64,000 bases of DNA from an uncultured Lachnospiraceae bacterium (lineage in GTDB: Bacteria; Bacillota; Clostridia; Lachnospirales; Lachnospiraceae): contig CACZBK010000022.1 in the NCBI GenBank assembly GCA_902779395.1, positions 62,001 through 126,000 on the forward strand. Direction: 5' to 3'. The notes beneath the pieces are model-generated. The model was not told the origin of the DNA, searched no databases, and saw only the letters and a program-made list of their open reading frames with translations. Both the position numbers and the translations under genes were made by a program. How positions within the stretch are numbered: the first letter of the stretch is position 1; each line of letters begins with the position of its first letter. Shown here in pieces: positions 1 through 64,000 of the stretch.

Positions 1-2599
1 TCTTTTTAAAATCCACGTACCTGCGTACTTCTTCTTCGATATGCTTAAGCTCGCTTTCCTTCATTCCCACATAGGTAATGAACAGTACCGAATCATCAAT
101 GCCTGCACGATTTTTTAAAGCCCATCTTATATAATCACTGCGGACGGTATCCCGGCGGCCAAAGAGTATATTTCCCGTTTTAAGTCTGCTGTCTTTCATC
201 ATAAATACGGGATGCAGCATAAAGATCGTAAAGAACTTGTTCATATTTGCGGATAATCTGCCGCCTTTCATCAGATACTCCGTATCATCGACTATAAAGC
301 CTGTCTGTATCTTCTTTTTCTTTTCATCCAGATGTGAAAGGAACTCTTCACTTACCGTCTGCTCGGATTCGGATAGATCCTTAGCATACAGAGCAAGCAA
401 ACCCATACCACTGGACAGATGTCCGGAATCCACAACCGTAACATTATAAAACGAAAGTGCTGCTTCCTTTGCATTCGCATAACCGTCACTGGAGCGTTTG
501 CCCATGGCTATATGCAGAATGTATTGAGCCTCTGAAAGACAGTGTGCGAAGAATTCTTCATATTCCGATACAGAGGGACATTCACTGTGTGCTTCACTGT
601 TTCCGTAAGCCAGATAATTAAGCACGGAATCCCCTTCGGTCTCTATCCCATCCAGAAAGCTTCCGCCTGTCGTATGAACATGATAAGGCAGCACACGTAT
701 ATGCAGACGTTTTACAAGCTCTGCGGGCAGATCACATACGCTGTCTGTTGTTACCATGAGAGGCATCTTATGCTTTGTTTCTTTAAGCACGCTGTTCTTA
801 GCGAACTCCTCCTCCGTCATATTGTTAAGATGGACCTTATCTCTTGAGAGTACATGAAGAAGCGCAGCCTCGAGCAGAGTTCCGCTTATAGGCTTTACAA
901 GATATCCGTCAAAGCCTTCCCTGCTGTAATATGCCTGATTGGCCGAGCCGGCATTGGCTGTCACAATGACCACCGGTGTATTCCGGCACAGACCGCCCGG
1001 CTGTTCCCTGACGGCATGCATGCATTCGATCCCATCCATTTCAGGCATAAGGTGATCCATCAGTATCGCATCGTAATGCTCCTTAAGCGTAAGTCTGAGC
1101 GCTTCGGCACCGCTTGATGCCGTATCCGTTTTACACTTCGTTGCACGAAGGAGTTTTTCCGCTACCATCAGGTTTGAGGTATTGTCATCTACGATAAGTA
1201 TCCTGGCTGAGGGCGCTTCAAAGCTCTGATGATAATGCTCGCGCGAGCTTAAGATATGCCATGTCTCCGGATTCAGATGCCCTATAGCCTTCTCATCCAC
1301 AACCTCCTGCTCTATCGTTACCATAAAGGTGGAACCCTTTGTGTAAATACTGTTTACGGATATCTCTCCGCCCATAAGATCAACAAGCTGTCTGACTATG
1401 GAAAGCCCCAGGCCTGTGCCTTCGATATAACGGTTTTTTTCTTCATCCACTCTTTTAAAGGCATCAAAAAGATGAGGTATGCTTTCCTTTCTGATACCCA
1501 TACCTGTATCACTGACGGTATACGTCACCGCCACTTTGTTAAGCTCGAGCTTTCTGCAGCTCAGCGAAAGACTTACACTCCCCTCTTTCGTATACTTCAC
1601 GGCATTGTTAAGAAGATTTATGAGTATCTGTTTTATCCTGACCTCATCGGCAAAAAGCTGTGACGGCATGGACGGATCAACATCTACATTAAACTCAAGT
1701 CCTTTTTCCTTCGCCCGTGACCATATCATATTGACCAGGTCCGAAAGCATATTGCCCACATCGTACGTAACACTGACTATATCCATCTTGCCTGATTCTA
1801 TCTTGGACATATCCAGGATATCATTGATAAGCGACAAGAGCATCCTTCCGGCCGACCGTATATTTCTTGCATCCTCAGCCACTTCATCGGAGATATCTTC
1901 CCTCAGGATCATCTCATCAAGTCCGATTATCGTATTAATGGGAGTACGTATCTCATGGCTCATGTTGGAGAAGAAACGGCTCTGGGATCTGTTAAGTTCT
2001 TCTACCTTAGCGGCCTCATCCTTAGCACGGTTGTTTTCCGCCATGTACAGTTTGATCAGAAACATGACAAGGATATATACCACAATGCCCACCACGATAA
2101 GAGATATTATCACGTCAAGCAAAAACATCTCTTCACTGTGCGTCACTATTATATATTCCGGATAATGTCTGTTGATCACATATTCAGCCAGAGCAACTGC
2201 CGACAGTAAAAAGACCATGACCAGTCTGATCGCTCCCTGCATCAGCAGGCCGATATAAAGAAAAGCGAACGAAAACCATATAGCAGAACCGCCGTGAAAG
2301 CCTCCGCCATAAAAAAAGGTGAGCGGCATAACTCCGAAAATGATAAAAAGGACCTGCACTACGATTCCTGCATTCTTTTTCCCCATCCGGGCAGATATCA
2401 CCGCAACAAGCGGTGCAAAGATGAGCGTAAGGATAAGGCCTATTATCTCACGCTTATCCTCGCCTATGATGATATCTCCTACCATGACTATAAACACAGC
2501 CATAGCGGTAAGCAGATTTACCAATATGAACATGCGATCCTGCATAGGGACCGCATGATCCATCATCATGGATATGAATTTTCTGATACTCTTCATCAT
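1..2599 (-). CDS. Hybrid sensor histidine kinase - receiver - DegV fusion (3' end beyond window)
   Basis: I translated this reading frame from the complement, as it runs off the left edge; about 866 residues are inside. Seen in order: a hydrophobic N-terminus with several membrane segments (about 20-190), a HisKA segment with FFSNMSHEIRTPIN near residue 206, an ATPase domain with SDTGMGI and GTGLGLS glycine boxes, a receiver from about 465 (ILIVDDN, acceptor region ILMDHLMPEMDG, KP lysine), and from about 610 a DegV-type domain (TTDSVCDLP, GYANAKEAA, DSGHLSSGMG, TGFIVDDTEYLMKGGRLS). DegV/FakB proteins bind fatty acids, so this receptor-like module may sense or deliver lipid; that role is inference. 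The start ATG at 2599 follows a G-rich ribosome site; a second ATG is adjacent. It lies 24 bases after a hybrid kinase and closes a five-gene signalling operon. Domain calls are confident; the 3' end is unseen. Confidence 0.88.
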   Translation of the reverse strand, partial: MMKSIRKFISMMMDHAVPMQDRMFILVNLLTAMAVFIVMVGDIIIGEDKREIIGLILTLIFAPLVAVISARMGKKNAGIVVQVLFIIFGVMPLTFFYGGGFHGGSAIWFSFAFLYIGLLMQGAIRLVMVFLLSAVALAEYVINRHYPEYIIVTHSEEMFLLDVIISLIVVGIVVYILVMFLIKLYMAENNRAKDEAAKVEELNRSQSRFFSNMSHEIRTPINTIIGLDEMILREDISDEVAEDARNIRSAGRMLLSLINDILDMSKIESGKMDIVSVTYDVGNMLSDLVNMIWSRAKEKGLEFNVDVDPSMPSQLFADEVRIKQILINLLNNAVKYTKEGSVSLSLSCRKLELNKVAVTYTVSDTGMGIRKESIPHLFDAFKRVDEEKNRYIEGTGLGLSIVRQLVDLMGGEISVNSIYTKGSTFMVTIEQEVVDEKAIGHLNPETWHILSSREHYHQSFEAPSARILIVDDNTSNLMVAEKLLRATKCKTDTASSGAEALRLTLKEHYDAILMDHLMPEMDGIECMHAVREQPGGLCRNTPVVIVTANAGSANQAYYSREGFDGYLVKPISGTLLEAALLHVLSRDKVHLNNMTEEEFAKNSVLKETKHKMPLMVTTDSVCDLPAELVKRLHIRVLPYHVHTTGGSFLDGIETEGDSVLNYLAYGNSEAHSECPSVSEYEEFFAHCLSEAQYILHIAMGKRSSDGYANAKEAALSFYNVTVVDSGHLSSGMGLLALYAKDLSESEQTVSEEFLSHLDEKKKKIQTGFIVDDTEYLMKGGRLSANMNKFFTIFMLHPVFMMKDSRLKTGNILFGRRDTVRSDYIRWALKNRAGIDDSVLFITYVGMKESELKHIEEEVRRYVDFKK

Positions 2600-2623
2600 T
2601 CCCCCAAAAAGCTGCGGCCGTGA

Positions 2624-5422
2624 TCAGGCATTGCCGATCTGATCCAAAGCTTCCCCTGCTGCCATAAAATCATAATCATGCAGCGCCATAAATACTTTTT
2701 CCAATATCTTATCGCAGGCTACACCGTTATGTGTAAGTCCCGCACTTTTATCCATTACCTTCTGGGCTTCATCAGAATCGAAATTATCGATAGCGCCGCG
2801 AAGCTCATTTATGAGCTGTTCCCATTCTCCGTCTTTTGCTTCTTCTCCCGCCGCTTCGCTTTCATTCTCCGTTCCCGGGATACAGCTTCTTATCATGGCA
2901 ACCACTTCATCATAACTTTTGATAAGATCTTCCTGCCCGGCTCTTATACGGTCTTCATCCGCTTTCTTGGCAGCTTCTTCCAGGGCTCTTGCTTTATCAG
3001 AAAGCTTATTGGCACCTATGGTCCTGGATCCGCTCTTTAATGAATGGACCGAAATACGGTAATTCTCTATATCCATGGCTTCATAAAAAGCACAGAGATT
3101 CTTTTTCTTTTCCGCTGATTCTTTTACGAATACTTTAAGCATATCCTCATAGAAAGCGGCATCATTCCCGCAAAATACGAGAGCCTGTTTTGTATCAAAG
3201 CCCAGCTCATCCAGCCTGTCACTTAAGCTCATATCCTCTTTAACATTCCCGGCGGGCTTTTCCTCATTCTTCCCATTCTGCGGCGTCAGATCGAATGCCA
3301 CTGCAGCAGATACTGTGAGTTTCTTGGCCGGAGCGGCAGATCCCTCTGCTTCGTCAAGCTCGCCACGCGCCTTAAATGCCGATGCAGGAAGAAGTTTCTT
3401 TAAGCAGCGTTCAAGAAGAAGCGGCTCTATAGGTTTGGCAAGGAATTCATCGAAACCTTCGCTTAAAAACATATCCCTCGCCCCGCTCACAGCATTAGCC
3501 GTAAGGGCGACAATGATGCAGTGCCTGTCAGTTCTTACGGTCTTTCTTATCCTCTGCATAGCCTCGATACCGTCCATCTCCGGCATCATATGATCCATAA
3601 AGATAAGATCATAGTCTTTCTTTAAACATTTCTTGATGGCTTCGGCTCCGCCTCCGGCGGTCTCCACCTGCATTCCGTACATACCCAGTATTCCCCTTGC
3701 CACTACAAGGTTCATGCTGTCGTCATCCACAACCAGAGTGCGTATCTCCGGAAGGTACGGCTTTTCTTCTTCCTTTGCAGAATAATCTCTCTCATTAAGG
3801 ATCTGAAGGATAGAAAATACCGTAAACGGTTTCTTTAAGGTCTTAACGGATCTGTCTTCTATCGGAGCATCATCACGTCCCATACTTATCGCAACATGAA
3901 GCGGATTCTCATACTGCTTTAAGTACTCCCTGCACTCCTCATATTCTTTTCTTCCGGCGAAAAGGTGCGTAAGGCGGTATCTGCTCATCACTTTTTTAAG
4001 CTCATCCATACTGATGCAATAGTGAACTTTGATCCCGAGTCCTTCGCCCAGATTTCTGATCATATCATTATAGAAATCCCGCACTGCGGGAACAGAATAC
4101 CTGTCAGGATAAAGGAAGCATCCCACACAGACTTCATCGGGCTTATCCACGCTCATGCAGCTTTCAGCATCACTGATACCCTGAGGTATGCTCACATGCA
4201 CGGTAGTACCGACACCCACTTCGGATTCTATATGCATGAAACCGTCCATGCTGCGTACCAGTCCCTGAACTACCGCAAGCCCAAGTCCTATACCGCCCAC
4301 GCGTCTGGACCTTCCCGTATCTGCCTGATAAAAATGCTCTGATAAGCGCTCCAGCTGCTCACGGCTGATGCCTATACCGGTATCCTTAACCTGTATGCAG
4401 AGGTTTATCCCGTAATCACGCTTAAGTGCATAAATACGGATATAGACACCGCCCTCTTTGGTAAACTTCATTGCATTATCTGCCAGATGTCTGATGACCT
4501 TTGATATCTTGGCGGCATCTCCGATAAGCCCGGACGGAAGACCTGCATCGATACCTATCACCAGCTCGTTACCGCTGTCACTCCACATAAAATCGAGTTC
4601 GGAAGACAGATCAAAGATCAGCGAACTGACCATATAATGATTCTTGCTGACCATAAGTCTTCCGGTATCTATTTCCGTATAATCCAGGATATCGCCTATC
4701 TGATCGGATAAGCGTCTGCCGGCACGTCTTACCGCGCTGAGACTCTTTTTCTTTTCCTCATCATGCTCATTTTCCTGCATCACCGCAGTGATCCCGGTAA
4801 CAGCATTAATAGGGGTTCTGAGCTCATGGGATACATTCGTAAGGAAATCCTCACTCCGTTTATTGGACTCCTCCATCAGCCCTATCACTTCTTCATAATT
4901 CTTACGGTCACGTTTTCTGCTGTGGATGGTATAGCGGAAAAGAAGCCCTGCGATCACCACCACCGCAAAATTCATAAAAAGCCTGGACCATTCAAGCGGA
5001 GTAAAATCGCTGCCTATAGCATGAGTAACAAAGATATGCCAGAATATTATGACAACATAATCGGCATAGAAAAAATAAATGATGAAATCCTCATCTACCA
5101 TTGTAAAAAGCATCAGTGTTATCAAAAGGATAAGCGGGATATCAAATAAAGAAGTTTCATGTATCCCGTAATAAAACAGGGCAAAGAGCATGACAAGAAG
5201 ATACATGTATATCCTGCCCCTTGGAGATACCGGCTGTTTAATATATATATACCACACAGCTATTATCGTACACCCCAGGATGGGTATGATCCATTTCTCC
5301 CAGTTCATCAGCAGGGTCTCCATACACAGGACCGCGGCCAGAAAACTGTAGACGATAATGATGATCAGATGAAAGACCATTACCCTCTCATTGTTTTTTG
5401 AATCTCCGATATTAACATCCAT
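2624..5422 (-). CDS. Hybrid histidine kinase with receiver and HPt domains
   Basis: A 932-residue membrane sensor kinase. Residues 15-165 form about six hydrophobic segments with no large extracytoplasmic loop. The HisKA segment carries LTNVSHELRTPINA with the phospho-acceptor His near 199, followed by an ATPase domain with VKDTGIGIS and GGIGLGLAVV. Residues about 440-560 look like a degenerate receiver. A canonical receiver follows (TLVVDDDSMN, LIFMDHMMPEMDG, FLAKPIE). The C-terminus has an HPt domain with the motif VHSLKSGSRTIGA. One protein thus has all the stations of a phosphorelay; the final acceptor could be the receivers of the two upstream c-di-GMP proteins in the same operon, which is inference. 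It starts 4 bases after the HD-GYP gene stop, implying coupled translation; no strong ribosome site is visible. Confidence 0.9.
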   Translation of the reverse strand: MDVNIGDSKNNERVMVFHLIIIIVYSFLAAVLCMETLLMNWEKWIIPILGCTIIAVWYIYIKQPVSPRGRIYMYLLVMLFALFYYGIHETSLFDIPLILLITLMLFTMVDEDFIIYFFYADYVVIIFWHIFVTHAIGSDFTPLEWSRLFMNFAVVVIAGLLFRYTIHSRKRDRKNYEEVIGLMEESNKRSEDFLTNVSHELRTPINAVTGITAVMQENEHDEEKKKSLSAVRRAGRRLSDQIGDILDYTEIDTGRLMVSKNHYMVSSLIFDLSSELDFMWSDSGNELVIGIDAGLPSGLIGDAAKISKVIRHLADNAMKFTKEGGVYIRIYALKRDYGINLCIQVKDTGIGISREQLERLSEHFYQADTGRSRRVGGIGLGLAVVQGLVRSMDGFMHIESEVGVGTTVHVSIPQGISDAESCMSVDKPDEVCVGCFLYPDRYSVPAVRDFYNDMIRNLGEGLGIKVHYCISMDELKKVMSRYRLTHLFAGRKEYEECREYLKQYENPLHVAISMGRDDAPIEDRSVKTLKKPFTVFSILQILNERDYSAKEEEKPYLPEIRTLVVDDDSMNLVVARGILGMYGMQVETAGGGAEAIKKCLKKDYDLIFMDHMMPEMDGIEAMQRIRKTVRTDRHCIIVALTANAVSGARDMFLSEGFDEFLAKPIEPLLLERCLKKLLPASAFKARGELDEAEGSAAPAKKLTVSAAVAFDLTPQNGKNEEKPAGNVKEDMSLSDRLDELGFDTKQALVFCGNDAAFYEDMLKVFVKESAEKKKNLCAFYEAMDIENYRISVHSLKSGSRTIGANKLSDKARALEEAAKKADEDRIRAGQEDLIKSYDEVVAMIRSCIPGTENESEAAGEEAKDGEWEQLINELRGAIDNFDSDEAQKVMDKSAGLTHNGVACDKILEKVFMALHDYDFMAAGEALDQIGNA

Positions 5423-5426
5423 ATGT

Positions 5427-6467
5427 TTATCCGGTTTCCCTCATTTTATATTCCGTATCCTCATCTATCATCAGGAGCATGACAGCCGCAAACTTCGGAT
5501 CAAACTGGCTTCCGCTACCCTCCTCTATGCGGTGTCGCACCTCTGCCTGAGACAGGTTCGCCCTGTAGCTTCTTGTAGAGCTCATCGCATCATACGCATC
5601 CGCCACCGAGATGATCCGTGCCTGTATCGGTATCTCTTCACCGCGAAGTCCGTCAGGATATCCGCCTCCGTCATATCTTTCGTGATGCCATCTGGCCCCT
5701 ATCTTAAGTTCCGGATATTCGGTGACATTTTCAAGTATTGCCGCGCCCTTTTCCGGATGCTTCTTTATCTCATCAAATTCTTCCTGAGTAAGCTTTCCGG
5801 GTTTGCTGATTATCCAGTCCGGAACACCTATCTTTCCTATATCATGGACCATACCCATCATATAGATATTCTTCTGAAACACCTCATCATACCCGGCTCT
5901 CTTTGCTATCTCCGACGCATATTCCGCGACTCTGTTAGAGTGACCGTTAGTATAACTGTCCTTTGCATCTATTGCTCCGGACATTGTGCGCACAAGCTGC
6001 ATCATAAGACGGGATACTCTCTCTTTTTCTTCTTCTACGTCTTTGGTTGCACGCTCGACTTCCTTAAAAAGATCCTGCTGCAGACGATCCAGCTCTATCG
6101 CATGCCAGGCGCGCAATGTGAGTACATCCGGTACAAAAGGCTTTCTGATAAAATCCCTGGCACCTGCCCTGAATCCCCTGCTTTCTGTTTCACCGTCTTC
6201 ATCTGCCGTAAGAAAGATCACCGGTATCGATGACGTTGCCGGATCCGACTTGATCTCTTCCAGAGTCTCAAAACCATCCATCCCCGGCATGTGCACATCC
6301 AGAAGCACAAGGTCGGGTCTGTTAAAAGACAGGAACTTAAGCGCATCGCTGCCGCTTGAAAGACAGCTTACTTTCACTCCGTAGTCCCCCAGTATACGGG
6401 TAGCGACTTTCAGATTCTGAACATCATCATCTACCACCAATATCCAAGCGGAATGCCTGGCATCCAT
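5427..6467 (-). CDS. Response regulator with HD-GYP c-di-GMP phosphodiesterase domain (RpfG-like)
   Basis: A 346-residue cytoplasmic protein: receiver at about 9-122 (LVVDDDVQN, LVLLDVHMPGMDG, FIRKPF) joined by a helical, probably coiled-coil linker to an HD-GYP domain at about 155-340. The metal site HD is in MVHDIGKIGVPDW and the signature is HHERYDGGGYPDGL, so it should hydrolyse c-di-GMP by family knowledge. Its ATG overlaps the TAA of the upstream REC-GGDEF gene by one base (TAATG), a sign of translational coupling. An opposing cyclase and phosphodiesterase, both with receivers, made from one transcript could be switched by the hybrid kinases encoded just downstream. Confidence 0.92.
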   Translation of the reverse strand: MDARHSAWILVVDDDVQNLKVATRILGDYGVKVSCLSSGSDALKFLSFNRPDLVLLDVHMPGMDGFETLEEIKSDPATSSIPVIFLTADEDGETESRGFRAGARDFIRKPFVPDVLTLRAWHAIELDRLQQDLFKEVERATKDVEEEKERVSRLMMQLVRTMSGAIDAKDSYTNGHSNRVAEYASEIAKRAGYDEVFQKNIYMMGMVHDIGKIGVPDWIISKPGKLTQEEFDEIKKHPEKGAAILENVTEYPELKIGARWHHERYDGGGYPDGLRGEEIPIQARIISVADAYDAMSSTRSYRANLSQAEVRHRIEEGSGSQFDPKFAAVMLLMIDEDTEYKMRETG

Positions 6468-7801
6468 TATTCATGGACCTTCTTTCTTAATATCTTAAGT
6501 TTTATCCTTCCTCCCGGAAGTCTGCTCTCATATTCGACACGTATACGCTCGGAAATGACTACAGCTTCTCCCTCATTGATCCCGGGCAGAAGCAGAAGTA
6601 CCTGAGTCGGTGAATATCTGGCCGTTACATCTCCGCGCCTTAAGCAGGTTGATAAAGCCTGGTCCAGCATTTCCACTGCCCTAGAATTATCATCATCCTT
6701 CGGAGTATAGCCATCCTCGGGGATCATGTTGATCAGAAATACCATCGACACATAGCGGTCTCTCTCCGAAAGACGGCTTAAGAAATTATATATATACGTA
6801 AATCCATGGAGATCCAGATCATAGGCACCGGCCTTTGCATCGGATCGTCTTAAAATCTCATGGAGATAATTAAGGTTCGTGATATTCTCCTTATGACTCT
6901 GCCCCGAAGAATCACTGTAGAAATGATAAGAATTCTTACCGTTCTGCTTTACGTAATAAAGAGCTTTATCTGCTGCGTTGTAAAGATCGGTAAAATCTTC
7001 ACCATCCTCAGGAGATATCGATATCCCGAGGGACACGGAAGAATTGGTCTCAAAACGGCAGTCCGCAAGCTTTCTGCACAGATCCCTTATGATATCTCCT
7101 GCGCGGCTGCCAAGACTTTCCTTATCCGTAACCCCCGGTACCCATATGACAAATTCATCGCCGCCTATACGCGCCGGGATATCTTCTTCGCCCGAATATG
7201 TTCTAAGCGTATCCGCAAACATCTTTAATATCTTGTCTCCGGAATCATGTCCGTAATTATCGTTTATGGCTTTAAAATTATCCATATCGATCATGAACAG
7301 AGCCCCCTGGGTTCCGTCCCTTAAGCACTCATCAACACAGCCGCCGACATACGCCCTGTTCCAGAGTCCCGTGAGCACATCTCTCTGCGATCTGTCCTTT
7401 ATCTCGTTTAATCTGTCTTTCAGCTCATTACGCTGGTCAAGATTATTAAAGATCTTCTCCAGACGGCTTAAGAGCACACTGGGTACAAAAGGTTTGGGGA
7501 GGAAATCCACAGCCCCGACTTCCAGACAGCGTGCTTCAGTGACCGCATCCTTTTCAGCTGAAAGGAATACTACCGGTATATCAGCTGTCCTGGGATCCGC
7601 TTTAATCCGGTTCATCACTTCGATCCCGTCCATAAACGGCATGTTCAGATCCAGAAGGATCAGATCCGGTATATTTATCGCCAGAAACTGCAGTGCCTGC
7701 TGTCCCGAAATGGTAGCGCTTATCTTATATTTATTGCTCAGTGTCATCCTGGCGCAGTCAAGATTTATCTTATCATCATCGATTATAAGTATATGTTTCA
7801 T
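6467..7801 (-). CDS. Response regulator with GGDEF diguanylate cyclase and a second degenerate GGDEF-like domain
   Basis: A 444-residue protein. The receiver at 1-120 has ILIIDDDKIN, LILLDLNMPFMDG and FLPKPF. A GGDEF domain at about 140-295 has DMDNFKAINDNYGHDSGD and the intact active site ARIGGDEF; the RxxD inhibitory site is absent (GEED there), so product feedback is probably missing. Residues 320-444 resemble another GGDEF fold without catalytic residues (RRGDVTARYSPTQVLLLLP where RxGGDEF would be). The protein should make c-di-GMP when its receiver is phosphorylated. It lies 19 bases after the receptor-cyclase gene and overlaps the next by one base. The degenerate domain assignment is by pattern only. 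Confidence 0.9.
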   Translation of the reverse strand: MKHILIIDDDKINLDCARMTLSNKYKISATISGQQALQFLAINIPDLILLDLNMPFMDGIEVMNRIKADPRTADIPVVFLSAEKDAVTEARCLEVGAVDFLPKPFVPSVLLSRLEKIFNNLDQRNELKDRLNEIKDRSQRDVLTGLWNRAYVGGCVDECLRDGTQGALFMIDMDNFKAINDNYGHDSGDKILKMFADTLRTYSGEEDIPARIGGDEFVIWVPGVTDKESLGSRAGDIIRDLCRKLADCRFETNSSVSLGISISPEDGEDFTDLYNAADKALYYVKQNGKNSYHFYSDSSGQSHKENITNLNYLHEILRRSDAKAGAYDLDLHGFTYIYNFLSRLSERDRYVSMVFLINMIPEDGYTPKDDDNSRAVEMLDQALSTCLRRGDVTARYSPTQVLLLLPGINEGEAVVISERIRVEYESRLPGGRIKLKILRKKVHE

Positions 7802-7820
7802 AAAAAAGATTCTCCGGTCA

Positions 7821-9689
7821 TCATCTTAACCGCTTTGAAGCGGCCTTATTATCATACATAGCCTTATCGGCACGTTTTACCATTTCTTCCATATCGCTGT
7901 TTTTATCAAGCATAGTCTCATAGACACCGCAGCTTGCATGGATCTCATACTCAAGATTAGCTGAAGCATTATATTCATCCAGCCGTTTTTTTATCTTTTC
8001 AAGTATCTGTTCCGAATTGCACTCACCCAGCACAAAGGCGATCATTTCATCTCCGCCGAAACGCAGGCATAATGCATCATCCGGACAGGCTGAACGCAGC
8101 GCGGAAGCCGTCACCGAAATAGCATTATCCCCTGCTGCATGCCCGAAAGTATCATTGATATATTTTAAGCCGTCCAGATCAGCCATGATAACTTTAACCG
8201 GCCTTGGATCATCTCCGAATTCTTCCTTAAGCTTTGCAAGTTCGTTGGTAAAACCCTGGCGGTTATATAAGCCGGTCAGATGATCATACTTATACATGTT
8301 CTCCAGCTTTTCGAACAGATACTGCTGATAGCGCATAGTAATAAAACCACCGATACCAAGGCTTAGATAATTGCTCACACTGGAGGTCTTTGCATATTCG
8401 GAGATATCATAGTTTGCAAAGGTGAATACCACATAACCCAGCGGTTTTTTCATGTAGTGCAGCAGATTAAATATCAGGGGATATCCGCTTTCAAGCTTCT
8501 TCTCGATCAGATGCGCCATCTGCTCGCCTTCGATATCCCTTATACCTCCTTCTCCGCCCGTCTCATAGATCAGCTTTGTTCCAAAAGACGTACTGCCATT
8601 AAGCTCTGCCTTGAAATAATCGATCTCACGTTTGAAGCAAAGCGGATTGACCATACAGAACATCTCACTGAGTTTACTGCCATAGATACCGGCTGCCATC
8701 TCCTCCGGTGTCTGGCTCATCTGCATGCGCGTCGTCATCTCATAGAACTGGAATATATCATCCTGATAACGGTATGATTTATCATTGACCATATCAAGGA
8801 TCATTATATTCTCGCTGCCTGCACTGCCGCATCCGCAGGATCTTCCGGTAATAAGCTTCGGCAATACCTTGTATCCCGAATCATGTATATCAGTTACAAG
8901 CATACGTTTTATTATCCTGGCAGTCTCATCGGCAAGCGCAACGGTATTACAGTCACCGGTAGTAACATCAGGATCGCATATCTTGGCTTCATCCGTACCG
9001 TCAAAGCCTGACACTATCACATCCTCAGGCACTCTGTACCCTCTCTCCTTAAGTACAGAGCATACATTGATAGCCATATAATCATTGGCACAGATAACAG
9101 CATCCGGTACTATACCTTTATCCAGAACCTCATTCATAGCCTTTCTGGCCGGTATGGCCCAGAACTCGCCATAACTGAGCATATCATCATTGAATTCCAT
9201 GCCGTTTTCAGCTATGACTTTTTTGAATACCTCTATCCTCTGGTCGGAAAAAGGATTATTCCTGATCCCGGCCATGAAATGCGGTTTCCTGGAATGATGA
9301 TCCTCTATTATATGACGCACAAGGGCTTCAAAACCCTTTTCAAAATCAAAACATACAGATGCACAGCCTTCATAACTGCCATCCGTAATAAGCACGGGAA
9401 CATTATAGCTCTTCGCTTTTTCGATGATATGCCGTGCCACTTTATGGCTTTTGACTTTCTCATCCATAAACAGGAGCAGATCTATCTTCCACATGGGAAT
9501 AATATCGAAGATATATGCCTCTGTCATATCGGCATCTTCTTCCCAGTAAAGATCGGTATTCAGAGCATAGACGAGCAGTCTGATCCCATTTTCCTGCAGG
9601 GATTCATTAAGTTTTTTTATAAAGGCATGATTCTGTATATCGAAGATCCTGGAAGTACACATCGCTACCGTTTTCTTGTTATTCTTCAT
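7821..9689 (-). CDS. LacI/periplasmic-binding-type sensor domain fused to GGDEF diguanylate cyclase
   Basis: A 622-residue protein without signal peptide or membrane segment. Residues about 8-285 match the type-1 periplasmic-binding fold used by LacI-family effector domains (ICANDYMAINVCSVLKERG, PEDVIVSGFDGTDEA), but there is no helix-turn-helix. A middle region links to a GGDEF domain at about 460-622 with MADLDGLKYINDTFGHAAGD and LRFGGDEM; the catalytic D and E are kept, F is M, and no RxxD inhibitory site is seen. It probably makes c-di-GMP in response to an intracellular sugar or related ligand (inference). The ATG at 9689 is preferred over an in-frame GTG two codons earlier because it is better spaced from AGAGGG. 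First gene of the five-gene signalling operon. Confidence 0.88.
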   Translation of the reverse strand: MKNNKKTVAMCTSRIFDIQNHAFIKKLNESLQENGIRLLVYALNTDLYWEEDADMTEAYIFDIIPMWKIDLLLFMDEKVKSHKVARHIIEKAKSYNVPVLITDGSYEGCASVCFDFEKGFEALVRHIIEDHHSRKPHFMAGIRNNPFSDQRIEVFKKVIAENGMEFNDDMLSYGEFWAIPARKAMNEVLDKGIVPDAVICANDYMAINVCSVLKERGYRVPEDVIVSGFDGTDEAKICDPDVTTGDCNTVALADETARIIKRMLVTDIHDSGYKVLPKLITGRSCGCGSAGSENIMILDMVNDKSYRYQDDIFQFYEMTTRMQMSQTPEEMAAGIYGSKLSEMFCMVNPLCFKREIDYFKAELNGSTSFGTKLIYETGGEGGIRDIEGEQMAHLIEKKLESGYPLIFNLLHYMKKPLGYVVFTFANYDISEYAKTSSVSNYLSLGIGGFITMRYQQYLFEKLENMYKYDHLTGLYNRQGFTNELAKLKEEFGDDPRPVKVIMADLDGLKYINDTFGHAAGDNAISVTASALRSACPDDALCLRFGGDEMIAFVLGECNSEQILEKIKKRLDEYNASANLEYEIHASCGVYETMLDKNSDMEEMVKRADKAMYDNKAASKRLR

Positions 9690-9719
9690 ACACACTAGCC
9701 CTCTGATATTTAATAAGTC

Positions 9720-9749
9720 ATTTTATCATAAACACAGGCTGTTTTTCAA
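9720..9749 (-). promoter_or_regulatory. Sigma-A promoter of the c-di-GMP/phosphorelay operon
   Basis: On the minus strand TTGAAA (9749-9744) is followed after 18 bases by TAAAAT (9725-9720), about 30 bases before the start at 9689. It fits the position for the promoter of the whole five-gene unit, since later gaps are 24 bases or less and no terminator lies between. Confidence 0.55.
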
Positions 9750-9770
9750 CAAAAACAAGCTATATTGCAC

Positions 9771-9798
9771 AAAAAAAGCCCGCGCACAGGGCGCGGGC
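9771..9798 (-). terminator. Intrinsic terminator of the isomerase gene
   Basis: On the minus strand GCCCGCGC pairs with GCGCGGGC around a short loop and is followed by seven T. It is 25 bases past the isomerase stop codon and separates that gene from the signalling operon. Confidence 0.9.
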
Positions 9799-9823
9799 CT
9801 GAAATCTGCAACTTGCTTATGCC

Positions 9824-11308
9824 TTATTTAAAAGGATTCTCCGAAGGATAAGGCAGGCACTCCGGCTGGTTGTAGTTGATATCCTCGTAAGGAACGCCCA
9901 AGTACTTGAATACTTCGAACAGAGCCTTTCCGTAATGTCCGAATGCTACCGCACCGTGATGAGGATAGTTCTTCTCGATCAGTACGTGACGATAGAAACG
10001 GCCCATCTCCTTGATAGCGAATACTGCGATACCGCCGAAGGAACGGGTAGCAACGGGAAGGATCTCACCTTCTGCAACATATGCACGGATAAGTCCGTCA
10101 GAGGTGCTCTGCAGACGGAAGAAGGTGATATCGCCGGGTGCGATGTCGCCCTCGAGGGTTCCGTTGGTAACCTCAACGGGAAGCGCACGAGCCATGATCT
10201 TCTGGTTGCGCATCTCGCAGGAAGACATCTTCTTTGAGCAGGTATTTCCGCAGTGGAAGCCCATGAAGGTATCGCTGTGCTTGTAATCGAACTTGCCCTT
10301 GATGCTCTCTGCATACATATCCTTGGGAACGGAGTTGTTGATATCGAGCAGGGTAACGATATCGTCGGATACACAGGTACCGATGAACTCGGAAAGTGCG
10401 CCATAGATATCAACTTCGCAGCTTACGGGGATACCGCGGCCGGTCAGACGGCTGTTAACATAGCAGGGCACGAAGCCGAACTGTGTCTGGAATGCGGGCC
10501 AGCACTTGCCGGCGATACATACATATTTACGATAGCCCTTATGAGCCTCGATCCAGTCAAGCAGGGTAAGCTCGTACTGAGCCAGCTTGGGAAGAACTTC
10601 GCTTTTCTTATTGCCTGCGCCCAGTTCTTTCTCCATATCGGCAACAACCTCGGGAATACGGGGATCGCCTTCATGCTTCTTGAATGCTTCGAACAGATCC
10701 AGCTCTGAATTCTCCTCGATCTCAACGCCCAGGTTGTAAAGCTGCTTGATGGGAGCGTTGCATGCAAGGAAGTTCATGGGTCTGGGACCGAAACCGATAA
10801 TCTTAAGGTCCGCAAGAGCGATAAGTGTGCGTGCGATAGGCAGGAAAGCGTTAAGCTCATCAGCCAGATCCTCTGCATCACCTACGGGATTCTCGGGGAT
10901 ATAAGCCTTTACATTGCGCAGACGCAGGTTATAGCTTGCATTGAGCAGACCGCAGTATGCATCGCCACGGTCGTCAAGCAGTGAATCCTGGGTCTCTTCT
11001 GCTGCTGCAACGAACATCTTGGGTCCGTCGAAATGCTTAGCCAGCAGAGTCTCGCTTATCTCGGGACCGAAGTTTCCAAGATATACGCAAAGTGCGTTAC
11101 AGCCTGCCTTCTTGATGTCCTCAAGAGCCTGAACCATGTGGATCTCACTCTCAACGATACAGATGGGGCACTCATAAATATCAGCTGCATCGAACTTCTT
11201 CTGATAAGCGGCAACAAGTGCCTTTCTGCGGTTCACTGAGAGGCTCTCAGGGAAGCAGTCGCGGCTTACCGCCACGATACCCAATTTTACCTTAGGGATG
11301 TTTTCCAT
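9824..11308 (-). CDS. L-fucose/L-arabinose isomerase family protein
   Basis: A 494-residue cytoplasmic protein of the fucose/arabinose isomerase superfamily (aldose-ketose isomerases using Mn). Signs are the N-terminal Rossmann-like part (LGIVAVSRDCFPESL, NALCVYLGNFGPE), a mid-region GFGPRPMNFLACNAP, and a C-terminal part with MGFHCGNTCSKK and HHGAVAFGHYGKALFEVFKYLG. Length is close to bacterial arabinose isomerases and below the roughly 590 residues of classical FucI. The substrate cannot be read from sequence; isomerisation of a pentose or deoxyhexose is the family role. The ATG follows AGGAAGG at good spacing. It has its own promoter and terminator, so it is monocistronic, next to a YesM/YesN/solute-binding-protein set that could report on the same sugar. 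Confidence 0.8.
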   Translation of the reverse strand: MENIPKVKLGIVAVSRDCFPESLSVNRRKALVAAYQKKFDAADIYECPICIVESEIHMVQALEDIKKAGCNALCVYLGNFGPEISETLLAKHFDGPKMFVAAAEETQDSLLDDRGDAYCGLLNASYNLRLRNVKAYIPENPVGDAEDLADELNAFLPIARTLIALADLKIIGFGPRPMNFLACNAPIKQLYNLGVEIEENSELDLFEAFKKHEGDPRIPEVVADMEKELGAGNKKSEVLPKLAQYELTLLDWIEAHKGYRKYVCIAGKCWPAFQTQFGFVPCYVNSRLTGRGIPVSCEVDIYGALSEFIGTCVSDDIVTLLDINNSVPKDMYAESIKGKFDYKHSDTFMGFHCGNTCSKKMSSCEMRNQKIMARALPVEVTNGTLEGDIAPGDITFFRLQSTSDGLIRAYVAEGEILPVATRSFGGIAVFAIKEMGRFYRHVLIEKNYPHHGAVAFGHYGKALFEVFKYLGVPYEDINYNQPECLPYPSENPFK

Positions 11309-11353
11309 TTAAAATACCTTCCTTTCATATAAAAATATTTTCAGAATGATATT

Positions 11354-11382
11354 ATTTTATGACAAAGCCGCCCGATTGTAAA
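11354..11382 (-). promoter_or_regulatory. Sigma-A promoter of the isomerase gene
   Basis: Minus strand TTTACA (11382-11377), 17-base spacer, TAAAAT (11359-11354), about 45 bases upstream of the isomerase start codon. Confidence 0.65.
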
Positions 11383-11397
11383 CAGGCAGATTTGTTT

Positions 11398-11425
11398 AAA
11401 AAACGGGGTAAAATATTGTTACTCC
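11398..11425 (-). terminator. Probable terminator of the solute-binding-protein unit
   Basis: Minus strand GGAGTAA and TTACCCC can pair with one mismatch around a 7-base loop, followed by G and six T. The stem overlaps the stop codon of the lipoprotein gene. The stem is modest in strength. Confidence 0.5.
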
Positions 11426-13098
11426 AAAGAAGCCCTGCGGTCCAGTTCCTTCTGCATTTCCTTAAGAAAATCCTCCGGCCTGCTGTCACGGTAATCCTTC
11501 ATATAGGCTTCCCAGTCGCTGTCAAAATCACTGCTCATCACCAGCCTGGGCAGCCACTCATGCTTGACCTGCCCCATCCTTATCCAGGCGGCTCCCCCCT
11601 CCGTGGCACCGGTCATATTGTTTGAATAAGAATACATCGGAAACCATATGGCATTCTCTTCCACAACCGAACCTATCATGCCCGGATACGAATCCACACC
11701 ATATGCCTCAAAGCATTTTTTGAGCGGCTCTGCCAGACCTGACTGGAATTCGGAAAGCTGTTCTTCCGGCATATTGGCATTTATCCCGTCATCGGAAGTT
11801 CCGCCATACTGCGGCAGATACTTATAGGTGCACATATGGGATGCCCTGTAGGACGGATCCGAACATCTTACACGCATTGCTTCCGTCCTGAAATAACGGC
11901 CTTTCTGATCCACCTTATAATCTTTATCCTTTACCCCCCAGAAACGCAGGTCATGGATCTCCTGATCAAGACAGGCATTCAGAAAAGCAAAAGTCCTTTC
12001 TATATCGGGGTTTGTAATGGTTATACCGACTCCCGATGAATTATTAAGAGTATCCCCGTAAGTATGCCAGCGCTGGGCCATCCCCTTTTCGATGGTAAGC
12101 CCCAGCGGCACATAATCACAGCCCTGCAGATCCCTGCCGTTTTGTTTGAAAAGATCTGTCACCTCTTCAAAATTCCAGTACTGGTCACACATCGCCAGCA
12201 CATTTCCTTTTGAAAGCTTTTCTATGTACTCTTCATAATTCTGTGTCGCAAATTCCGCATCGATTATGCCTTTTTTATACTCTTCATTAAGCTTTTGGAA
12301 ATAACGCCTGGCGGTGGGTGTAGTATTATAATCCACTATCTTTGGACCATACGGGGCAGATTTATCTACTATGACCGTCCCGTCGTTCGGATAGCCGTCC
12401 AGAAACTGAGGTGCATTTTCAAGGCAGAAATACTTCCAGTCCTCACACAGACTGGTATACGGAATAACCTTCTGGCCGTCGGGCGTTAAAGGGTTAGCCT
12501 CATAATATCTCTCCAGAAGCTCAAAAAACTCATCCAGCGTCTCTATCTTCGGATAGCCGGCCCATTCAAGCACCCTTGCCTGCACCCAGAATGCTTCGTC
12601 ATTATGCATGGTCGAAGTGGGTGCGTTCTTTGTATTCTGAAAAACATTGCACCAGTATATATGCCCGTCTTCCTGGCGGAACCGGTCCCATTCATCCTCG
12701 GTATAGTAATTTTTTATATTTGGATATTTATCGATGTAATCATCCCAGGGGATCAGGAGTCCCGCATCATAAAGCTGAACCATCGCATCGGAGCCGTCGA
12801 TAAGATCAGGGTACTGCCCGGCGGCTATTATACTGCCTACGGCTTCGTTCGCAGTCTGTCCCGAAAGCCAGCTTTCCCTGACCATAACGCCTGTCTTTTC
12901 GGCTATGAGCTCACGCACATAATTATCTTCATTAAGCTCCGTCCCGGACATGGCTATGAACATGGACAGCTCAAGGATGTCTGACGATTCTTCATTCTCC
13001 TCTGCTTCCGTGCAGCTGCCCATAAAACAGACAGCCACGAGCATGCAGAGCAGCAATATGGCGTTCTTCGCTTTTTTTATGCTGATACAGGAAGACAT
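11419..13098 (-). CDS. Extracellular solute-binding lipoprotein (family 1-like), no permease nearby
   Basis: A 559-residue protein with a basic N-terminus, hydrophobic segment and lipobox (VCFMGSC, lipidated Cys near 29), so it is predicted to be tethered outside the membrane. The following Glu/Asp-rich linker and the body (SAGQYPDL-type region IIAAGQYPDLIDGSD, long aromatic-rich C-terminal lobe) match family 1 sugar-binding components of Clostridia and Bacilli such as the YtcQ/LplA type. The start follows GAGGAATA. No ABC permease or ATPase gene lies beside it. It is three bases downstream of a YesN-type regulator and likely cotranscribed with the YesM-type kinase, so it may act as a ligand-binding partner of the sensor instead of, or besides, transport; that is inference. 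Confidence 0.85.
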   Translation of the reverse strand: MSSCISIKKAKNAILLLCMLVAVCFMGSCTEAEENEESSDILELSMFIAMSGTELNEDNYVRELIAEKTGVMVRESWLSGQTANEAVGSIIAAGQYPDLIDGSDAMVQLYDAGLLIPWDDYIDKYPNIKNYYTEDEWDRFRQEDGHIYWCNVFQNTKNAPTSTMHNDEAFWVQARVLEWAGYPKIETLDEFFELLERYYEANPLTPDGQKVIPYTSLCEDWKYFCLENAPQFLDGYPNDGTVIVDKSAPYGPKIVDYNTTPTARRYFQKLNEEYKKGIIDAEFATQNYEEYIEKLSKGNVLAMCDQYWNFEEVTDLFKQNGRDLQGCDYVPLGLTIEKGMAQRWHTYGDTLNNSSGVGITITNPDIERTFAFLNACLDQEIHDLRFWGVKDKDYKVDQKGRYFRTEAMRVRCSDPSYRASHMCTYKYLPQYGGTSDDGINANMPEEQLSEFQSGLAEPLKKCFEAYGVDSYPGMIGSVVEENAIWFPMYSYSNNMTGATEGGAAWIRMGQVKHEWLPRLVMSSDFDSDWEAYMKDYRDSRPEDFLKEMQKELDRRASLE

Positions 13099-13101
13099 TA
13101 C

Positions 13102-14238
13102 TTATTCCTCACGGTGGTCTCTTCTGTATTTGGAAGGAGTACAACCCATACGCTCGATAAACTTCTGCACAAAATAATCACTGTCTTTATACCCCACATC
13201 CTCCGCGATGCGGATTATCTTAAGATCTGTACGCGCCAGCATTTTAGCTGCTTCCTTTATGCGGTAATCGGTAAGATAATCCTTAAAAGACTGTCCGTAC
13301 TTTTTCTTAAAGATCTGCCCCAGATAAGCGCTGTTTAAATAAAACTTCTGGCTCAGTTCCCTTAAGCTTATATTCTCTGCATAATGTGCTTTTATCTCAC
13401 GTTCCACATCCTGCAGGATCCCGCGGGCCGCGCTTTTCCGAAGCTGGGATACGTATTCGGCATACTCAAGGCAGAATCTGCACATATAGGCGCTTCCTTT
13501 TATGATACTCTCTTCAAATGAGCTCTCACCGATGAAACGCATTATCTCCTCATGGTTCACTTCGTCATCCTGTTCGGAAGCTATGTGTATGAGCTGAAAC
13601 AGAAGATAGCTTATATTAAAGTTTATCTCTTCTTCAGTAAGCCCTTTCTCCTTAGTCACGCGGTAAAATGCATAAACATTCTTTTCGATCTTTTCGGGAT
13701 CGTTTTCCTCTATAGCCGCGGTGAGTCCGTCGAGATGGTCCTTACAGATTATCACGCTCTTTGAGGAATTTGAGTTATCGTAGGTACCTATCAGACGGGT
13801 GATCATATTCCTGTCAAGATATGCATGTTCCATCCTGCTGCGGCGTTCTTCGTCCTCTTTACGCTTCTGGTCGAGGGAACGGACTTTACGTACAAGCTTT
13901 AAAAGCTCCTCTGCTTCTACGGGCTTTAAGATATAATCCAGACATCCCGCCCTTATCGCCTGCTGGGCATAGTTAAAATCATCATAGCCGCTCATAATGA
14001 TAAAAAATGCATCTGTCAGTTCCTGCTCCTTAGCTTTTTCAAGAAGCTCAAGCCCGCTGCATTCCGGCATACGTATATCCGTGATGACCAGATCAACCTG
14101 CTCTTTTTTCAGAAATTTAAGTGCTTCATTTCCGTTCTGCACACATCCGGCTATATTGAAGCCCTCAGCTTCCCAGTCTATCAGCACCCTGAGGCCCTGC
14201 GTTATGATAGGCTCATCATCCACAAAAAGTACATTCAT
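13102..14238 (-). CDS. Response regulator with AraC-type DNA-binding domain (YesN-like)
   Basis: A 378-residue regulator. The receiver at 1-120 has VLFVDDEPIITQGL, LVITDIRMPECSG and YILKPVEA. A middle region of unknown fold leads to a C-terminal double helix-turn-helix of AraC type (SLRELSQKFYLNSAYLGQIFKKKYGQ split over about 290-320, then IRIAEDVGYKDSDYFVQKF). Such regulators activate carbohydrate uptake or degradation genes. The start ATG overlaps the kinase stop by four bases, so kinase and regulator are a coupled pair, and the solute-binding gene follows directly. Confidence 0.93.
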   Translation of the reverse strand: MNVLFVDDEPIITQGLRVLIDWEAEGFNIAGCVQNGNEALKFLKKEQVDLVITDIRMPECSGLELLEKAKEQELTDAFFIIMSGYDDFNYAQQAIRAGCLDYILKPVEAEELLKLVRKVRSLDQKRKEDEERRSRMEHAYLDRNMITRLIGTYDNSNSSKSVIICKDHLDGLTAAIEENDPEKIEKNVYAFYRVTKEKGLTEEEINFNISYLLFQLIHIASEQDDEVNHEEIMRFIGESSFEESIIKGSAYMCRFCLEYAEYVSQLRKSAARGILQDVEREIKAHYAENISLRELSQKFYLNSAYLGQIFKKKYGQSFKDYLTDYRIKEAAKMLARTDLKIIRIAEDVGYKDSDYFVQKFIERMGCTPSKYRRDHREE

Positions 14239-15983
14239 GCTTTTGCTCCCTTCACTGCTTTCTTTCCTTTCATGCCATCAAGCGGGATGCTTATACGTAT
14301 CACAGTGCCCACTCCTTCTTCACTCTCCAGCCTGTATGATGCCCTGCCTCTGGTAAGAAGTTTAAGACGCAGGCACGCATTCATCATTCCCACATGGGTT
14401 TTGCCCTTCATGCTTTCCAGACTCACATTCTTAAGCTGCTCATTTATCTCAGCCTGCGTTTCTTCGTTAACGCCTTCTCCGGTATCCTCTATCTCCATCT
14501 TAAGTGCTGTATCTTTCTTGTATACCCTCACAAAGATCCAGCCGTTCGATGCCTTGCGCTCCACACCGTGAAGGCAGGCATTCTCAACAAATGTAACTAT
14601 GGTAAGCTTCGGTATCTCATACTCCCTGCAGTCATCGTCAACATCCAGTTCATAATTGAGCCTGTCGCCGAAACGGTATTTCTGAAGAAGAAGATATGCT
14701 TTTACAAAGTCCATCTCGCGGTCCACGGAGATAAGATCATCTCCCCAGCTGACATAGCTTCGTTCCATGACCGCAAGCTTTCCGACCATCTCTGCTGTCT
14801 CATTTTCTTTCTTGATAAGACTGTGCATGCGTATGCTTTCCAGTGCATTGAAAAGGAAATGAGGATTTATCTGACTGTGTAGCGCCAGAAGCTCCGCATT
14901 CTGTCTCGCTATGTCTGTCTCACGCTCCCTGAGCCGGTCTTTATACACCGTACGTACCAGTTCATTCATCCTCTGCACCATGCGGTTGTAACTCTTTATA
15001 AGACCCGTGATCTCATCATTTCCTTCTACCGTCTCTATCGGCTTGAGTTCCTCTTCATCAACGCTCTCAAAGGAGCTTTCCAGATATAGGATACGTGAAG
15101 TTATGGAACCTTCTATGAGTTTCATCATAAGGAAGGGGAGGATCAGATTTATAAGAACGAGCAGCAAAAGCACCCAGGTCAGGCCGCTTAGGTATTGCCA
15201 GGTATTCTGTCCTGCCGGTACCACATACATGGTATATTCCCTGTCATACCTGCTGTTTATCTCCAGCGGGACGTAGTTATCCTGAATACGGTAATCTTCC
15301 CTGTTTGAAAGCAGGATCTTTTCCCCGTCACAGATAAACACATCCGCATTCAGCTCAAGATCTATCAGTTCCCTGGCTATGGTATTATAATCCAGGTCGA
15401 TGGCCAGCAGTTTTTCGCAGCCCGAAAAGCTCGGCATATCCATCTTCATGATAAGAGTGAGCTTCCTTTTGTATGTAGCTCCTCCCATATTTGAACGCCC
15501 GTAATAGAAATACAGTGTCGAACTCTTTCCGCTGTCCTCAAACGCCGGGTACCATTCGTTCTCCTTAGCTCTCTCCATGCGGTAAAAACCGCTGCCGTTT
15601 ATGATCGTCTTATTATCGGCGTATATGTATACCCTCGATCCGCTGATACCCAGGTTATCATCAAATATCTGATCCCTCTGCAGTCTGTAAAATGCAGTAT
15701 AATAATCAGCACTGTCGGAGTATGATTCGTTAAAGAAATCCTCCAGCACACTGCTTCGGTAGATATTATTAGCAACTCTCACGGGATATTCCAGATAATT
15801 ACTGATACAGTACTGTGTCGAATCCGCATACTTGTCTATCAGGTGTTCAATATTAACGCGGTTCGCAGCACTTACGCTATATAGAATTATTCCGTCAGTC
15901 AAAAACACGGGCAGGAGCACGCAGACTATAAATAACAGCTGCAGCTTCTGCCCCAGTTTAAGGCTGTTTAAGTATCTGATCAT
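14235..15983 (-). CDS. Sensor histidine kinase of the YesM family
   Basis: A 582-residue membrane kinase. A first membrane helix near 17-37, an extracytoplasmic sensor region of about 235 residues, a second helix near 270-292, then a HAMP-like linker and a His-kinase domain with SQINPHFLFNALESIRMH (acceptor His) and an ATPase domain (ENACLHGVE, IEDTGEGV). This is the NPHFLFN family that pairs with YesN-type regulators. The start lies 25 bases after the carboxylesterase gene and its stop overlaps the regulator start. The sensed ligand is unknown; the genes around it point to a plant polysaccharide or its sugars. Confidence 0.92.
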   Translation of the reverse strand: MIRYLNSLKLGQKLQLLFIVCVLLPVFLTDGIILYSVSAANRVNIEHLIDKYADSTQYCISNYLEYPVRVANNIYRSSVLEDFFNESYSDSADYYTAFYRLQRDQIFDDNLGISGSRVYIYADNKTIINGSGFYRMERAKENEWYPAFEDSGKSSTLYFYYGRSNMGGATYKRKLTLIMKMDMPSFSGCEKLLAIDLDYNTIARELIDLELNADVFICDGEKILLSNREDYRIQDNYVPLEINSRYDREYTMYVVPAGQNTWQYLSGLTWVLLLLVLINLILPFLMMKLIEGSITSRILYLESSFESVDEEELKPIETVEGNDEITGLIKSYNRMVQRMNELVRTVYKDRLRERETDIARQNAELLALHSQINPHFLFNALESIRMHSLIKKENETAEMVGKLAVMERSYVSWGDDLISVDREMDFVKAYLLLQKYRFGDRLNYELDVDDDCREYEIPKLTIVTFVENACLHGVERKASNGWIFVRVYKKDTALKMEIEDTGEGVNEETQAEINEQLKNVSLESMKGKTHVGMMNACLRLKLLTRGRASYRLESEEGVGTVIRISIPLDGMKGKKAVKGAKA

Positions 15984-16008
15984 CTTTCAGCCGGCCGCCT
16001 CTTTACGA

Positions 16009-17358
16009 TCATATGATCTGAGGCCCTTCACTTGTAAAATCAAGACCGCCCTTCTTATCCTTCGTGTAGCATTTCCACTCGGGCTGTACACTGCCGTCAT
16101 TATCGCTGCAGTTGGGATCACCGGTCTTAATAAATGCAGCAAGATAATTACACATCTTTCTTGCAAGATCGAAATGTCTGCCCTGATATGCTCTTCTGCA
16201 GCGGCTTATGGTCTCAAACCAGAACCACAGATCACATGAATGGAAGCAGCCGGGATTATCATCACCGGGGATATCAGGACTGAAGCTGTAATAATAAAAC
16301 TTCCTTGAAGGATCTTTATCTACTGCATCATCAAGCGTCTCCTTTACGGAACGCTCCACCATATTGGATCCTCCGAAGACAAACTCATCCTTTGTATTAC
16401 CTGTCATAACCGGGCAGGGCGCACAGTCTCCGCTTATGATACGCTCTACAGGATCACCCACGCAGAACTTTCCGTCTTTTATGCCCACGAACATCATCTG
16501 ATGATCATCACGGTATTTTGCATATTTATCCCTTATGAAGATGGCATCAAGCTTTCTTGCCTCTTCGATATTCGATACCCCAAGATACGAAAGAAAATCT
16601 TCCCCCTTCTTCTCTGCTTTTTCAAGCTCTGTGGGTCTGAACAGATCTTTCTCGGCTTCACTCTGGGGGAAACGTATGATACCGCTTAATATGACCGCGC
16701 CTTTTATCTTATCGAAATTCTCCTCGCAGGTGAGCTGGTTCATAACACTGCAGCCGCCTGCAGACTGGCCCATTATCGTGATACGGTCGGGATCTCCTCC
16801 AAAAGCCGCTATATTGCGGACAGTCCATTCCAGTCCGGCCTTCTGGTCAAGGAAACCATAGTTACCGGATGCGCCTTCTTCCCTGGTAAGCTCGGGATGC
16901 GCCATAAAACCTATCGCTCCCAGACGATAGGAAACGCTCACTACGACTATGCCTCTGGCAGCAAGCCTTTCACCGTCAAACTCCATTTCTGCCGTATATC
17001 CCCACTGGAAACCGCCTCCGAAATACCATACGAGCACCGGCAGCTTCTCATCGCCTTTTTTAGCCGGAGTCCATACATTCAGATACAGACAGTCCTCACT
17101 CATCGGTATATCACAGTCCACATGCCACTCACGGCAATAAAGATCATCACCCATTCCGGGAGTATCCTGTACGGGTATGGGACCGAAAGTATAGCACTCC
17201 TTCACTCCGTCCCAGGCTTTGGGCGGTTTAGGTGCCTTCCAGCGGTTCTCACCTGTCGGGGGAGCTGCAAAAGGTATACCCTTATATACCGTGATCCTTG
17301 CATCAGTTCCCTGCATCCCCTTTACTTTACCATACTCCGTCTCTGCTGTTCTTAACAT
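16009..17358 (-). CDS. Type-B carboxylesterase
   Basis: A 449-residue cytoplasmic alpha/beta hydrolase of the carboxylesterase/cholinesterase family. Seen: N-terminal IPFAAPPTGENRWKAP, oxyanion-hole region WYFGGGFQWG, nucleophile elbow TIMGQSAGGCS, and a His-containing CFHSCDLWFWFE near the C-terminus. It likely hydrolyses short-chain or aromatic esters, perhaps acetyl or feruloyl groups on imported glycans (inference from the GH5 and kinase neighbours). The ATG at 17358 is chosen because AGGAGG lies nine bases upstream; an upstream in-frame TTG would place that ribosome site inside the gene. It is 47 bases downstream of the GGDEF-EAL gene. Confidence 0.9.
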   Translation of the reverse strand: MLRTAETEYGKVKGMQGTDARITVYKGIPFAAPPTGENRWKAPKPPKAWDGVKECYTFGPIPVQDTPGMGDDLYCREWHVDCDIPMSEDCLYLNVWTPAKKGDEKLPVLVWYFGGGFQWGYTAEMEFDGERLAARGIVVVSVSYRLGAIGFMAHPELTREEGASGNYGFLDQKAGLEWTVRNIAAFGGDPDRITIMGQSAGGCSVMNQLTCEENFDKIKGAVILSGIIRFPQSEAEKDLFRPTELEKAEKKGEDFLSYLGVSNIEEARKLDAIFIRDKYAKYRDDHQMMFVGIKDGKFCVGDPVERIISGDCAPCPVMTGNTKDEFVFGGSNMVERSVKETLDDAVDKDPSRKFYYYSFSPDIPGDDNPGCFHSCDLWFWFETISRCRRAYQGRHFDLARKMCNYLAAFIKTGDPNCSDNDGSVQPEWKCYTKDKKGGLDFTSEGPQII

Positions 17359-17405
17359 CCTGTAATACCTCCTCAATATTTTTAGAGATCCTTTTTCAGT
17401 ATCTC

Positions 17406-20400
17406 TTAAAGCCTTATCAGTTCTTCCTTGTTTCTGTGCATTGCCTCATCGGCCTTTCTGTACAGGTCTTCCACCGAAAGCTCTTCTCCGAAGCGGGCCG
17501 CTCCGCCGGCCACAACAACGCCCCCCTTTGCCTTGTTCAGCTTGTTTCTCTTAAGCAGATGGTCCATAAGCACTTCTATCTGATCATAGTCCCTGCCGGT
17601 GGCTATGACTACGAACTCATCTCCCCCAACTCTGTATACGGGACTGTGCTTGAACACCTCACATACCATTTTGCAGCCCTGTTTCAGGATATCATCCCCG
17701 GCTTCGATACCTTTTGAATCATTGACTTTCTTAAGTCCTATGATATCCAAAAGCACCATGGCAAAAGGTGTTATACTGCCTTCCTGTATCATGCTGTTGA
17801 TCTTGTTTTCCACATCCACATATGCATGCTTATCCTTTACACCGGTAAGCTCATCCAGATGCACTTTATTTCTTGCTTCGGACAGTTTGATCGAATATTC
17901 ATGATCTCGTCTTACACGCTCATCTATGTCATTGATACCGACTATGATCTGTTTCTTCCCGTTCTCCGTCACACTTGCGATCTTTAACAGCACATACTTC
18001 ACTGCATCTCCAAGCTTTAATCGGTAGGTAAGTGTATACAGCCCTTTCTTTTCTATCTGCTTCATTACCCCGGCCCTGGAAAATGATCTTTTGAACATTT
18101 CCAGATCTTCCTCATAAATGACTTTCTCACTTTCCCTTATCGCATCATCAAAGAAATCCGTACCTACCCTGGAGATCCCCATTTTATAATATTCGCCGGA
18201 AGCATTATAAGCCATATAATTGTCATTTTCCGGATCTACCGTATAGAAGCATAAATAATTACCTGCAAGGGCCACTATCCTGGAATAGATGATACGCTCT
18301 TCATTCATGCGCTCTATCTCTTCCTGCTGCTTCATGCGGGAATCAACATTATTGATCCCTATAACAATATATCTGCCGCTGTTTCCCAGACTGAGTGCCT
18401 TCAGATCGACATAAACAGGCTCACCATCGATCATCAGCCTGTAGGTTATCGTAAATGCTCCATGATCCCTGATCTCACCCAGTACATTCTCTTTTGTAAA
18501 CGCCTTTATGACTCTTTCCCTGTCTGCTTCATACAGTTCTTTCATCGCCCCGATACGTGCCACATTAAAGAAATCGCTTCCTCTTTTCTCCACCGACATC
18601 TCACTGTGCTCGGCATCGGGAGTATACTCTGTAAATCTTTCGGTTCTGGTATCCACATGATAAAGATGTATATAGTCCGCTGAAAGTGCATGCGCTATCC
18701 CATCGTATGTAAGCCCCTGATCCTGCACGTTCGAATCTGAAATGCTTAATATGACTATCATGACAGATGCGGCGGCTGATACCGGATTTATGGCAATACG
18801 TCGCATCAGTATATGCAGCTTTTTGCCGTATTTGGTATTCATCGCTAACACCGCCTGCTTGCCATCGTCGGCACAGCGGTTAACAGCTTTGATAAAGGAA
18901 GCATCAAAACCCTTTGCGCTGTTGTTTCTGTAAGTCCGGTCCTCAGAAACATTATTCCTGAAAAACTCGATAAACGGTCTGTTCGACCGTATTATACTGA
19001 ACGCCTGTCTGCTAAGCTCAACGATAGCCATAGGCATGGTATCAAAATAATCCTCAAAGCGTCCCTCTCCGTCTGCCGAAAGCGACAGGTCATACAGATT
19101 CACCCTGCCTATAGCCGAATAATAATCTTTCTCTGCAGGATTCTCAAAGCCTATCTGCTCGCCTTTTTCGTAGCGCGATAAGATCTCTTTTAAAGGTATG
19201 GGTTTACAGAAATGATATCCCTGAAGTTTTGTACATCCTATAACTCTTAAAAACTCTGCCTGTTCTGCAGTCTCTACACCTTCGATAACAGTATCTATGC
19301 CAAGACCGGCTACCATCTTTACAAGTGAGCTTATGATCACCCTGCAGTCGCTGCCTTCATCAAAATGCGTCAGAAATCCCATATCCAGCTTGATGGTATC
19401 AAACTTTATCTTCTGGAGGATAGACGGAGAAGAATATCCGCTTCCGTAATCATCCATCCAGACCTTAAAGCCAAGCTTCTGAAAACGCTCTATCTGCTTT
19501 TTCATATAATCGAAATCAGATGCCAGCGTACTTTCCGTTATCTCTATGGTAAGCCTGTCGTGGGAAATTCCTGCTGCATCAACACGTTTTCGTATTTCAT
19601 CAACTATATCGCAGCATTCAAAATCTGACCTTGAGATATTTACGGAACAAGGCACTGCAAAAAGATCCGCTTCATCCTGAATGGTAAACTTCTTAATGAT
19701 CTGCTCCGTAACATACAGATCAAGTTTATAGATCAGTTTAGCTTCTTCCAGAATGGGGATAAAATCGGCAGGAGACATAACCCCCTTTTCGGGATCTATC
19801 CATCTTGCCAGTGCTTCCTCATCACACACTCTTCCGTTTGCGGCACGCACAAGCGGCTGGTAATATAACTGCACCCAGCCTTCCGAAAGCGCCCGCTCAA
19901 AATTCTCGATGATATAATTCTTCTTCTGAACAGATTCCAGAATATCAGCACTGAAATACGCGAAAGAGGAAACAGTCCTGCCCCTGTTGGCATCACAGGC
20001 CATCTTTGCCCTGTCACAGGCTAAAGCAGGTCCGACATTTCCTATGCTGTGCTTATATATCCCCACGCGGACAGGCAGGTTTTTCCCTTCATTTATACAA
20101 AGACAGTCATCAAAAAGGGTTCTTAATCTGTCCTCGATCCCCGTCTCGCAATCTATGGCAGCAAAGCGATCACCACCGATATGTGCGCAGTTTTCCACAC
20201 CGAAATGCTTCTTAAGCACCTCCGCCATGGCTCTGATAAGTTTATCACCTTCAGCAAATCCGAACTTCATATTGAAGTCCTTCATACCGTTGAAATCAAA
20301 GAAAACAACAATAGGTTTTTTCCCTTCCGCAAGAAACTCATCCCTGCGCAGGGGTGCACGGTCAAAAAAGGCATTCATATCCGGCAGTCCCGTAAGGCTG

Positions 20401-20453
20401 CCTTTTTTCTTATCATCTGTAAAGCTCACGACATCCGAACACCTGTCACTCAT
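17406..20453 (-). CDS. GGDEF-EAL-PAS-GGDEF c-di-GMP signalling protein
   Basis: About 1015 residues, no membrane segment seen. Order: a degenerate GGDEF (HIGGDRF) near 20-170; an EAL domain near 190-430 with the usual catalytic residues visible (EEALARW, NIS, EITE, MDDYGSGYSS, KLD, EGVE, LQGYHF); about 400 residues with two or three repeated PAS-like units (the repeats YxxDxxxExF and YIVIGINNVD / QIIVGINDID); and a C-terminal GGDEF with canonical YRVGGDEF. The order with cyclase after EAL and PAS is unusual and suggests both synthesis and breakdown of c-di-GMP, the first GGDEF probably sensing GTP. The GH5 stop overlaps an ATG at 20471, but the ATG at 20453 has GGAG eight bases before it and is preferred. 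Confidence 0.85.
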   Translation of the reverse strand: MSDRCSDVVSFTDDKKKGSLTGLPDMNAFFDRAPLRRDEFLAEGKKPIVVFFDFNGMKDFNMKFGFAEGDKLIRAMAEVLKKHFGVENCAHIGGDRFAAIDCETGIEDRLRTLFDDCLCINEGKNLPVRVGIYKHSIGNVGPALACDRAKMACDANRGRTVSSFAYFSADILESVQKKNYIIENFERALSEGWVQLYYQPLVRAANGRVCDEEALARWIDPEKGVMSPADFIPILEEAKLIYKLDLYVTEQIIKKFTIQDEADLFAVPCSVNISRSDFECCDIVDEIRKRVDAAGISHDRLTIEITESTLASDFDYMKKQIERFQKLGFKVWMDDYGSGYSSPSILQKIKFDTIKLDMGFLTHFDEGSDCRVIISSLVKMVAGLGIDTVIEGVETAEQAEFLRVIGCTKLQGYHFCKPIPLKEILSRYEKGEQIGFENPAEKDYYSAIGRVNLYDLSLSADGEGRFEDYFDTMPMAIVELSRQAFSIIRSNRPFIEFFRNNVSEDRTYRNNSAKGFDASFIKAVNRCADDGKQAVLAMNTKYGKKLHILMRRIAINPVSAAASVMIVILSISDSNVQDQGLTYDGIAHALSADYIHLYHVDTRTERFTEYTPDAEHSEMSVEKRGSDFFNVARIGAMKELYEADRERVIKAFTKENVLGEIRDHGAFTITYRLMIDGEPVYVDLKALSLGNSGRYIVIGINNVDSRMKQQEEIERMNEERIIYSRIVALAGNYLCFYTVDPENDNYMAYNASGEYYKMGISRVGTDFFDDAIRESEKVIYEEDLEMFKRSFSRAGVMKQIEKKGLYTLTYRLKLGDAVKYVLLKIASVTENGKKQIIVGINDIDERVRRDHEYSIKLSEARNKVHLDELTGVKDKHAYVDVENKINSMIQEGSITPFAMVLLDIIGLKKVNDSKGIEAGDDILKQGCKMVCEVFKHSPVYRVGGDEFVVIATGRDYDQIEVLMDHLLKRNKLNKAKGGVVVAGGAARFGEELSVEDLYRKADEAMHRNKEELIRL

Positions 20454-20467
20454 CAAACCGTCTCCGA

Positions 20468-21496
20468 TCATAACAGCTTAAGAATATCTTCTATCACCGG
20501 CTCCATACGCTCATCCGAAAGACCGAAGTCCATTTTTTTATAGCTCCAGGCAGCTCTTCCTATACCATACTTTTCAAAACAGCTGCAGATAAGCTTAAAC
20601 CATGCCAGCGAATCTTCCGGAGCCGCACGGTCTATAACTCCGTATTCCCCGCAGTAAAGCGCAACATTCTTTTCATCTGCAATACGTACAGCTTCCTTCA
20701 TAAGGTCCTCAAAATACTCAAGCCCCAGCGGCTTATCCTGATCATAAGCAGTCGTATCAAAACCGAAACCTGTAAGATTTTCGGTCGAATACTTATGATA
20801 CTCCGCATAAGTGGAATCGACGCGCATCCTGAACGAAGTATTCATGCTCGGTATCCAGGGTGCTCCCTGATGGGTAAAGATAAGAGGCTCATAACAGTGG
20901 AAGTTATAGATTATATTCTCATCATAGGGATCTTCAAGCCCTTTAAGTCCCTCTATACTGTTATTATAATATCCTCCTACAAGGATCTTTATCTCCGGAC
21001 AGATCGCCCTTATCCTTTCAATGCAGCAGCGCGCTATACGGTTCCAGCGGTCGCAATACTCCTTATCGGTCACTTCGTTTAAGAGTTCAAAAGCAAGACG
21101 TTCTTTAAACGTTCCGTAACGGTGTGCAAATTCCTCCCAAAGGCGGTAGAAACGCTCCTGATAATCTGCATTGTCAAAAAATCCGCTCTCATGCTCCCCT
21201 TCATCAAAAGAAAAACCAAAGGTTTTATGCAGATCCAGTATCATATTAAGACCGCTTTTTTCACACCAGTCTATGGCCTTATCCAGATAACCGAATCCAT
21301 CTTCTTTATAATTTCCGTTCTCATCCTCTACCAGATCGTAATCAACAGGAATACGCACGTGATCCAGCCCCCAGCTCTTTATCCGGCGTATATCCATTTC
21401 ATTGATAAAGCTGTCATAGTGTTCCTTTGTATGAACACACTGTGACAGCCATCCGCCAAGATTAACGCCATGCATATACCCCTTAAACTGCTTCAT
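20468..21496 (-). CDS. Glycoside hydrolase family 5 enzyme, predicted cytoplasmic
   Basis: A 342-residue single-domain protein with a GH5 TIM-barrel pattern: HGVNLGGWLSQ at the N-terminus, DHVRIPVDYD, the acid/base Glu in AFELLNEV and the nucleophile Glu in YCGEYGV. There is no signal peptide, so it probably cleaves imported beta-linked oligosaccharides (cello- or gluco-oligomers) and not polymer. The ribosome site AAGGAGG is well placed. It begins a likely six-gene unit continuing through the c-di-GMP protein, esterase, kinase, regulator and binding protein with gaps of at most 47 bases. No convincing promoter was read upstream. Confidence 0.9.
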   Translation of the reverse strand: MKQFKGYMHGVNLGGWLSQCVHTKEHYDSFINEMDIRRIKSWGLDHVRIPVDYDLVEDENGNYKEDGFGYLDKAIDWCEKSGLNMILDLHKTFGFSFDEGEHESGFFDNADYQERFYRLWEEFAHRYGTFKERLAFELLNEVTDKEYCDRWNRIARCCIERIRAICPEIKILVGGYYNNSIEGLKGLEDPYDENIIYNFHCYEPLIFTHQGAPWIPSMNTSFRMRVDSTYAEYHKYSTENLTGFGFDTTAYDQDKPLGLEYFEDLMKEAVRIADEKNVALYCGEYGVIDRAAPEDSLAWFKLICSCFEKYGIGRAAWSYKKMDFGLSDERMEPVIEDILKLL

Positions 21497-21576
21497 TAAA
21501 AATACCTCCTTATTCAGGTACAGCCATAAAGACCGCCTATATTATTCTATCATAAAACAGACATTTAGTATATAGA

Positions 21577-22329
21577 TCACCTTCCGCCTGTTGCCAGTCT
21601 GTTTATCTGTGTAGCCATATATCCTGCTCCGTAGCCGTTATCGATATTGACAACAGCGATACCGTTAGCACAGGAATTGATCATCGTAAGAAGCGCAGAA
21701 AGACCACCAAAACTGGCCCCGTAACCGACAGAAGTTGGTACCGCTATGACAGGAACGGATACCAGTCCGCCTATCACGCTGGCCAGCGCACCTTCCATTC
21801 CGGCTATTGCCACTACACAGTTTACACTCTGTAAAAGCTCCACTTTTGAAAGGAGCCTGTGCAGGCCGCTGACGCCCACATCATATACACGTTCGACCTT
21901 GGTACCGAAATACTCGGCTGTCTGGGCAGCTTCCTCAGCCACGGGCACATCGGCGGTGCCGGCGCAGCATACTGCAACCCTGCCCCGCAGTTCTCTTTCT
22001 TTATGTACAACCTTTAAAATTCGTGATACCGTATCATACTGCACATCATCGATCGAAGCTTTTACAAGCTCATACTGATGCGCGCTCGCTCTTGTCCCAA
22101 ACGCACAGCCGTCAGCTTCCACCATTTTTTCGTACAGCTTTACAAGATATTCATCCGCCTTTCCCTGGCAGAATATCACTTCGGGAAAACCGCTGCGTAT
22201 CCCGCGATGCGTATCCAGCTTCGCATAATCCAGCTCTTCATAAGGTGCACGTCTGAAATATCTTTCGGCATCTTCAACGGTGATGGAACCGTTTTTCAGA
22301 TCCTCAAGGATCTCCCTTGTCTTATCCAT
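21577..22329 (-). CDS. larB: LarB, P2CMN synthase of nickel-pincer cofactor biosynthesis
   Basis: A 250-residue protein with the LarB pattern: N-terminal helical part (ITVEDAERYF), then a PurE-like core (CCAGTADVPVAEEAA, YDVGVSGLHRLL, AGMEGALASVIGGL, IAVPTSVGYG, NIDNGYGAG). LarB carboxylates and hydrolyses nicotinate adenine dinucleotide to start the nickel pincer cofactor used by lactate racemase and relatives. LarC, LarE and a LarA homologue are not in the window, so any partners must be elsewhere. It starts eight bases after the chemoreceptor gene and is probably cotranscribed with it. Confidence 0.93.
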   Translation of the reverse strand: MDKTREILEDLKNGSITVEDAERYFRRAPYEELDYAKLDTHRGIRSGFPEVIFCQGKADEYLVKLYEKMVEADGCAFGTRASAHQYELVKASIDDVQYDTVSRILKVVHKERELRGRVAVCCAGTADVPVAEEAAQTAEYFGTKVERVYDVGVSGLHRLLSKVELLQSVNCVVAIAGMEGALASVIGGLVSVPVIAVPTSVGYGASFGGLSALLTMINSCANGIAVVNIDNGYGAGYMATQINRLATGGR

Positions 22330-22337
22330 CTGAATTT

Positions 22338-23858
22338 TTATCCTTCTGATTTGAGCCGCTTTGCATCCTCGCTGAGCTCATCCACCATAGTATTGATATC
22401 GGCCACTATCATGCTGTTCTGCTCACTTACCGAAGTAGTCTCGGATGCGTGTGCGGTAACTTCTTCAGTGATCGCAGAGATCGTCTGAATACTGTCTACT
22501 ATCTCCCTGTTTGCAACAGCGAGCTTCGATACCACATCTCCCAGCTGATCGGAATGTTTGTTGATGACCGCCACATTCTCGGCTATCGTAATAAAGCTCT
22601 TGGCAGTTTCTTCGGCACACCTGCTCTCTTCCACACCTGTCTTTAACAGTCTGTCGATAGTACCTACCATGGTATCCACCTGCTGCGTTATGTTATCGAT
22701 CATCTTAACGATATTCTCGGTCGCTTCGGTAGTCTGTTTTGCAAGAGACGAGATCTCGCTTGCCACTACCGCAAAGCCTCTTCCGGCTTCCCCTGCTCTT
22801 GCCGCTTCTATGGAAGCATTCAGCGCAAGCAGAGATGTTTCGGATGCCACGTTAGTGATAAGATCGGTAATGGTATTCATCTTCGAAGCAGTCTCCTTGA
22901 ACACTTCAAGAACCGAAGCCACTTCCTTGCCGGCTTTATCTACCTGTGCCGTAAACTCATTCATCTCACGTATATGACCGCGGCCTTCAAGTACGGCAGA
23001 ATCCGTAGTCCGGACATTGTCTTTTATTATCCTGGCGGCATCTTCAACATCGGATACGTGCTTTTGTATCTCCTCTGTCTTAAGAAGCTGTTTCTGTACA
23101 GCCCCTGCCGATTCTGCAGTCCCGCTGCTGACTTCCTGCATGGAAGCTACGGTACGGTCAACAGACTCCCTGAGTTCTTCCATATGTACGGCAACCTTCT
23201 CCACCGTAAGCGTCATATTTCCGGAAACCGAAAGTATACGCTGTGTCATCTCATTTGCTTTATTCTGTTCGAGCGCAAGGCGTGCCATACGTATCTCCGC
23301 AAAACGCGCTGTACCGCCGGACACCACTATCAGATATGCGATTATCAATATGCTTAGCAGAACCTGTATCTCTATCGTAGCAGTTATAGCCTTGGGATCT
23401 TCTGCAGTCTTAAGAGCGATCACCGCAGAGATAACGACCTCAAGACATGCTGTGATACCCATAAACGCAGTAACCTTCTTATCGTTATATAGTGTGATGA
23501 TTATAAGCATCGGGATGATATAAGTGAATACAAGTGTATTTGAAGCCGTAAACAGCAGGAAAGTATAAAGGACCGTATACCCTACGGCTATGATATATTT
23601 TATGGCCGCAGTATCCTTTCTTTTATTATAACTTATCCACGCAAGCAGTACGGGCACCATCGCAAGAATGGCAGTTACTATGATATACCCCATCGTCCTT
23701 GCTCCTTTGACTAATTCCAGGATATATGCAAGCGATATGATGGAACATATCACAGTGAGCGTGATAACGGCATGCCTGTTCGCTATAGCAGTTTCCGACA
23801 TTGCCGCAAGCTCCTGTATCCTTCTTTCTTCCGCCCCGTTATTCTTTATCTCAGACAT
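22338..23858 (-). CDS. Methyl-accepting chemotaxis protein with multi-pass membrane domain
   Basis: About 506 residues. The N-terminal third has around six hydrophobic segments (40-190) with no large outer domain, so it may sense membrane state or a small ligand. No clear HAMP is seen. The cytoplasmic signalling domain has the hairpin tip pattern [20 protein letters not shown] and [16 protein letters not shown] with heptad-rich flanks. The ATG at 23858 is chosen for AAGGAG six bases upstream; a longer in-frame start at 23897 would lie on the promoter -10. Together with FliD at 49.6-50.9 kb it indicates a motile cell. Confidence 0.93.
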
Positions 23859-23896
23859 AACGACTCCTTTCGATGTATGAATAATATATAAAAACA

Positions 23897-23925
23897 ATTT
23901 TACTTTTTTTTGTATATAACGTCAA
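23897..23925 (-). promoter_or_regulatory. Sigma-A promoter of the chemoreceptor-larB unit
   Basis: Minus strand TTGACG (23925-23920), 17-base spacer, TAAAAT (23902-23897), about 39 bases before the start codon. Confidence 0.7.
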
Positions 23926-23997
23926 GGTTTAACAGGCATATTATTAAATCTGTTATGCATATTTTACAGTGATATCGTTTTATCAGACTCTGTGCAT

Positions 23998-24030
23998 AAA
24001 AAAATCCCGGAGAGGATCTCCTCTCCGGGA
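23998..24030 (-). terminator. Intrinsic terminator after tuf
   Basis: Minus strand TCCCGGAGAG pairs with CTCTCCGGGA around six bases, followed by seven T. It lies 33 bases past the tuf stop and closes the tuf transcript. Confidence 0.93.
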
Positions 24031-24063
24031 TGATATTTCTTTATATAAGTCCTGAACCGCTAA

Positions 24064-25251
24064 TTACTCGATAATGGTAGCAACACGGCCTGAACCTACG
24101 GTATGGCCACCTTCACGGATAGCGAAAGTAAGACCCTGCTCCATAGCGATGGGGTGGATGAGCTCGATGGTCATCTCTACGTTATCGCCGGGCATGCACA
24201 TCTCGGTACCCTCAGGCAGGTTGCAAACGCCTGTGATATCGGTTGTACGGAAGTAGAACTGAGGACGATAGTTGTTGAAGAAAGGAGTATGACGTCCACC
24301 TTCGTCCTTGGTCAGTACGTATACCTGAGCGGTAAACTTCTTGTGGCAGGTAACGCTGCCGGGCTTTGAAAGCACCTGGCCACGCTCGATATCGGTACGG
24401 TTAACACCACGAAGCAGTGCACCGATGTTATCACCTGCAACTGCCTCATCAAGCAGTTTGTGGAACATCTCGATACCGGTTACAACGGTCTTGCGGCTCT
24501 CTTCACGAACACCAACGATCTCAACTTCCTCATTAAGCTTCAGAGTACCACGCTCTACACGGCCGGTAGCAACAGTACCACGACCGGAGATGGTGAATAC
24601 GTCCTCGACAGGCATAAGGAAAGGCTTGTCGGTATCACGCTGAGGATCGGGGATGTACTCGTCAACAGTGTTCATAAGCTCCATGATCTTGTCGCCCCAC
24701 TCGCTTGCGGGATCTTCAAGAGCCTTAAGAGCTGAACCCTTAACGATAGGGCAGTCATTGAAATCGTACTCAGCAAGCTGATCGGTAACTTCCATCTCAA
24801 CCAGCTCGATAAGCTCGGGATCGTCTACCATGTCGCACTTGTTAAGGAATACTACGATGTAAGGCACACCAACCTGACGTGAAAGCAGGATGTGCTCCTT
24901 GGTCTGAGCCATAACACCATCGGTAGCAGCAACAACCAGGATAGCACCGTCCATCTGTGCAGCACCGGTGATCATGTTCTTAACGTAGTCAGCATGTCCC
25001 GGGCAGTCAACGTGTGCATAGTGTCTCTTCTCAGTCTCATACTCAACGTGAGCGGTAGAGATTGTTATACCACGCTCTCTCTCTTCGGGAGCCTTATCGA
25101 TGTTCTCGAAATCGGTAGCTGTGTTACCTGCAACTCTCTCTGCCAGAACCTTGGTGATAGCTGCGGTCAGAGTGGTCTTACCATGGTCAACGTGGCCGAT
25201 GGTACCGATGTTACAGTGGGGTTTGGATCTGTTAAATTTCTCCTTAGCCAT
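24064..25251 (-). CDS. tuf: Elongation factor Tu
   Basis: A 395-residue EF-Tu that delivers aminoacyl-tRNA to the ribosome. It starts [12 protein letters not shown] and has the P-loop [23 protein letters not shown], and domains 2 and 3 at full length. Ribosome site AGGAGG is present. It follows fusA in the usual str order but has its own strong promoter in the 88-base gap, so it can be made in excess over the rest of the operon. Confidence 0.98.
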
Positions 25252-25297
25252 TTTTTTATTATCCTCCTTAAATGGTGTTCAAAAATCACTGTCGATA

Positions 25298-25326
25298 ATT
25301 ATACTAAAAACAATGTGATTTTTCAA
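25298..25326 (-). promoter_or_regulatory. Sigma-A promoter of tuf
   Basis: Minus strand TTGAAA (25326-25321), 17-base spacer, TATAAT (25303-25298), about 40 bases before tuf. An AAAAATCAC / GTGATTTTT inverted repeat spans the promoter. Confidence 0.8.
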
Positions 25327-25339
25327 GTTATTTTATTAT

Positions 25340-27460
25340 TTAGTTTGACTTTGCAGCCAGTACCTTATCCTGGATGTTCTTGGGTACCTGCTCATATCTT
25401 TCGAAGAACATTGAGTAGTTACCACGGCCCTGGGTCTTGGAACGCAGGTCGGTCGAATAACCGAACATCTCAGCCAGAGGAACGTATCCGCGAACTATCT
25501 TTCCGCCGCCCAGATCGTCCATACCTTCGATACGTCCGCGGCGTGAGTTGATATCACCGATAACATCACCCATGTACTCTTCGGGCATAGTTACTTCAAC
25601 CTTCATGATAGGCTCAAGCAGAACTGCACCGCCCTTCTGCATAGCATCCTTGAAGGCCATGGAACCTGCGATGTGAAATGCCATTTCCGAAGAGTCGACT
25701 TCATGGTAAGATCCGTCGTATACGTTTGCATGTACGCCCAGTACGGGGAAGCCGCCCAGGATACCTGCCTTTGCAGCCTCTTCGATACCCTCGCCAACCG
25801 CAGGGATGTACTCCTTGGGTATAGCACCACCGACAACGGTAGATTCAAACTTGAAGGTCTCCTCACCGTTGGGATCCATGGGCTCGAACTTAACTTTACA
25901 GTGACCGTACTGACCACGACCACCGGACTGCTTAGCATACTTGGAATCCACATCTACAGCCTTTGTAAATGCTTCCTTGTAAGCAACCTGAGGTGCACCG
26001 ACATTAGCCTCTACCTTAAACTCACGGAGCAGACGGTCAACGATGATCTCCAGATGGAGCTCACCCATACCTGCAATGATAGTCTGACCTGTCTCGGTAT
26101 TGGTATGTGCACGGAAGGTAGGATCCTCCTCAGCAAGCTTTGCAAGTGCCTCACCCATCTTGCCCTGGCCTGCCTTGGTCTTAGGCTCGATAGCCAGCTC
26201 GATAACGGGCTCGGGGAATTCCATACTTTCAAGTATAACGGGATGCTGCTCATCGCAGATGGTATCACCTGTGGTGGTGAACTTGAAACCTACGGCTGCA
26301 GCTATATCACCGGAGTAAACCTTATCCAGCTCTGCACGCTTGTTTGCATGCATCTGGAGCAGACGTCCAACACGCTCCTTCTTATCCTTGGTAGCATTCA
26401 GAACGTATGATCCGGAATTAAGGGTACCGGAGTATACACGGATGAATGACAGCTTACCTACGAAAGGATCGGTCATTATCTTGACTGCCAGCGCTGAGAA
26501 AGGCTCAGCATCGGATGAATGTCTCTCTACCTCATTACCGTCCAGGTCAACACCCTTGATGGAAGGGATGTCGGTAGGTGCGGGCATGTAGGTAAGGATA
26601 GCATCCAGAAGCTTCTGTACGCCCTTGTTACGATATGCACTACCGCAGCATACGGGAACTGCACGGCAGTCACAGGTAGCTTTACGAAGTGCTTTCTTCA
26701 TATCTTCAACAGAAGGAACCTTGTCCTCAAGGAACTGCTCCATGAGGTCATCATCCAGCTCGCAGACCTTTTCGATCAGCTCGCTGCGATACAGTTCTGC
26801 ATCGTCCTTCATATCATCAGGCACATCAACGATGGAGATATCATCACCCTTATCATCATTGTAGATATATGCCTTGTTCTCAAACAGATCGATGATGCCC
26901 TTGAACTCATCTTCCTTACCGATAGGCAGCTGGAGGATGATGGCATTCTTACCAAGTCTGTTTCTTATCTGATCAACTGCACCATAGAAGTTCGCACCAA
27001 GGATATCCATCTTATTGATGAATGCCATACGGGGAACATTATAGGTGTCAGCCTGACGCCATACGTTTTCTGACTGGGGCTCAACACCGCCCTTTGCACA
27101 GAACACACCTACAGCACCGTCAAGTACACGGAGTGAACGCTCCACCTCTACCGTAAAGTCCACGTGTCCCGGGGTATCGATTATATTGATACGATGCTCC
27201 AGAGCACCGGCCTTGGGCTTGCAGTTTTCCTGCTCGGTCCAGTGGCAGGTGGTAGCGGCTGAAGTGATGGTGATACCACGCTCAGCTTCCTGCTCCATCC
27301 AGTCCATGGTAGCGGTACCGTCGTGAGTGTCGCCGATCTTATAATTGACGCCGGTATAGTAAAGGATACGCTCTGTCAGCGTGGTCTTACCTGCGTCGAT
27401 ATGAGCCATGATACCGATATTTCTGGTACGCTCAAGAGGATATTCTCTTTCAGCAGCCAC
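25340..27460 (-). CDS. fusA: Elongation factor G
   Basis: A 706-residue translocation GTPase with P-loop [26 protein letters not shown] and the full set of EF-G domains to the C-terminus ([21 protein letters not shown] split around 660). It starts with GTG, with AGGAGG about eight bases upstream. It lies 18 bases after rpsG in the rpsL-rpsG-fusA unit. Confidence 0.98.
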
Positions 27461-27478
27461 TTTTCATTCCCTCCTTCC

Positions 27479-28078
<600 letters not shown>

Positions 28079-28084
28079 TTAATC

Positions 28085-28504
28085 TTATTTCTTGTCCTTA
28101 GGACGCTTTGCGCCATACTTTGAGCGCGCCTGCTTCCTGTTGGCTACACCTGCGGTATCAAGCGTACCACGGATGACGTGATATCTGGTACCGGGAAGGT
28201 CCTTAACACGGCCGCCCCTGATCAGAACCACGCTATGCTCCTGCAGATTGTGTCCCTCCCCGGGGATATAGCTGGTAACTTCAATACCGTTTGAAAGACG
28301 TACTCTGGCGATCTTTCTAAGTGCTGAGTTAGGCTTCTTGGGGGTAGCGGTCTTAACTGCGGTGCAAACACCTCTCTTCTGCGGCGAATTGGTATCGATC
28401 GCACGCTTGTGAAGTGAGTTGTAGCCCTTAAGGAGCGCCGGTGCGGTTGACTTCTTAACGGAAGTCTCACGACCCTTTCTTACAAGCTGGTTAAATGTCG
28501 GCAT
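28085..28504 (-). CDS. rpsL: Ribosomal protein S12
   Basis: 30S protein S12, 139 residues, starting [13 protein letters not shown] with [15 protein letters not shown] in the decoding loop and a basic C-terminus. AGGAGGTG lies about seven bases before the ATG at 28504, favouring it over an ATG three codons upstream. First gene of the str unit, behind a near-consensus promoter and a leader hairpin. Confidence 0.97.
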
Positions 28505-28554
28505 TCTTTTCACCTCCTGTCTGACTTAACATTTTCTATGCGTATCACATGCGC

Positions 28555-28587
28555 AAAAAAACGAGCGCACGCAAAACCGCACGCTCG
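28555..28587 (-). terminator. Terminator-like hairpin at the rpsL transcription start
   Basis: Minus strand CGAGCGTGCG pairs with CGTGCGCTCG (ten pairs, two G-U) around GTTTTG, then seven T. The first arm begins almost exactly where rpsL transcription should start. It can end read-through from the upstream GGDEF-EAL gene, or act as an attenuator of the str transcript. Confidence 0.8.
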
Positions 28588-28590
28588 AAT

Positions 28591-28619
28591 ATTATACGTT
28601 TATGATATATCTATGTCAA
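28591..28619 (-). promoter_or_regulatory. Consensus sigma-A promoter of rpsL-rpsG-fusA
   Basis: Minus strand TTGACA (28619-28614), 17-base spacer, TATAAT (28596-28591): a full match to the sigma-A consensus. Confidence 0.9.
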
Positions 28620-28653
28620 GAAGATTTTTTAAGATCCCACTTTTTTACTGCGC

Positions 28654-30354
28654 TCAGGATGCCACCGGATCGTAGCAACCTTTTTTCAGCCTTTCCACAA
28701 ACTCCTCTACCGGCAGCGGCTTATCATAGAAGTACCCCTGGGCATAAGGACAGTCATTATCCTTAAGCACTTCAACCTGATCCGCAGTCTCCACGCCTTC
28801 AGTTATACATTCAAGTCCCATATCCTTTGCCATTGCGGCGATATGGCGGAACATCAGATTGGATATCTTCTTATTATCGTTACCGACCCCCGGCAGCAGG
28901 CTCCTGTCTATCTTAAGCACATTCCAGGGCAGCTCACGTATCAGATTAAGCGAGGAATAACCCACTCCGAAATCGTCGACAGCAGTGCTTATCCCCACCT
29001 CTCTTAGGCCTTCCACCAGACGGCGAAGCTTTTTATATTCCACTTCCGTTGTAGTCTCGGTAAGTTCTATCTCGATATATTTATAGGGCACCTTATTCTT
29101 ATCTATCACTTTCATAAGGTGTTCGAGCAGATCCACATCCAGAAGATGCTTTCGCGAAAGGTTCACCGAAACGCGTACTACGTTCATTCCCTTATCCAGC
29201 CAGCTGCGTATATCTTTGCAGACCCGGTCAAGCATATAGAAATCCAGACGGCAGATATCGGTATTCTGCTCCAATATGGGGATGAACTCCATGGGCGGCA
29301 CCACGCTCCCCTCATAGATCCATCTGCAGAGTGCCTCCGCTCCTATTATCTTCCCGCTATTTACATCCACCTTCGGCTGATAAAATGCATGGAAGTAATT
29401 CTTTTCAAGAGCTTCTTCAAAATGCCGGCGTACGCGCAGAAGGTTTTCCTTTTCCTCCAGGCTCTTTTTGCTGGCATATACTATAGTCCCTTCTTTTTCA
29501 AGCTTTGCGGTCTGGCAGGCGGGATATATCATATCGACTATACTGCCCTGATTTTTGTACTCAAAGCCGGGCGGGATTATAAAGACACCTGCACAGGCCG
29601 ATATCATCGCACGCCTGTCATTTTCCTCATCATATACCACAGGCAGGCCTTCCAGAGCCTTTATCATCTTGTCAAGCCGGTCATTCGGAAAGATCGCCGC
29701 AAAATTATCTCCTCCTACACGGACAACAAAGCCTTTATCACCGACGATCGCCTTTACAGCCTCAAAATGCATGCGAAGGATATTGTCTCCCATTGCATGT
29801 CCCAGATCCCTGTTTATAAGTGAGAACTGGCGCAGATTATATAACATGGCCGTGTAACCATTAAATCCGCAGGTAGCCTTCATTTTATCAAGATATCTGA
29901 AGTATGCCGGGAAATTGGGATAGCCGTCCCGATCCTGGAAGCCGAGCATCTCTATAACACGCTGCATCCTGATGCGGCTTAAAAGATTGAGCATGGAACG
30001 TATACAGATATCCAGCTTCTTTTCTTCATCTTCATTAAGCGGCTCTGTACCTTCTGCCATAAATGCGGAAGCCTTCAGAACGACTCCGTTTTCAAGCTGA
30101 TAACGTCTGTCTAATACTTTTATATCGGCCGGTCCTTCATCAAAATCCGAAAGCACTTCTCCCTGGCCACTGGCCTCCATGGCAGGATTCCTGTAGAATT
30201 CAGGCACAACCTTAGTAAGGCGGAACATCCTTGCCACCTTAAAAAGCTGCTCCATCATCCGGTCCCTGTCATAATTATCAGGGCTGACCATCAGATCGAT
30301 CATTTTATAAAATTCTTCATTAAAATCCGGTTTTTCCTGATCAAGGGGTTCCAT
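28654..30354 (-). CDS. GGDEF-EAL c-di-GMP phosphodiesterase
   Basis: A 566-residue cytoplasmic protein. Residues 1-150 are an unassigned helical region; a GGDEF domain follows at about 150-295 with VRVGGDNF, where the second acidic residue is N, so cyclase activity is unlikely and GTP sensing possible. The EAL domain at about 310-560 keeps the catalytic set (GAEALCRW, VNLS, EIELTE, VDDFGVGYSS, LKID, TEGVE, YAQGY), so it should hydrolyse c-di-GMP. The ATG at 30354 follows AAGGAGG at seven bases; an in-frame ATG nine codons earlier precedes that site. It has its own promoter and lies between btuFCD and rpsL, an unusual place. Confidence 0.9.
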   Translation of the reverse strand: MEPLDQEKPDFNEEFYKMIDLMVSPDNYDRDRMMEQLFKVARMFRLTKVVPEFYRNPAMEASGQGEVLSDFDEGPADIKVLDRRYQLENGVVLKASAFMAEGTEPLNEDEEKKLDICIRSMLNLLSRIRMQRVIEMLGFQDRDGYPNFPAYFRYLDKMKATCGFNGYTAMLYNLRQFSLINRDLGHAMGDNILRMHFEAVKAIVGDKGFVVRVGGDNFAAIFPNDRLDKMIKALEGLPVVYDEENDRRAMISACAGVFIIPPGFEYKNQGSIVDMIYPACQTAKLEKEGTIVYASKKSLEEKENLLRVRRHFEEALEKNYFHAFYQPKVDVNSGKIIGAEALCRWIYEGSVVPPMEFIPILEQNTDICRLDFYMLDRVCKDIRSWLDKGMNVVRVSVNLSRKHLLDVDLLEHLMKVIDKNKVPYKYIEIELTETTTEVEYKKLRRLVEGLREVGISTAVDDFGVGYSSLNLIRELPWNVLKIDRSLLPGVGNDNKKISNLMFRHIAAMAKDMGLECITEGVETADQVEVLKDNDCPYAQGYFYDKPLPVEEFVERLKKGCYDPVAS

Positions 30355-30401
30355 CCATGTCCCTCCTTCGTTATATTTCAATTACTTACAATACATTTAG
30401 T

Positions 30402-30410
30402 ATTATATCA
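30402..30410 (-). promoter_or_regulatory. Extended -10 promoter of the GGDEF-EAL gene
   Basis: Minus strand TGATATAAT (30410-30402) is an extended -10 element about 48 bases upstream of the start. The -35 position holds no good TTGACA match but is covered by a TGTACA repeat. Confidence 0.55.
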
Positions 30411-30425
30411 CAGAACCACAGTAAA

Positions 30426-30446
30426 TGTACACAAGCAGTATGTACA
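30426..30446. repeat. TGTACA-N9-TGTACA operator-like repeat
   Basis: Two copies of the palindrome TGTACA are nine bases apart and overlap the -35 region of the extended -10 promoter, a typical place for a repressor or activator site. The binding protein is unknown. Confidence 0.4.
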
Positions 30447-30492
30447 AAACGAACATTTTTTTTGACACTTTATCCAAAACCGGTCTTTTGTT

Positions 30493-31272
30493 CTATTTGA
30501 GCAGCTTTTCTATCCTTCCAAGATAGCTGCGCACTTCAAAACCATAGGTTTCTTCCAGGAGTCCCCCATCCAGTATCTCTTCCCTGCTGCCCATCGCCTT
30601 CATCCTGCCATCCTTCATCAGTATAAAGCTGTCAGCCAGTTCCAGCGCCAGAGGGATATCATGATATACACCTATGAGGGTGTGCTCCGGCTGTCCGCAC
30701 CAGTCCTTAAGATAGCCGGCCAGCTCTGCCTGGACCTTAAGGTCCAGATGATTATTGGGTTCATCAAGCATTAGTATGGGGCTGCCCTGTGCAAAGGTCC
30801 TGGCCAGGAATACACGCTGCAGCTCACCGCCCGACAGTGAAGACAGCTGCCTGTCCTTAAGCTCTTCTACCCCTGTGCTCTTCAGCGCCTGTTCCGCAAT
30901 CTTCATATCCTCTTCGCCGGAGCTTCCGAAGACGCTTTTACTGTGAACATAACGGCCCATAAGAACGGTCTCATATACCGTATATGAAAAGAATATCTCA
31001 GTAAGCTGGGTCATATAGGCTATATTGCGTGCTATATCCCTGCGCGACATAGTACCGGCATCTTTTTCCCTGACCCGCACCGTACCGTTATACGGTATCA
31101 TAGCGCAGAGAGCTTTAAGGAGCGTACTCTTTCCGCTTCCGTTCGGTCCCAGTACCGCCACGCTGCTGCCTTCTTTTATCTCAAAGTTTATATCACTTAT
31201 TACGGCCTCTCCTTTTTCCAAAAATCTTTTATCATAAGCCGCACAAAGCCCCCTGCATTCTATCGCTTTCAT
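30493..31272 (-). CDS. btuD: Cobalamin ABC transporter ATP-binding protein
   Basis: A 259-residue ABC ATPase with Walker A GPNGSGKSTLL, signature SLSGGELQRVFLAR, Walker B PILMLDEPNNHLDL and the switch His in GVYHDIPL. It belongs to the FecE/BtuD group. The ATG at 31272 is chosen: AAGGAGG lies five bases upstream, and the start overlaps the permease stop as ATGA. The cobalamin riboswitch ahead of the operon makes B12 or a corrinoid the likely substrate; iron-siderophore uptake is the alternative by family alone. Confidence 0.9.
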   Translation of the reverse strand: MKAIECRGLCAAYDKRFLEKGEAVISDINFEIKEGSSVAVLGPNGSGKSTLLKALCAMIPYNGTVRVREKDAGTMSRRDIARNIAYMTQLTEIFFSYTVYETVLMGRYVHSKSVFGSSGEEDMKIAEQALKSTGVEELKDRQLSSLSGGELQRVFLARTFAQGSPILMLDEPNNHLDLKVQAELAGYLKDWCGQPEHTLIGVYHDIPLALELADSFILMKDGRMKAMGSREEILDGGLLEETYGFEVRSYLGRIEKLLK

Positions 31273-32318
31273 CTCTTCCTCCTTGTGCCGAAATAGACCC
31301 ACAGAAAGAAGGGTGCGCCAAGCAGCGCCGTCACTGCTCCCACAGGTATTTCCTGAGGTGAGAGCACGGTACGTGATGCAAGATCTGCGAGGGTCATAAA
31401 ACTCCCTCCTATCACCGCGCTCATCGGCAGCACATATTTATGGGAAGAACCGAAGATGCGCCTTACGGCATGGGGTGCCGCCAGGTCTATAAAACCGATA
31501 ACCCCGGTAAAGCACACCGCAGCACCTGTCAGCACGGATGAAAGTATAAGCAGTATAAGGCGTGAACGTTTTGCATCAACTCCCATAGCCTGCGACTGCT
31601 CTTCACCGAAGCTCATCAGGTCCAGCTCCCTGTTAAAGACGCATACGGCTGCCAGACCAAGCAGGCATATCACCAAAAGTATACCCACATGTTCCCAGCG
31701 TCTTCCCGCAAATGTTCCCATCTGCCACAGTATCAGCCTGTTCATATGCTGGGAATATGCCGAAGACAGCAGTGTCAGCATGCCGTTCACAAAAAGAGAT
31801 ACTATCATCCCGAAGAGGATTATGGTGTGATTTCGAAGATTATTATCGAGCCTTGAAGAAAAGAAAATGACCAGAAGCACGGTGCCAAGCCCGAAAGCAA
31901 AACCCGTCACCGGCAGCATCAGTGTGCCGATAACGGGTATGCTTATCTCATTTACTATTACAAGTGCCGCACCCAGAGATGCTCCCGAAGATACTCCCAG
32001 CGTATATGATGACGCAAGCGGGTTCTGTAAAAGCGCCTGTACCACAGCACCGGATACGGAAAGCATCGCGCCTACTACGAATGCACTGACGGCACGCGGA
32101 AGCCTTATATCCCATATAATGGAAACCATGGAGGCTGTAACCTCCTCAGGCAAAGGTCTTTCGAAAAGCTTATTGGCCAGCACGGCCATTATCCCGGAGG
32201 GAGAAACACGCACACTCCCAAGCCCTGCCGCCAGGATTATGGCGGCAAGGGCAAATACCAGGGAAAATATCACCTTTAAAGTATTATCAGGCTTTTTATG
32301 ATCCTTCGCTTTGTTCAG
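31269..32318 (-). CDS. btuC: Cobalamin ABC transporter permease (FecCD/BtuC family)
   Basis: About 349 residues with nine or ten hydrophobic segments and family motifs DIRLPR, GAMLSVSGAVVQALLQNPLA, LGVSSGASLGAA, GVIGFIDLAAPHAVR and IPVGAVTALLGAPFF. The best ribosome site (AAAGGAG, seven bases spacing) points to an unusual CTG start at 32318, giving a 15-residue charged N-terminus; the GTG at 32273 has no ribosome site. Stop overlaps the ATPase start by four bases. Moves substrate through the membrane with the binding lipoprotein encoded just upstream. Confidence 0.88.
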   Translation of the reverse strand: MNKAKDHKKPDNTLKVIFSLVFALAAIILAAGLGSVRVSPSGIMAVLANKLFERPLPEEVTASMVSIIWDIRLPRAVSAFVVGAMLSVSGAVVQALLQNPLASSYTLGVSSGASLGAALVIVNEISIPVIGTLMLPVTGFAFGLGTVLLVIFFSSRLDNNLRNHTIILFGMIVSLFVNGMLTLLSSAYSQHMNRLILWQMGTFAGRRWEHVGILLVICLLGLAAVCVFNRELDLMSFGEEQSQAMGVDAKRSRLILLILSSVLTGAAVCFTGVIGFIDLAAPHAVRRIFGSSHKYVLPMSAVIGGSFMTLADLASRTVLSPQEIPVGAVTALLGAPFFLWVYFGTRRKR

Positions 32319-32364
32319 AATAAAACTCCTTTGTATTGCGGAGCTGCACGCCCCACCTTAAGAC

Positions 32365-33459
32365 TTATGCTGCGGGTTTGAGTTCCTCTGCATCTTCATC
32401 ATACTCGAAGTATTCGGGGTAGATGAATACAGCCATATCTACCAGTGCATTGATGATACGGTGGCAGGGCTGGTTTACTTCATCCGCATCCAGCATATAT
32501 ACTGCCCCGTCCTTTATGGCTGTCACATTCTCCCAGCCCTTCATCTTAAGGATCGTATTGATGACATCCGGTGTATACATGTCGGCAGAAAGAATAACCT
32601 GGGGATCTGCTGCAACTGCAGCTTCTTCCGTAAGCGCAGGCCACTGTGTATCTTCATTGCCTGCGATATTGACAGCCCCTACCAGATCGAGCATCTCATT
32701 GATATAGGTTCCCGGGCCTGCGGTATAGATAGTAGGATAATCAGCCGAAGGCGTAAAAAGCTCAAACAGCACAGTCTTCTTTTCTTCTTCGGGAATAGTC
32801 GCAGCAATTTCCTTTATCTCTGCAATGGTATCTTCCATCTCATCAACAAGTTCCTGTGCGGCACCCTCATCACCTATGCAGCTTCCGATAAAAAGAAGGT
32901 CTTCCTCTACAGCCTTTATCGAAGGGCTGCTGGGTATATCAGCCACACAAAGGCCTGCTGCTCTTACGTTCGCATAAGCATCATTTCCGTCATAACTGCT
33001 CATCCCGGAAGTAAATACGATATCGGGAGCAAGTTCCACGATCTTCTCCTGATCGGGTGTCATCATATCCATATAAAGCACATCATCAGCCAGCTCAAGC
33101 CCATATGAATACTGTGAATTGGTATCCGATGCTACTATCTTATCACCGTAACCCATATCGATAAGAGCTCTTGTTGTAGCGGGTGACATTGATATTATGG
33201 TATTTACCTCCGCAGGCAGGATGATATCGTTACCGCTCCTGTCCTTTGTTATGCTCTCTTCTGCCTCTTCCTCTTCGATAACAGCTTCCGTGGGTTCAGC
33301 CTGTGCTTCTTCTGTAGGTTCTGCTTCAGGTTCTGCCTTCTCCTCTTCCACGGTTTCCGCAGGCGGATCCATAGGGGGCTGCTCCTTGGTGCAGCCTGCA
33401 AGCAGTGTGAACACTACCATACTTCCTGTTAACAGTTTCAGCGTCTTCTTTTTCATCAT
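32365..33459 (-). CDS. btuF: Cobalamin-binding lipoprotein of ABC transporter (BtuF/FepB-like)
   Basis: About 364 residues. Signal peptide with lipobox TLLAGC (Cys near 23), then an acidic low-complexity linker rich in Glu, Pro and Ala (about 27-70), then a helical-backbone binding domain (RSGNDIILPAEVNTIISMSP, ELAPDIVFTSGM, YTAGPGTYINEMLDLVGAVN). It captures the corrinoid and docks on the permease. The ATG at 33459 has AGGAGG six bases upstream; the long upstream extension in frame crosses the riboswitch terminator and is rejected. First gene of the riboswitch-controlled operon. Confidence 0.92.
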   Translation of the reverse strand: MMKKKTLKLLTGSMVVFTLLAGCTKEQPPMDPPAETVEEEKAEPEAEPTEEAQAEPTEAVIEEEEAEESITKDRSGNDIILPAEVNTIISMSPATTRALIDMGYGDKIVASDTNSQYSYGLELADDVLYMDMMTPDQEKIVELAPDIVFTSGMSSYDGNDAYANVRAAGLCVADIPSSPSIKAVEEDLLFIGSCIGDEGAAQELVDEMEDTIAEIKEIAATIPEEEKKTVLFELFTPSADYPTIYTAGPGTYINEMLDLVGAVNIAGNEDTQWPALTEEAAVAADPQVILSADMYTPDVINTILKMKGWENVTAIKDGAVYMLDADEVNQPCHRIINALVDMAVFIYPEYFEYDEDAEELKPAA

Positions 33460-33531
33460 CCTTTTCCTCCTTTGTTTTTGTAATGCCTCCTCACATACGT
33501 CAGGCGGCATCCTTGCGGTATTTAACCGCAT

Positions 33532-33552
33532 AAAAAAAGACCGCTTGCGCGG
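33532..33552 (-). terminator. Riboswitch expression-platform terminator
   Basis: Minus strand CCGC-GCAA-GCGG followed by TC and seven T, about 60 bases after the B12 box and about 75 bases before btuF. It is short but well placed to be the ligand-controlled terminator. Confidence 0.6.
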
Positions 33553-33614
33553 CACACAAAGAAAGACTCTGCCAAAGCCTTCCGACACGCCTTCATGCAT
33601 CGTGAAGGTGGCTG

Positions 33615-33736
33615 TGCCTGTATGCAGGCTTAAGATCCGGCTGTAACGGTAGCGGCACTGTCCGGGATTCCCACCCGGTTCCCATTTAACAGACCCCCGG
33701 TATCTTCTTCCGGATACCCGGTCTGCACCTGCAAAC
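33615..33736 (-). ncRNA. Cobalamin riboswitch upstream of btuFCD
   Basis: Reading the minus strand from 33736: GCAGGTGCAGACC, then AAATGGGAACCGGGTGGGAA, TCCCGGACAGTGCCGCTACC and finally the B12-box-like AAGCCTGCATACAGGC. These are the conserved elements of the cobalamin riboswitch in the right order. It is preceded by a promoter and followed by a terminator, so control is probably by premature termination when B12 is bound. Confidence 0.9.
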
Positions 33737-33742
33737 AGACGG

Positions 33743-33771
33743 ACTATAGCACATTACATGCCACTTGTCAA
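33743..33771 (-). promoter_or_regulatory. Sigma-A promoter of the riboswitch-btuFCD transcript
   Basis: Minus strand TTGACA (33771-33766), 17-base spacer, TATAGT (33748-33743). Transcription should start near 33736, just at the 5' edge of the riboswitch. The remaining stretch from 33772 to 33859 holds nothing I recognise. Confidence 0.85.
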
Positions 33772-33859
33772 TCACCGGAGCATTCCTTCCAGCGGCACTG
33801 TATATGATCGCGCAGGGAAGGAGCAGCCGCCCCCTGCCCATGCGGCAGCTCAGCGATAT

Positions 33860-33901
33860 AAAAGAAAAAGAACAGGGAGCATATACTCATACTCCCTGTT
33901 C
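33860..33901 (-). terminator. Intrinsic terminator after rpoC
   Basis: Minus strand GAACAGGGAG pairs with CTCCCTGTTC, followed by a T-rich tract, 26 bases past the rpoC stop. It separates rpoBC from the btu operon. Confidence 0.92.
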
Positions 33902-33926
33902 CGTCTTTTAAGTTTAGTATTTTCGC

Positions 33927-36900
33927 TTACTCTTCGCTGCCGCCTTCTTCTGAATCAACTGCAGCAAGCTCAAGCATAGCACCGTCATTGCTTTCTGCCA
34001 CGGTCTCCTCTTCTTCATAATCATCGAAAGAGATCTCATCATCATCACCATACTCTTCCTGATCAACATCCAGACGTACATCGCTGTAGCATCTGAAGCC
34101 TGTACCTGCAGGGATCAGCTTACCGATGATAACGTTTTCCTTAAGTCCCTGAAGAGTATCAACCTTACCCTTTATAGCCGCTTCAGTAAGAACCTTTGTG
34201 GTCTCCTGGAAGGATGCGGCCGATAAGAAGGAATCGGTAGCCAGCGCAGCCTTGGTTATACCAAGGATTATATCGGTAGCTACGATAGGTCTCTTGCCCT
34301 CTTCTTCAAGACGCTTGTTCTCCTTCTCGATCACGAGACGGTCTATCTGGCTTCCCGGCAGATATGTTGAATCACCGGGATCTTCAATACGCTGACGCTT
34401 AAGCATCTGACGTACGATGACCTCAATATGCTTATCTGCAAGATCCACACCCTGCATGTTGTAAACCTTCTGAACCTCACGGATCAGGTAGCTCTCAACA
34501 GCTTCTATCTTCTTTATCTCGAGCAGATCATGAGGATCCACGGAACCTTCGGTAAGTTCATCACCGGCTTCGATAAGCTGTCCGTCGGTAACTTTTATCC
34601 TTGCGCCGTAAGGTATCTCGTATACCTTCTCCGAATCTTCGCCCTTGATGATGATCTGTCTCTTATTAGCAGAGTCAATGATCGAAACCTCACCACCGAT
34701 ACCTGCGATAAATGCAAGTCCCTTGGGCTTTCTTGCCTCGAAAAGCTCCTGAACACGGGGAAGACCCATTGTTATATCGTTACCTGCGACACCACCGGTA
34801 TGGAATGTACGCATGGTAAGCTGTGTACCGGGTTCACCTATGGACTGGGCAGCTATGATACCTACTGCTTCACCAAGCTGGACTGCCTTGCCGGTTGCCA
34901 TGTTCGCACCGTAGCACTTAGCACAGATGCTCTTTGACTTACAGGTAAGTATGGTACGTATCTTAACCTTTTCAATACCCTGATTACCGATCTCCTCAGC
35001 CATCTTCTGGGTTATCATCTTATTTGCCTGAACCAGAACGTTTCCGTCCTTATCCTTGATATCCTCGGCTGCAAAACGGCCTCTGATACGTCTGGGCAGA
35101 TCTTCCACGCAATCCTTTCCATCCCAGAGTGCCGATACTTCCATTCCGGGGATCTCACCGGATTCTTCACAGCAGTCGTTCTCCTGAATGATAAGCTCCT
35201 GGCAGACATCAACCATTCGACGGGTAAGGTAACCCGAGTCGGCTGTACGCAGAGCGGTATCGGAAAGACCCTTTCTTGCACCGTGAGCGGAGATGAAATA
35301 CTCCAGAACGTTAAGTCCTTCACGGAAGTTAGCCTTTATGGGCAGCTCTATGGTACGTCCTCTTGTATCGGCCATCAGACCACGCATACCTGCAAGCTGC
35401 TTTATCTGCTGATCGGAACCACGGGCTCCGGAGTCAGCCATCATGAATATGTTATTGTACTTGTCAAGACCTGCCATCAGTTCCTTACCGATAGCCTTAT
35501 CCGTCTCTTCCCATACGGATATGACAGTCTTATATCTCTCGTTCTCGGTAAGAGCACCATCCTGGAAAGCATCGTTGATCTCATCAACCTTATCCTGTGT
35601 CTCTTTAAGCATATCCCACTTTCTTGCGGGAACCACCATATCGGAGACAGAAACGGTCATTGCTGCCCTGGTGGAATATTTGTAACCGATAGCCTTAACA
35701 TCATCAAGCACCTTCGCTGTCTTTGTAGCTCCGTGTACATTGATGACCTTCTCAAGTATTCCCTTAAGCTGTTTCTTGCCGACAAGGAAGTCCACTTCAA
35801 GTCCAATAAGATCCTCGGGATTTTTTCTTGATACATAACCAAGATCCTGAGGCAGTATCTCGTTAAAGAGGAAACGGCCCAGAGTAGACTCTACTATTCC
35901 GCTGATCTCCTCACCGTCTTCGGTAGTGCGGCTCATACGCACTTTGATCTTTGCATGAAGATCGATAACACCGTTCTCGTAAGCAAGTATAGCTTCGCTC
36001 ACGCTCTTGAAATACTTGCCCTCTCCCTTGCTTCCGGGACGCTCCTGGGTAAGATAGTAAATACCAAGGACCATATCCTGCGAAGGCACTGCCACGGGCG
36101 CACCGTCGGAAGGCTTAAGCAGGTTGTTGGGGCTGAGCAGCAGGAAACGGCACTCAGCCTGAGCCTCTACGGAAAGGGGCAGATGCACTGCCATCTGGTC
36201 ACCGTCGAAGTCTGCGTTGAACGCGGTACATACGAGGGGATGAAGCTTTATAGCCTTACCTTCAACCAGGATGGGTTCAAATGCCTGTATACCCAGACGG
36301 TGAAGTGTAGGAGCACGGTTAAGCATAACAGGGTGTTCTGTGATAACCTCCTCCAGAACGTCCCATACGGCATCTTCCTGCTTCTCCACCATCTTCTTTG
36401 CAGCTTTTATGTTCTGACAGATCTGCTTGCCTACAAGTTCCTTCATAACGAAGGGCTTGAAAAGCTCTATAGCCATTTCCTTGGGCAGACCGCACTGATA
36501 GATCTTAAGCTCGGGACCGACCACGATAACGGAACGTCCTGAGTAGTCTACACGCTTACCAAGAAGGTTCTGACGGAAACGGCCGCTCTTACCTTTAAGC
36601 ATATCGGAAAGGCTCTTAAGAGCACGGTTTCCGGGGCCGGTTACCGCACGTCCGCGGCGGCCGTTATCTATAAGAGCATCTACAGCCTCCTGCAGCATAC
36701 GCTTCTCATTACGCACGATGATATCGGGTGCGCCCAGATCCAGAAGCTTCTGCAGACGGTTATTTCTGTTGATTATACGTCTGTACAGATCGTTCAGGTC
36801 AGATGTAGCAAAACGTCCGCCATCCAGCTGTACCATAGGGCGCAGATCCGGAGGAATGACAGGGATGGTCGTCATGATCATCCATGAAGGATCGTTATTT

Positions 36901-37604
36901 GAATTCTTGAATGATTCAAACACTTCAAGACGCTTAACTATCTTCGCCCTCATCTGTACCTTGGTCGAAGGATCATCAAGCTTTGCCTTAAGATCTTCCA
37001 TGTCCTTATCCACATCGATCTCTTCAAGCAGGCTCTTGATAGCCTCGGCTCCCATGCCGACAGCAAAACGATTGCCGAATTTTTCTCTCTGTTCCTGATA
37101 TTCATGCTCGGATAATACCTGCATCTTCTTAAGGTCGGTATCACCGGGATCCAATACGATATAAGCTGAGAAATACAGCACTCTCTCCAGCTCCTTCGGA
37201 GAAAGATCCAGTATCAGTGCCATACGGCTGGGTATACCCTTGAAATACCAGATATGCGATACGGGAGCTGCCAGCTCGATACGGCCCATACGCTCTCTTC
37301 TCACATTGCTCTTTGTAACTTCCACTCCGCACTTATCGCAGATAACACCCTTATAACGGATCTTGCGATACTTTCCGCAGTGGCACTCCCAGTCCTTACT
37401 GGGCCCGAAGATCTTTTCGCAGTAAAGGCCGTCTTTCTCAGGCTTTAATGTACGATAGTTGATGGTCTCAGGCTTGGTGACAACACCCGCTTCGGGATTG
37501 TTGTTCCTGGTGGACCACTCACGTATCTTCTCCGGGGAGGCCAGGCCTATGCTGATCTTTTCAAATGAGATAGGCTGAAACTCATTGTTCTTTATATCTG
37601 CCAT
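33927..37604 (-). CDS. rpoC: RNA polymerase subunit beta'
   Basis: A 1225-residue beta' subunit. N-terminal zinc ribbon ([15 protein letters not shown]), catalytic Mg loop [12 protein letters not shown], trigger-loop region near [15 protein letters not shown] with the following [13 protein letters not shown], second zinc site [12 protein letters not shown], and an acidic tail. Start MADIKNNE at 37604 follows AAGGAG, giving the usual N-terminus before [15 protein letters not shown]; an in-frame upstream start adds 12 unrelated residues. It lies 58 bases after rpoB. Confidence 0.97.
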
Positions 37605-37662
37605 TTTTATATGATCTCCTTCCTGATATCCTAAAAACATTTACGCCGTATACAACTTACGA

Positions 37663-40600
37663 TCATTCGTCATCGCCCATGCTGTCGACAAATTCATCTG
37701 CGTATTCGTCTTCAGAATATTCCTCCACATCTTCAAACTCGCCCTGATCGTTGACTTCCTTGGTAGTGAAACCTTCGGCTCCCGCATAATCATTCTTATG
37801 CTCACCAAGTTCGAACTTGAACTCGCTCTCATTGTAGTCAACGTTTTCTTTAAGCTCTACCTCATTGTCGTTCTTATCAAGAACTCTTACATCCATTGCC
37901 AGTGACTGCAGTTCCTTAAGCAGCACCTTGAAGGATTCCGGTATACCGGGCTGAGGTATGTTCTCGCCTTTTACTATAGCCTCGTAAGTCTTTACACGGC
38001 CTACGACATCGTCGCTCTTTACGGTAAGGATCTCCTGCAGTGTGTAGGATGCTCCGTATGCCTCCAGAGCCCAAACTTCCATCTCTCCGAAACGCTGACC
38101 GCCGAACTGTGCCTTACCGCCCAGAGGCTGCTGCGTTACAAGTGAGTACGGGCCGGTAGAACGGGCGTGGATCTTATCGTCAACCAGATGATGGAGTTTC
38201 AGATAATGCATGTGTCCTATCGTAACCGGGCTGTCAAAATACTCTCCGGTACGGCCGTCACGCAAACGGACCTTTCCGTCGCGGGAAATGGGAACACCCT
38301 TCCATACATCGCGGTGATCTATATTTTCTTTCAGATAATCATAAACCGAATCAAGCAGTTCAGCCTTGTGCAGGCTTTCGAAGCTTTCTCCGTTCCATGC
38401 CTTGCCATCCTGTGTTGTGGTACGCTCCTCAGCCTTCCATGCCTTTACCTCGGCCTCATCAAAAGGAAGGTTGACATAGTCATTGGCAAGTTCAAGAGTA
38501 TCCATGATGTCATTCTCTTTAGCACCGTCAAAGACAGGAGTTGCAATGTTAAAGCCCAGTGCCTTTGCCGCAAGTGAAAGGTGGATCTCAAGCACCTGTC
38601 CTATGTTCATACGTGAAGGCACACCCAGAGGATTAAGCACGATATCCAGAGGACGGCCGTTAGGCAGATAAGGCATATCCTCTACGGGAAGCACGCGGCT
38701 GACCACACCCTTGTTTCCGTGACGGCCTGCCATCTTATCGCCCACGCTTATCTTTCTCTTCTGTGCTATATAGATACGTACCTTCTGATTAACTCCGGGG
38801 CTCAACTCGGTATCACCCTTGGAGCGTGAAAATACTTTTGCATCAACAACTACGCCGTATTCACCGTGAGGAACCTTAAGTGAAGTATCACGTACTTCTC
38901 TTGCCTTCTCACCGAATATCGCACGCAGCAGTCTTTCTTCGGGAGTAAGATCGGTCTCACCCTTAGGTGTAACCTTACCTACCAGTATATCGCCGCTTCT
39001 TACTTCCGCACCGATACGGATGATACCGTCATCATCCAGATCCTTAAGGGCATCCTCACCGACACCGGGGATATCACGTGTGATCTCCTCTGCACCAAGC
39101 TTTGTATCCCTAGCTTCTGTCTCATACTCCTCAATATGTACGGAGGTGTATACATCCTCCTTAACAAGACGCTCACTTAAGAGTACAGCATCTTCGTAAT
39201 TGTAGCCTTCCCAGGTCATGAAACCGATCAGAGGGTTCTTTCCAAGACCAAGCTCACCATTTGCGGTAGAAGGACCGTCAGCTATCACCTGTCCTGCCTC
39301 AACATGATCGCCCTTGTTAACAACAGGCTTCTGGTTGTAGCAGTTGGACTGGTTTGAACGTACGAACTTCTGAAGCTCATACTCATCCTTGCCGCCGTCA
39401 TCAGTCTTTATCTGAACAGCTTCAGCTGTAACTGATGTAACCGTACCTGCATTCTTTGCAACAACGCACACACCGGAGTCAACCGCAGCCTTGGTCTCCA
39501 TACCTGTACCGATAACGGGTGCTTCGGTAAAGAGCAGAGGCACTGCCTGACGCTGCATGTTAGATCCCATCAGCGCACGGTTAGCATCATCGTTCTCCAA
39601 AAACGGTATAAGCGCGGTAGCCACGGAGAACACCATCTTGGGGGACACATCCATGTAATCGAACTCTTCGCGTGAGTACTCCTGGGTCTCTGTACGGAAA
39701 CGTCCGGAAACCTTTTCGTTAACGAAGTGTCCTTCTGCATCAAGAGGCTCATTAGCCTGTGCTACATGGTAGTTATCCTCTTCATCCGCGGTCATGTAAA
39801 CAACTTCTGTGGTAACCACGGGATTCTTCTTGTTTGCCCCCAGTTTGTCGATCTTCCTGTAAGGAGCCTCGATGAAACCATACTCATTGATACGCGCATA
39901 GCTTGCCAGTGAGTTGATCAGACCGATGTTGGGACCTTCGGGCGTCTCTATGGGGCACATACGTCCGTAATGGGTGTAATGTACGTCACGGACTTCAAAT
40001 CCGGCACGGTCACGTGACAGACCGCCGGGGCCCAGTGCCGAAAGACGTCTCTTATGTGTCAGCTCACCCAGAGGGTTGTTCTGATCCATGAACTGTGACA
40101 GCTGTGAAGATCCGAAGAACTCTTTGATAGCAGCCTGCACAGGTTTGATATTGATAAGATTCTGGGGAGATACCTCCTCATTCTCATGTGCATCATGAGC
40201 TGTCATACGCTCACGTACCACACGCTCCATACGTGTCAGACCGATACGGTACTGGTTCTGGAGCAGCTCGCCGACGGCACGGATACGGCGGTTACCAAGA
40301 TGATCGATATCATCATCGTTACCGATACCGTACTCAAGAGCGATATTATAGTTTACGGATGCCACGATATCACTCTTTGTGATATGCTTGGGCACCAGAT
40401 CATGAATATTCTGACGGATCGCTTCGGGCAGCTCATCTGTCTTGGTGCTGTATGCACGAAGGATCTTCTTAAGCTCGGGCCAGTAAACTTTCTCATTAAC
40501 GCCCAGCTTCTTTGCATCCACATCAAGCCATGCTTCAAGGTCTACCATCAGGTTAGACAGTACCTTGACATCACGCTTTTCGGTGCGGATCATAACGCTC

Positions 40601-41625
40601 TCAACAGCGCTGTTCTGGATAACCTCTGCAAGCTCTGCGGTTACAACCGTGCCTGCTCTTGCCTCCAGAACTCCGGTAGGATTACCCTCCTCATCGTAAG
40701 TCTCAAGGCTTACTACCTCATGAGTGTAAGGATTAACAACATCCTCAGCCAGCACATGACCGCGGATACGGTTACGGAGTGCAAGCTTCTTATTGAACTT
40801 ATAACGGCCGACCTTTGCAAGGTCATAACGTCTTGCATCAAAGAATGTGCTGGTAACATAGCCCTCTGCGCTTTCCACACTGGGGGGCTCACCGGGACGT
40901 ACCTTGTCATAGAGGACCTTAAGTCCTTCCTCATAGGTCTTAGCGGTATCCTTGGTAAAGGACTGAAGGATCTTGGGCTCATCGCCGAATACATTAAGTA
41001 TCTCCTCATCACTGCCAAGTCCGATAGCACGCAAAAATACGGTAATGGGAACCTTCTTGTTACGGTCCACCCTTACCCAGAATATGTCATTTGAGTCAGT
41101 CTCATACTCAAGCCATGCACCACGGTTGGGGATAACGGTAGCTGCAAAAAGCTGCTTACCGCTTCTGTCGCGGCTGATATTATAGTAGATACCGGGCGAA
41201 CGTACCAGCTGGCTTACTATAACACGCTCTGCGCCGTTCACCACAAAGGTGCCGGTCTCTGTCATCTTGGGAAGATAACCCATGAAGATCTCATGCTCAC
41301 GGATCTGATCCTTATCATTATTGTAGAGACGAACCTTAACCTTTAAAGGCGCCTCATAGGTAAGATCCCGCTCTTTGCACTCGCTGATGCTGTACTCTTC
41401 CTTATCAAGCTCAAAGTCTACAAACTCGAGCCTAAGGTGCCCGCCGTAATCGGTGATAGGAGAAATATCATCGAAGGCTTCTCTGAGTCCCTCCTTAAGA
41501 AACCATTTGTAGGAGTTCTGCTGTACTTCGATGAGGTTGGGCATTTCCAGTACTTCTTTACGTCTGGAATAGCTCATTCTCTGGCCGTTACCGGCTTTCA
41601 TAGGAAGAATTCTGTTTTTTTCCAT
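37663..41625 (-). CDS. rpoB: RNA polymerase subunit beta
   Basis: About 1320 residues, full length. The rifampicin-binding region reads [16 protein letters not shown] and [14 protein letters not shown], the unmutated form by family comparison. Later motifs include [31 protein letters not shown] and the C-terminal [20 protein letters not shown]. The extreme C-terminus is very acidic. ATG at 41625 is chosen, with a GTG four codons upstream as alternative (GGGGTGAG may serve as ribosome site for the ATG). It has its own promoter with a leader hairpin, being separated from rplL by a terminator. Confidence 0.97.
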
Positions 41626-41709
41626 ACTGACACTCACCCCGTTTTATATTGTTTATGGTTACCATTGACAGTATCGTCCGTGCCACAGGCACATGGCGTA
41701 TGAGCGCAT

Positions 41710-41735
41710 AAAAAAGCATAGTATGCCCACTACGC
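41710..41735 (-). terminator. Terminator-like hairpin in the rpoB leader
   Basis: Minus strand GCGTAGT pairs with ACTATGC (seven pairs, one G-U) around GGGCAT and is followed by six T. It lies about 11 to 37 bases after the predicted rpoB transcription start, about 85 bases before the coding sequence, so it may act as an attenuator. Confidence 0.6.
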
Positions 41736-41752
41736 ATAACGACACGGATAAT

Positions 41753-41781
41753 AGAATATCACTCGGTTATATATAAGTCAA
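41753..41781 (-). promoter_or_regulatory. Sigma-A promoter of rpoB-rpoC
   Basis: Minus strand TTGACT (41781-41776), 17-base spacer, TATTCT (41758-41753). It gives a leader of about 120 bases. Confidence 0.75.
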
Positions 41782-41858
41782 GAACTATTTTTATTTTATG
41801 GAAATATTCTTTGCCGGTGCATTGTATAAAATATGATCAGCACCTTATATCACAGAAG

Positions 41859-41886
41859 AAAAAAGCCCTCCGCATGAGCGGAGGGC
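41859..41886 (-). terminator. Intrinsic terminator after rplL
   Basis: Minus strand GCCCTCCGC pairs with GCGGAGGGC around TCAT, then six T, 15 bases past the rplL stop. Confidence 0.92.
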
Positions 41887-41900
41887 AGATAAAAACCAAA

Positions 41901-42278
41901 TTACTTCAGGGTTACGGTAGCTCCAACTTCCTCGAGCTTTGCCTTGATATCGTTTGCTTCGTCCTTGGAAGCGCCTTCCTTTACCATCTTGGGAGCGCCC
42001 TCTACAAGTTCCTTGGACTCCTTCAGACCAAGACCGGTGATGGTACGTATAACCTTGATAACGTCCATCTTCTTCTCGCCGAAGCTTGTGAGCTCTACAT
42101 CGAACTCAGTCTTCTCTTCCTCAGCTGCGCCGCCTGCTGCAGGACCTGCTGCTACTACAACACCTGCTGCTGCGGATACGCCGAACTCTTCCTCACATGC
42201 CTTTACAAGGTCATTAAGCTCTAATACTGAGAGCTCCTTGATAGCCTCGATGATCTCTTCTTTACTTAACTTAGCCAT
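41901..42278 (-). CDS. rplL: Ribosomal protein L7/L12
   Basis: The 125-residue stalk protein: N-terminal dimerisation helix pair ([20 protein letters not shown]), Ala/Gly-rich hinge around 36-52, and the factor-binding C-terminal domain ([31 protein letters not shown]). It lies 28 bases after rplJ and is cotranscribed with it. Confidence 0.98.
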
Positions 42279-42306
42279 TTTAAATCTACCTCCATTGATT
42301 AATTGA

Positions 42307-42816
42307 TTACTCTGCTGCAGCAGGTGCTGCTTCGCCGCCTTTTTCTGCGATCTGCTTGATCACACGGGCGAAATTGGTGATAGGGCTCTGCATGCTTCCA
42401 AGCAGTCTGGAGAGCAGTTCCTCTCTTGAAGGAACAGCTGCTACGCTCTCAAGAGCCTTTGCATCATAGAATGTGCCCTCAACGATACCGCCCTTAAACT
42501 CAAGCTTGGGAGCGGTCTTTGCGAATTTTGCGATCTCTCTTGCAGGTGCGGTTGCATCTGTCTTTGATACTACGATAGCACTGGGGCCGTTTAACAGGTC
42601 ATCCAGCTGCTCGCAGTCAGTACCCTTGAACGCAAAACGCATCATGGTGTTCTTGTAGACCTTGTAGGTCAGGCCTGCCTCACGAAGCTGCTTACGAAGC
42701 TTTGTGTCCTGGTCAACAGTCAGGCCGCAGTGGTCTACCAGCAGAACGGACTGCGCATCCTTGATCGCTTCGGAAATCTCAGCAACCACAGGAGCTTTAA
42801 GTTCTACTTTTGCCAT
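42307..42816 (-). CDS. rplJ: Ribosomal protein L10
   Basis: A 169-residue stalk base protein: [20 protein letters not shown] and [29 protein letters not shown], and a C-terminal helix for L7/L12 dimers. In Firmicutes L10 binds its own leader; a matching leader is present upstream. Confidence 0.98.
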
Positions 42817-42845
42817 TTCTATACCTCCTTATAGATTTTTGGAGA

Positions 42846-42870
42846 TAAAAAATCTCCGGTTATGCCGGAG
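42846..42870 (-). terminator. Attenuator hairpin in the rplJ leader
   Basis: Minus strand CTCCGG pairs with CCGGAG around CATAA and is followed by ATTTTTT, about 30 bases before rplJ. It is placed as the terminator arm of the L10 leader. Confidence 0.8.
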
Positions 42871-42990
42871 AACAGAAAATCAAAGCATCCAGCTTTATAT
42901 CTACTTCTCTCTCCTCGGCAGGGAGCTCAGCGGACCAAGCATTTACGCCTTTCGGCACCTGCTGTCTTCGGCACAGCTTTTTTCAAGCCG
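42871..42990 (-). ncRNA. L10 autoregulatory mRNA leader
   Basis: Between the promoter and the attenuator the minus strand has the elements GAAGACAGCAGGTGCCGAAA and, about 50 bases on, CCCTGCCGAGGAG, which match the conserved kink-turn-containing L10 leader of Firmicutes. Binding of L10(L12)4 would shift folding to the terminator. Confidence 0.8.
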
Positions 42991-42996
42991 ATGAAG

Positions 42997-43025
42997 ATAT
43001 TACCATACATGATAATTCCTGTCAA
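42997..43025 (-). promoter_or_regulatory. Consensus-like sigma-A promoter of rplJ-rplL
   Basis: Minus strand TTGACA (43025-43020), 17-base spacer, TAATAT (43002-42997). Its presence shows that rplJL is transcribed separately from rplKA. Confidence 0.87.
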
Positions 43026-43079
43026 CAACTTTTTAAAGAAAACAGCTGTAAAGCCCCCTGTCTTCAGGTAAGGTGAACA

Positions 43080-45497
43080 TCAAGCCGCTTCCTGCAGCTC
43101 GTATTCATCTATCATCTCATCATACTCATTTATCACTTCTTCCAGAAGCTCCATAATATCGGACGCTTTGTACAAACCGTTTTCATCTGCCTTCAGACCG
43201 CCAAGCCTTATACCATATACCGCCGGGGAATGATCGGTCCCCAGAAGCGACAGGCCGCGAAGCTGCTCCGTAGTCTGATATACCAGATCAAGACTTATAT
43301 ACTCTTCACCATCGGCTGCTCTCCACCTGCTTATCACAAGCTTGGATCCTATAGGCGTCTTTTTTTCTATCGCATTGGGAAGACTGTAAGCCTCCGCTCC
43401 CAGTGCGGCAAGTACACTCCCCAGATTGGAATCATGACCACAAAGGAAAGTAAACTGCCTGCCATCCGCTCTCAGTTCCTTTTCTATCTCCTCCAGCAAC
43501 GGATGGGCTACATTAACAGCCACGGAAGGTGCAGTAAAGAGTACATCTCCGTACACATCCTTTATCTCCGCTATAGCTTCCCAGTCCTCCTCAGAAAGCT
43601 CATGACCGAATGCCGCTTTCTTACTGTCGCCTTCCTCGTAATACTGCAGTACCAGTGCATCGCTTATCTGGCATGCGGTTTTAAGCGAACCGCTGACTCC
43701 CGGCTCTTTTCCCTCCTCCAGGGTAAATGTACTGTCATCAGTCATAAATGCGCTGAACTTTCCGTTTTTATAATCCTCGGATTCCTCAACATCTATAACA
43801 TCTGCGAGCAGCTCATAATTATCACTCAGGCTGTCTATAACAGGATCATAAAGCGTATGCATCTCATTCTCCGCATCTGTGTTGTACTCATCTGACGAAT
43901 AAGTAAGCTGCGGTGTGAACACCGGATCCATGGTATCAAAATCCATATGATACTCAACCTCTTTATTATATGCCGGCAATAATCCGGCCGTGAAAAACTT
44001 AGCTGTGGCTATCGTTCTTTGCTTGGAATTTGCATATATTCGCACTGCATCTTCTGACGGCTGATAGTTAGCTTCAAAAAGTCCTTCATCCTCAAGCCAC
44101 TTTCTGAAGTATTGTCCCATCTCCGTCTCAAGAACACCTCCCCTTACCGAGAGTTCGCTGGGTGCCGACGACCACATATACCACTCATGAGGTGTGATCG
44201 TATCCAGTGCAGAGCCCGCAGCACTTAAAGGTGAACGTATATTATGCCTGCTTAAGCATACAACCTGTTCCAGAGTATAGCCGTCATCTCCGCTCACACC
44301 TATATGATCCTTTATCCGCTCATCCGCAGCAGCTGCCGCATCACCATATTTTGAAAAAGGTACCGGTGCCTCATCTGCTGTCTTTTTAACATTCTCTCCG
44401 TATATGGTAGTCCAGTCATTCTTCATGGATATGGGGATCCATCCCTGCTCATCACACAGCGCATACATCTTATCGGCTTTTCCCTGATCACCGTATTCAC
44501 GCTCCGTATCATCGCAGCAGAGCATGAATGCCAGGCTCTTATAAGGGTTGCCGCTCGTCACATATTCTGCCATGCTCGAATCGCCGCTGCTGTTTCCGAA
44601 GGAAAGTACGGGCTGTTCCCCTATCTCCTGCGCGATCACACTTACCTTGTTCATCTTAAGATTCTTTATGATAAAGTCCCCGCCAAGTATCAGTTTATCA
44701 TCACCGGTGTATGTATAATCAAGGCCGTCAGTGATGCTCTGTCCCGATGCACGCAGCGTTTCATCCGAACCGATTATCTGCGACTTCGGAAGATCAATGG
44801 TACCGTTCACGATACCTCTTACTATAAGCCTGTCCGTACCGCTCACGATATATATGGTAAAATCATTTGCTTTAAGAAGATCTATCACTTCCAGCATGGG
44901 TTTATAGAAAGATTCTCCCCTGGTCATTCCTTCGTACCCGGGTGCCGGCTCTTTCTTAAATTCTTCAACATATGCATCAAACTCAGCCAGGGTCATACCC
45001 GCGAAAGAGGATGCTATGCTTTTTCCGTGATCAACTTCTATCCCGCCCGCGGAAGGGCCGCCACTGACTGAATCCAGTATCTTTTCCGCTGTAGAACGTT
45101 CAAATTCACTTGCCCTGTCCCTGTAATCCGGATCTTCAAATACCCTGTGCATCAACAGACTGTAATCAAAATATGTGGGATTGGTCTCACCATACAGTGT
45201 TCCGTCCAGGTCAAATACCGCAATACGCTTTTCCACGGGAATGTAATCGGCTCCGCCCTCCTCAGTTATCGCATCCATATAGGATATAAGCTGCTGCTTT
45301 GCCATAGCTCCATCGTTCCATAATGAAAGCATTTCTTTTGAAGGAACAGCTTCCGGTTTGTCCGCAATGCTCTCCGGCTGACCCGAAATACGCTCTTCCG
45401 GAGTTTTTTTCTTCCAGGCCACTGCCATACCTATAAGCAGAAGTATCATTCCTGCTGTTATCCCGACGATCCACATAATGTCTTTTTTGTTCTTCAT
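43080..45497 (-). CDS. Exported double phosphatase: HAD hydrolase fused to histidine acid phosphatase
   Basis: An 805-residue protein with one N-terminal membrane helix (about 8-28), so both domains are probably outside the cell. Residues about 85-340 are a HAD-type phosphatase with FDLDGTLYGE, the second motif IVSGTD and SFGNSSGDSSM. Residues about 410-790 are a histidine-type acid phosphatase: SRHNIRSPL supplies the catalytic His and phosphate-binding Arg (a variant of RHGxRxP) and FLCGHDSNLGSVLAAL the HD acid. Histidine acid phosphatases include phytases, so scavenging phosphate from inositol phosphates or other organic phosphates is likely. The gene stands between rplA and rplJ, flanked by a terminator upstream and the rplJ promoter downstream, an odd insertion in a conserved ribosomal cluster. 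Confidence 0.88.
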   Translation of the reverse strand: MKNKKDIMWIVGITAGMILLLIGMAVAWKKKTPEERISGQPESIADKPEAVPSKEMLSLWNDGAMAKQQLISYMDAITEEGGADYIPVEKRIAVFDLDGTLYGETNPTYFDYSLLMHRVFEDPDYRDRASEFERSTAEKILDSVSGGPSAGGIEVDHGKSIASSFAGMTLAEFDAYVEEFKKEPAPGYEGMTRGESFYKPMLEVIDLLKANDFTIYIVSGTDRLIVRGIVNGTIDLPKSQIIGSDETLRASGQSITDGLDYTYTGDDKLILGGDFIIKNLKMNKVSVIAQEIGEQPVLSFGNSSGDSSMAEYVTSGNPYKSLAFMLCCDDTEREYGDQGKADKMYALCDEQGWIPISMKNDWTTIYGENVKKTADEAPVPFSKYGDAAAAADERIKDHIGVSGDDGYTLEQVVCLSRHNIRSPLSAAGSALDTITPHEWYMWSSAPSELSVRGGVLETEMGQYFRKWLEDEGLFEANYQPSEDAVRIYANSKQRTIATAKFFTAGLLPAYNKEVEYHMDFDTMDPVFTPQLTYSSDEYNTDAENEMHTLYDPVIDSLSDNYELLADVIDVEESEDYKNGKFSAFMTDDSTFTLEEGKEPGVSGSLKTACQISDALVLQYYEEGDSKKAAFGHELSEEDWEAIAEIKDVYGDVLFTAPSVAVNVAHPLLEEIEKELRADGRQFTFLCGHDSNLGSVLAALGAEAYSLPNAIEKKTPIGSKLVISRWRAADGEEYISLDLVYQTTEQLRGLSLLGTDHSPAVYGIRLGGLKADENGLYKASDIMELLEEVINEYDEMIDEYELQEAA

Positions 45498-45718
45498 ATC
45501 CGCCTCACTTATCAGTCTTTTGTTTTCAGTCTCTTAAGTCAATTGTCCGGTGAAAAAGCTTCCTTTTTGGCATATATACAACATTTATATTTTATAACTT
45601 TTCCGGAAAGAAATCCAGATGATCAGGTTCATTCTCCGGCAGAAAAACGCTGTAAAACCACAAGATCCGTCCTGTGGTCTTCTCCTGAAACCGCAGCATC
45701 AAAAACTGCGTTTATCAT

Positions 45719-45746
45719 AAAAAAAACCTCCGCCGAAGCGGAGGTT
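45719..45746 (-). terminator. Intrinsic terminator after rplA
   Basis: Minus strand AACCTCCGC pairs with GCGGAGGTT around TTCG, then a T run, ten bases after rplA. From here to 45498 no gene is seen, and no clear promoter for the phosphatase could be read. Confidence 0.93.
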
Positions 45747-45756
45747 TTGATCTTTC

Positions 45757-46446
45757 TCAATACTTAGCAGTGTTGATCTTTACGCCCGGGCCCATGGTGC
45801 TTGCCAGGGTGATGCTCTTTAAGTACTGTCCCTTAAGGGTTGAAGGCTTAGCCTTTACGATAGCTTCCATCAGAGCCGTAAGGTTCTCGGTAAGCTGATC
45901 TTCGGAAAAGCTTGCTTTTCCTATAGGGCAGTGAATGATATTGCTCTTATCAAGTCTGTATTCGATCTTACCTGCTTTGATATCGTTGATAGCCTTGGTA
46001 ACATCCATTGTTACGGTACCTGCCTTAGGGTTAGGCATTAAGCCCTTGGGACCCAGCACCTTACCTAAACGGCCTACAACACCCATCATATCGGGAGTTG
46101 CTACAACAACATCGAAATCAAGCCATCCTTCGTTCTGGATCCTGGGGATCAGCTCTTCGCCGCCTACATGATCGGCACCTGCTGCCTCAGCCTCAGAGAG
46201 CTTATCGCCCTTTGCGAATACCAGCACGCGAACGGTCTTACCGGTTCCGTGAGGAAGTACTACAGCGCCGCGGATCTGCTGCTCTGCGTGACGTCCGTCA
46301 CATCCGGTTCTGATATGAACCTCTACGGTCTCATCAAATTTAGCCGTAGCGGTTTTCTTAACTGCGCTTACAGCATCAGCAGGATCGTACAGTGTTGCTC
46401 TGTCGAACTGCTTCATAGCCTCATTATATTTCTTACCATGCTTCAT
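45757..46446 (-). CDS. rplA: Ribosomal protein L1
   Basis: A 229-residue L1 stalk protein: [53 protein letters not shown] and [11 protein letters not shown]-terminal [21 protein letters not shown] precedes the ATG. It follows rplK by 13 bases. L1 often represses its own rplK-rplA message, and a possible binding site lies before rplK. Confidence 0.98.
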
Positions 46447-46459
46447 CTTTTCGCCCTCC

Positions 46460-46885
46460 TTACTCTTCCACGGTAACGCCCATGCTGCGGCAGGTACCTG
46501 CTATCATGGACATAGCTGCCTCTAAGGATGCTGCATTAAGATCAGGCATTTTAAGCTCTGCGATCTCTTTAAGCTTATCCTTTGAGATAGTTGCCACCTT
46601 GGTCTTGTTGGGTGTTGCAGAAGCAGACTTTAAGTTGCACGCCTTCTTGATAAGTACGGGTGCAGGGGGAGTCTTGGTAATAAATGAGAAGCTCCTGTCT
46701 GCGTATACGGTTATCACCACGGGGATGATCAGATCGCCCTTGTCAGCGGTCTGTGCGTTGAACTGCTTTGTAAATTCAACGATGTTAACGCCGTGCTGAC
46801 CTAATGCAGGACCAACAGGCGGTGCCGGTGTTGCTTTTCCGGCGGGAATCTGTAATTTGATGTAGCCTTCTACTTTCTTTGCCAT
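46460..46885 (-). CDS. rplK: Ribosomal protein L11
   Basis: A 141-residue protein of the GTPase-associated centre, with [34 protein letters not shown] and the C-terminal RNA-binding part ([15 protein letters not shown]). Standard length and a ribosome site AGGAGG. Confidence 0.98.
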
Positions 46886-46909
46886 TTTGGCTTCCTCCTT
46901 TATATATTG

Positions 46910-46947
46910 TGGTCATGGCGCAGGATTAAGATATCCTGCTCCCACCA
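46910..46947 (-). promoter_or_regulatory. Possible L1-binding structure before rplK
   Basis: The minus strand can fold TGGT...ACCA outside and CAGGAT-ATCTTA-ATCCTG inside, with an asymmetric loop GGGAG opposite CGCCATG. This resembles the L1 site on 23S rRNA and on L11-L1 operon messages, and it ends 25 bases before the rplK start. Assigned by pattern only. Confidence 0.45.
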
Positions 46948-47024
46948 AGGGCATGTTTCAAATGACCCAAAGCTCTGCGCCCCGGTCATTTTCCGCAGCC
47001 CATAAGGCCCAAACCTTAAACCGG

Positions 47025-47708
47025 TCACTCTACCTTCTTTATCTGGTAGAAAGCGATCTCAACAGGGGTCTCGCGCCCGAACATCTCGACCATGATGGTA
47101 ACGGTCTGCTTGTTCTCATCGATACGGGATACGTTTCCGATGGTATCTCTCCACGCACCGTCGATGACCTGTATGGTATCTCCAAGAGCAAACTCTGCAT
47201 GTGAGATCTTCTCCTGGTCGATCTTTCCTATCTCATACTCATCCAGGGGCACCGGCTTGCTTCCGGGTCCCACAAATCCCGTAACACCACGGGTATTTCT
47301 GACCACATACCATGCATCGTTATCATCTGCATCCATATGGATGAGAACATAGCCGGGAAGAACTTTCTTCTGAACGTTCTTCTTGCCGTTGGAACGTATC
47401 TCCATAACGTCCTGCATGGGAACCTTAACCTCAAGTATCTTATTCTCAAGATGACGGTTCTCTATGGCCTTTTCAATATTGAGCTTGACTTTCTTCTCAT
47501 ATCCGGAATAAGTATGAACAACATACCAGCCCATGCCGCGCCCGGACTTATTGTCGCTCTGCCCTATATCATATTCTTCGGCAGATGCACGAAGCTCTTC
47601 ATCGCTCATGGTGCGGGTGGGCTTATAAAGCTCATCCTCTTCCTCCGAAGCTGCAAGTATAGCGGCAAGCTCCTGTGTGCGTTTTACGCCTACTTTCATA
47701 TTTGCCAT
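47025..47708 (-). CDS. nusG: Transcription factor NusG with acidic N-terminal extension
   Basis: 227 residues. The usual NusG starts at residue 59 here (MGWYVVHTYSGYEKKVKLNI) with VLPGYVLIHMD and a C-terminal KOW domain (GDTIQVIDGAWRDTIGNVSR). Ahead of it are 58 extra residues, rich in Glu and Asp (LAASEEEDELYKP). The extension appears to be translated: GAGGT precedes the ATG at 47708, while the internal ATG at 47534 has only a GC-rich stretch before it. NusG binds RNA polymerase and ribosomes or Rho; the extension's role is unknown. It lies 11 bases after secE. Confidence 0.93.
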   Translation of the reverse strand: MANMKVGVKRTQELAAILAASEEEDELYKPTRTMSDEELRASAEEYDIGQSDNKSGRGMGWYVVHTYSGYEKKVKLNIEKAIENRHLENKILEVKVPMQDVMEIRSNGKKNVQKKVLPGYVLIHMDADDNDAWYVVRNTRGVTGFVGPGSKPVPLDEYEIGKIDQEKISHAEFALGDTIQVIDGAWRDTIGNVSRIDENKQTVTIMVEMFGRETPVEIAFYQIKKVE

Positions 47709-47719
47709 GATCTACCTCA

Positions 47720-47935
47720 TCAGAATTTAAGCGTTGTCAGCCAGTCAACACCGTATTTGATAGCAAAATCAAACACTGCGATGAGCACCGACAAAATTGC
47801 GGTTATGATTACCACAGCCACCGTCTGCTTAGCAAGATCCTGCTTATCGGGCCATGTGATCTTCTTGTACTCGGTTTTTACACCTTTAAAAAAGCTGGGC
47901 TTTTTGGTCTTCTTATTACCTTCTGTATTAGCCAT
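47720..47935 (-). CDS. secE: Preprotein translocase subunit SecE
   Basis: A 71-residue protein with a Lys-rich N-terminus, KPSFFKGVKTEYKKITWPDK and a single membrane helix (TVAVVIITAILSVLIAVFDF). This is the minimal single-helix SecE of Gram-positives, in its usual place before nusG. Confidence 0.96.
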   Translation of the reverse strand: MANTEGNKKTKKPSFFKGVKTEYKKITWPDKQDLAKQTVAVVIITAILSVLIAVFDFAIKYGVDWLTTLKF

Positions 47936-47953
47936 AGCCTTTACCTCCCCGCC

Positions 47954-48103
47954 TTACTTGGTTTCTTTATGTAAGGTATGTGACTTGCAAAATCTGCAAT
48001 ATTTCTTTGTTTCCATACGATCGGGATGAGTCTTCTTATCCTTCGTAAGGTTGTAGTTACGGCGCTTGCATGTCTCGCAGGCCAGCGTTATCCTTGTACG
48101 CAT
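47954..48103 (-). CDS. rpmG: Ribosomal protein L33, zinc-binding form
   Basis: 49 residues, [17 protein letters not shown] to [10 protein letters not shown], with both CxxC pairs (CETC, CRFC) that hold zinc. The ATG at 48103 follows GGAGG; an in-frame start 14 codons upstream is rejected as it passes the ribosome site. First gene of the rpmG-secE-nusG-rplK-rplA unit. Confidence 0.96.
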
Positions 48104-48146
48104 CTTTCTTTCCTCCGTTCCTGTTACACTAAGTGTTAAAAACACA

Positions 48147-48169
48147 TAAAAAAAAGAGTTCTGTGCTCT
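48147..48169 (-). terminator. Weak terminator-like hairpin in the rpmG leader
   Basis: Minus strand AGAG-CACAGAA-CTCT followed by nine T, starting about three bases after the predicted transcription start. The four-pair stem is weak, so it may be chance or a vestigial attenuator. Confidence 0.35.
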
Positions 48170-48178
48170 CGCTCGGAT

Positions 48179-48207
48179 AATATATCACAAGGTGCTTCGC
48201 ACGTCAA
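48179..48207 (-). promoter_or_regulatory. Sigma-A promoter of the rpmG-secE-nusG-rplKA unit
   Basis: Minus strand TTGACG (48207-48202), 17-base spacer, TATATT (48184-48179). Confidence 0.82.
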
Positions 48208-48219
48208 CTACTTTTTTTA

Positions 48220-48876
48220 TCAGCCCAGATATTCCTTTATAAATATCTTCCTGTATCTGTCATAAGCCCAGCGGTTTGATACATGTCCTTCATGTGCACA
48301 CCATGCCAGAGTCTGGCCGGGGACCACCACCTTTAAGCCTTTGCGCAAAAACTCCATGCACTGAGAAGCATCATAAAAATCCCATCCGTCAAAAAGATCT
48401 TCCCTCCAGGGAATATCCCGGTTGGTAACCATAAGCATGCCGCTCACGTATTCACAGGAAAACAGCCCGTCCATCGGGCGGTATTCGTAGGTCTGGTAAT
48501 TTCCCTCTTCCTGATCCGGAGTATATACCGCTCCCACACGCGTGGCATTTTCCGGCACTCCGTCCGGCGAGATCTCCGGAGCCCCCAGCATACCTATCAT
48601 CCCGATGCTTTCGTTCATCGCAAATATCTTTAGTATATCGTTAAGAAAATTCGGATTGATTATGAAGCAGTCCTGATGAAGATAGATCTTTATCGCCGCA
48701 TCGGTTGCATTCATTGCTTTATTGTATGCGGAAGCCACGCCGGAAGCATCCCTTATCGGAAGCATCTCCGCCGTATAGCCGTTAGGAATGCGCAGATGGC
48801 TTATGTAAAAAGTGCACTCCTCATAGATCCTTTCATTAGATACACAGCTTATGAAGCAGAACTTTTTATCATCCAT
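48220..48876 (-). CDS. Glycosyltransferase of the GT2-like pfam13712 type
   Basis: A 218-residue cytoplasmic protein. Motifs are KFCFISCVSNERIYEE, SAYNKAMNA, KIYLHQDCFI (the DxD-like position) and GWDFYDASQCMEF with a closing CAHEGH. These are typical of the short glycosyltransferase-like family found in Clostridia flagellar or surface glycan loci. The start overlaps the end of the upstream gene by eight bases. The acceptor is unknown; FliD and other glycosyltransferases nearby suggest surface or flagellin modification. Confidence 0.82.
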   Translation of the reverse strand: MDDKKFCFISCVSNERIYEECTFYISHLRIPNGYTAEMLPIRDASGVASAYNKAMNATDAAIKIYLHQDCFIINPNFLNDILKIFAMNESIGMIGMLGAPEISPDGVPENATRVGAVYTPDQEEGNYQTYEYRPMDGLFSCEYVSGMLMVTNRDIPWREDLFDGWDFYDASQCMEFLRKGLKVVVPGQTLAWCAHEGHVSNRWAYDRYRKIFIKEYLG

Positions 48877-49477
48877 GCTCCGCCTCCCTCACTCTCCTGA
48901 GATACTCAGCTTCCTTTACCATGCCAAGGCTTCTGTAGAAACCGGCCATCGAAGCCGATACTTCACCTTTTGAACCCACCGGCATTTCATTAAGCAGCTG
49001 TTCCACGGCAAAGACAGAGATCCCGTGCTTTTCTATGAATTTAAAGCCTTCCTCATGAGGAAGCCCGAAGGATATACGTCTGAAAAGGAACAGCACTTCC
49101 CTGTATATATCCATGAAATCATCTATGTATTCGATCTGGTCGTAGATACACTTTTCCACGGTGCCTTCTTCAAGACGGTAGATCGGTGCGGTAACGGAAA
49201 AACAGGTGAGTTCTTCATCATAGCAGGCTGTATTCGTGTATGCACTCTCACTTATGAACGAAACTATATCCGCATAAGCTTCTGCATTCCTCTCCTGAAG
49301 CTTCTCATTGATCCTGCCCTTGTATACACAAACGCCGGCAGTAACGGAAGGGCGCAGTTCCATGAGCTCATCAAAATGTGCATCAGTCTCACCGCGGAGC
49401 CGCTGCACACCTTCAACCGTATAAGCGCCGGTCGCATTACAGTATTTTTCTACATCAATCTTCGCCTTATATATCAT
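48869..49477 (-). CDS. Protein of unknown function next to fliD and glycosyltransferase
   Basis: 202 residues, not recognised. It has no signal peptide or membrane helix. It contains an acidic, helix-rich C-terminal half (FMDIYREVLFLFRRISFG, AGFYRSLGMVKEAEYLRR), reminiscent of a TPR-like helical repeat but too short to assign. The ATG at 49477 is favoured by GGAG eight bases upstream and by a promoter just before it. It overlaps the downstream glycosyltransferase, so the two probably work together. Confidence 0.75.
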   Translation of the reverse strand: MIYKAKIDVEKYCNATGAYTVEGVQRLRGETDAHFDELMELRPSVTAGVCVYKGRINEKLQERNAEAYADIVSFISESAYTNTACYDEELTCFSVTAPIYRLEEGTVEKCIYDQIEYIDDFMDIYREVLFLFRRISFGLPHEEGFKFIEKHGISVFAVEQLLNEMPVGSKGEVSASMAGFYRSLGMVKEAEYLRRVREAEHG

Positions 49478-49499
49478 TACACTATCTCCATTAAAGACC

Positions 49500-49528
49500 A
49501 TTATAAAACAAAACCTGCTATGTTGCAA
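49500..49528 (-). promoter_or_regulatory. Sigma-A promoter before the unknown gene
   Basis: Minus strand TTGCAA (49528-49523), 17-base spacer, TATAAT (49505-49500). It lies inside the fliD terminator, so one segment may both end fliD and start the next unit. Confidence 0.6.
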
Positions 49529-49535
49529 GCAGGTT
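49506..49535 (-). terminator. Intrinsic terminator after fliD
   Basis: Minus strand AACCTGCT pairs with AGCAGGTT around a short loop, followed by TTGTTTT. A second inverted repeat (AATACCA / TGGTATT) lies just before it. Confidence 0.7.
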
Positions 49536-49579
49536 GATACATTATATAGTGTTTTTGTAATACCACAGGAACCCTGGTA

Positions 49580-50893
49580 TTACATGTATCCGTTAAACAG
49601 CATCCCGCTGTATGCGCTGGTCACATAAGGGTTGGCGTAGTGCGGCGTGGTAGGATTCTTATATGCCACTATGCGTTTATCCACATAATCCATGGGGTTG
49701 AGCTGAACTTCTTCAGCTTTCCTCACAGCAAATTTTGTAAAGTTCTTAAGTGCCCCCAGCTCTTCGCCCGTTTCATTCTCACTCAGGCTCTTGGCCAGAG
49801 TTTCTTCATCCACATCCAGCGTGCCGTCGTCCTTCTGGGTCACCCCGATCCTCTCAAACATATCGGTATAATACTGGCTGTTCTTCTTCATATCATTTAC
49901 CAGCAGCCCTGTCCTGGGCTGTCTGTCAAGATACTCTGCCGTAGCCTTCACAAAATCATTATAGGATCCTGCCAGCGAGATTATGTTATCCTTCATGGAT
50001 TCCACATCTGCTTTATATCCTATGGTAACTTCCCTTTCGGGATCAGCTTCCTTAAGCAGCACATCAAAACCGCTGTCCAAATGAATGTCATTGCTGCCGG
50101 ATCTCTTTATCATACCGTTCTCGGTAAACACCGCATCCTGTCCGAAACTGGACGCATCACGTATGCCAAGATAATCAACTATACCGCCCTGCTGACTGGT
50201 CTCTTCATCCGAAATGGAAAAATGTCCGCCCTCCTCACTCCTGTCGCCGACGTTTTTAGAGCGGATCACAAGGGCAGAATTACCTGCGCCGTCCTCTTCC
50301 ACTTCCGCATGAAGCCCCAGCTTGAAATTATTGATAAGCCTTGAGAGACGGTTCTGTATATCCTTATTGGTATCCGTAGCCGATACGGTAAACTGGAGTT
50401 CGTAATTGGAATTCTGAGTCTCCACATCAAAGGAATAATTTCCTTCGGGAAGCTCAACCCTTCCGTCGTGGAGAAATTTACCGCGGTTTTCCTGCGGTGT
50501 GGCAAGCTGCTGAACAGACAGTCTCACGCTCTCAGCCGCATCACTGCCCCCATCTGTTCCCGGGAACCCCTTAAGCTCAACTGCATCAGGATCCGAGGAG
50601 AATGCCGCCTTCCGGTCAAACATATCCTCCTCATCCGTACCACCGATAGCGGCTATGTTCTTTTTAAAACTGATGGCCGATTCCTTCATATGGATAGAGT
50701 ATTCCTCTATCTCCTTGGAACGGTCGAGCAGAAATACAGGCTCATCCTTGCTTATCTTGACAATGGATCTGTAAACATCCTTAAGATCTTTTTTGTTATG
50801 TGAATCAAAACGATTGGAAGAAGACCTGGGTACCAGATCGGCCTGATAATAGTTGTAGACATTATTCAATATAGAATTATTTATCGCAGCCAT
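49580..50893 (-). CDS. fliD: FliD-like flagellar filament cap / hook-associated protein 2
   Basis: 437 residues. The domain pattern fits FliD: a helical N-terminus, a beta-rich centre with VRLSVQQLATPQ, LPEGNYSFDVETQNSNYELQ split across 150-175, FTVSATDTNKDIQNRL and a helical C-terminus (VGYKADVESMKDNIISLA-like region and NDFVKATAEYL). It would cap the flagellar filament. It is somewhat short for FliD and its N-terminal D0 segment is divergent, so a hook-associated variant is possible. The ATG at 50893 has AAGGAGG upstream. No other flagellar gene is in the window. Confidence 0.72.
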   Translation of the reverse strand: MAAINNSILNNVYNYYQADLVPRSSSNRFDSHNKKDLKDVYRSIVKISKDEPVFLLDRSKEIEEYSIHMKESAISFKKNIAAIGGTDEEDMFDRKAAFSSDPDAVELKGFPGTDGGSDAAESVRLSVQQLATPQENRGKFLHDGRVELPEGNYSFDVETQNSNYELQFTVSATDTNKDIQNRLSRLINNFKLGLHAEVEEDGAGNSALVIRSKNVGDRSEEGGHFSISDEETSQQGGIVDYLGIRDASSFGQDAVFTENGMIKRSGSNDIHLDSGFDVLLKEADPEREVTIGYKADVESMKDNIISLAGSYNDFVKATAEYLDRQPRTGLLVNDMKKNSQYYTDMFERIGVTQKDDGTLDVDEETLAKSLSENETGEELGALKNFTKFAVRKAEEVQLNPMDYVDKRIVAYKNPTTPHYANPYVTSAYSGMLFNGYM

Positions 50894-51009
50894 ATGTACC
50901 CTCCTTTCTTCCATGATAACATTTATCGCGGTCCTAAGCACATCCTTTGTGCCTTATACAGGGGCCGGAAAATGGGTACACTTTCCCTTCTATAGTTAGA
51001 ATCATGATA

Positions 51010-51039
51010 ACACAAAAAGCCCTGAATTACAAGGCTTTT
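51010..51039 (-). terminator. Terminator after the degenerate GGDEF-EAL gene
   Basis: Minus strand AAAAGCC pairs with GGCTTTT around an 11-base loop and runs into TTTGTG. The 190 bases between this gene and fliD hold no other recognised feature; no sigma-28 promoter was found there. Confidence 0.65.
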
Positions 51040-51084
51040 AGGGATATTTTATGAAATTATTTTTCAATTCAAAATTATGTAAAC

Positions 51085-52743
51085 CTACCGGTTCTTTACC
51101 GAAGCCAGAAATGTCTCAAACGGAACCGGTGCAGATGCATAAAACCCCTGGTAAGCATAGACTCCGCCGTCACGGACCAGCTTAAGTGTATCGGCATCTT
51201 CCACCCCTTCCGCATATAGCTTAAGATCGGCTCTTGCCGCAAAAACACCCAGCCCTGCAAGCAGCGCCCTGTCCTTGGCGCCGGTTTTAAGGTTCTGCGT
51301 CAGATCCCTTCCTATCTTGACCACATCTACAGGAAGATTACGCACCAGATGCAGATCCAGAAAACAGGAGCCGTCCAGCGCCACGTGTATACCGCAGGAT
51401 TTTAAGAACATGACCTCATTCAGAAGGAAATTGGGGTTCATATTCCTGCAGCGGTCCGTAAGCTCAAGGCACAGATTCCTGCCGTTCACATCATTCTTCT
51501 TAAGCGTTGCCAGCAGCATCTGATGAAAGCGCGGCTGTTCAAGCTGTTTCTTCGAAAGGTTAAGATTGATCATCAGATCAGGCACATAACCAAGCAGCTG
51601 CTTCCCTTCGCGAATGGCGCGGTCAAGTATCCAGTTCCCCAGAGCCAGAAATGTACTGTCATCTTCAAGCCATACCAGGAAATCTCCGGGAGAGATATTT
51701 CCGTATTTTTCATTCTCCCAGCGCAGAAAAGCTTCACAGCCTATGAGCTTTCCCCCTTCAACTTCCATGGTAGGCTGATAATGCAGCGAGAAATTCCTGC
51801 ATCCCGCCTCCACATCGCTGCGTATGGCATTGACCAGTTCAAGAGTCGCCTCGTTTCGGTCGAGATAATCACTTTCAAGAACCACCGGTGCTCCGTCTTC
51901 CCGGGTTTCCGAGCGGTTACGCGCATAACGTGCACATGCCATTACCGAATGCACATCAACATCTTTTGAATCCGCCACCACAACCCCCGCGCTCAGATGA
52001 ACATTAACGCGGGTTCTGTCAACAGAGAGCATCCTTGATGCATAGTTCTTCTGTTCGCGGTAAACACGGCAGACTTCATCCGCATCCATCTCCTCCGTAC
52101 AGAAGAAGAGCATCGTTCCCTCTCCTCTGAAAAGCTTCCCGCGGTCTCCCACGAGAGTCCTGAGATTCTCTGCCAGCGCCGATAAGACTTTATTGCCGAA
52201 ATTATATCCGTATTGGGAATTTATCTCTATAAGGTTCGATGCCCCCACGAGCAGTACGACCGCCGTGCCGCCGTTAGCAAAGATCTGCTTTAAATGGTCG
52301 AGAAAGCGGTTCTGATTAGGCAGGCTGGTGGTAGGGTCTGTGTGCTGCTCCACCCCGCCTCCGGAAATGGCTGCGGCAAGATAAGCCGGCATGCCGGCAT
52401 AGTCACGTACAGTAAAATACTTGACCGTGCACGGAACATATTCGCCCTCCCCGGTCTTCATATTCCAGACAGTCTCTTTTTTTTCAACTCTCCTGCCCTT
52501 TATAGCTTCCAGATCAGCCTGAAAGCTCTTAACATCCTCCGGCGAGAGCATCTTCTTCATCTGCCCCGTATTATTCTTTACAAATTCTCCCGGCAGTCCG
52601 AAAGCGGTCACTGCCTCCGGGGACCACCTGGCTACATCCGCCGCGATATCAAGCATAAAGAAATAACGCCCCGTACCTCCTGCTGCAGGCACGAAGCTCT
52701 CATATAATCTGCTTATCCTGAAATACTGAATGCTGTTATCCAT
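51085..52743 (-). CDS. Degenerate GGDEF-EAL protein, probably a c-di-GMP receptor
   Basis: About 552 residues: an N-terminal PAS-like part (1-135), a GGDEF fold (145-275) where the active site reads LFRGEGTM, and an EAL fold (285-550). In the EAL domain several ligand residues remain (CEAFLRW, NLNLS, LELTD, VKIG, AEGVED) but the metal pair DD is DG and the conserved loop after it (normally FGxGYSS) is replaced by SCFLDLH. Neither activity is expected. By analogy with other degenerate proteins it may bind c-di-GMP and regulate the flagellar or polysaccharide genes beside it; that is inference. The start is uncertain, an ATG at 52743 or a TTG three codons earlier. Confidence 0.82.
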   Translation of the reverse strand: MDNSIQYFRISRLYESFVPAAGGTGRYFFMLDIAADVARWSPEAVTAFGLPGEFVKNNTGQMKKMLSPEDVKSFQADLEAIKGRRVEKKETVWNMKTGEGEYVPCTVKYFTVRDYAGMPAYLAAAISGGGVEQHTDPTTSLPNQNRFLDHLKQIFANGGTAVVLLVGASNLIEINSQYGYNFGNKVLSALAENLRTLVGDRGKLFRGEGTMLFFCTEEMDADEVCRVYREQKNYASRMLSVDRTRVNVHLSAGVVVADSKDVDVHSVMACARYARNRSETREDGAPVVLESDYLDRNEATLELVNAIRSDVEAGCRNFSLHYQPTMEVEGGKLIGCEAFLRWENEKYGNISPGDFLVWLEDDSTFLALGNWILDRAIREGKQLLGYVPDLMINLNLSKKQLEQPRFHQMLLATLKKNDVNGRNLCLELTDRCRNMNPNFLLNEVMFLKSCGIHVALDGSCFLDLHLVRNLPVDVVKIGRDLTQNLKTGAKDRALLAGLGVFAARADLKLYAEGVEDADTLKLVRDGGVYAYQGFYASAPVPFETFLASVKNR

Positions 52744-52762
52744 ATCGTTCAATATATCGGCA

Positions 52763-53791
52763 TTACTTCAGCATTGCTTTATAGCTGACAGCCATCTTCA
52801 GGCACTCTTCTTTCATTTCCGGATGCAGGGAAGCCATCTTCTCATAGCACTGTGCCAGCATCGCATAAGGTATCCTCTCCGTGGCATCCTTTATCAATAT
52901 GGCTTCGGTCTCCTGACAGGCATTTATAAACCACACGCTCGCTTCTTCATAGTCCCCGGCCGTAAAATAATAGCGTCCCAATTCACAGCACATCTCCGAA
53001 CAGGGCTTTATGCTTATATTCTTGAGCGCCCATTTAAAAAAGGCATTTACCTCTCCGTTAACACGCGCCGAATGCGCCAGAACGCAATAGCTTTCCATAC
53101 GCTCGTCTTCGCCCCGGTCCGGGTCATAAAGCAATCCTTCAAAAAACGGGGCCGCATCGGTAAAATCCTTATCCGCACCTGCCATAAAAAGCTCGGTAGC
53201 ATACATATGCATAAGCTTCTTTGAGAGTTTTTCACCGCTTGAGAGTTTATTTACAAAGATAGTAAAATCCCTGCCCGAATGGAGGCTCTGCGGCATATGG
53301 AGTATCTCTATGTCGCTGTCAAATACCAGCGGATCCAGGCGTACCGACTCATGCACCGGATCGATCCAGACAAAATTCCTGAGGCGTTTGAACAGCTTCG
53401 GCCTGAGATCCTTTTCATAGTTATCCGTAGTACGCAGATCATGTCTGTTCACATACCACATCTGTACCATCTCAACCTGCGGATCCATCGCTTCTTTAAG
53501 CGCAAGAAACTTACGGGCATTCTCTTCATCGATGCACTCATCCGCATCCGCCGAATAGATATAATCACATCCGGCCTTAGAAAACGCAAAATTCCTGGCG
53601 GCGGCAAAGTCGCCGATCCAGGAAAAATCGTAGATCTTATCTGTATAGCGTGCTGCTATCTCTTTTGTATCATCACTTGAGCCTGTGTCTACTATAACGA
53701 TCTCTTCCACAAGAGGAGCAAAGCTGTCAAGACAGCGCGAAAGCACCTTTGCTTCGTTCTTCACTATCATACACAGACAAACACTTATCAT
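52763..53791 (-). CDS. Family 2 glycosyltransferase with C-terminal TPR-like repeats
   Basis: 342 residues. The GT2 domain at 1-200 has ISVCLCMIVKNEAKVLSRCL, VDTGSSDDT, DFAAARNFA and the DxD in YSADADE. The rest is a set of helical pairs resembling TPRs. This SunS/WaaE-like type transfers sugars to proteins or glycolipids. Its ATG overlaps the stop of the O-antigen-ligase-like gene by four bases, tying the two together. Confidence 0.88.
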   Translation of the reverse strand: MISVCLCMIVKNEAKVLSRCLDSFAPLVEEIVIVDTGSSDDTKEIAARYTDKIYDFSWIGDFAAARNFAFSKAGCDYIYSADADECIDEENARKFLALKEAMDPQVEMVQMWYVNRHDLRTTDNYEKDLRPKLFKRLRNFVWIDPVHESVRLDPLVFDSDIEILHMPQSLHSGRDFTIFVNKLSSGEKLSKKLMHMYATELFMAGADKDFTDAAPFFEGLLYDPDRGEDERMESYCVLAHSARVNGEVNAFFKWALKNISIKPCSEMCCELGRYYFTAGDYEEASVWFINACQETEAILIKDATERIPYAMLAQCYEKMASLHPEMKEECLKMAVSYKAMLK

Positions 53792-55437
53792 GCCTCTTTA
53801 CTCCGCATGCTCCTTATGATCACCTCTATTATAGCCGTAAAGATAAATACTACGGGGGTACATATGCACTGCTGATAGCAGAATATGTTATGCCCCATAT
53901 AAGCAAGGATACCGCCCATCAGGGGAACGAGCTCCGGCTTATCCTTCACATATTTTGATGCTCTGAGTATAGACGATATGAATATGCCGACATATGCCAC
54001 AAGGCCAAGGAAGCCTTCACATACAAGCATGTTCAGCCATTCATTATGAGCACATGCAAGCTGCAGGCCGTGCCAGTATTCTGCTACTTCCGCCGCATAA
54101 TATTTATCCATAGCTGAGGCGAAGCAGTCCGGTCCCACACCTATCATAAGATCCTTAAAGTTTGCATGCGAGAAAGCTGCTGCTGCCGCGCGCCAGTTAA
54201 AGCCTCTGTGGTTACCCCATGCCATATCAAATCTGAAAAAGTCCACATCGTTAAGGGCAGCTATCGGCATCGTGCCTTTTGTGACCATTACCACGCATGC
54301 GAATACACCCACTATCACAAGTACCGCCGCTCCAAGTGTGATCCCCCAGACCACCTTCCTGATGCTGCTTATATCAAACGCAGTCTTGTCCTTATCCTTG
54401 GGTTTTGAAGTGATCACCCAGAACAGAGCATAGGCAGCCATAAGCGCGATCAGCAGTATGAGCATTGCCGTAGAACCGGTCACGAACTTGGATATCTTTT
54501 CTTCTCCTGTGATGTATGTACGCTGTCTTTCAGGGAACAGAGCATACATCCATCCGATCACTCTCATCGAAAAAACTCCGATGATGCTCATCTCAAGGAA
54601 GCGCTTCATCTTCTCATTGCTGTCCAGCGAGTATCTGAAGAATACCATAAGTATCAGCACCATAGCCACATACGCACTGTCGCTGTTGGTGGTACAGAGC
54701 ATCCCGAAACCCAGCGCCGTAAACAGACCCGAAGCAACACGTATCTTAGTATTTTCAGTAGTCCAGTAGAAATACATACCGAAGGGCACTATCAGGACCG
54801 CATACGAAGAGTACCAGGATGTCTGTCCTAAAGTGGAGAGGAATTTCTCTATATCCGCCTCACCGACACCGTCATACATCCCCAGCGGGTTAAAGCCAAA
54901 ACGCTGCAGTATGCCTATCTGGTAACAGATGGCGGCCGCAACAACCATAGCTATTATGGTAGCCTTGCTGTATCCCCAGAATCTTGACACGAAGAAATAC
55001 GCAAGCACAAAGAACAGCTGACTCATAAGTCCCATGTTCCAGCCCTCGTATCCCCACAGCGCCATCGTTTTGTCCGACGATAGCAAAAATGAAAGTACGC
55101 TTATAAACAGGAACCCTGCCGCAAAGTAGTCCGTGATGCTAAGATTCTTAAGCTCCTCCTTAGGCTTAAGCTTATCTTTAAAGGACACCATCCATATTAT
55201 CCACATAACGGTCATTATGCTCAGACCGACTATGGAAGACCATTTAAAGATGGCATACTTTGCCGCCCCCATGTCAAAGTACTTGTCGTGATAAAGCAGC
55301 GGATACAATACCAGCATAAAGAAGACATATACCAGCATTATCCCGTTTACAAAATAATCCGACAGGCCCTGCGCCGTGGTCAGTGACTGACCTTTTTTCT
55401 TACTGTTGTTTTTGTTTGAATATTTATTTGCACTCAT
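53788..55437 (-). CDS. O-antigen ligase / polymerase family membrane protein
   Basis: 549 residues with about a dozen hydrophobic helices and a basic N-terminus rich in Lys, Asn and Ser. The large loop near 440-470 has AHNEWLNMLVCEGFLGL, the pattern of Wzy/WaaL proteins that polymerise or ligate undecaprenyl-linked glycans. In a Gram-positive this points to capsule, teichoic-acid-like or glycoprotein assembly. It follows the aldehyde dehydrogenase gene by 55 bases. Confidence 0.85.
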   Translation of the reverse strand: MSANKYSNKNNSKKKGQSLTTAQGLSDYFVNGIMLVYVFFMLVLYPLLYHDKYFDMGAAKYAIFKWSSIVGLSIMTVMWIIWMVSFKDKLKPKEELKNLSITDYFAAGFLFISVLSFLLSSDKTMALWGYEGWNMGLMSQLFFVLAYFFVSRFWGYSKATIIAMVVAAAICYQIGILQRFGFNPLGMYDGVGEADIEKFLSTLGQTSWYSSYAVLIVPFGMYFYWTTENTKIRVASGLFTALGFGMLCTTNSDSAYVAMVLILMVFFRYSLDSNEKMKRFLEMSIIGVFSMRVIGWMYALFPERQRTYITGEEKISKFVTGSTAMLILLIALMAAYALFWVITSKPKDKDKTAFDISSIRKVVWGITLGAAVLVIVGVFACVVMVTKGTMPIAALNDVDFFRFDMAWGNHRGFNWRAAAAAFSHANFKDLMIGVGPDCFASAMDKYYAAEVAEYWHGLQLACAHNEWLNMLVCEGFLGLVAYVGIFISSILRASKYVKDKPELVPLMGGILAYMGHNIFCYQQCICTPVVFIFTAIIEVIIRSMRSKEA

Positions 55438-55492
55438 AGCTGTTGATTATACCACCTTGATAATATTATTGCCAGAACAAATTTTAAGCCCT

Positions 55493-56866
55493 CTATTTAA
55501 GAAACATTTTCAGCATCGCATCATATATCTTCCGATACGGCTGATACCTCATCGGAAGGTCCAGCCACAGCTTCTTATCCAGGATACCGCAGGAATGTGA
55601 AAAAGTCTCGAAGCCGTATCTTCCGTGATAGTTGCCCATACCGCTCTCTCCGAAGCCTCCGAAGGGCAGCCCCGGCGTAGCCAGATGCACCACCACATCA
55701 TTCACGCAGCCGCCGCCGAAACGGCAGCGTTTAAGCAGATACCTGATATTATCCTTATCTTTGGAAAAGATGTAAAGTGCCAGCGGATGGGCATGGGCTT
55801 CCACGATATCCCTCACTTCTTCTATACGATCAAATGTCAGCACCGGAAGAACGGGACCGAATATCTCTTCCTGCATCACCGCATCATCCCAGCTTACGTT
55901 ATCCATAACGGTAGGCTCTATCTTTAAGCTCTTCTCATCACAGTTTCCGCCCTTAACCACCTTCTCTTCATCTATCAGGCCTCTAAGCCTCTTAAAATGC
56001 TTTTCATTGATGATCTTCCCATAAGAAGGATTACTCAGCGCATCACGGCCGAACTGCCGCACGATCTCCTTTTTGATCAGCTCCACCAGCTCATCCTTCA
56101 CATAGCTTTCACAGAGTATATAATCCGGAGCCACACAGGTCTGTCCGCAGTTTAAGAATTTTCCGAAAACGATACGGCGCGCCGTGAGTTTAAGATTGGC
56201 CGAACCATCCACTATGCAGGGGCTCTTCCCGCCAAGCTCAAGCGTCACCGGCGTCAGATGCTCGGCAGCTTTTTTCAGTACTTCCTTTCCCACGGCCTGT
56301 GATCCCGTAAAGAATATCTTATCGAATTTCAGAGATAACAATTGCTGATTCTCTGCCCTTCCGCCCGTTATGCAGGCGATATATCCTTCATCAAAATTCT
56401 CAGATATAAGCTTATCTATCACTGCAGATGTGGCCGGTGCATAAGCACTGGGTTTAACTATCACGGTGTTCCCGGCTGCCACGGCATCAATGAGCGGCTC
56501 CATCGTCAGCAGAAAAGGATAGTTCCAGGGACTCATTATCAGCACATTCCCGTAGGGCTTTTTCATTACAAGGCTGTCTGCGTGAAAATTGGTAAGTGGC
56601 GTGGGATGCCACTGTGTAGAGGCATAACGCTTCATATTCTTTAGCATATGGCTTATCTCGGTCAGGGAGAGTCCCACTTCACACATGAATGCCTCCATAT
56701 TGCTCTTCCCCAGATCCTGCCTTAAGGCATCAAGTATCACGCTCTCATTCCTTTTAATGGCACGGTAAAGTTTTTTAAGAGCACTTTCCCTTACTCCCAG
56801 GTTCAATGTGGAGCCTTCGGCAAAGAAAGCATGCTGTTTTTTTAATATCTCTTCAGTACGGTTCAT
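55493..56866 (-). CDS. Aldehyde dehydrogenase (class 3-like, NAD(P)-dependent)
   Basis: 457 residues, a compact ALDH without the long C-terminal oligomerisation arm. Motifs: MSPWNYPFLL, FTGSQAVGKEV, VTLELGGKSPCIVD (general-base Glu), NCGQTCVAPDY (nucleophile Cys), QEEIFGPVLPV. It oxidises aldehydes to acids or acts in reverse. The start overlaps the Fe-ADH stop by four bases, implying a shared pathway or a channelled aldehyde intermediate. Substrate unknown. Confidence 0.92.
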   Translation of the reverse strand: MNRTEEILKKQHAFFAEGSTLNLGVRESALKKLYRAIKRNESVILDALRQDLGKSNMEAFMCEVGLSLTEISHMLKNMKRYASTQWHPTPLTNFHADSLVMKKPYGNVLIMSPWNYPFLLTMEPLIDAVAAGNTVIVKPSAYAPATSAVIDKLISENFDEGYIACITGGRAENQQLLSLKFDKIFFTGSQAVGKEVLKKAAEHLTPVTLELGGKSPCIVDGSANLKLTARRIVFGKFLNCGQTCVAPDYILCESYVKDELVELIKKEIVRQFGRDALSNPSYGKIINEKHFKRLRGLIDEEKVVKGGNCDEKSLKIEPTVMDNVSWDDAVMQEEIFGPVLPVLTFDRIEEVRDIVEAHAHPLALYIFSKDKDNIRYLLKRCRFGGGCVNDVVVHLATPGLPFGGFGESGMGNYHGRYGFETFSHSCGILDKKLWLDLPMRYQPYRKIYDAMLKMFLK

Positions 56867-58080
56867 GGTCTGGTACCTCCTTCTTCAAGCACATCGTAAT
56901 AGAAGCGCTCAAGCGCCTTTGCATCCATCAGCACGGGGACCGGATATACCGGGTTGCCTTCAGCCGCAGCCATCCTGGCCATCATAGGTATATCCTCCCG
57001 CTTTATGCCCTTAAGCTTCGTACCTATCCCTATCCTCCGGTTAAGCTCCCATACGGCTTTTATAAAACTCTGTGCTGCCAGAGCTTCCTCCGTATCCATA
57101 TGCGCCACCCCGGCAGCTATGGCAAGTGCCTTAAGCTGAGGGTATATCTTTGTTCCGTATGCTTCCAGCACATAAGGCAGGAGCACGGCCGTTGTTTCGC
57201 CGTGGGGCATATTATATTTACCGCTGAGCGAATGACTCACGGCATGAGCATAGCCCACATATGATACGGTAAATGCACAGCCTCCCAGATAAGAAGCCCT
57301 CAGCATCGCACGCCTTGCCTTCATATCATTTCCGTTCTTTACGGCACGTTCCAGATTGCGGAACACCAGACGTACCGCACGAAGCGCTTCACGCCTGGTC
57401 TGTTTCGTTGTGGAATTTCCTATATACGCTTCCACGGCATGTGCCAGTGTATCCATGCCTGTGCCCGCAGTAATACGCGGCGGAAGTGTCCTTGTCGTTT
57501 CCGGATCCAGAACAGCCACATCAGGTATCAGCGGGAAATCCATAAGCGCGTATTTATGCCCTGTCTCATCATCAAGTATCACTGCAGCCACAGTAGTCTC
57601 ACTTCCGGTACCTGCCGTTGTAGGTATCGCAATGGTATACGGTGTACGCAGCCAGACGCGCAGTATCCCGCCCAGATCCTCAAGGGTACTGTTGGGCCTT
57701 GCTATCAGAGCACCTACTGCCTTGGCCGTGTCCATAGACGAACCGCCTCCGAAGCCTATAAGCGCCTCACATTCCTTTTCAAGATACAGCTGACGCGCCT
57801 CCTCAACAGTACTCACCGTAGGGTTAGGCTGAACCTTATCATACACGCTAAGAGCAAAGCCCTGCTCTTTAAGTATATCTTCCAGATGCTTAGTGATGCC
57901 AAGACCGCGTATTGAAGGATCCGTTACCAGCATCAGCCTTTTTATGTTCTTTTTCCGCAGCAGATCGGGTATCTGATCCACCTGATTTAAGATATGGGGA
58001 TTGCGATACGGAAGGACCGGTATCGCCACTTTGAATCCGAACTGAAAAACCCTGCAGAATGCTTTATTCAGTATGTTCAT
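56863..58080 (-). CDS. Iron-containing alcohol dehydrogenase
   Basis: 405 residues. NAD site GFGGGSSMDTAKAVG, TTAGTGSETT, and the metal-binding His set in MDTLAHAVEAYIG, AHAVSHSLSGKYNMPHGETTA. Family members reduce aldehydes or ketones or make glycerol-type phosphates. It overlaps its neighbours on both sides by four bases and so is in a coupled block of three dehydrogenases. Substrate cannot be told. Confidence 0.93.
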   Translation of the reverse strand: MNILNKAFCRVFQFGFKVAIPVLPYRNPHILNQVDQIPDLLRKKNIKRLMLVTDPSIRGLGITKHLEDILKEQGFALSVYDKVQPNPTVSTVEEARQLYLEKECEALIGFGGGSSMDTAKAVGALIARPNSTLEDLGGILRVWLRTPYTIAIPTTAGTGSETTVAAVILDDETGHKYALMDFPLIPDVAVLDPETTRTLPPRITAGTGMDTLAHAVEAYIGNSTTKQTRREALRAVRLVFRNLERAVKNGNDMKARRAMLRASYLGGCAFTVSYVGYAHAVSHSLSGKYNMPHGETTAVLLPYVLEAYGTKIYPQLKALAIAAGVAHMDTEEALAAQSFIKAVWELNRRIGIGTKLKGIKREDIPMMARMAAAEGNPVYPVPVLMDAKALERFYYDVLEEGGTRP

Positions 58081-59147
58081 TTTAGTATTGCCTCCTTGTT
58101 GTATTTTATCATCACTTTACAATATCCTTCGGTCTTATCACGCATGATATGAAGCCCACGCTCCAATTCATCCGCTCTAAGGCTATGAGTGATCAGCGCC
58201 TCCGGATCAACTCTGCCCTCTTTAAGGCGCTTCAGTACATAATGCCAGTCGTCATCTTCGTCCTTTATGCAGGAAGAGTTCCAGGTCCCACGTACAGTAA
58301 GCTGCTTTCTGAGTATCTTCCAGTAATTATCGCGTGTAAAGCTCATATCCGAATGCGGGTTACCCATAAAGACCACACGCCCTCCGGCTGCCGCTGCTTC
58401 AAGCCCCAAGGCAGCGGTTTCATTCCTGCCCACGCACTCATAGTACAGGTCCACACCTGATGATCCTGTTTTTTGCGCTATCCACTCTGCTGCATTCTCT
58501 GTTTTAGTATCACAATAGTTTTCGTCCGGTATGCCAAGCTTTACAGCCTGCTGACGCTGAAACTCTTTATTGCCTATAACAAACAACTCCTTTATATCCA
58601 TATCCAGCAGGAACATGCAAAGAAGAAGACCTATGGGCCCCAGCCCGCATACCGCCACTCTTTCTCCCTTTAGCGGTGCTCCTATGCGCATAGCATGGAC
58701 TGCCACTGCCATAGGTTCAAGCATAGCTGCCGCTTCATCGCTTACCGTATCCGGAAGCTCTATCAGATTCCATTCCGGCACGGAAACATATTCCGCAAAG
58801 CCTCCGTCCCTTCTGGATCCCAGGTAATCATAGTGACTGCACATCTCATACTTCTTCTTCCGGCACTGTGCGCACTCTCTGCAGGGGATCAGCGGGAAGA
58901 CCCCTACACGCTTACCGATCCACTTAGCATCGACGCCTTCGCCGGTACTCTCAACGCTTCCGGCGAACTCATGTCCGGGGATCAGCGGATGTTTATGCGC
59001 CCCGGTCTCGTATATCCTGGGAATGTCAGAGCCACATATCCCAGCAGCGCTTAGCTTTACCAGCACTTCTCCCGATGAAGGCTGAGGCTTTGGCGCCTCT
59101 TCATATCGTATATCATTTATGCCATGTAATACCCAGGCTTTCATCAT
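58077..59147 (-). CDS. Zinc-dependent polyol (phosphate) dehydrogenase, GatD-like MDR
   Basis: 356 residues of the medium-chain dehydrogenase family. Catalytic zinc ligands in AGICGSD and GHEFAG; the structural zinc site in CRECAQCRKKKYEMC; NAD site GLGPIGLL. Segments ICGSDIPRIYETGAHKHPL and GSRRDGGFAEYV strongly resemble galactitol-1-phosphate dehydrogenase. With the cytidylyltransferase upstream, reduction of a keto-pentose or keto-hexose phosphate to a polyol phosphate is plausible (compare TarJ). Start is preceded by GGAGG, 91 bases after the cytidylyltransferase. Confidence 0.9.
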   Translation of the reverse strand: MMKAWVLHGINDIRYEEAPKPQPSSGEVLVKLSAAGICGSDIPRIYETGAHKHPLIPGHEFAGSVESTGEGVDAKWIGKRVGVFPLIPCRECAQCRKKKYEMCSHYDYLGSRRDGGFAEYVSVPEWNLIELPDTVSDEAAAMLEPMAVAVHAMRIGAPLKGERVAVCGLGPIGLLLCMFLLDMDIKELFVIGNKEFQRQQAVKLGIPDENYCDTKTENAAEWIAQKTGSSGVDLYYECVGRNETAALGLEAAAAGGRVVFMGNPHSDMSFTRDNYWKILRKQLTVRGTWNSSCIKDEDDDWHYVLKRLKEGRVDPEALITHSLRADELERGLHIMRDKTEGYCKVMIKYNKEAILK

Positions 59148-59238
59148 TTGTTCCCTCCGGGACTGTGCCCATTATTATCACTATCGTCACTCAGCTGTTT
59201 GCAGGGTACTTTAGACCGGCTTAATATACTGATCATGG

Positions 59239-60045
59239 TCATTCTGCAATTCCGGCGTTCACGATCTCCTCATACCGCTTAAGGTCCGCCGGAGTCGTTA
59301 CCTTAAAATTGCTTTCCTCCCCCGGGATCATAGCAATATCCATTCCTGCCATAACTGCCGGCTCTGTAGAGCCCTTGATCGTAAGTATTCTATCAGGAAG
59401 CAGCGCGCGGTTCGCATCAAGATACTTCCCCAATATAAACGCCTCCGGCGCCTGCCCGGCAAATATCTTCTCGCGTTCCAGAAGCTTCGTCACGCTTGCT
59501 CCATCTTCACTATAATATACCGTATCCTTCATCGGAAGAACCGGCATTGCACCATCATGAGTATCACATGCTTTGATACAGTTCTCTAACATAGATGCGG
59601 AAACAAAAGGACGCGCCGCATCATGTATCAGGACTACTGTGTCTTTATCATATTCCTTAGCAATATCCTCTAATCCGTTTAAGATTGATAACTGCCTGGT
59701 AGAGCCCGGTACCGAGAAGCCGGTGATAAACTCCTTCGCATTCCCGGGTCTCTTTGCTTTCAGCGCGCAATTTATCTGTTCGCACTCATGCTCCGGTGCC
59801 GGGGTATCAGCACCTTCGCATACCGTATATTCCCTGCAGAATTCCTGCCAGTCTTTTCGTATCTGATCATGCCATGCCGTATCGGCAACTATCCGCACGC
59901 TTTTGATCTGAACACACTTAAAAAGCGCGCAAATGCTGCGCGTGATCATCATCCTTCCGGACGTGCGTATATATTGTTTGGGGATATCTGCTCCCAGCCG
60001 GCTGCCTGTGCCGCCGGATAAGAGCAGGGATATGCATTTGGGCAT
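59239..60045 (-). CDS. IspD/TarI-type cytidylyltransferase with insertion
   Basis: 268 residues. CTP-binding loop SGGTGSRLGADIPKQY, RQLSILNGL, VLIHDAARPFV and C-terminal KVTTPADLKRYEEI. This family activates methylerythritol phosphate (IspD) or ribitol phosphate (TarI). It is about 35 residues longer than either because of an insertion at about 70-105 (rich in Glu and Cys). The setting among a pentulose-phosphate epimerase and polyol dehydrogenase favours a CDP-polyol role over isoprenoid synthesis; this is inference. Confidence 0.85.
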   Translation of the reverse strand: MPKCISLLLSGGTGSRLGADIPKQYIRTSGRMMITRSICALFKCVQIKSVRIVADTAWHDQIRKDWQEFCREYTVCEGADTPAPEHECEQINCALKAKRPGNAKEFITGFSVPGSTRQLSILNGLEDIAKEYDKDTVVLIHDAARPFVSASMLENCIKACDTHDGAMPVLPMKDTVYYSEDGASVTKLLEREKIFAGQAPEAFILGKYLDANRALLPDRILTIKGSTEPAVMAGMDIAMIPGEESNFKVTTPADLKRYEEIVNAGIAE

Positions 60046-60079
60046 TTCTGACTCCGGGTATTATATTTCTGTCATTTAA

Positions 60080-60742
60080 TCAAATATCGAGATTCCTTAT
60101 AGCTTTTATCGTTTCAGCGTAAGGTGTCTCTTTTCCAAAAAGCAATGTAGTTCCCAGCACAAAGCCCTTGACTCCCATAGGCGCAAAGGTCTTGATCTTC
60201 TCAGCACTGCATGCACCGTCCCAATATACATCAAAGCCCATCTCCTTTTGCATCGGTAATAGTTTTTTATATTTTTCACCCACATAATCCAGATACATCT
60301 GGCCTGCATTTCCGGGATTGACTGACATTACCAGAACCTTCTTAACAATCCTGAGCATCTCATATATCGTTTCCACACTGGTGCCGGGGTTGATAGCTAT
60401 CCCGGGGATCATGCCGGCATTGATAATCTTCTGAAGAGTTGTTGAGGGATGGTACTCTGCCTCCGGATGAATATATACCGTATCTCCTGGACGTAGTTCA
60501 TCAAGGAATAGATGGACGGTATTATTGGGATGTTCCACCATAAGATGTACGTCCATAGGCTTTTCTGTATACCTGCGTATACAACGCATATCATTTAAGG
60601 ACATGGCAAAATTAGGCACATAACGTCCATCCATGATATCTATATGAAACGAATCTATTCCGGCCTCATCCAACGTTCTGACTTCCTTAGCCAGATGACC
60701 ATAATTCGCACACATCATTGATGCCATTAGTTCAAACTGCAT
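60080..60742 (-). CDS. Ribulose-/allulose-phosphate 3-epimerase family
   Basis: 220 residues, a TIM barrel with FHIDIMDGRYVPNF, DVHLMVEHP, SVNPGNAGQMYLD and YWDGACSAEK, the metal and catalytic residues of Rpe/AlsE. It interconverts D-ribulose 5-phosphate and D-xylulose 5-phosphate or the allulose/fructose phosphates. Some positions are unusual (MASMMCANYG at the N-terminus). The ATG at 60742 is preferred for GGAG seven bases before it. It leads the five-gene operon. Confidence 0.88.
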   Translation of the reverse strand: MQFELMASMMCANYGHLAKEVRTLDEAGIDSFHIDIMDGRYVPNFAMSLNDMRCIRRYTEKPMDVHLMVEHPNNTVHLFLDELRPGDTVYIHPEAEYHPSTTLQKIINAGMIPGIAINPGTSVETIYEMLRIVKKVLVMSVNPGNAGQMYLDYVGEKYKKLLPMQKEMGFDVYWDGACSAEKIKTFAPMGVKGFVLGTTLLFGKETPYAETIKAIRNLDI

Positions 60743-60783
60743 GATGAATCTCCCCCCCAAAAAACATATATATAAATCATTGA

Positions 60784-60826
60784 AAGCTTATATCTTCAAG
60801 ATAACTATACAGAATATTATAAGCTT
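60784..60826. repeat. AAGCTTATA / TATAAGCTT inverted repeat around the epimerase promoter
   Basis: Nine-base arms at 60784-60792 and 60818-60826 are perfect reverse complements; the right arm overlaps the -10 element. A further AAAGCTTT lies near 60847. It could be an operator or form a leader hairpin. Confidence 0.45.
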
Positions 60827-60844
60827 ATGAACATTTATGGTCAA
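60816..60844 (-). promoter_or_regulatory. Sigma-A promoter of the epimerase-cytidylyltransferase-dehydrogenase operon
   Basis: Minus strand TTGACC (60844-60839), 17-base spacer, TATAAT (60821-60816), about 75 bases before the epimerase start. Confidence 0.82.
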
Positions 60845-61011
60845 TAAAGCTTTTTTTATACTCTGTCAAAATCATATATCCATTCCGTCACCCCTTCATA
60901 TTCCGATAGAAAATAAATGTCTGGTATGCTATACTTACTGCTAACAAATAACCGCAACAGGCTAACCCGACGATGAAAAAATACAACACAGTGGCATAAA
61001 TACAGTGTTCA

Positions 61012-61020
61012 TGGTATACT
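61012..61020 (+). promoter_or_regulatory. Possible extended -10 promoter of the NTPase-DUF4869 cassette
   Basis: Plus strand TGGTATACT, an extended -10 element, about 120 bases before the first cassette gene; the -35 is weak. TATAAT at 61070-61075 is an alternative without a good -35. The stretch 60845-61139 holds no gene that I can see. Confidence 0.3.
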
Positions 61021-61139
61021 TTCAGTATCGCTATGGATCGGGCGATAACTATACAGCCTGCTTAAACGCTATAATATAGCCCAAGGCAAGAAAATCGAAG
61101 GTGCACGTAAAAAAACAACAGATCATATCGGAGCATTAT

Positions 61140-61667
61140 ATGACAGGCAGTCACAGGGTTATAATAGATACAGACCACATGAAATACGATTTCACTATCC
61201 GCAGGAATATTACGGTCATTCTTGGCGATAGCGGAAGTGGTAAAACTACTCTTGTTGGATATCTGCAAATGTATTCAAACCGCGGCCCTGCCAGCGGGGT
61301 CACACTGCAATCTGATGTCCCCTGTGTTGTATTTACTTCCGTAGCAGGGCTTTGGAAGCCATTACTAAACGAAATAAAACACAGTATCATCTTCATAGAC
61401 GAAGGCCAGCCGTTCATATTCACTCAGGATTTTGCCGAAGCTGTAAAGAACTCCGATAATTATTACGTTCTGATCACCAGACGTCCGATCCATAACCTGC
61501 CTTATAGCACGAAAGAGATCTATGGCATCCGCACGGTGGGCAGATACAGCTTTCCGGAAAAAGTCTATCAGGAGTTTTATCCTATATACGAAACTGAAAT
61601 AGAAAATTCACCCTCCCACAATACTATCCTTCTATATCCGAAAGATCCTGGAAGTTTTTCCGGATGA
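61140..61667 (+). CDS. P-loop NTPase of cassette copy 1, lacking the C-terminal domain
   Basis: 175 residues, not matched to a named family. Walker A is ILGDSGSGKTTLV, Walker B HSIIFIDEG, followed by YYVLITRRPIHNLPYS and KEIYGIR. It aligns along its whole length with residues 1-165 of the larger protein encoded 0.65 kb downstream (same start MTGS, same motifs at the same spacing) but stops where that protein enters its C-terminal domain; the 57 bases after the stop contain no remnant. It may be a natural stand-alone NTPase or the product of a deletion. ATG at 61140 has GGAG upstream and matches copy 2; an in-frame GTG at 61101 is less likely. Confidence 0.75.
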   Translation: MTGSHRVIIDTDHMKYDFTIRRNITVILGDSGSGKTTLVGYLQMYSNRGPASGVTLQSDVPCVVFTSVAGLWKPLLNEIKHSIIFIDEGQPFIFTQDFAEAVKNSDNYYVLITRRPIHNLPYSTKEIYGIRTVGRYSFPEKVYQEFYPIYETEIENSPSHNTILLYPKDPGSFSG

Positions 61668-61724
61668 CATCAAACAGGCACTCAATAAAACCCGTTAATC
61701 ACGGAAATAGAAAGGTCAATTAAA

Positions 61725-62162
61725 ATGCTGCATATCTGCTTCGGTGAAATGGAAAACGCAAACTACGGCCCTGATTGGTTCAAGGTCAATTATGATCCTA
61801 AATGGCTCAAGGATCCTTTTGTCCAGAAAATAATAAAAGATGTTGATAAATCCGAGTATGTAGACGGACTGATCATCAATAGTCCCGTACTAGGCCCCAT
61901 CCCTCCGGAACGGCTCTCCGGGGGTGCACAGACACTTATAATGATCTATGAAAAACCGGAACTCATCTTCGACGCCACCAGCTGTGGTGAAAACTGTGCC
62001 AAAATCCTTCATGAGATCGGTATGCAAAAGGATGTCACCATCAACCTCAATTATCTTATGAAATTCGATGATGTTGAATCTCTTAAAGTATATATAAAAA
62101 ACGAAGAACGAGTGATCACCGACATGGAAGACTACATAATGACCGCGGTGAAGTATGTGTGA
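61725..62162 (+). CDS. DUF4869 protein, cassette copy 1
   Basis: 145 residues, resembling the DUF4869 family of unknown function found in Clostridia. It starts MLHICFGEM and has IINSPVLGPIPPERLSGGAQ, LIMIYEKPE, the paired Cys in SCGENCAK and TINLNYLM. It aligns end to end with the protein at 63315-63752. AAAGG lies upstream. It follows the NTPase by 57 bases. Function unknown; constant pairing with the NTPase suggests a complex. Confidence 0.78.
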   Translation: MLHICFGEMENANYGPDWFKVNYDPKWLKDPFVQKIIKDVDKSEYVDGLIINSPVLGPIPPERLSGGAQTLIMIYEKPELIFDATSCGENCAKILHEIGMQKDVTINLNYLMKFDDVESLKVYIKNEERVITDMEDYIMTAVKYV

Positions 62163-62289
62163 GCCCTTCAAGCGATGTGAACTTTGCCGGAAAGTTACAC
62201 TAGCCCTCAATCATCCAATCAGCGAATACTGGAAACCGAACTACTTGAATAAACCTTTCCAGAATCAGGTCATTATAACATTACTATAG
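62155..62289 (+). CDS. Possible small ORF of 44 residues with CxxC
   Basis: An ATG overlapping the end of the copy 1 DUF4869 gene opens a 44-residue frame (MCEPFKRCELCRKV... to VIITLL) that fills most of the 154-base gap before the copy 2 NTPase. It has a CELC pair like a small zinc knuckle and a weak ribosome site. It could be a real small gene, a decayed remnant or chance. Confidence 0.3.
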   Translation: MCEPFKRCELCRKVTLALNHPISEYWKPNYLNKPFQNQVIITLL

Positions 62290-62316
62290 AAAACGAGAAG
62301 GTTATATCGAAGACTT

Positions 62317-63312
62317 ATGACAGGCTCTTATCATATCGTGGTGGTCAATGCCACCTCCAAATACGAACTGGATATCAAACGCAACATTACTATCTTAAAG
62401 GGTGACAGCGCCACCGGAAAGACGGTGCTGGTTGATATGATCCGAGATTACGTCTCAAATGGTCCGGATAGCGGCATAATGCTTAGCTGCGATATACCCT
62501 GCCGTGTCATTGACGGCAACACCTGGGAAGAACAGCTAAGTCCGATCAACAATAGCATTGTATTCATTGACGAGGGCAACCGTTTTGTTTCTTCTGAAGA
62601 ATTCGCACATTATGTACGCGAAGGCAAAAACTATTATGTGATCGTTACCCGTGAAAAACTCAGCAACCTGCCCTATAGCGTTACGGAGATCTATGGTATC
62701 CGCGGTTCAGGCAAATATAATGATATGGTACCGGTCTATCATGAGACCTACCACATTTACGAAGAGTATATCCGCAATCTGCAGGCTGGCGAATGCATCA
62801 CGCCGGATGTGATCCTTACGGAAGATTCCAATGCCGGTTATGATTTTTTCAACACCATTGCACATAACAATTCCGGCAATATTGAATGCCGTGCAGCCGG
62901 CGGCAAATCAAATATATATGGTTCTGTCATCCATGCTCATGACCATTCCGTCCTGATCATTGCAGACGGCGCTGCTTTTGGCGCTGAAATGGAACGCATC
63001 TGCGAACTGATCCATTCCGGTGCAGATCTTCACCTGTTCCTTCCTGAATCTTTTGAATGGCTGATCCTGAATTCCGGAGTCATCAAGGATATCTCCAAGG
63101 ATGAAATGGAACATGCCGAAAACTATGCTGATTCCGAAAAATTCTTCAGTTGGGAACGCTATTTCACCCATCTCCTGACACAAAATACCATCGGTACCCC
63201 GATGGCCTATAGCAAAACACGCCTTAACGATTATTATCGGTCATCCAATATCACCAAACGGATACTGGCAACGGTCCAAGGCATTGATTTTCACTACGAA
63301 AGCAGGGTTTAA
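62317..63312 (+). CDS. P-loop NTPase with C-terminal Toprim-like domain, cassette copy 2
   Basis: 331 residues. N-terminal NTPase (1-165): ILKGDSATGKTVLVDMI, NSIVFIDEG, YYVIVTREKLSNLPYS, EIYGIRGSG. The C-terminal half has HSVLIIADGAAFGAEMERI followed by LHLFLPESFEWLIL, an acidic-strand pattern that reminds me of Toprim folds, though this is only a visual impression. The rest is helical with no membrane segment. I do not recognise a named family; related Clostridia proteins exist by my recollection, of unknown function. ATPase plus nucleotide-handling domain would be compatible with a DNA/RNA-acting or defence role (inference). Confidence 0.75.
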   Translation: MTGSYHIVVVNATSKYELDIKRNITILKGDSATGKTVLVDMIRDYVSNGPDSGIMLSCDIPCRVIDGNTWEEQLSPINNSIVFIDEGNRFVSSEEFAHYVREGKNYYVIVTREKLSNLPYSVTEIYGIRGSGKYNDMVPVYHETYHIYEEYIRNLQAGECITPDVILTEDSNAGYDFFNTIAHNNSGNIECRAAGGKSNIYGSVIHAHDHSVLIIADGAAFGAEMERICELIHSGADLHLFLPESFEWLILNSGVIKDISKDEMEHAENYADSEKFFSWERYFTHLLTQNTIGTPMAYSKTRLNDYYRSSNITKRILATVQGIDFHYESRV

Positions 63313-63314
63313 TC

Positions 63315-63752
63315 ATGTTATCAATTTTTTATGGCGAAATGAAAGAAGCTATATATAATACTTCGGTATATTTTAAAAACACCTTCCGCAATGAATGGCT
63401 GGAAGATCCGCTTGTGATAGATATGATCAAAGATGTGGATAATTCTGAGGTATTGGGAAACGGCGCTATCAAAAGCCCCGTTTTGGGCGTGATCGCTCCG
63501 AATACTCTTTCCGGCGGGGTCAAAACGCTGATTCTGATCTATAAACAGCCGGAGAAGGTTTTCAACGCCTCCAACTGTGGGGATAACTGTGCCAAATGGC
63601 TGCTGAAATTAGGTGATATGATGGATATAACAATAAATCTCCGCCACCTTATGAACTTCGGCGACGGAGAGTATGAGATAAAAGTATTGGATGATAATAT
63701 GATTGCTCATAACAGAAGTGAATTGCTTTTGCTTGCTGGAAAATATCTATGA
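63315..63752 (+). CDS. DUF4869 protein, cassette copy 2
   Basis: 145 residues, same family as the protein at 61725-62162, with MLSIFYGEM, IKSPVLGVIAPNTLSGG, LILIYKQPE, NCGDNCAK and TINLRHLMNFG. It begins two bases after the NTPase stop, so translation is surely coupled. The two copies are clearly diverged (roughly 40-45 percent identical by eye), which argues for an old duplication and kept function. Confidence 0.78.
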   Translation: MLSIFYGEMKEAIYNTSVYFKNTFRNEWLEDPLVIDMIKDVDNSEVLGNGAIKSPVLGVIAPNTLSGGVKTLILIYKQPEKVFNASNCGDNCAKWLLKLGDMMDITINLRHLMNFGDGEYEIKVLDDNMIAHNRSELLLLAGKYL

Positions 63753-63769
63753 ATGATCCGTGTACTAAC

Positions 63770-64000
63770 CTATGTATATAGTTTACAACCGGTATGAACA
63801 ATATTTAATTCTGCCGCGTTTTTCATAAAATACAACGTCTCTAACGTCTCCCCCATATAACCAATATAACGGTCCGCACGTTCAGATCCTTTCGGATCCG
63901 ACAGTTCTTCCGTTCTCTCCAATATAGGGAAAAGCCACGCACAATAATCTCTTAATACTGCCTTCTTAGCAAGGATCACATTATAATTGTACAGATATCT
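63770..64000 (-). CDS. DUF4422 glycosyltransferase, C-terminal part (5' end beyond window)
   Basis: The visible frame reads RYLYNYNVILAKKAVL, DYCAWLFPILER, YIGYMGETLETLYF and ends at 63770. This is the typical C-terminus of DUF4422 proteins, small glycosyltransferases in polysaccharide loci. It is convergent with the NTPase-DUF4869 cassette; 17 bases separate them and no terminator is seen. It shows that the cassette is embedded in a surface glycan region. Confidence 0.75.
   Translation of the reverse strand, partial: RYLYNYNVILAKKAVLRDYCAWLFPILERTEELSDPKGSERADRYIGYMGETLETLYFMKNAAELNIVHTGCKLYT

Follow-up and report, generated by a model that had tools for sequence, protein, structure and literature searches.

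What are two similar gene pairs doing side by side in a Lachnospiraceae genome, and is one of them a copy of the other? The initial annotation of this locus described a tandemly repeated cassette of a small P-loop NTPase and a DUF4869 protein and suggested an interacting system, possibly defensive. The window analysed here is the whole 64,000-nucleotide stretch, and its open reading frames confirmed two such pairs, head to tail at 61140-63752 (Table 1), on what would be, going by the ORF list, the window's only plus-strand block. The Walker A, Walker B and partner motifs were all present in the proteins. The pairs were also related by alignment well past chance, with 46% over 156 aa between NTPase-1 and NTPase-2 (E=5e-47) and 44% over 146 aa between DUF4869-1 and DUF4869-2 (E=2e-41). 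Both partner proteins matched Pfam DUF4869 (PF16163), at 132.5 bits (E=1.1e-38) and 181.6 bits (E=6.9e-54) against a cut-off of 28.9, and a third DUF4869 gene was not found in the window's own genome. An extra C-terminal domain (aa ~158-331) makes NTPase-2 nearly double the length of NTPase-1, in which a C-domain HMM did not find this domain. The mechanical ORF of NTPase-1 opens upstream of its MTGS start, at GTG 61101, and DUF4869-2 starts just two bases after the stop codon of NTPase-2.

Table 1. Features of the two gene pairs (positions in the window)
Feature	Position	Strand	Description
NTPase-1	61140..61667	+	175 aa from MTGS start; P-loop NTPase domain
Tail-like stretch, other frame	61642..61698	+	resembles the C-terminal tail typical of full-length NTPases
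DUF4869-1	61725..62162	+	145 aa; PF16163
NTPase-2, entire	62317..63312	+	331 aa
NTPase-2 N-terminal P-loop NTPase domain	62317..62787	+	aa 1-157
NTPase-2 Walker A	62401-62424	+	
NTPase-2 Walker B D85-E86	62569-62574	+	
NTPase-2 C-terminal TOPRIM-like domain	62788..63312	+	aa 158-331; invariant E169, D217, E247, E280
DUF4869-2	63315..63752	+	145 aa; PF16163

Linkage of the NTPase, the TOPRIM-like domain and DUF4869

We refer to the compact NTPase as A, the TOPRIM-like domain as T and DUF4869 as D. DUF4869 adjoined the NTPase at 78 of 80 loci, the remaining two being cut by contig ends; the two genes were thus not mostly found apart. Among 80 A/D pairs the median gap was 11 bp, and the order was D>A in 72 and A>D in 8. 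Moreover, NTPase and DUF4869 divergence was correlated (Mantel r=0.80 over 100 pairs; permutation maximum 0.24). The three parts were encoded by separate genes at some loci, the NTPase and TOPRIM-like domain were fused at others, and in one case the NTPase was fused to DUF4869 (L312, from a genome of the window's genus). Separate T, D and A genes, in the orders T-D-A and D-A-T, were found at 16 of the 24 weak-DUF4869 loci examined, and D-A loci without T also exist (L154, L163). The proposal of an interacting system is therefore well supported by adjacency, correlated divergence, both gene orders and the A-D fusion, and sequence comparison shows an evolutionary link among the three parts in several arrangements.

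The compact NTPase and its TOPRIM-like partner

Of 81 candidate proteins with 300 aa or more, we dropped 6 by hand and aligned the other 75 together with P0003 (alignment A4); K35, D85, E86, E169, D217, E247 and E280 were invariant in 76/76, an invariance that holds for full-length copies only, given this length threshold. The Walker motifs of A are intact. Walker B lies 50 residues past Walker A, and no ABC signature was seen in the chain. In the split form, Asn instead of Glu follows the Walker B Asp in 18/19, and the branches may therefore not share the same ATPase cycle. Neither P0001 nor P0003 had a Pfam match above cut-off; by E-value, ABC_tran matched 35/76 members (best E=4.7e-5) and AAA_15 matched 4/76 (best 0.067). 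The PADLOC scan gave weak P-loop matches to A and no specific model, matches to PDB sequences were of the P-loop kind or at chance level, and in PHROG neither A nor D fitted any model beyond P-loop similarity.

The fused C-domain matched stand-alone T in hhalign (E=5.7e-7, 144 columns), and the fused-NTPase HMM matched T itself at 2 of the 12 loci with a phmmer-found T (L156, 1.2e-7; L177, 4.4e-7). Against the OLD TOPRIM, the C-domain scored 32.1 (Prob 43%, 33 columns; 8.7 in a forced global alignment), compared with control maxima of 19.3 in 200 column permutations and 20.3 among 26 unrelated real families. The Pfam OLD-like TOPRIM model matched 2/76 single proteins (best E=0.0072). T1 by itself gave no signal against the OLD TOPRIM (14.4), nor did the C-domain against RecR (11.7), where the RecR set held two sequences only and OLD against RecR itself reached 17.3. 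A TOPRIM DxD with both Asp residues was not found: D217 is present in 76/76, but the residue at +2 is Ala in 75 proteins and Ser in one, and in stand-alone T the second Asp is replaced by V, S or P in 12/12. T may therefore not be a nuclease. We regard the match of the C-domain to TOPRIM, based on these profiles, as moderate. T belongs to no Pfam family, PDB sequence searches with it returned nothing usable, and a PADLOC scan of 7 T proteins found no specific model, the sole match being Cas2 at 0.0055 in 1/7.

In the literature searched, DUF4869 or PF16163 was named in no paper and no function was described for the family; it was matched by no PADLOC model, and PDB sequence searches gave nothing usable. 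A DUF4869 profile (107 sequences) matched best at the signature of ABC transporters (score 29.5, 17 columns), with SMC at 26.2 (12 columns), the next best control at 20.1 and OLD at 14.7. These alignments are too short for a homology claim, and we rejected the idea that DUF4869 represents an ABC ATPase C-lobe. It is conceivable, and in our view quite improbable, that the LSGG-K-T of DUF4869 is an ABC/SMC-like signature given in trans to the compact NTPase, forming a joint ATP-sandwich switch over the TOPRIM-like effector in defence, and that phage DUF4869 proteins encoded without an NTPase (L147, perhaps L146) are decoys that jam the switch. If true, this would be a new trans-assembled ATPase-effector defence class.

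Distribution, decay and the origin of the two pairs

The cassette was sporadic, in 58/397 same-family genomes with weak and distant matches counted, sometimes multi-copy, and was also seen on a small number of plasmids and phage-labelled fragments. PF16163 was frequent in the window's bacterial family (38/200 genomes) and rare in a phylum sample (1/398 genomes, the window's own). Among hand-sorted copies, 41 were full length, 17 had breaks confined to the C-domain, 4 had breaks confined to the N-domain and 5 were broken in both. Breaks in the TOPRIM-like domain only were thus commoner than those in the NTPase only (17 vs 4, binomial P=0.007), in a test that assumes independent breaks proportional to length; errors in draft assemblies can also look like breaks. 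DUF4869 was full length in 17/17 of the C-domain-broken loci; at one of these, L311, the P-loop was changed too. The break counts leave out L324 (contig end) and matches that were distant, of split type or very short (G479:C132, G151, G076, G449, G396:C10:19044, G102:C1:2933099, G067:C29:171 and weak split-branch rows), and L103 and L144, both C-domain broken, are uncounted since they lie outside the survey.

As a description of layout, "tandemly repeated" held; as an origin by tandem duplication, it did not. The two pairs grouped with different relatives in the BLAST ranking, the NTPase tree and the DUF4869 tree, and given these different lineages in both trees, they are two separately inherited versions. 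A relative, L064, also counts against local duplication, as it carries one pair-2-like copy and lacks pair 1; this copy lies ~2.5 kb from alcohol dehydrogenase and cytidylyltransferase genes of the window's kind (gene names by eye). Between window pair 2 and L064, T had a dN/dS of 0.167, the A domain one of 0.05 and D one of 0.053, at a dS of 1.1-1.6, near saturation.

Pair 2 looks complete. Pair 1, which lacks T, would have been acquired independently and would now be either in decay or maintained as an A-D pair. Given the out-of-frame tail-like stretch after NTPase-1, whose translation was matched by eye to the tails of G002 and G153, we infer that NTPase-1 once carried the TOPRIM-like domain and lost it by deletion. 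There is a substantial chance, though we lean slightly away from it, that pair 1 is a mere pseudogene remnant and that the two pairs are chance neighbours from two insertions with no joint role. The missing domain and the out-of-frame tail point this way, as does the same loss in pair-1 relatives, the domain being broken in G153 and absent from the same-genus fusion L312; the NTPase of G002, another pair-1 relative, is still full length. However, the NTPase-1 and DUF4869-1 frames are open with their motifs kept, including Walker A GDSGSGKT and Walker B FIDE in NTPase-1, and compared with L312 the pN values were 0.185 and 0.138 against pS values of 0.86 and 0.82 for NTPase-1 and DUF4869-1, respectively. 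Part of this purifying signal may predate the loss of the domain.

Genomic context and candidate functions

The suggestion of a defence role is weakly supported: two cassettes lie within type I restriction loci and the C-domain resembles the OLD TOPRIM, but there was no clear enrichment among neighbours. The PADLOC scan (E<=1e-10, only genes of 110-900 aa) covered 140 of the 319 genes closer than 2.5 kb (near) and 140 of the 210 genes more than 5 kb away (far). The near genes matched 239 models, including JetD, Cas3 and type I methylase and specificity, and the far genes 120, including PtuA, PtuB, Cas1 and AriA, the listed top models having 1-4 members each in both sets; no clear defence enrichment emerged from this comparison, which is weak because the same loci supply both sets and models rather than distinct proteins were counted. 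Across 80 loci, neither a constant neighbour gene nor restriction genes as a common neighbour family were found. For a DarT-like ORF next to L163, Pfam gave no match and PADLOC gave E=0.013, and DUF4435, at one locus, was left out of the analysis.

PARIS is described as a small module of an ATPase and a TOPRIM domain, in separate genes or fused (PMC10568477, PMC12409363), in which AriB is kept inactive by AriA until a phage protein is sensed (PMC12409363). The cassette resembles PARIS (the ABC-type ATPase AriA with the TOPRIM nuclease AriB, a proposed class 4 OLD) as a small module of an ATPase and a TOPRIM or TOPRIM-like part, whereas its NTPase is compact and a third, obligate protein, DUF4869, is added. 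In PADLOC, AriB was matched by 0/7 stand-alone T proteins and not by NTPase-2, and AriA was matched by one split NTPase at E=1.2e-4, at the P-loop level alongside GajA, PtuA and others, which does not identify a PARIS homologue. The OLD TOPRIM of class 1, Gabija GajA and retron class 3 nucleases is in register with the cassette C-domain at the GK and D motifs, but no ABC-type ATPase with signature motif, an OLD feature, was found in the cassette, and its alignment to the OLD ATPase is limited to the Walker A region (28 and 48 columns). PrrC is reported as genetically linked to EcoprrI (PMC2610378); the likeness to PrrC/RloC-type nucleases is the two cassettes inside type I R-M loci, whereas restriction genes are not a common sight beside the cassette, the sequence comparison here being the PADLOC and Pfam scans only.

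We tentatively favour, at close to an even chance, an NTPase switch that controls a TOPRIM-like effector with DUF4869 as obligate regulator, probably in defence and with PARIS-like logic. Each pair would be a copy of a sporadic, transferable module of A, T (usually fused to A) and D. D and A would form a nucleotide-controlled regulatory complex restraining T; an intracellular trigger would release T, nucleic acid would be cut and growth would stop. This would follow the logic of PARIS, an ATPase sensor with a TOPRIM effector, but with another ATPase and an extra obligate subunit, and its most likely use would be against phages or other invaders.

A self-contained unit of two or three genes that turns up in varied settings, is sometimes multi-copy and mobile, and has often decayed by losing the TOPRIM-like domain but not D, is also what a toxin-antitoxin-like addiction module might look like, with T as toxin, A and/or D as restraint, and persistence through addiction and mobility instead of phage defence. 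We consider this somewhat unlikely: T was intact at four loci where the NTPase was broken or not found, so free T is not obviously toxic; an NTPase would be unusual as a simple antitoxin; and the acidic residues of T are kept in all the full-length proteins. Unlikely as well is a signalling complex with a regulatory or housekeeping role, in which the TOPRIM-like domain would be a catalytically dead sensor, for example of a nucleotide or metabolite, and for which the glycan-gene setting would be incidental or functional. The incomplete DxD, the purifying selection on A and D and the position of the window, L064 and L066 cassettes (gene names by eye) and of a Collinsella copy (annotated) among glycan genes fit such a complex. 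However, there is no conserved neighbour, the sporadic, decaying distribution is unlike housekeeping, and it is difficult to see why four acidic residues would be invariant if they bound no metal.

Taken together, the cassette may be an ATPase-TOPRIM system distinct from those with ABC ATPases, and its natural fusions and splits are a guide to which proteins to co-express. Through its tie to the NTPase and the TOPRIM-like domain, DUF4869 gains a first testable role.

Two NTPase-DUF4869 pairs and their linkage elsewhere

The four genes form two pairs (pair 1, NTPase-1 and DUF4869-1; pair 2, NTPase-2 and DUF4869-2). Both DUF4869 proteins matched PF16163 above the Pfam cut-off; neither NTPase had a Pfam match above it, with weak P-loop matches only, and the best Pfam matches over 76 NTPase relatives were nSTAND3 and AAA_14 (E=4.1e-6). 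A literature search across 5.39 million papers found no mention of DUF4869 or PF16163. The pairs align at 46% (NTPases) and 44% identity (DUF4869 proteins), confirming the relatedness proposed in the initial annotation.

Features in the window and in compared loci
Record	Feature	Coordinates	Strand	Length
Window	NTPase-1, DUF4869-1, NTPase-2, DUF4869-2 (four genes)	61140-63752	+	175, 145, 331 and 145 aa
Window	Resembles usual tail of full-length NTPases; other frame than NTPase-1	61642-61698		
L094	AAA-ATPase_like / PDDEXK_9 (Pfam) family member	5874-7541		
L146, 72.5-kb virus contig	DUF4869 match	8001-8450		73 aa ORF
L147, 126-kb virus contig	Two DUF4869 genes	6892-7431; 7668-8444		
L163	ORF in the T position	2729-3361		211 aa
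L311	Decayed NTPase	1352-2182		
L328, Ruminococcus albus plasmid pRUMAL02	NTPase annotated 'translation initiation factor 2'	6121-6996		

Among the 80 named loci found through the NTPase alignment (the best 80 of at least 394 relatives), DUF4869 adjoined the NTPase in 78, and in the other two (L092 and L097) the NTPase starts 135 and 127 bases from a contig end. In 80 pairs from these loci the median gap was 11 bp, with 73 gaps of at most 30 bp and 13 overlaps. DUF4869 came first in 72 and the NTPase in 8, the rarer order being that of pair 2 and its five closest named relatives (L064-L068). NTPase-domain and DUF4869 distances correlated at r=0.80 over 100 pairs, shared host ancestry still included, against a maximum of 0.24 in 2000 permutations. 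The expected co-occurrence of the two genes as neighbours was thus borne out. No constant third gene was found across the 80 loci, and the commonest neighbour families occurred in 12. The gene family of the L094 entry was present in 8 of the 80, four of them 20-261 bp from the cassette, which may reflect only its high copy number.

Origin, distribution and surroundings

Tandem duplication, the origin implied by the initial annotation, was rejected, since the two pairs have different relatives in BLAST and in trees. BLAST over 100 pairs gave the same two genomes, G153 and G002, as best relatives of both NTPase-1 and DUF4869-1, and loci L064 and L065 as those of pair 2 (NTPase 79% and 78%, DUF4869 86% and 86%). 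In quick trees of 56 rows, made without bootstrap, pair 1 clustered, for each of its genes at SH-aLRT 99, with G002, G153 and a fusion protein from the same genus, and L064 and L065 were nearest to pair 2, starred (98) for the NTPase domain and unstarred for DUF4869. Because these placements differ, two cassette lineages adjoin in the window, each apparently inherited as a pair. Locus L070 is a further case of two diverged pairs, while the two copies in L135 are closer to each other, at 92% and 99% identity.

The window's family is enriched in DUF4869, which 38/200 of its genomes carry; among 398 genomes across the phylum it occurred in the window's own genome only, and beyond that sample in a Collinsella record (Actinomycetota). 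DUF4869 also occurs in loci that bear the labels Faecalibacterium, Selenomonas, Treponema and Victivallales, although such MAG labels may err. Among 72,556 plasmids 3 hold the NTPase, and among 50,697 phage records 5 do; all five phage records also carry DUF4869, and the one that was looked up is marked 'UNVERIFIED'. On virus contigs L146 and L147, which may both be fragments, DUF4869 was present with zero NTPase matches on the whole contig. One L147 gene has an N-terminal extension of ~115 aa, and the L146 open frame spans only about half of its match. Upstream of the pRUMAL02 NTPase, which is apparently misnamed, lie a short DUF4869 gene and an element of the IS21 family.

The possible defence role suggested in the initial annotation is weakly supported: two cassettes were seen within type I restriction loci, but scans of neighbour genes revealed no clear defence enrichment. 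In L154, hsdM, hsdS and a DUF4238 ORF lie on one side of the NTPase and DUF4869 genes and hsdR on the other, with the TOPRIM-like component (T) not seen; in L120 the cassette directly follows hsdM, and after it come an ORF with a match to C-terminal HsdR sequence and an integrase. PrrC is the classical precedent for such linkage (PMC2610378).

The C-terminal domain, its stand-alone form and its loss

Full-length NTPases carry a C-terminal domain of ~170 aa with the motifs TED.N.G..FF, GKSN, ADGAAFG, PESFEW and SWE, and E169, D170, D217, E247 and E280 (NTPase-2 numbering) are invariant in 76/76 aligned. Against 19 OLD TOPRIM regions the domain scored 32.1 (E=2.5e-4, Prob 43%), compared with a mean of 12.6 and maximum of 19.3 in 200 column permutations, 16.8 when reversed, and at most 20.3 for 26 unrelated real families. 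GK and D are in register in the 33-column core, and a longer forced alignment places TED beside VEG and FEW beside FED. The Pfam OLD-like TOPRIM model matched 2 of 76 single proteins (best E=0.0072). On the opposing side, the global alignment scored just 8.7 and T1 alone 14.4, and the second Asp of the TOPRIM DxD is absent. The domain is probably TOPRIM-like and may act as a nuclease.

Weak DUF4869 matches pointed to 24 loci in a distant branch, 16 of which hold separate T, DUF4869-like (D) and short NTPase (A) genes together, T being shortened in some. T was recognized in 12 of the 16 by phmmer with a query from L063 (same place as L177), and in L160, L164, L165 and L168 from gene order and visual inspection of motifs. 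L154, L163, L161 and L162 have DUF4869 and NTPase without T, the last two ending at contig ends; L155, L157, L173 and L175 gave fragments or nothing. The orders T-D-A and D-A-T occur, the latter being that of the common fused form. Profile comparison shows homology between stand-alone T and the fused domain (hhalign E=5.7e-7 over 144 columns; N-domain control 0.14). Three acidic positions common to both, D58, E92 and E155 of T, are invariant in 12/12, and the first Glu position is Glu in 9 and Asp in 3 of the 12.

In many T proteins of this branch (alignment A6), GECW...CC and additional Cys residues in the C-terminal region resemble a possible metal site that the fused form lacks. In the branch's NTPases (A7) Walker B reads D-N-A-D rather than D-E, the Walker B Asp being followed by Asn in 18/19, which suggests another mode of hydrolysis. 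The L163 ORF matches DarT weakly (PADLOC E=0.013) and has zero Pfam matches; it could represent an effector swap.

NTPase matches at E<=1e-8 occurred in 58 of 397 same-family genomes, weak split-branch matches counted. Hand sorting, which left out contig-end-cut, distant, split-type and very short matches, gave 41 full-length copies; the C-domain alone was broken or missing in 17 others, the N-domain alone in 4, and both domains in 5. The C-domain therefore accounts for 17 of 21 single-domain losses against 52.5% expected from length (P=0.007), indicating that T is preferentially lost. Full-length DUF4869 was kept in all 17 copies, one of which is NTPase-1, and in L181 it lies 1.6 kb away. In the decayed L311 NTPase the P-loop Lys position is replaced (GNRATGNT) and most of the C-domain is gone; DUF4869 is full length.

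The pair-1 relative in a same-genus genome (L312) joins the NTPase domain and DUF4869 in a single protein of 315 aa, with 71% and 77% identity to pair 1, pN of 0.185 and 0.138, and saturated pS of 0.86 and 0.82. Between the closely related L064 and L065, dN/dS was 0.215 over the entire NTPase and 0.346 over its C part, with 0.228 in DUF4869, from few changes. Either a working T-less form or one in the course of loss would fit. Taken together, the NTPase-DUF4869 and NTPase-TOPRIM fusions tie all three parts to one another.

A possible way of working

DUF4869 S66, G67 and G68 are conserved in 72/72 and K70 in 71/72. These residues might form an ABC-signature motif, judged from an alignment of 12-17 columns, and the whole trans-switch reading is very unlikely. 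On the tested features the cassette does not belong to OLD or PARIS; its likeness to them lies in a possible way of working, for which PARIS is the precedent (PMC12409363 and PMC10568477). By such logic A and D would sense a trigger and hold T in restraint, and T would act as the effector, possibly as a nuclease, in what we infer to be a defence role.
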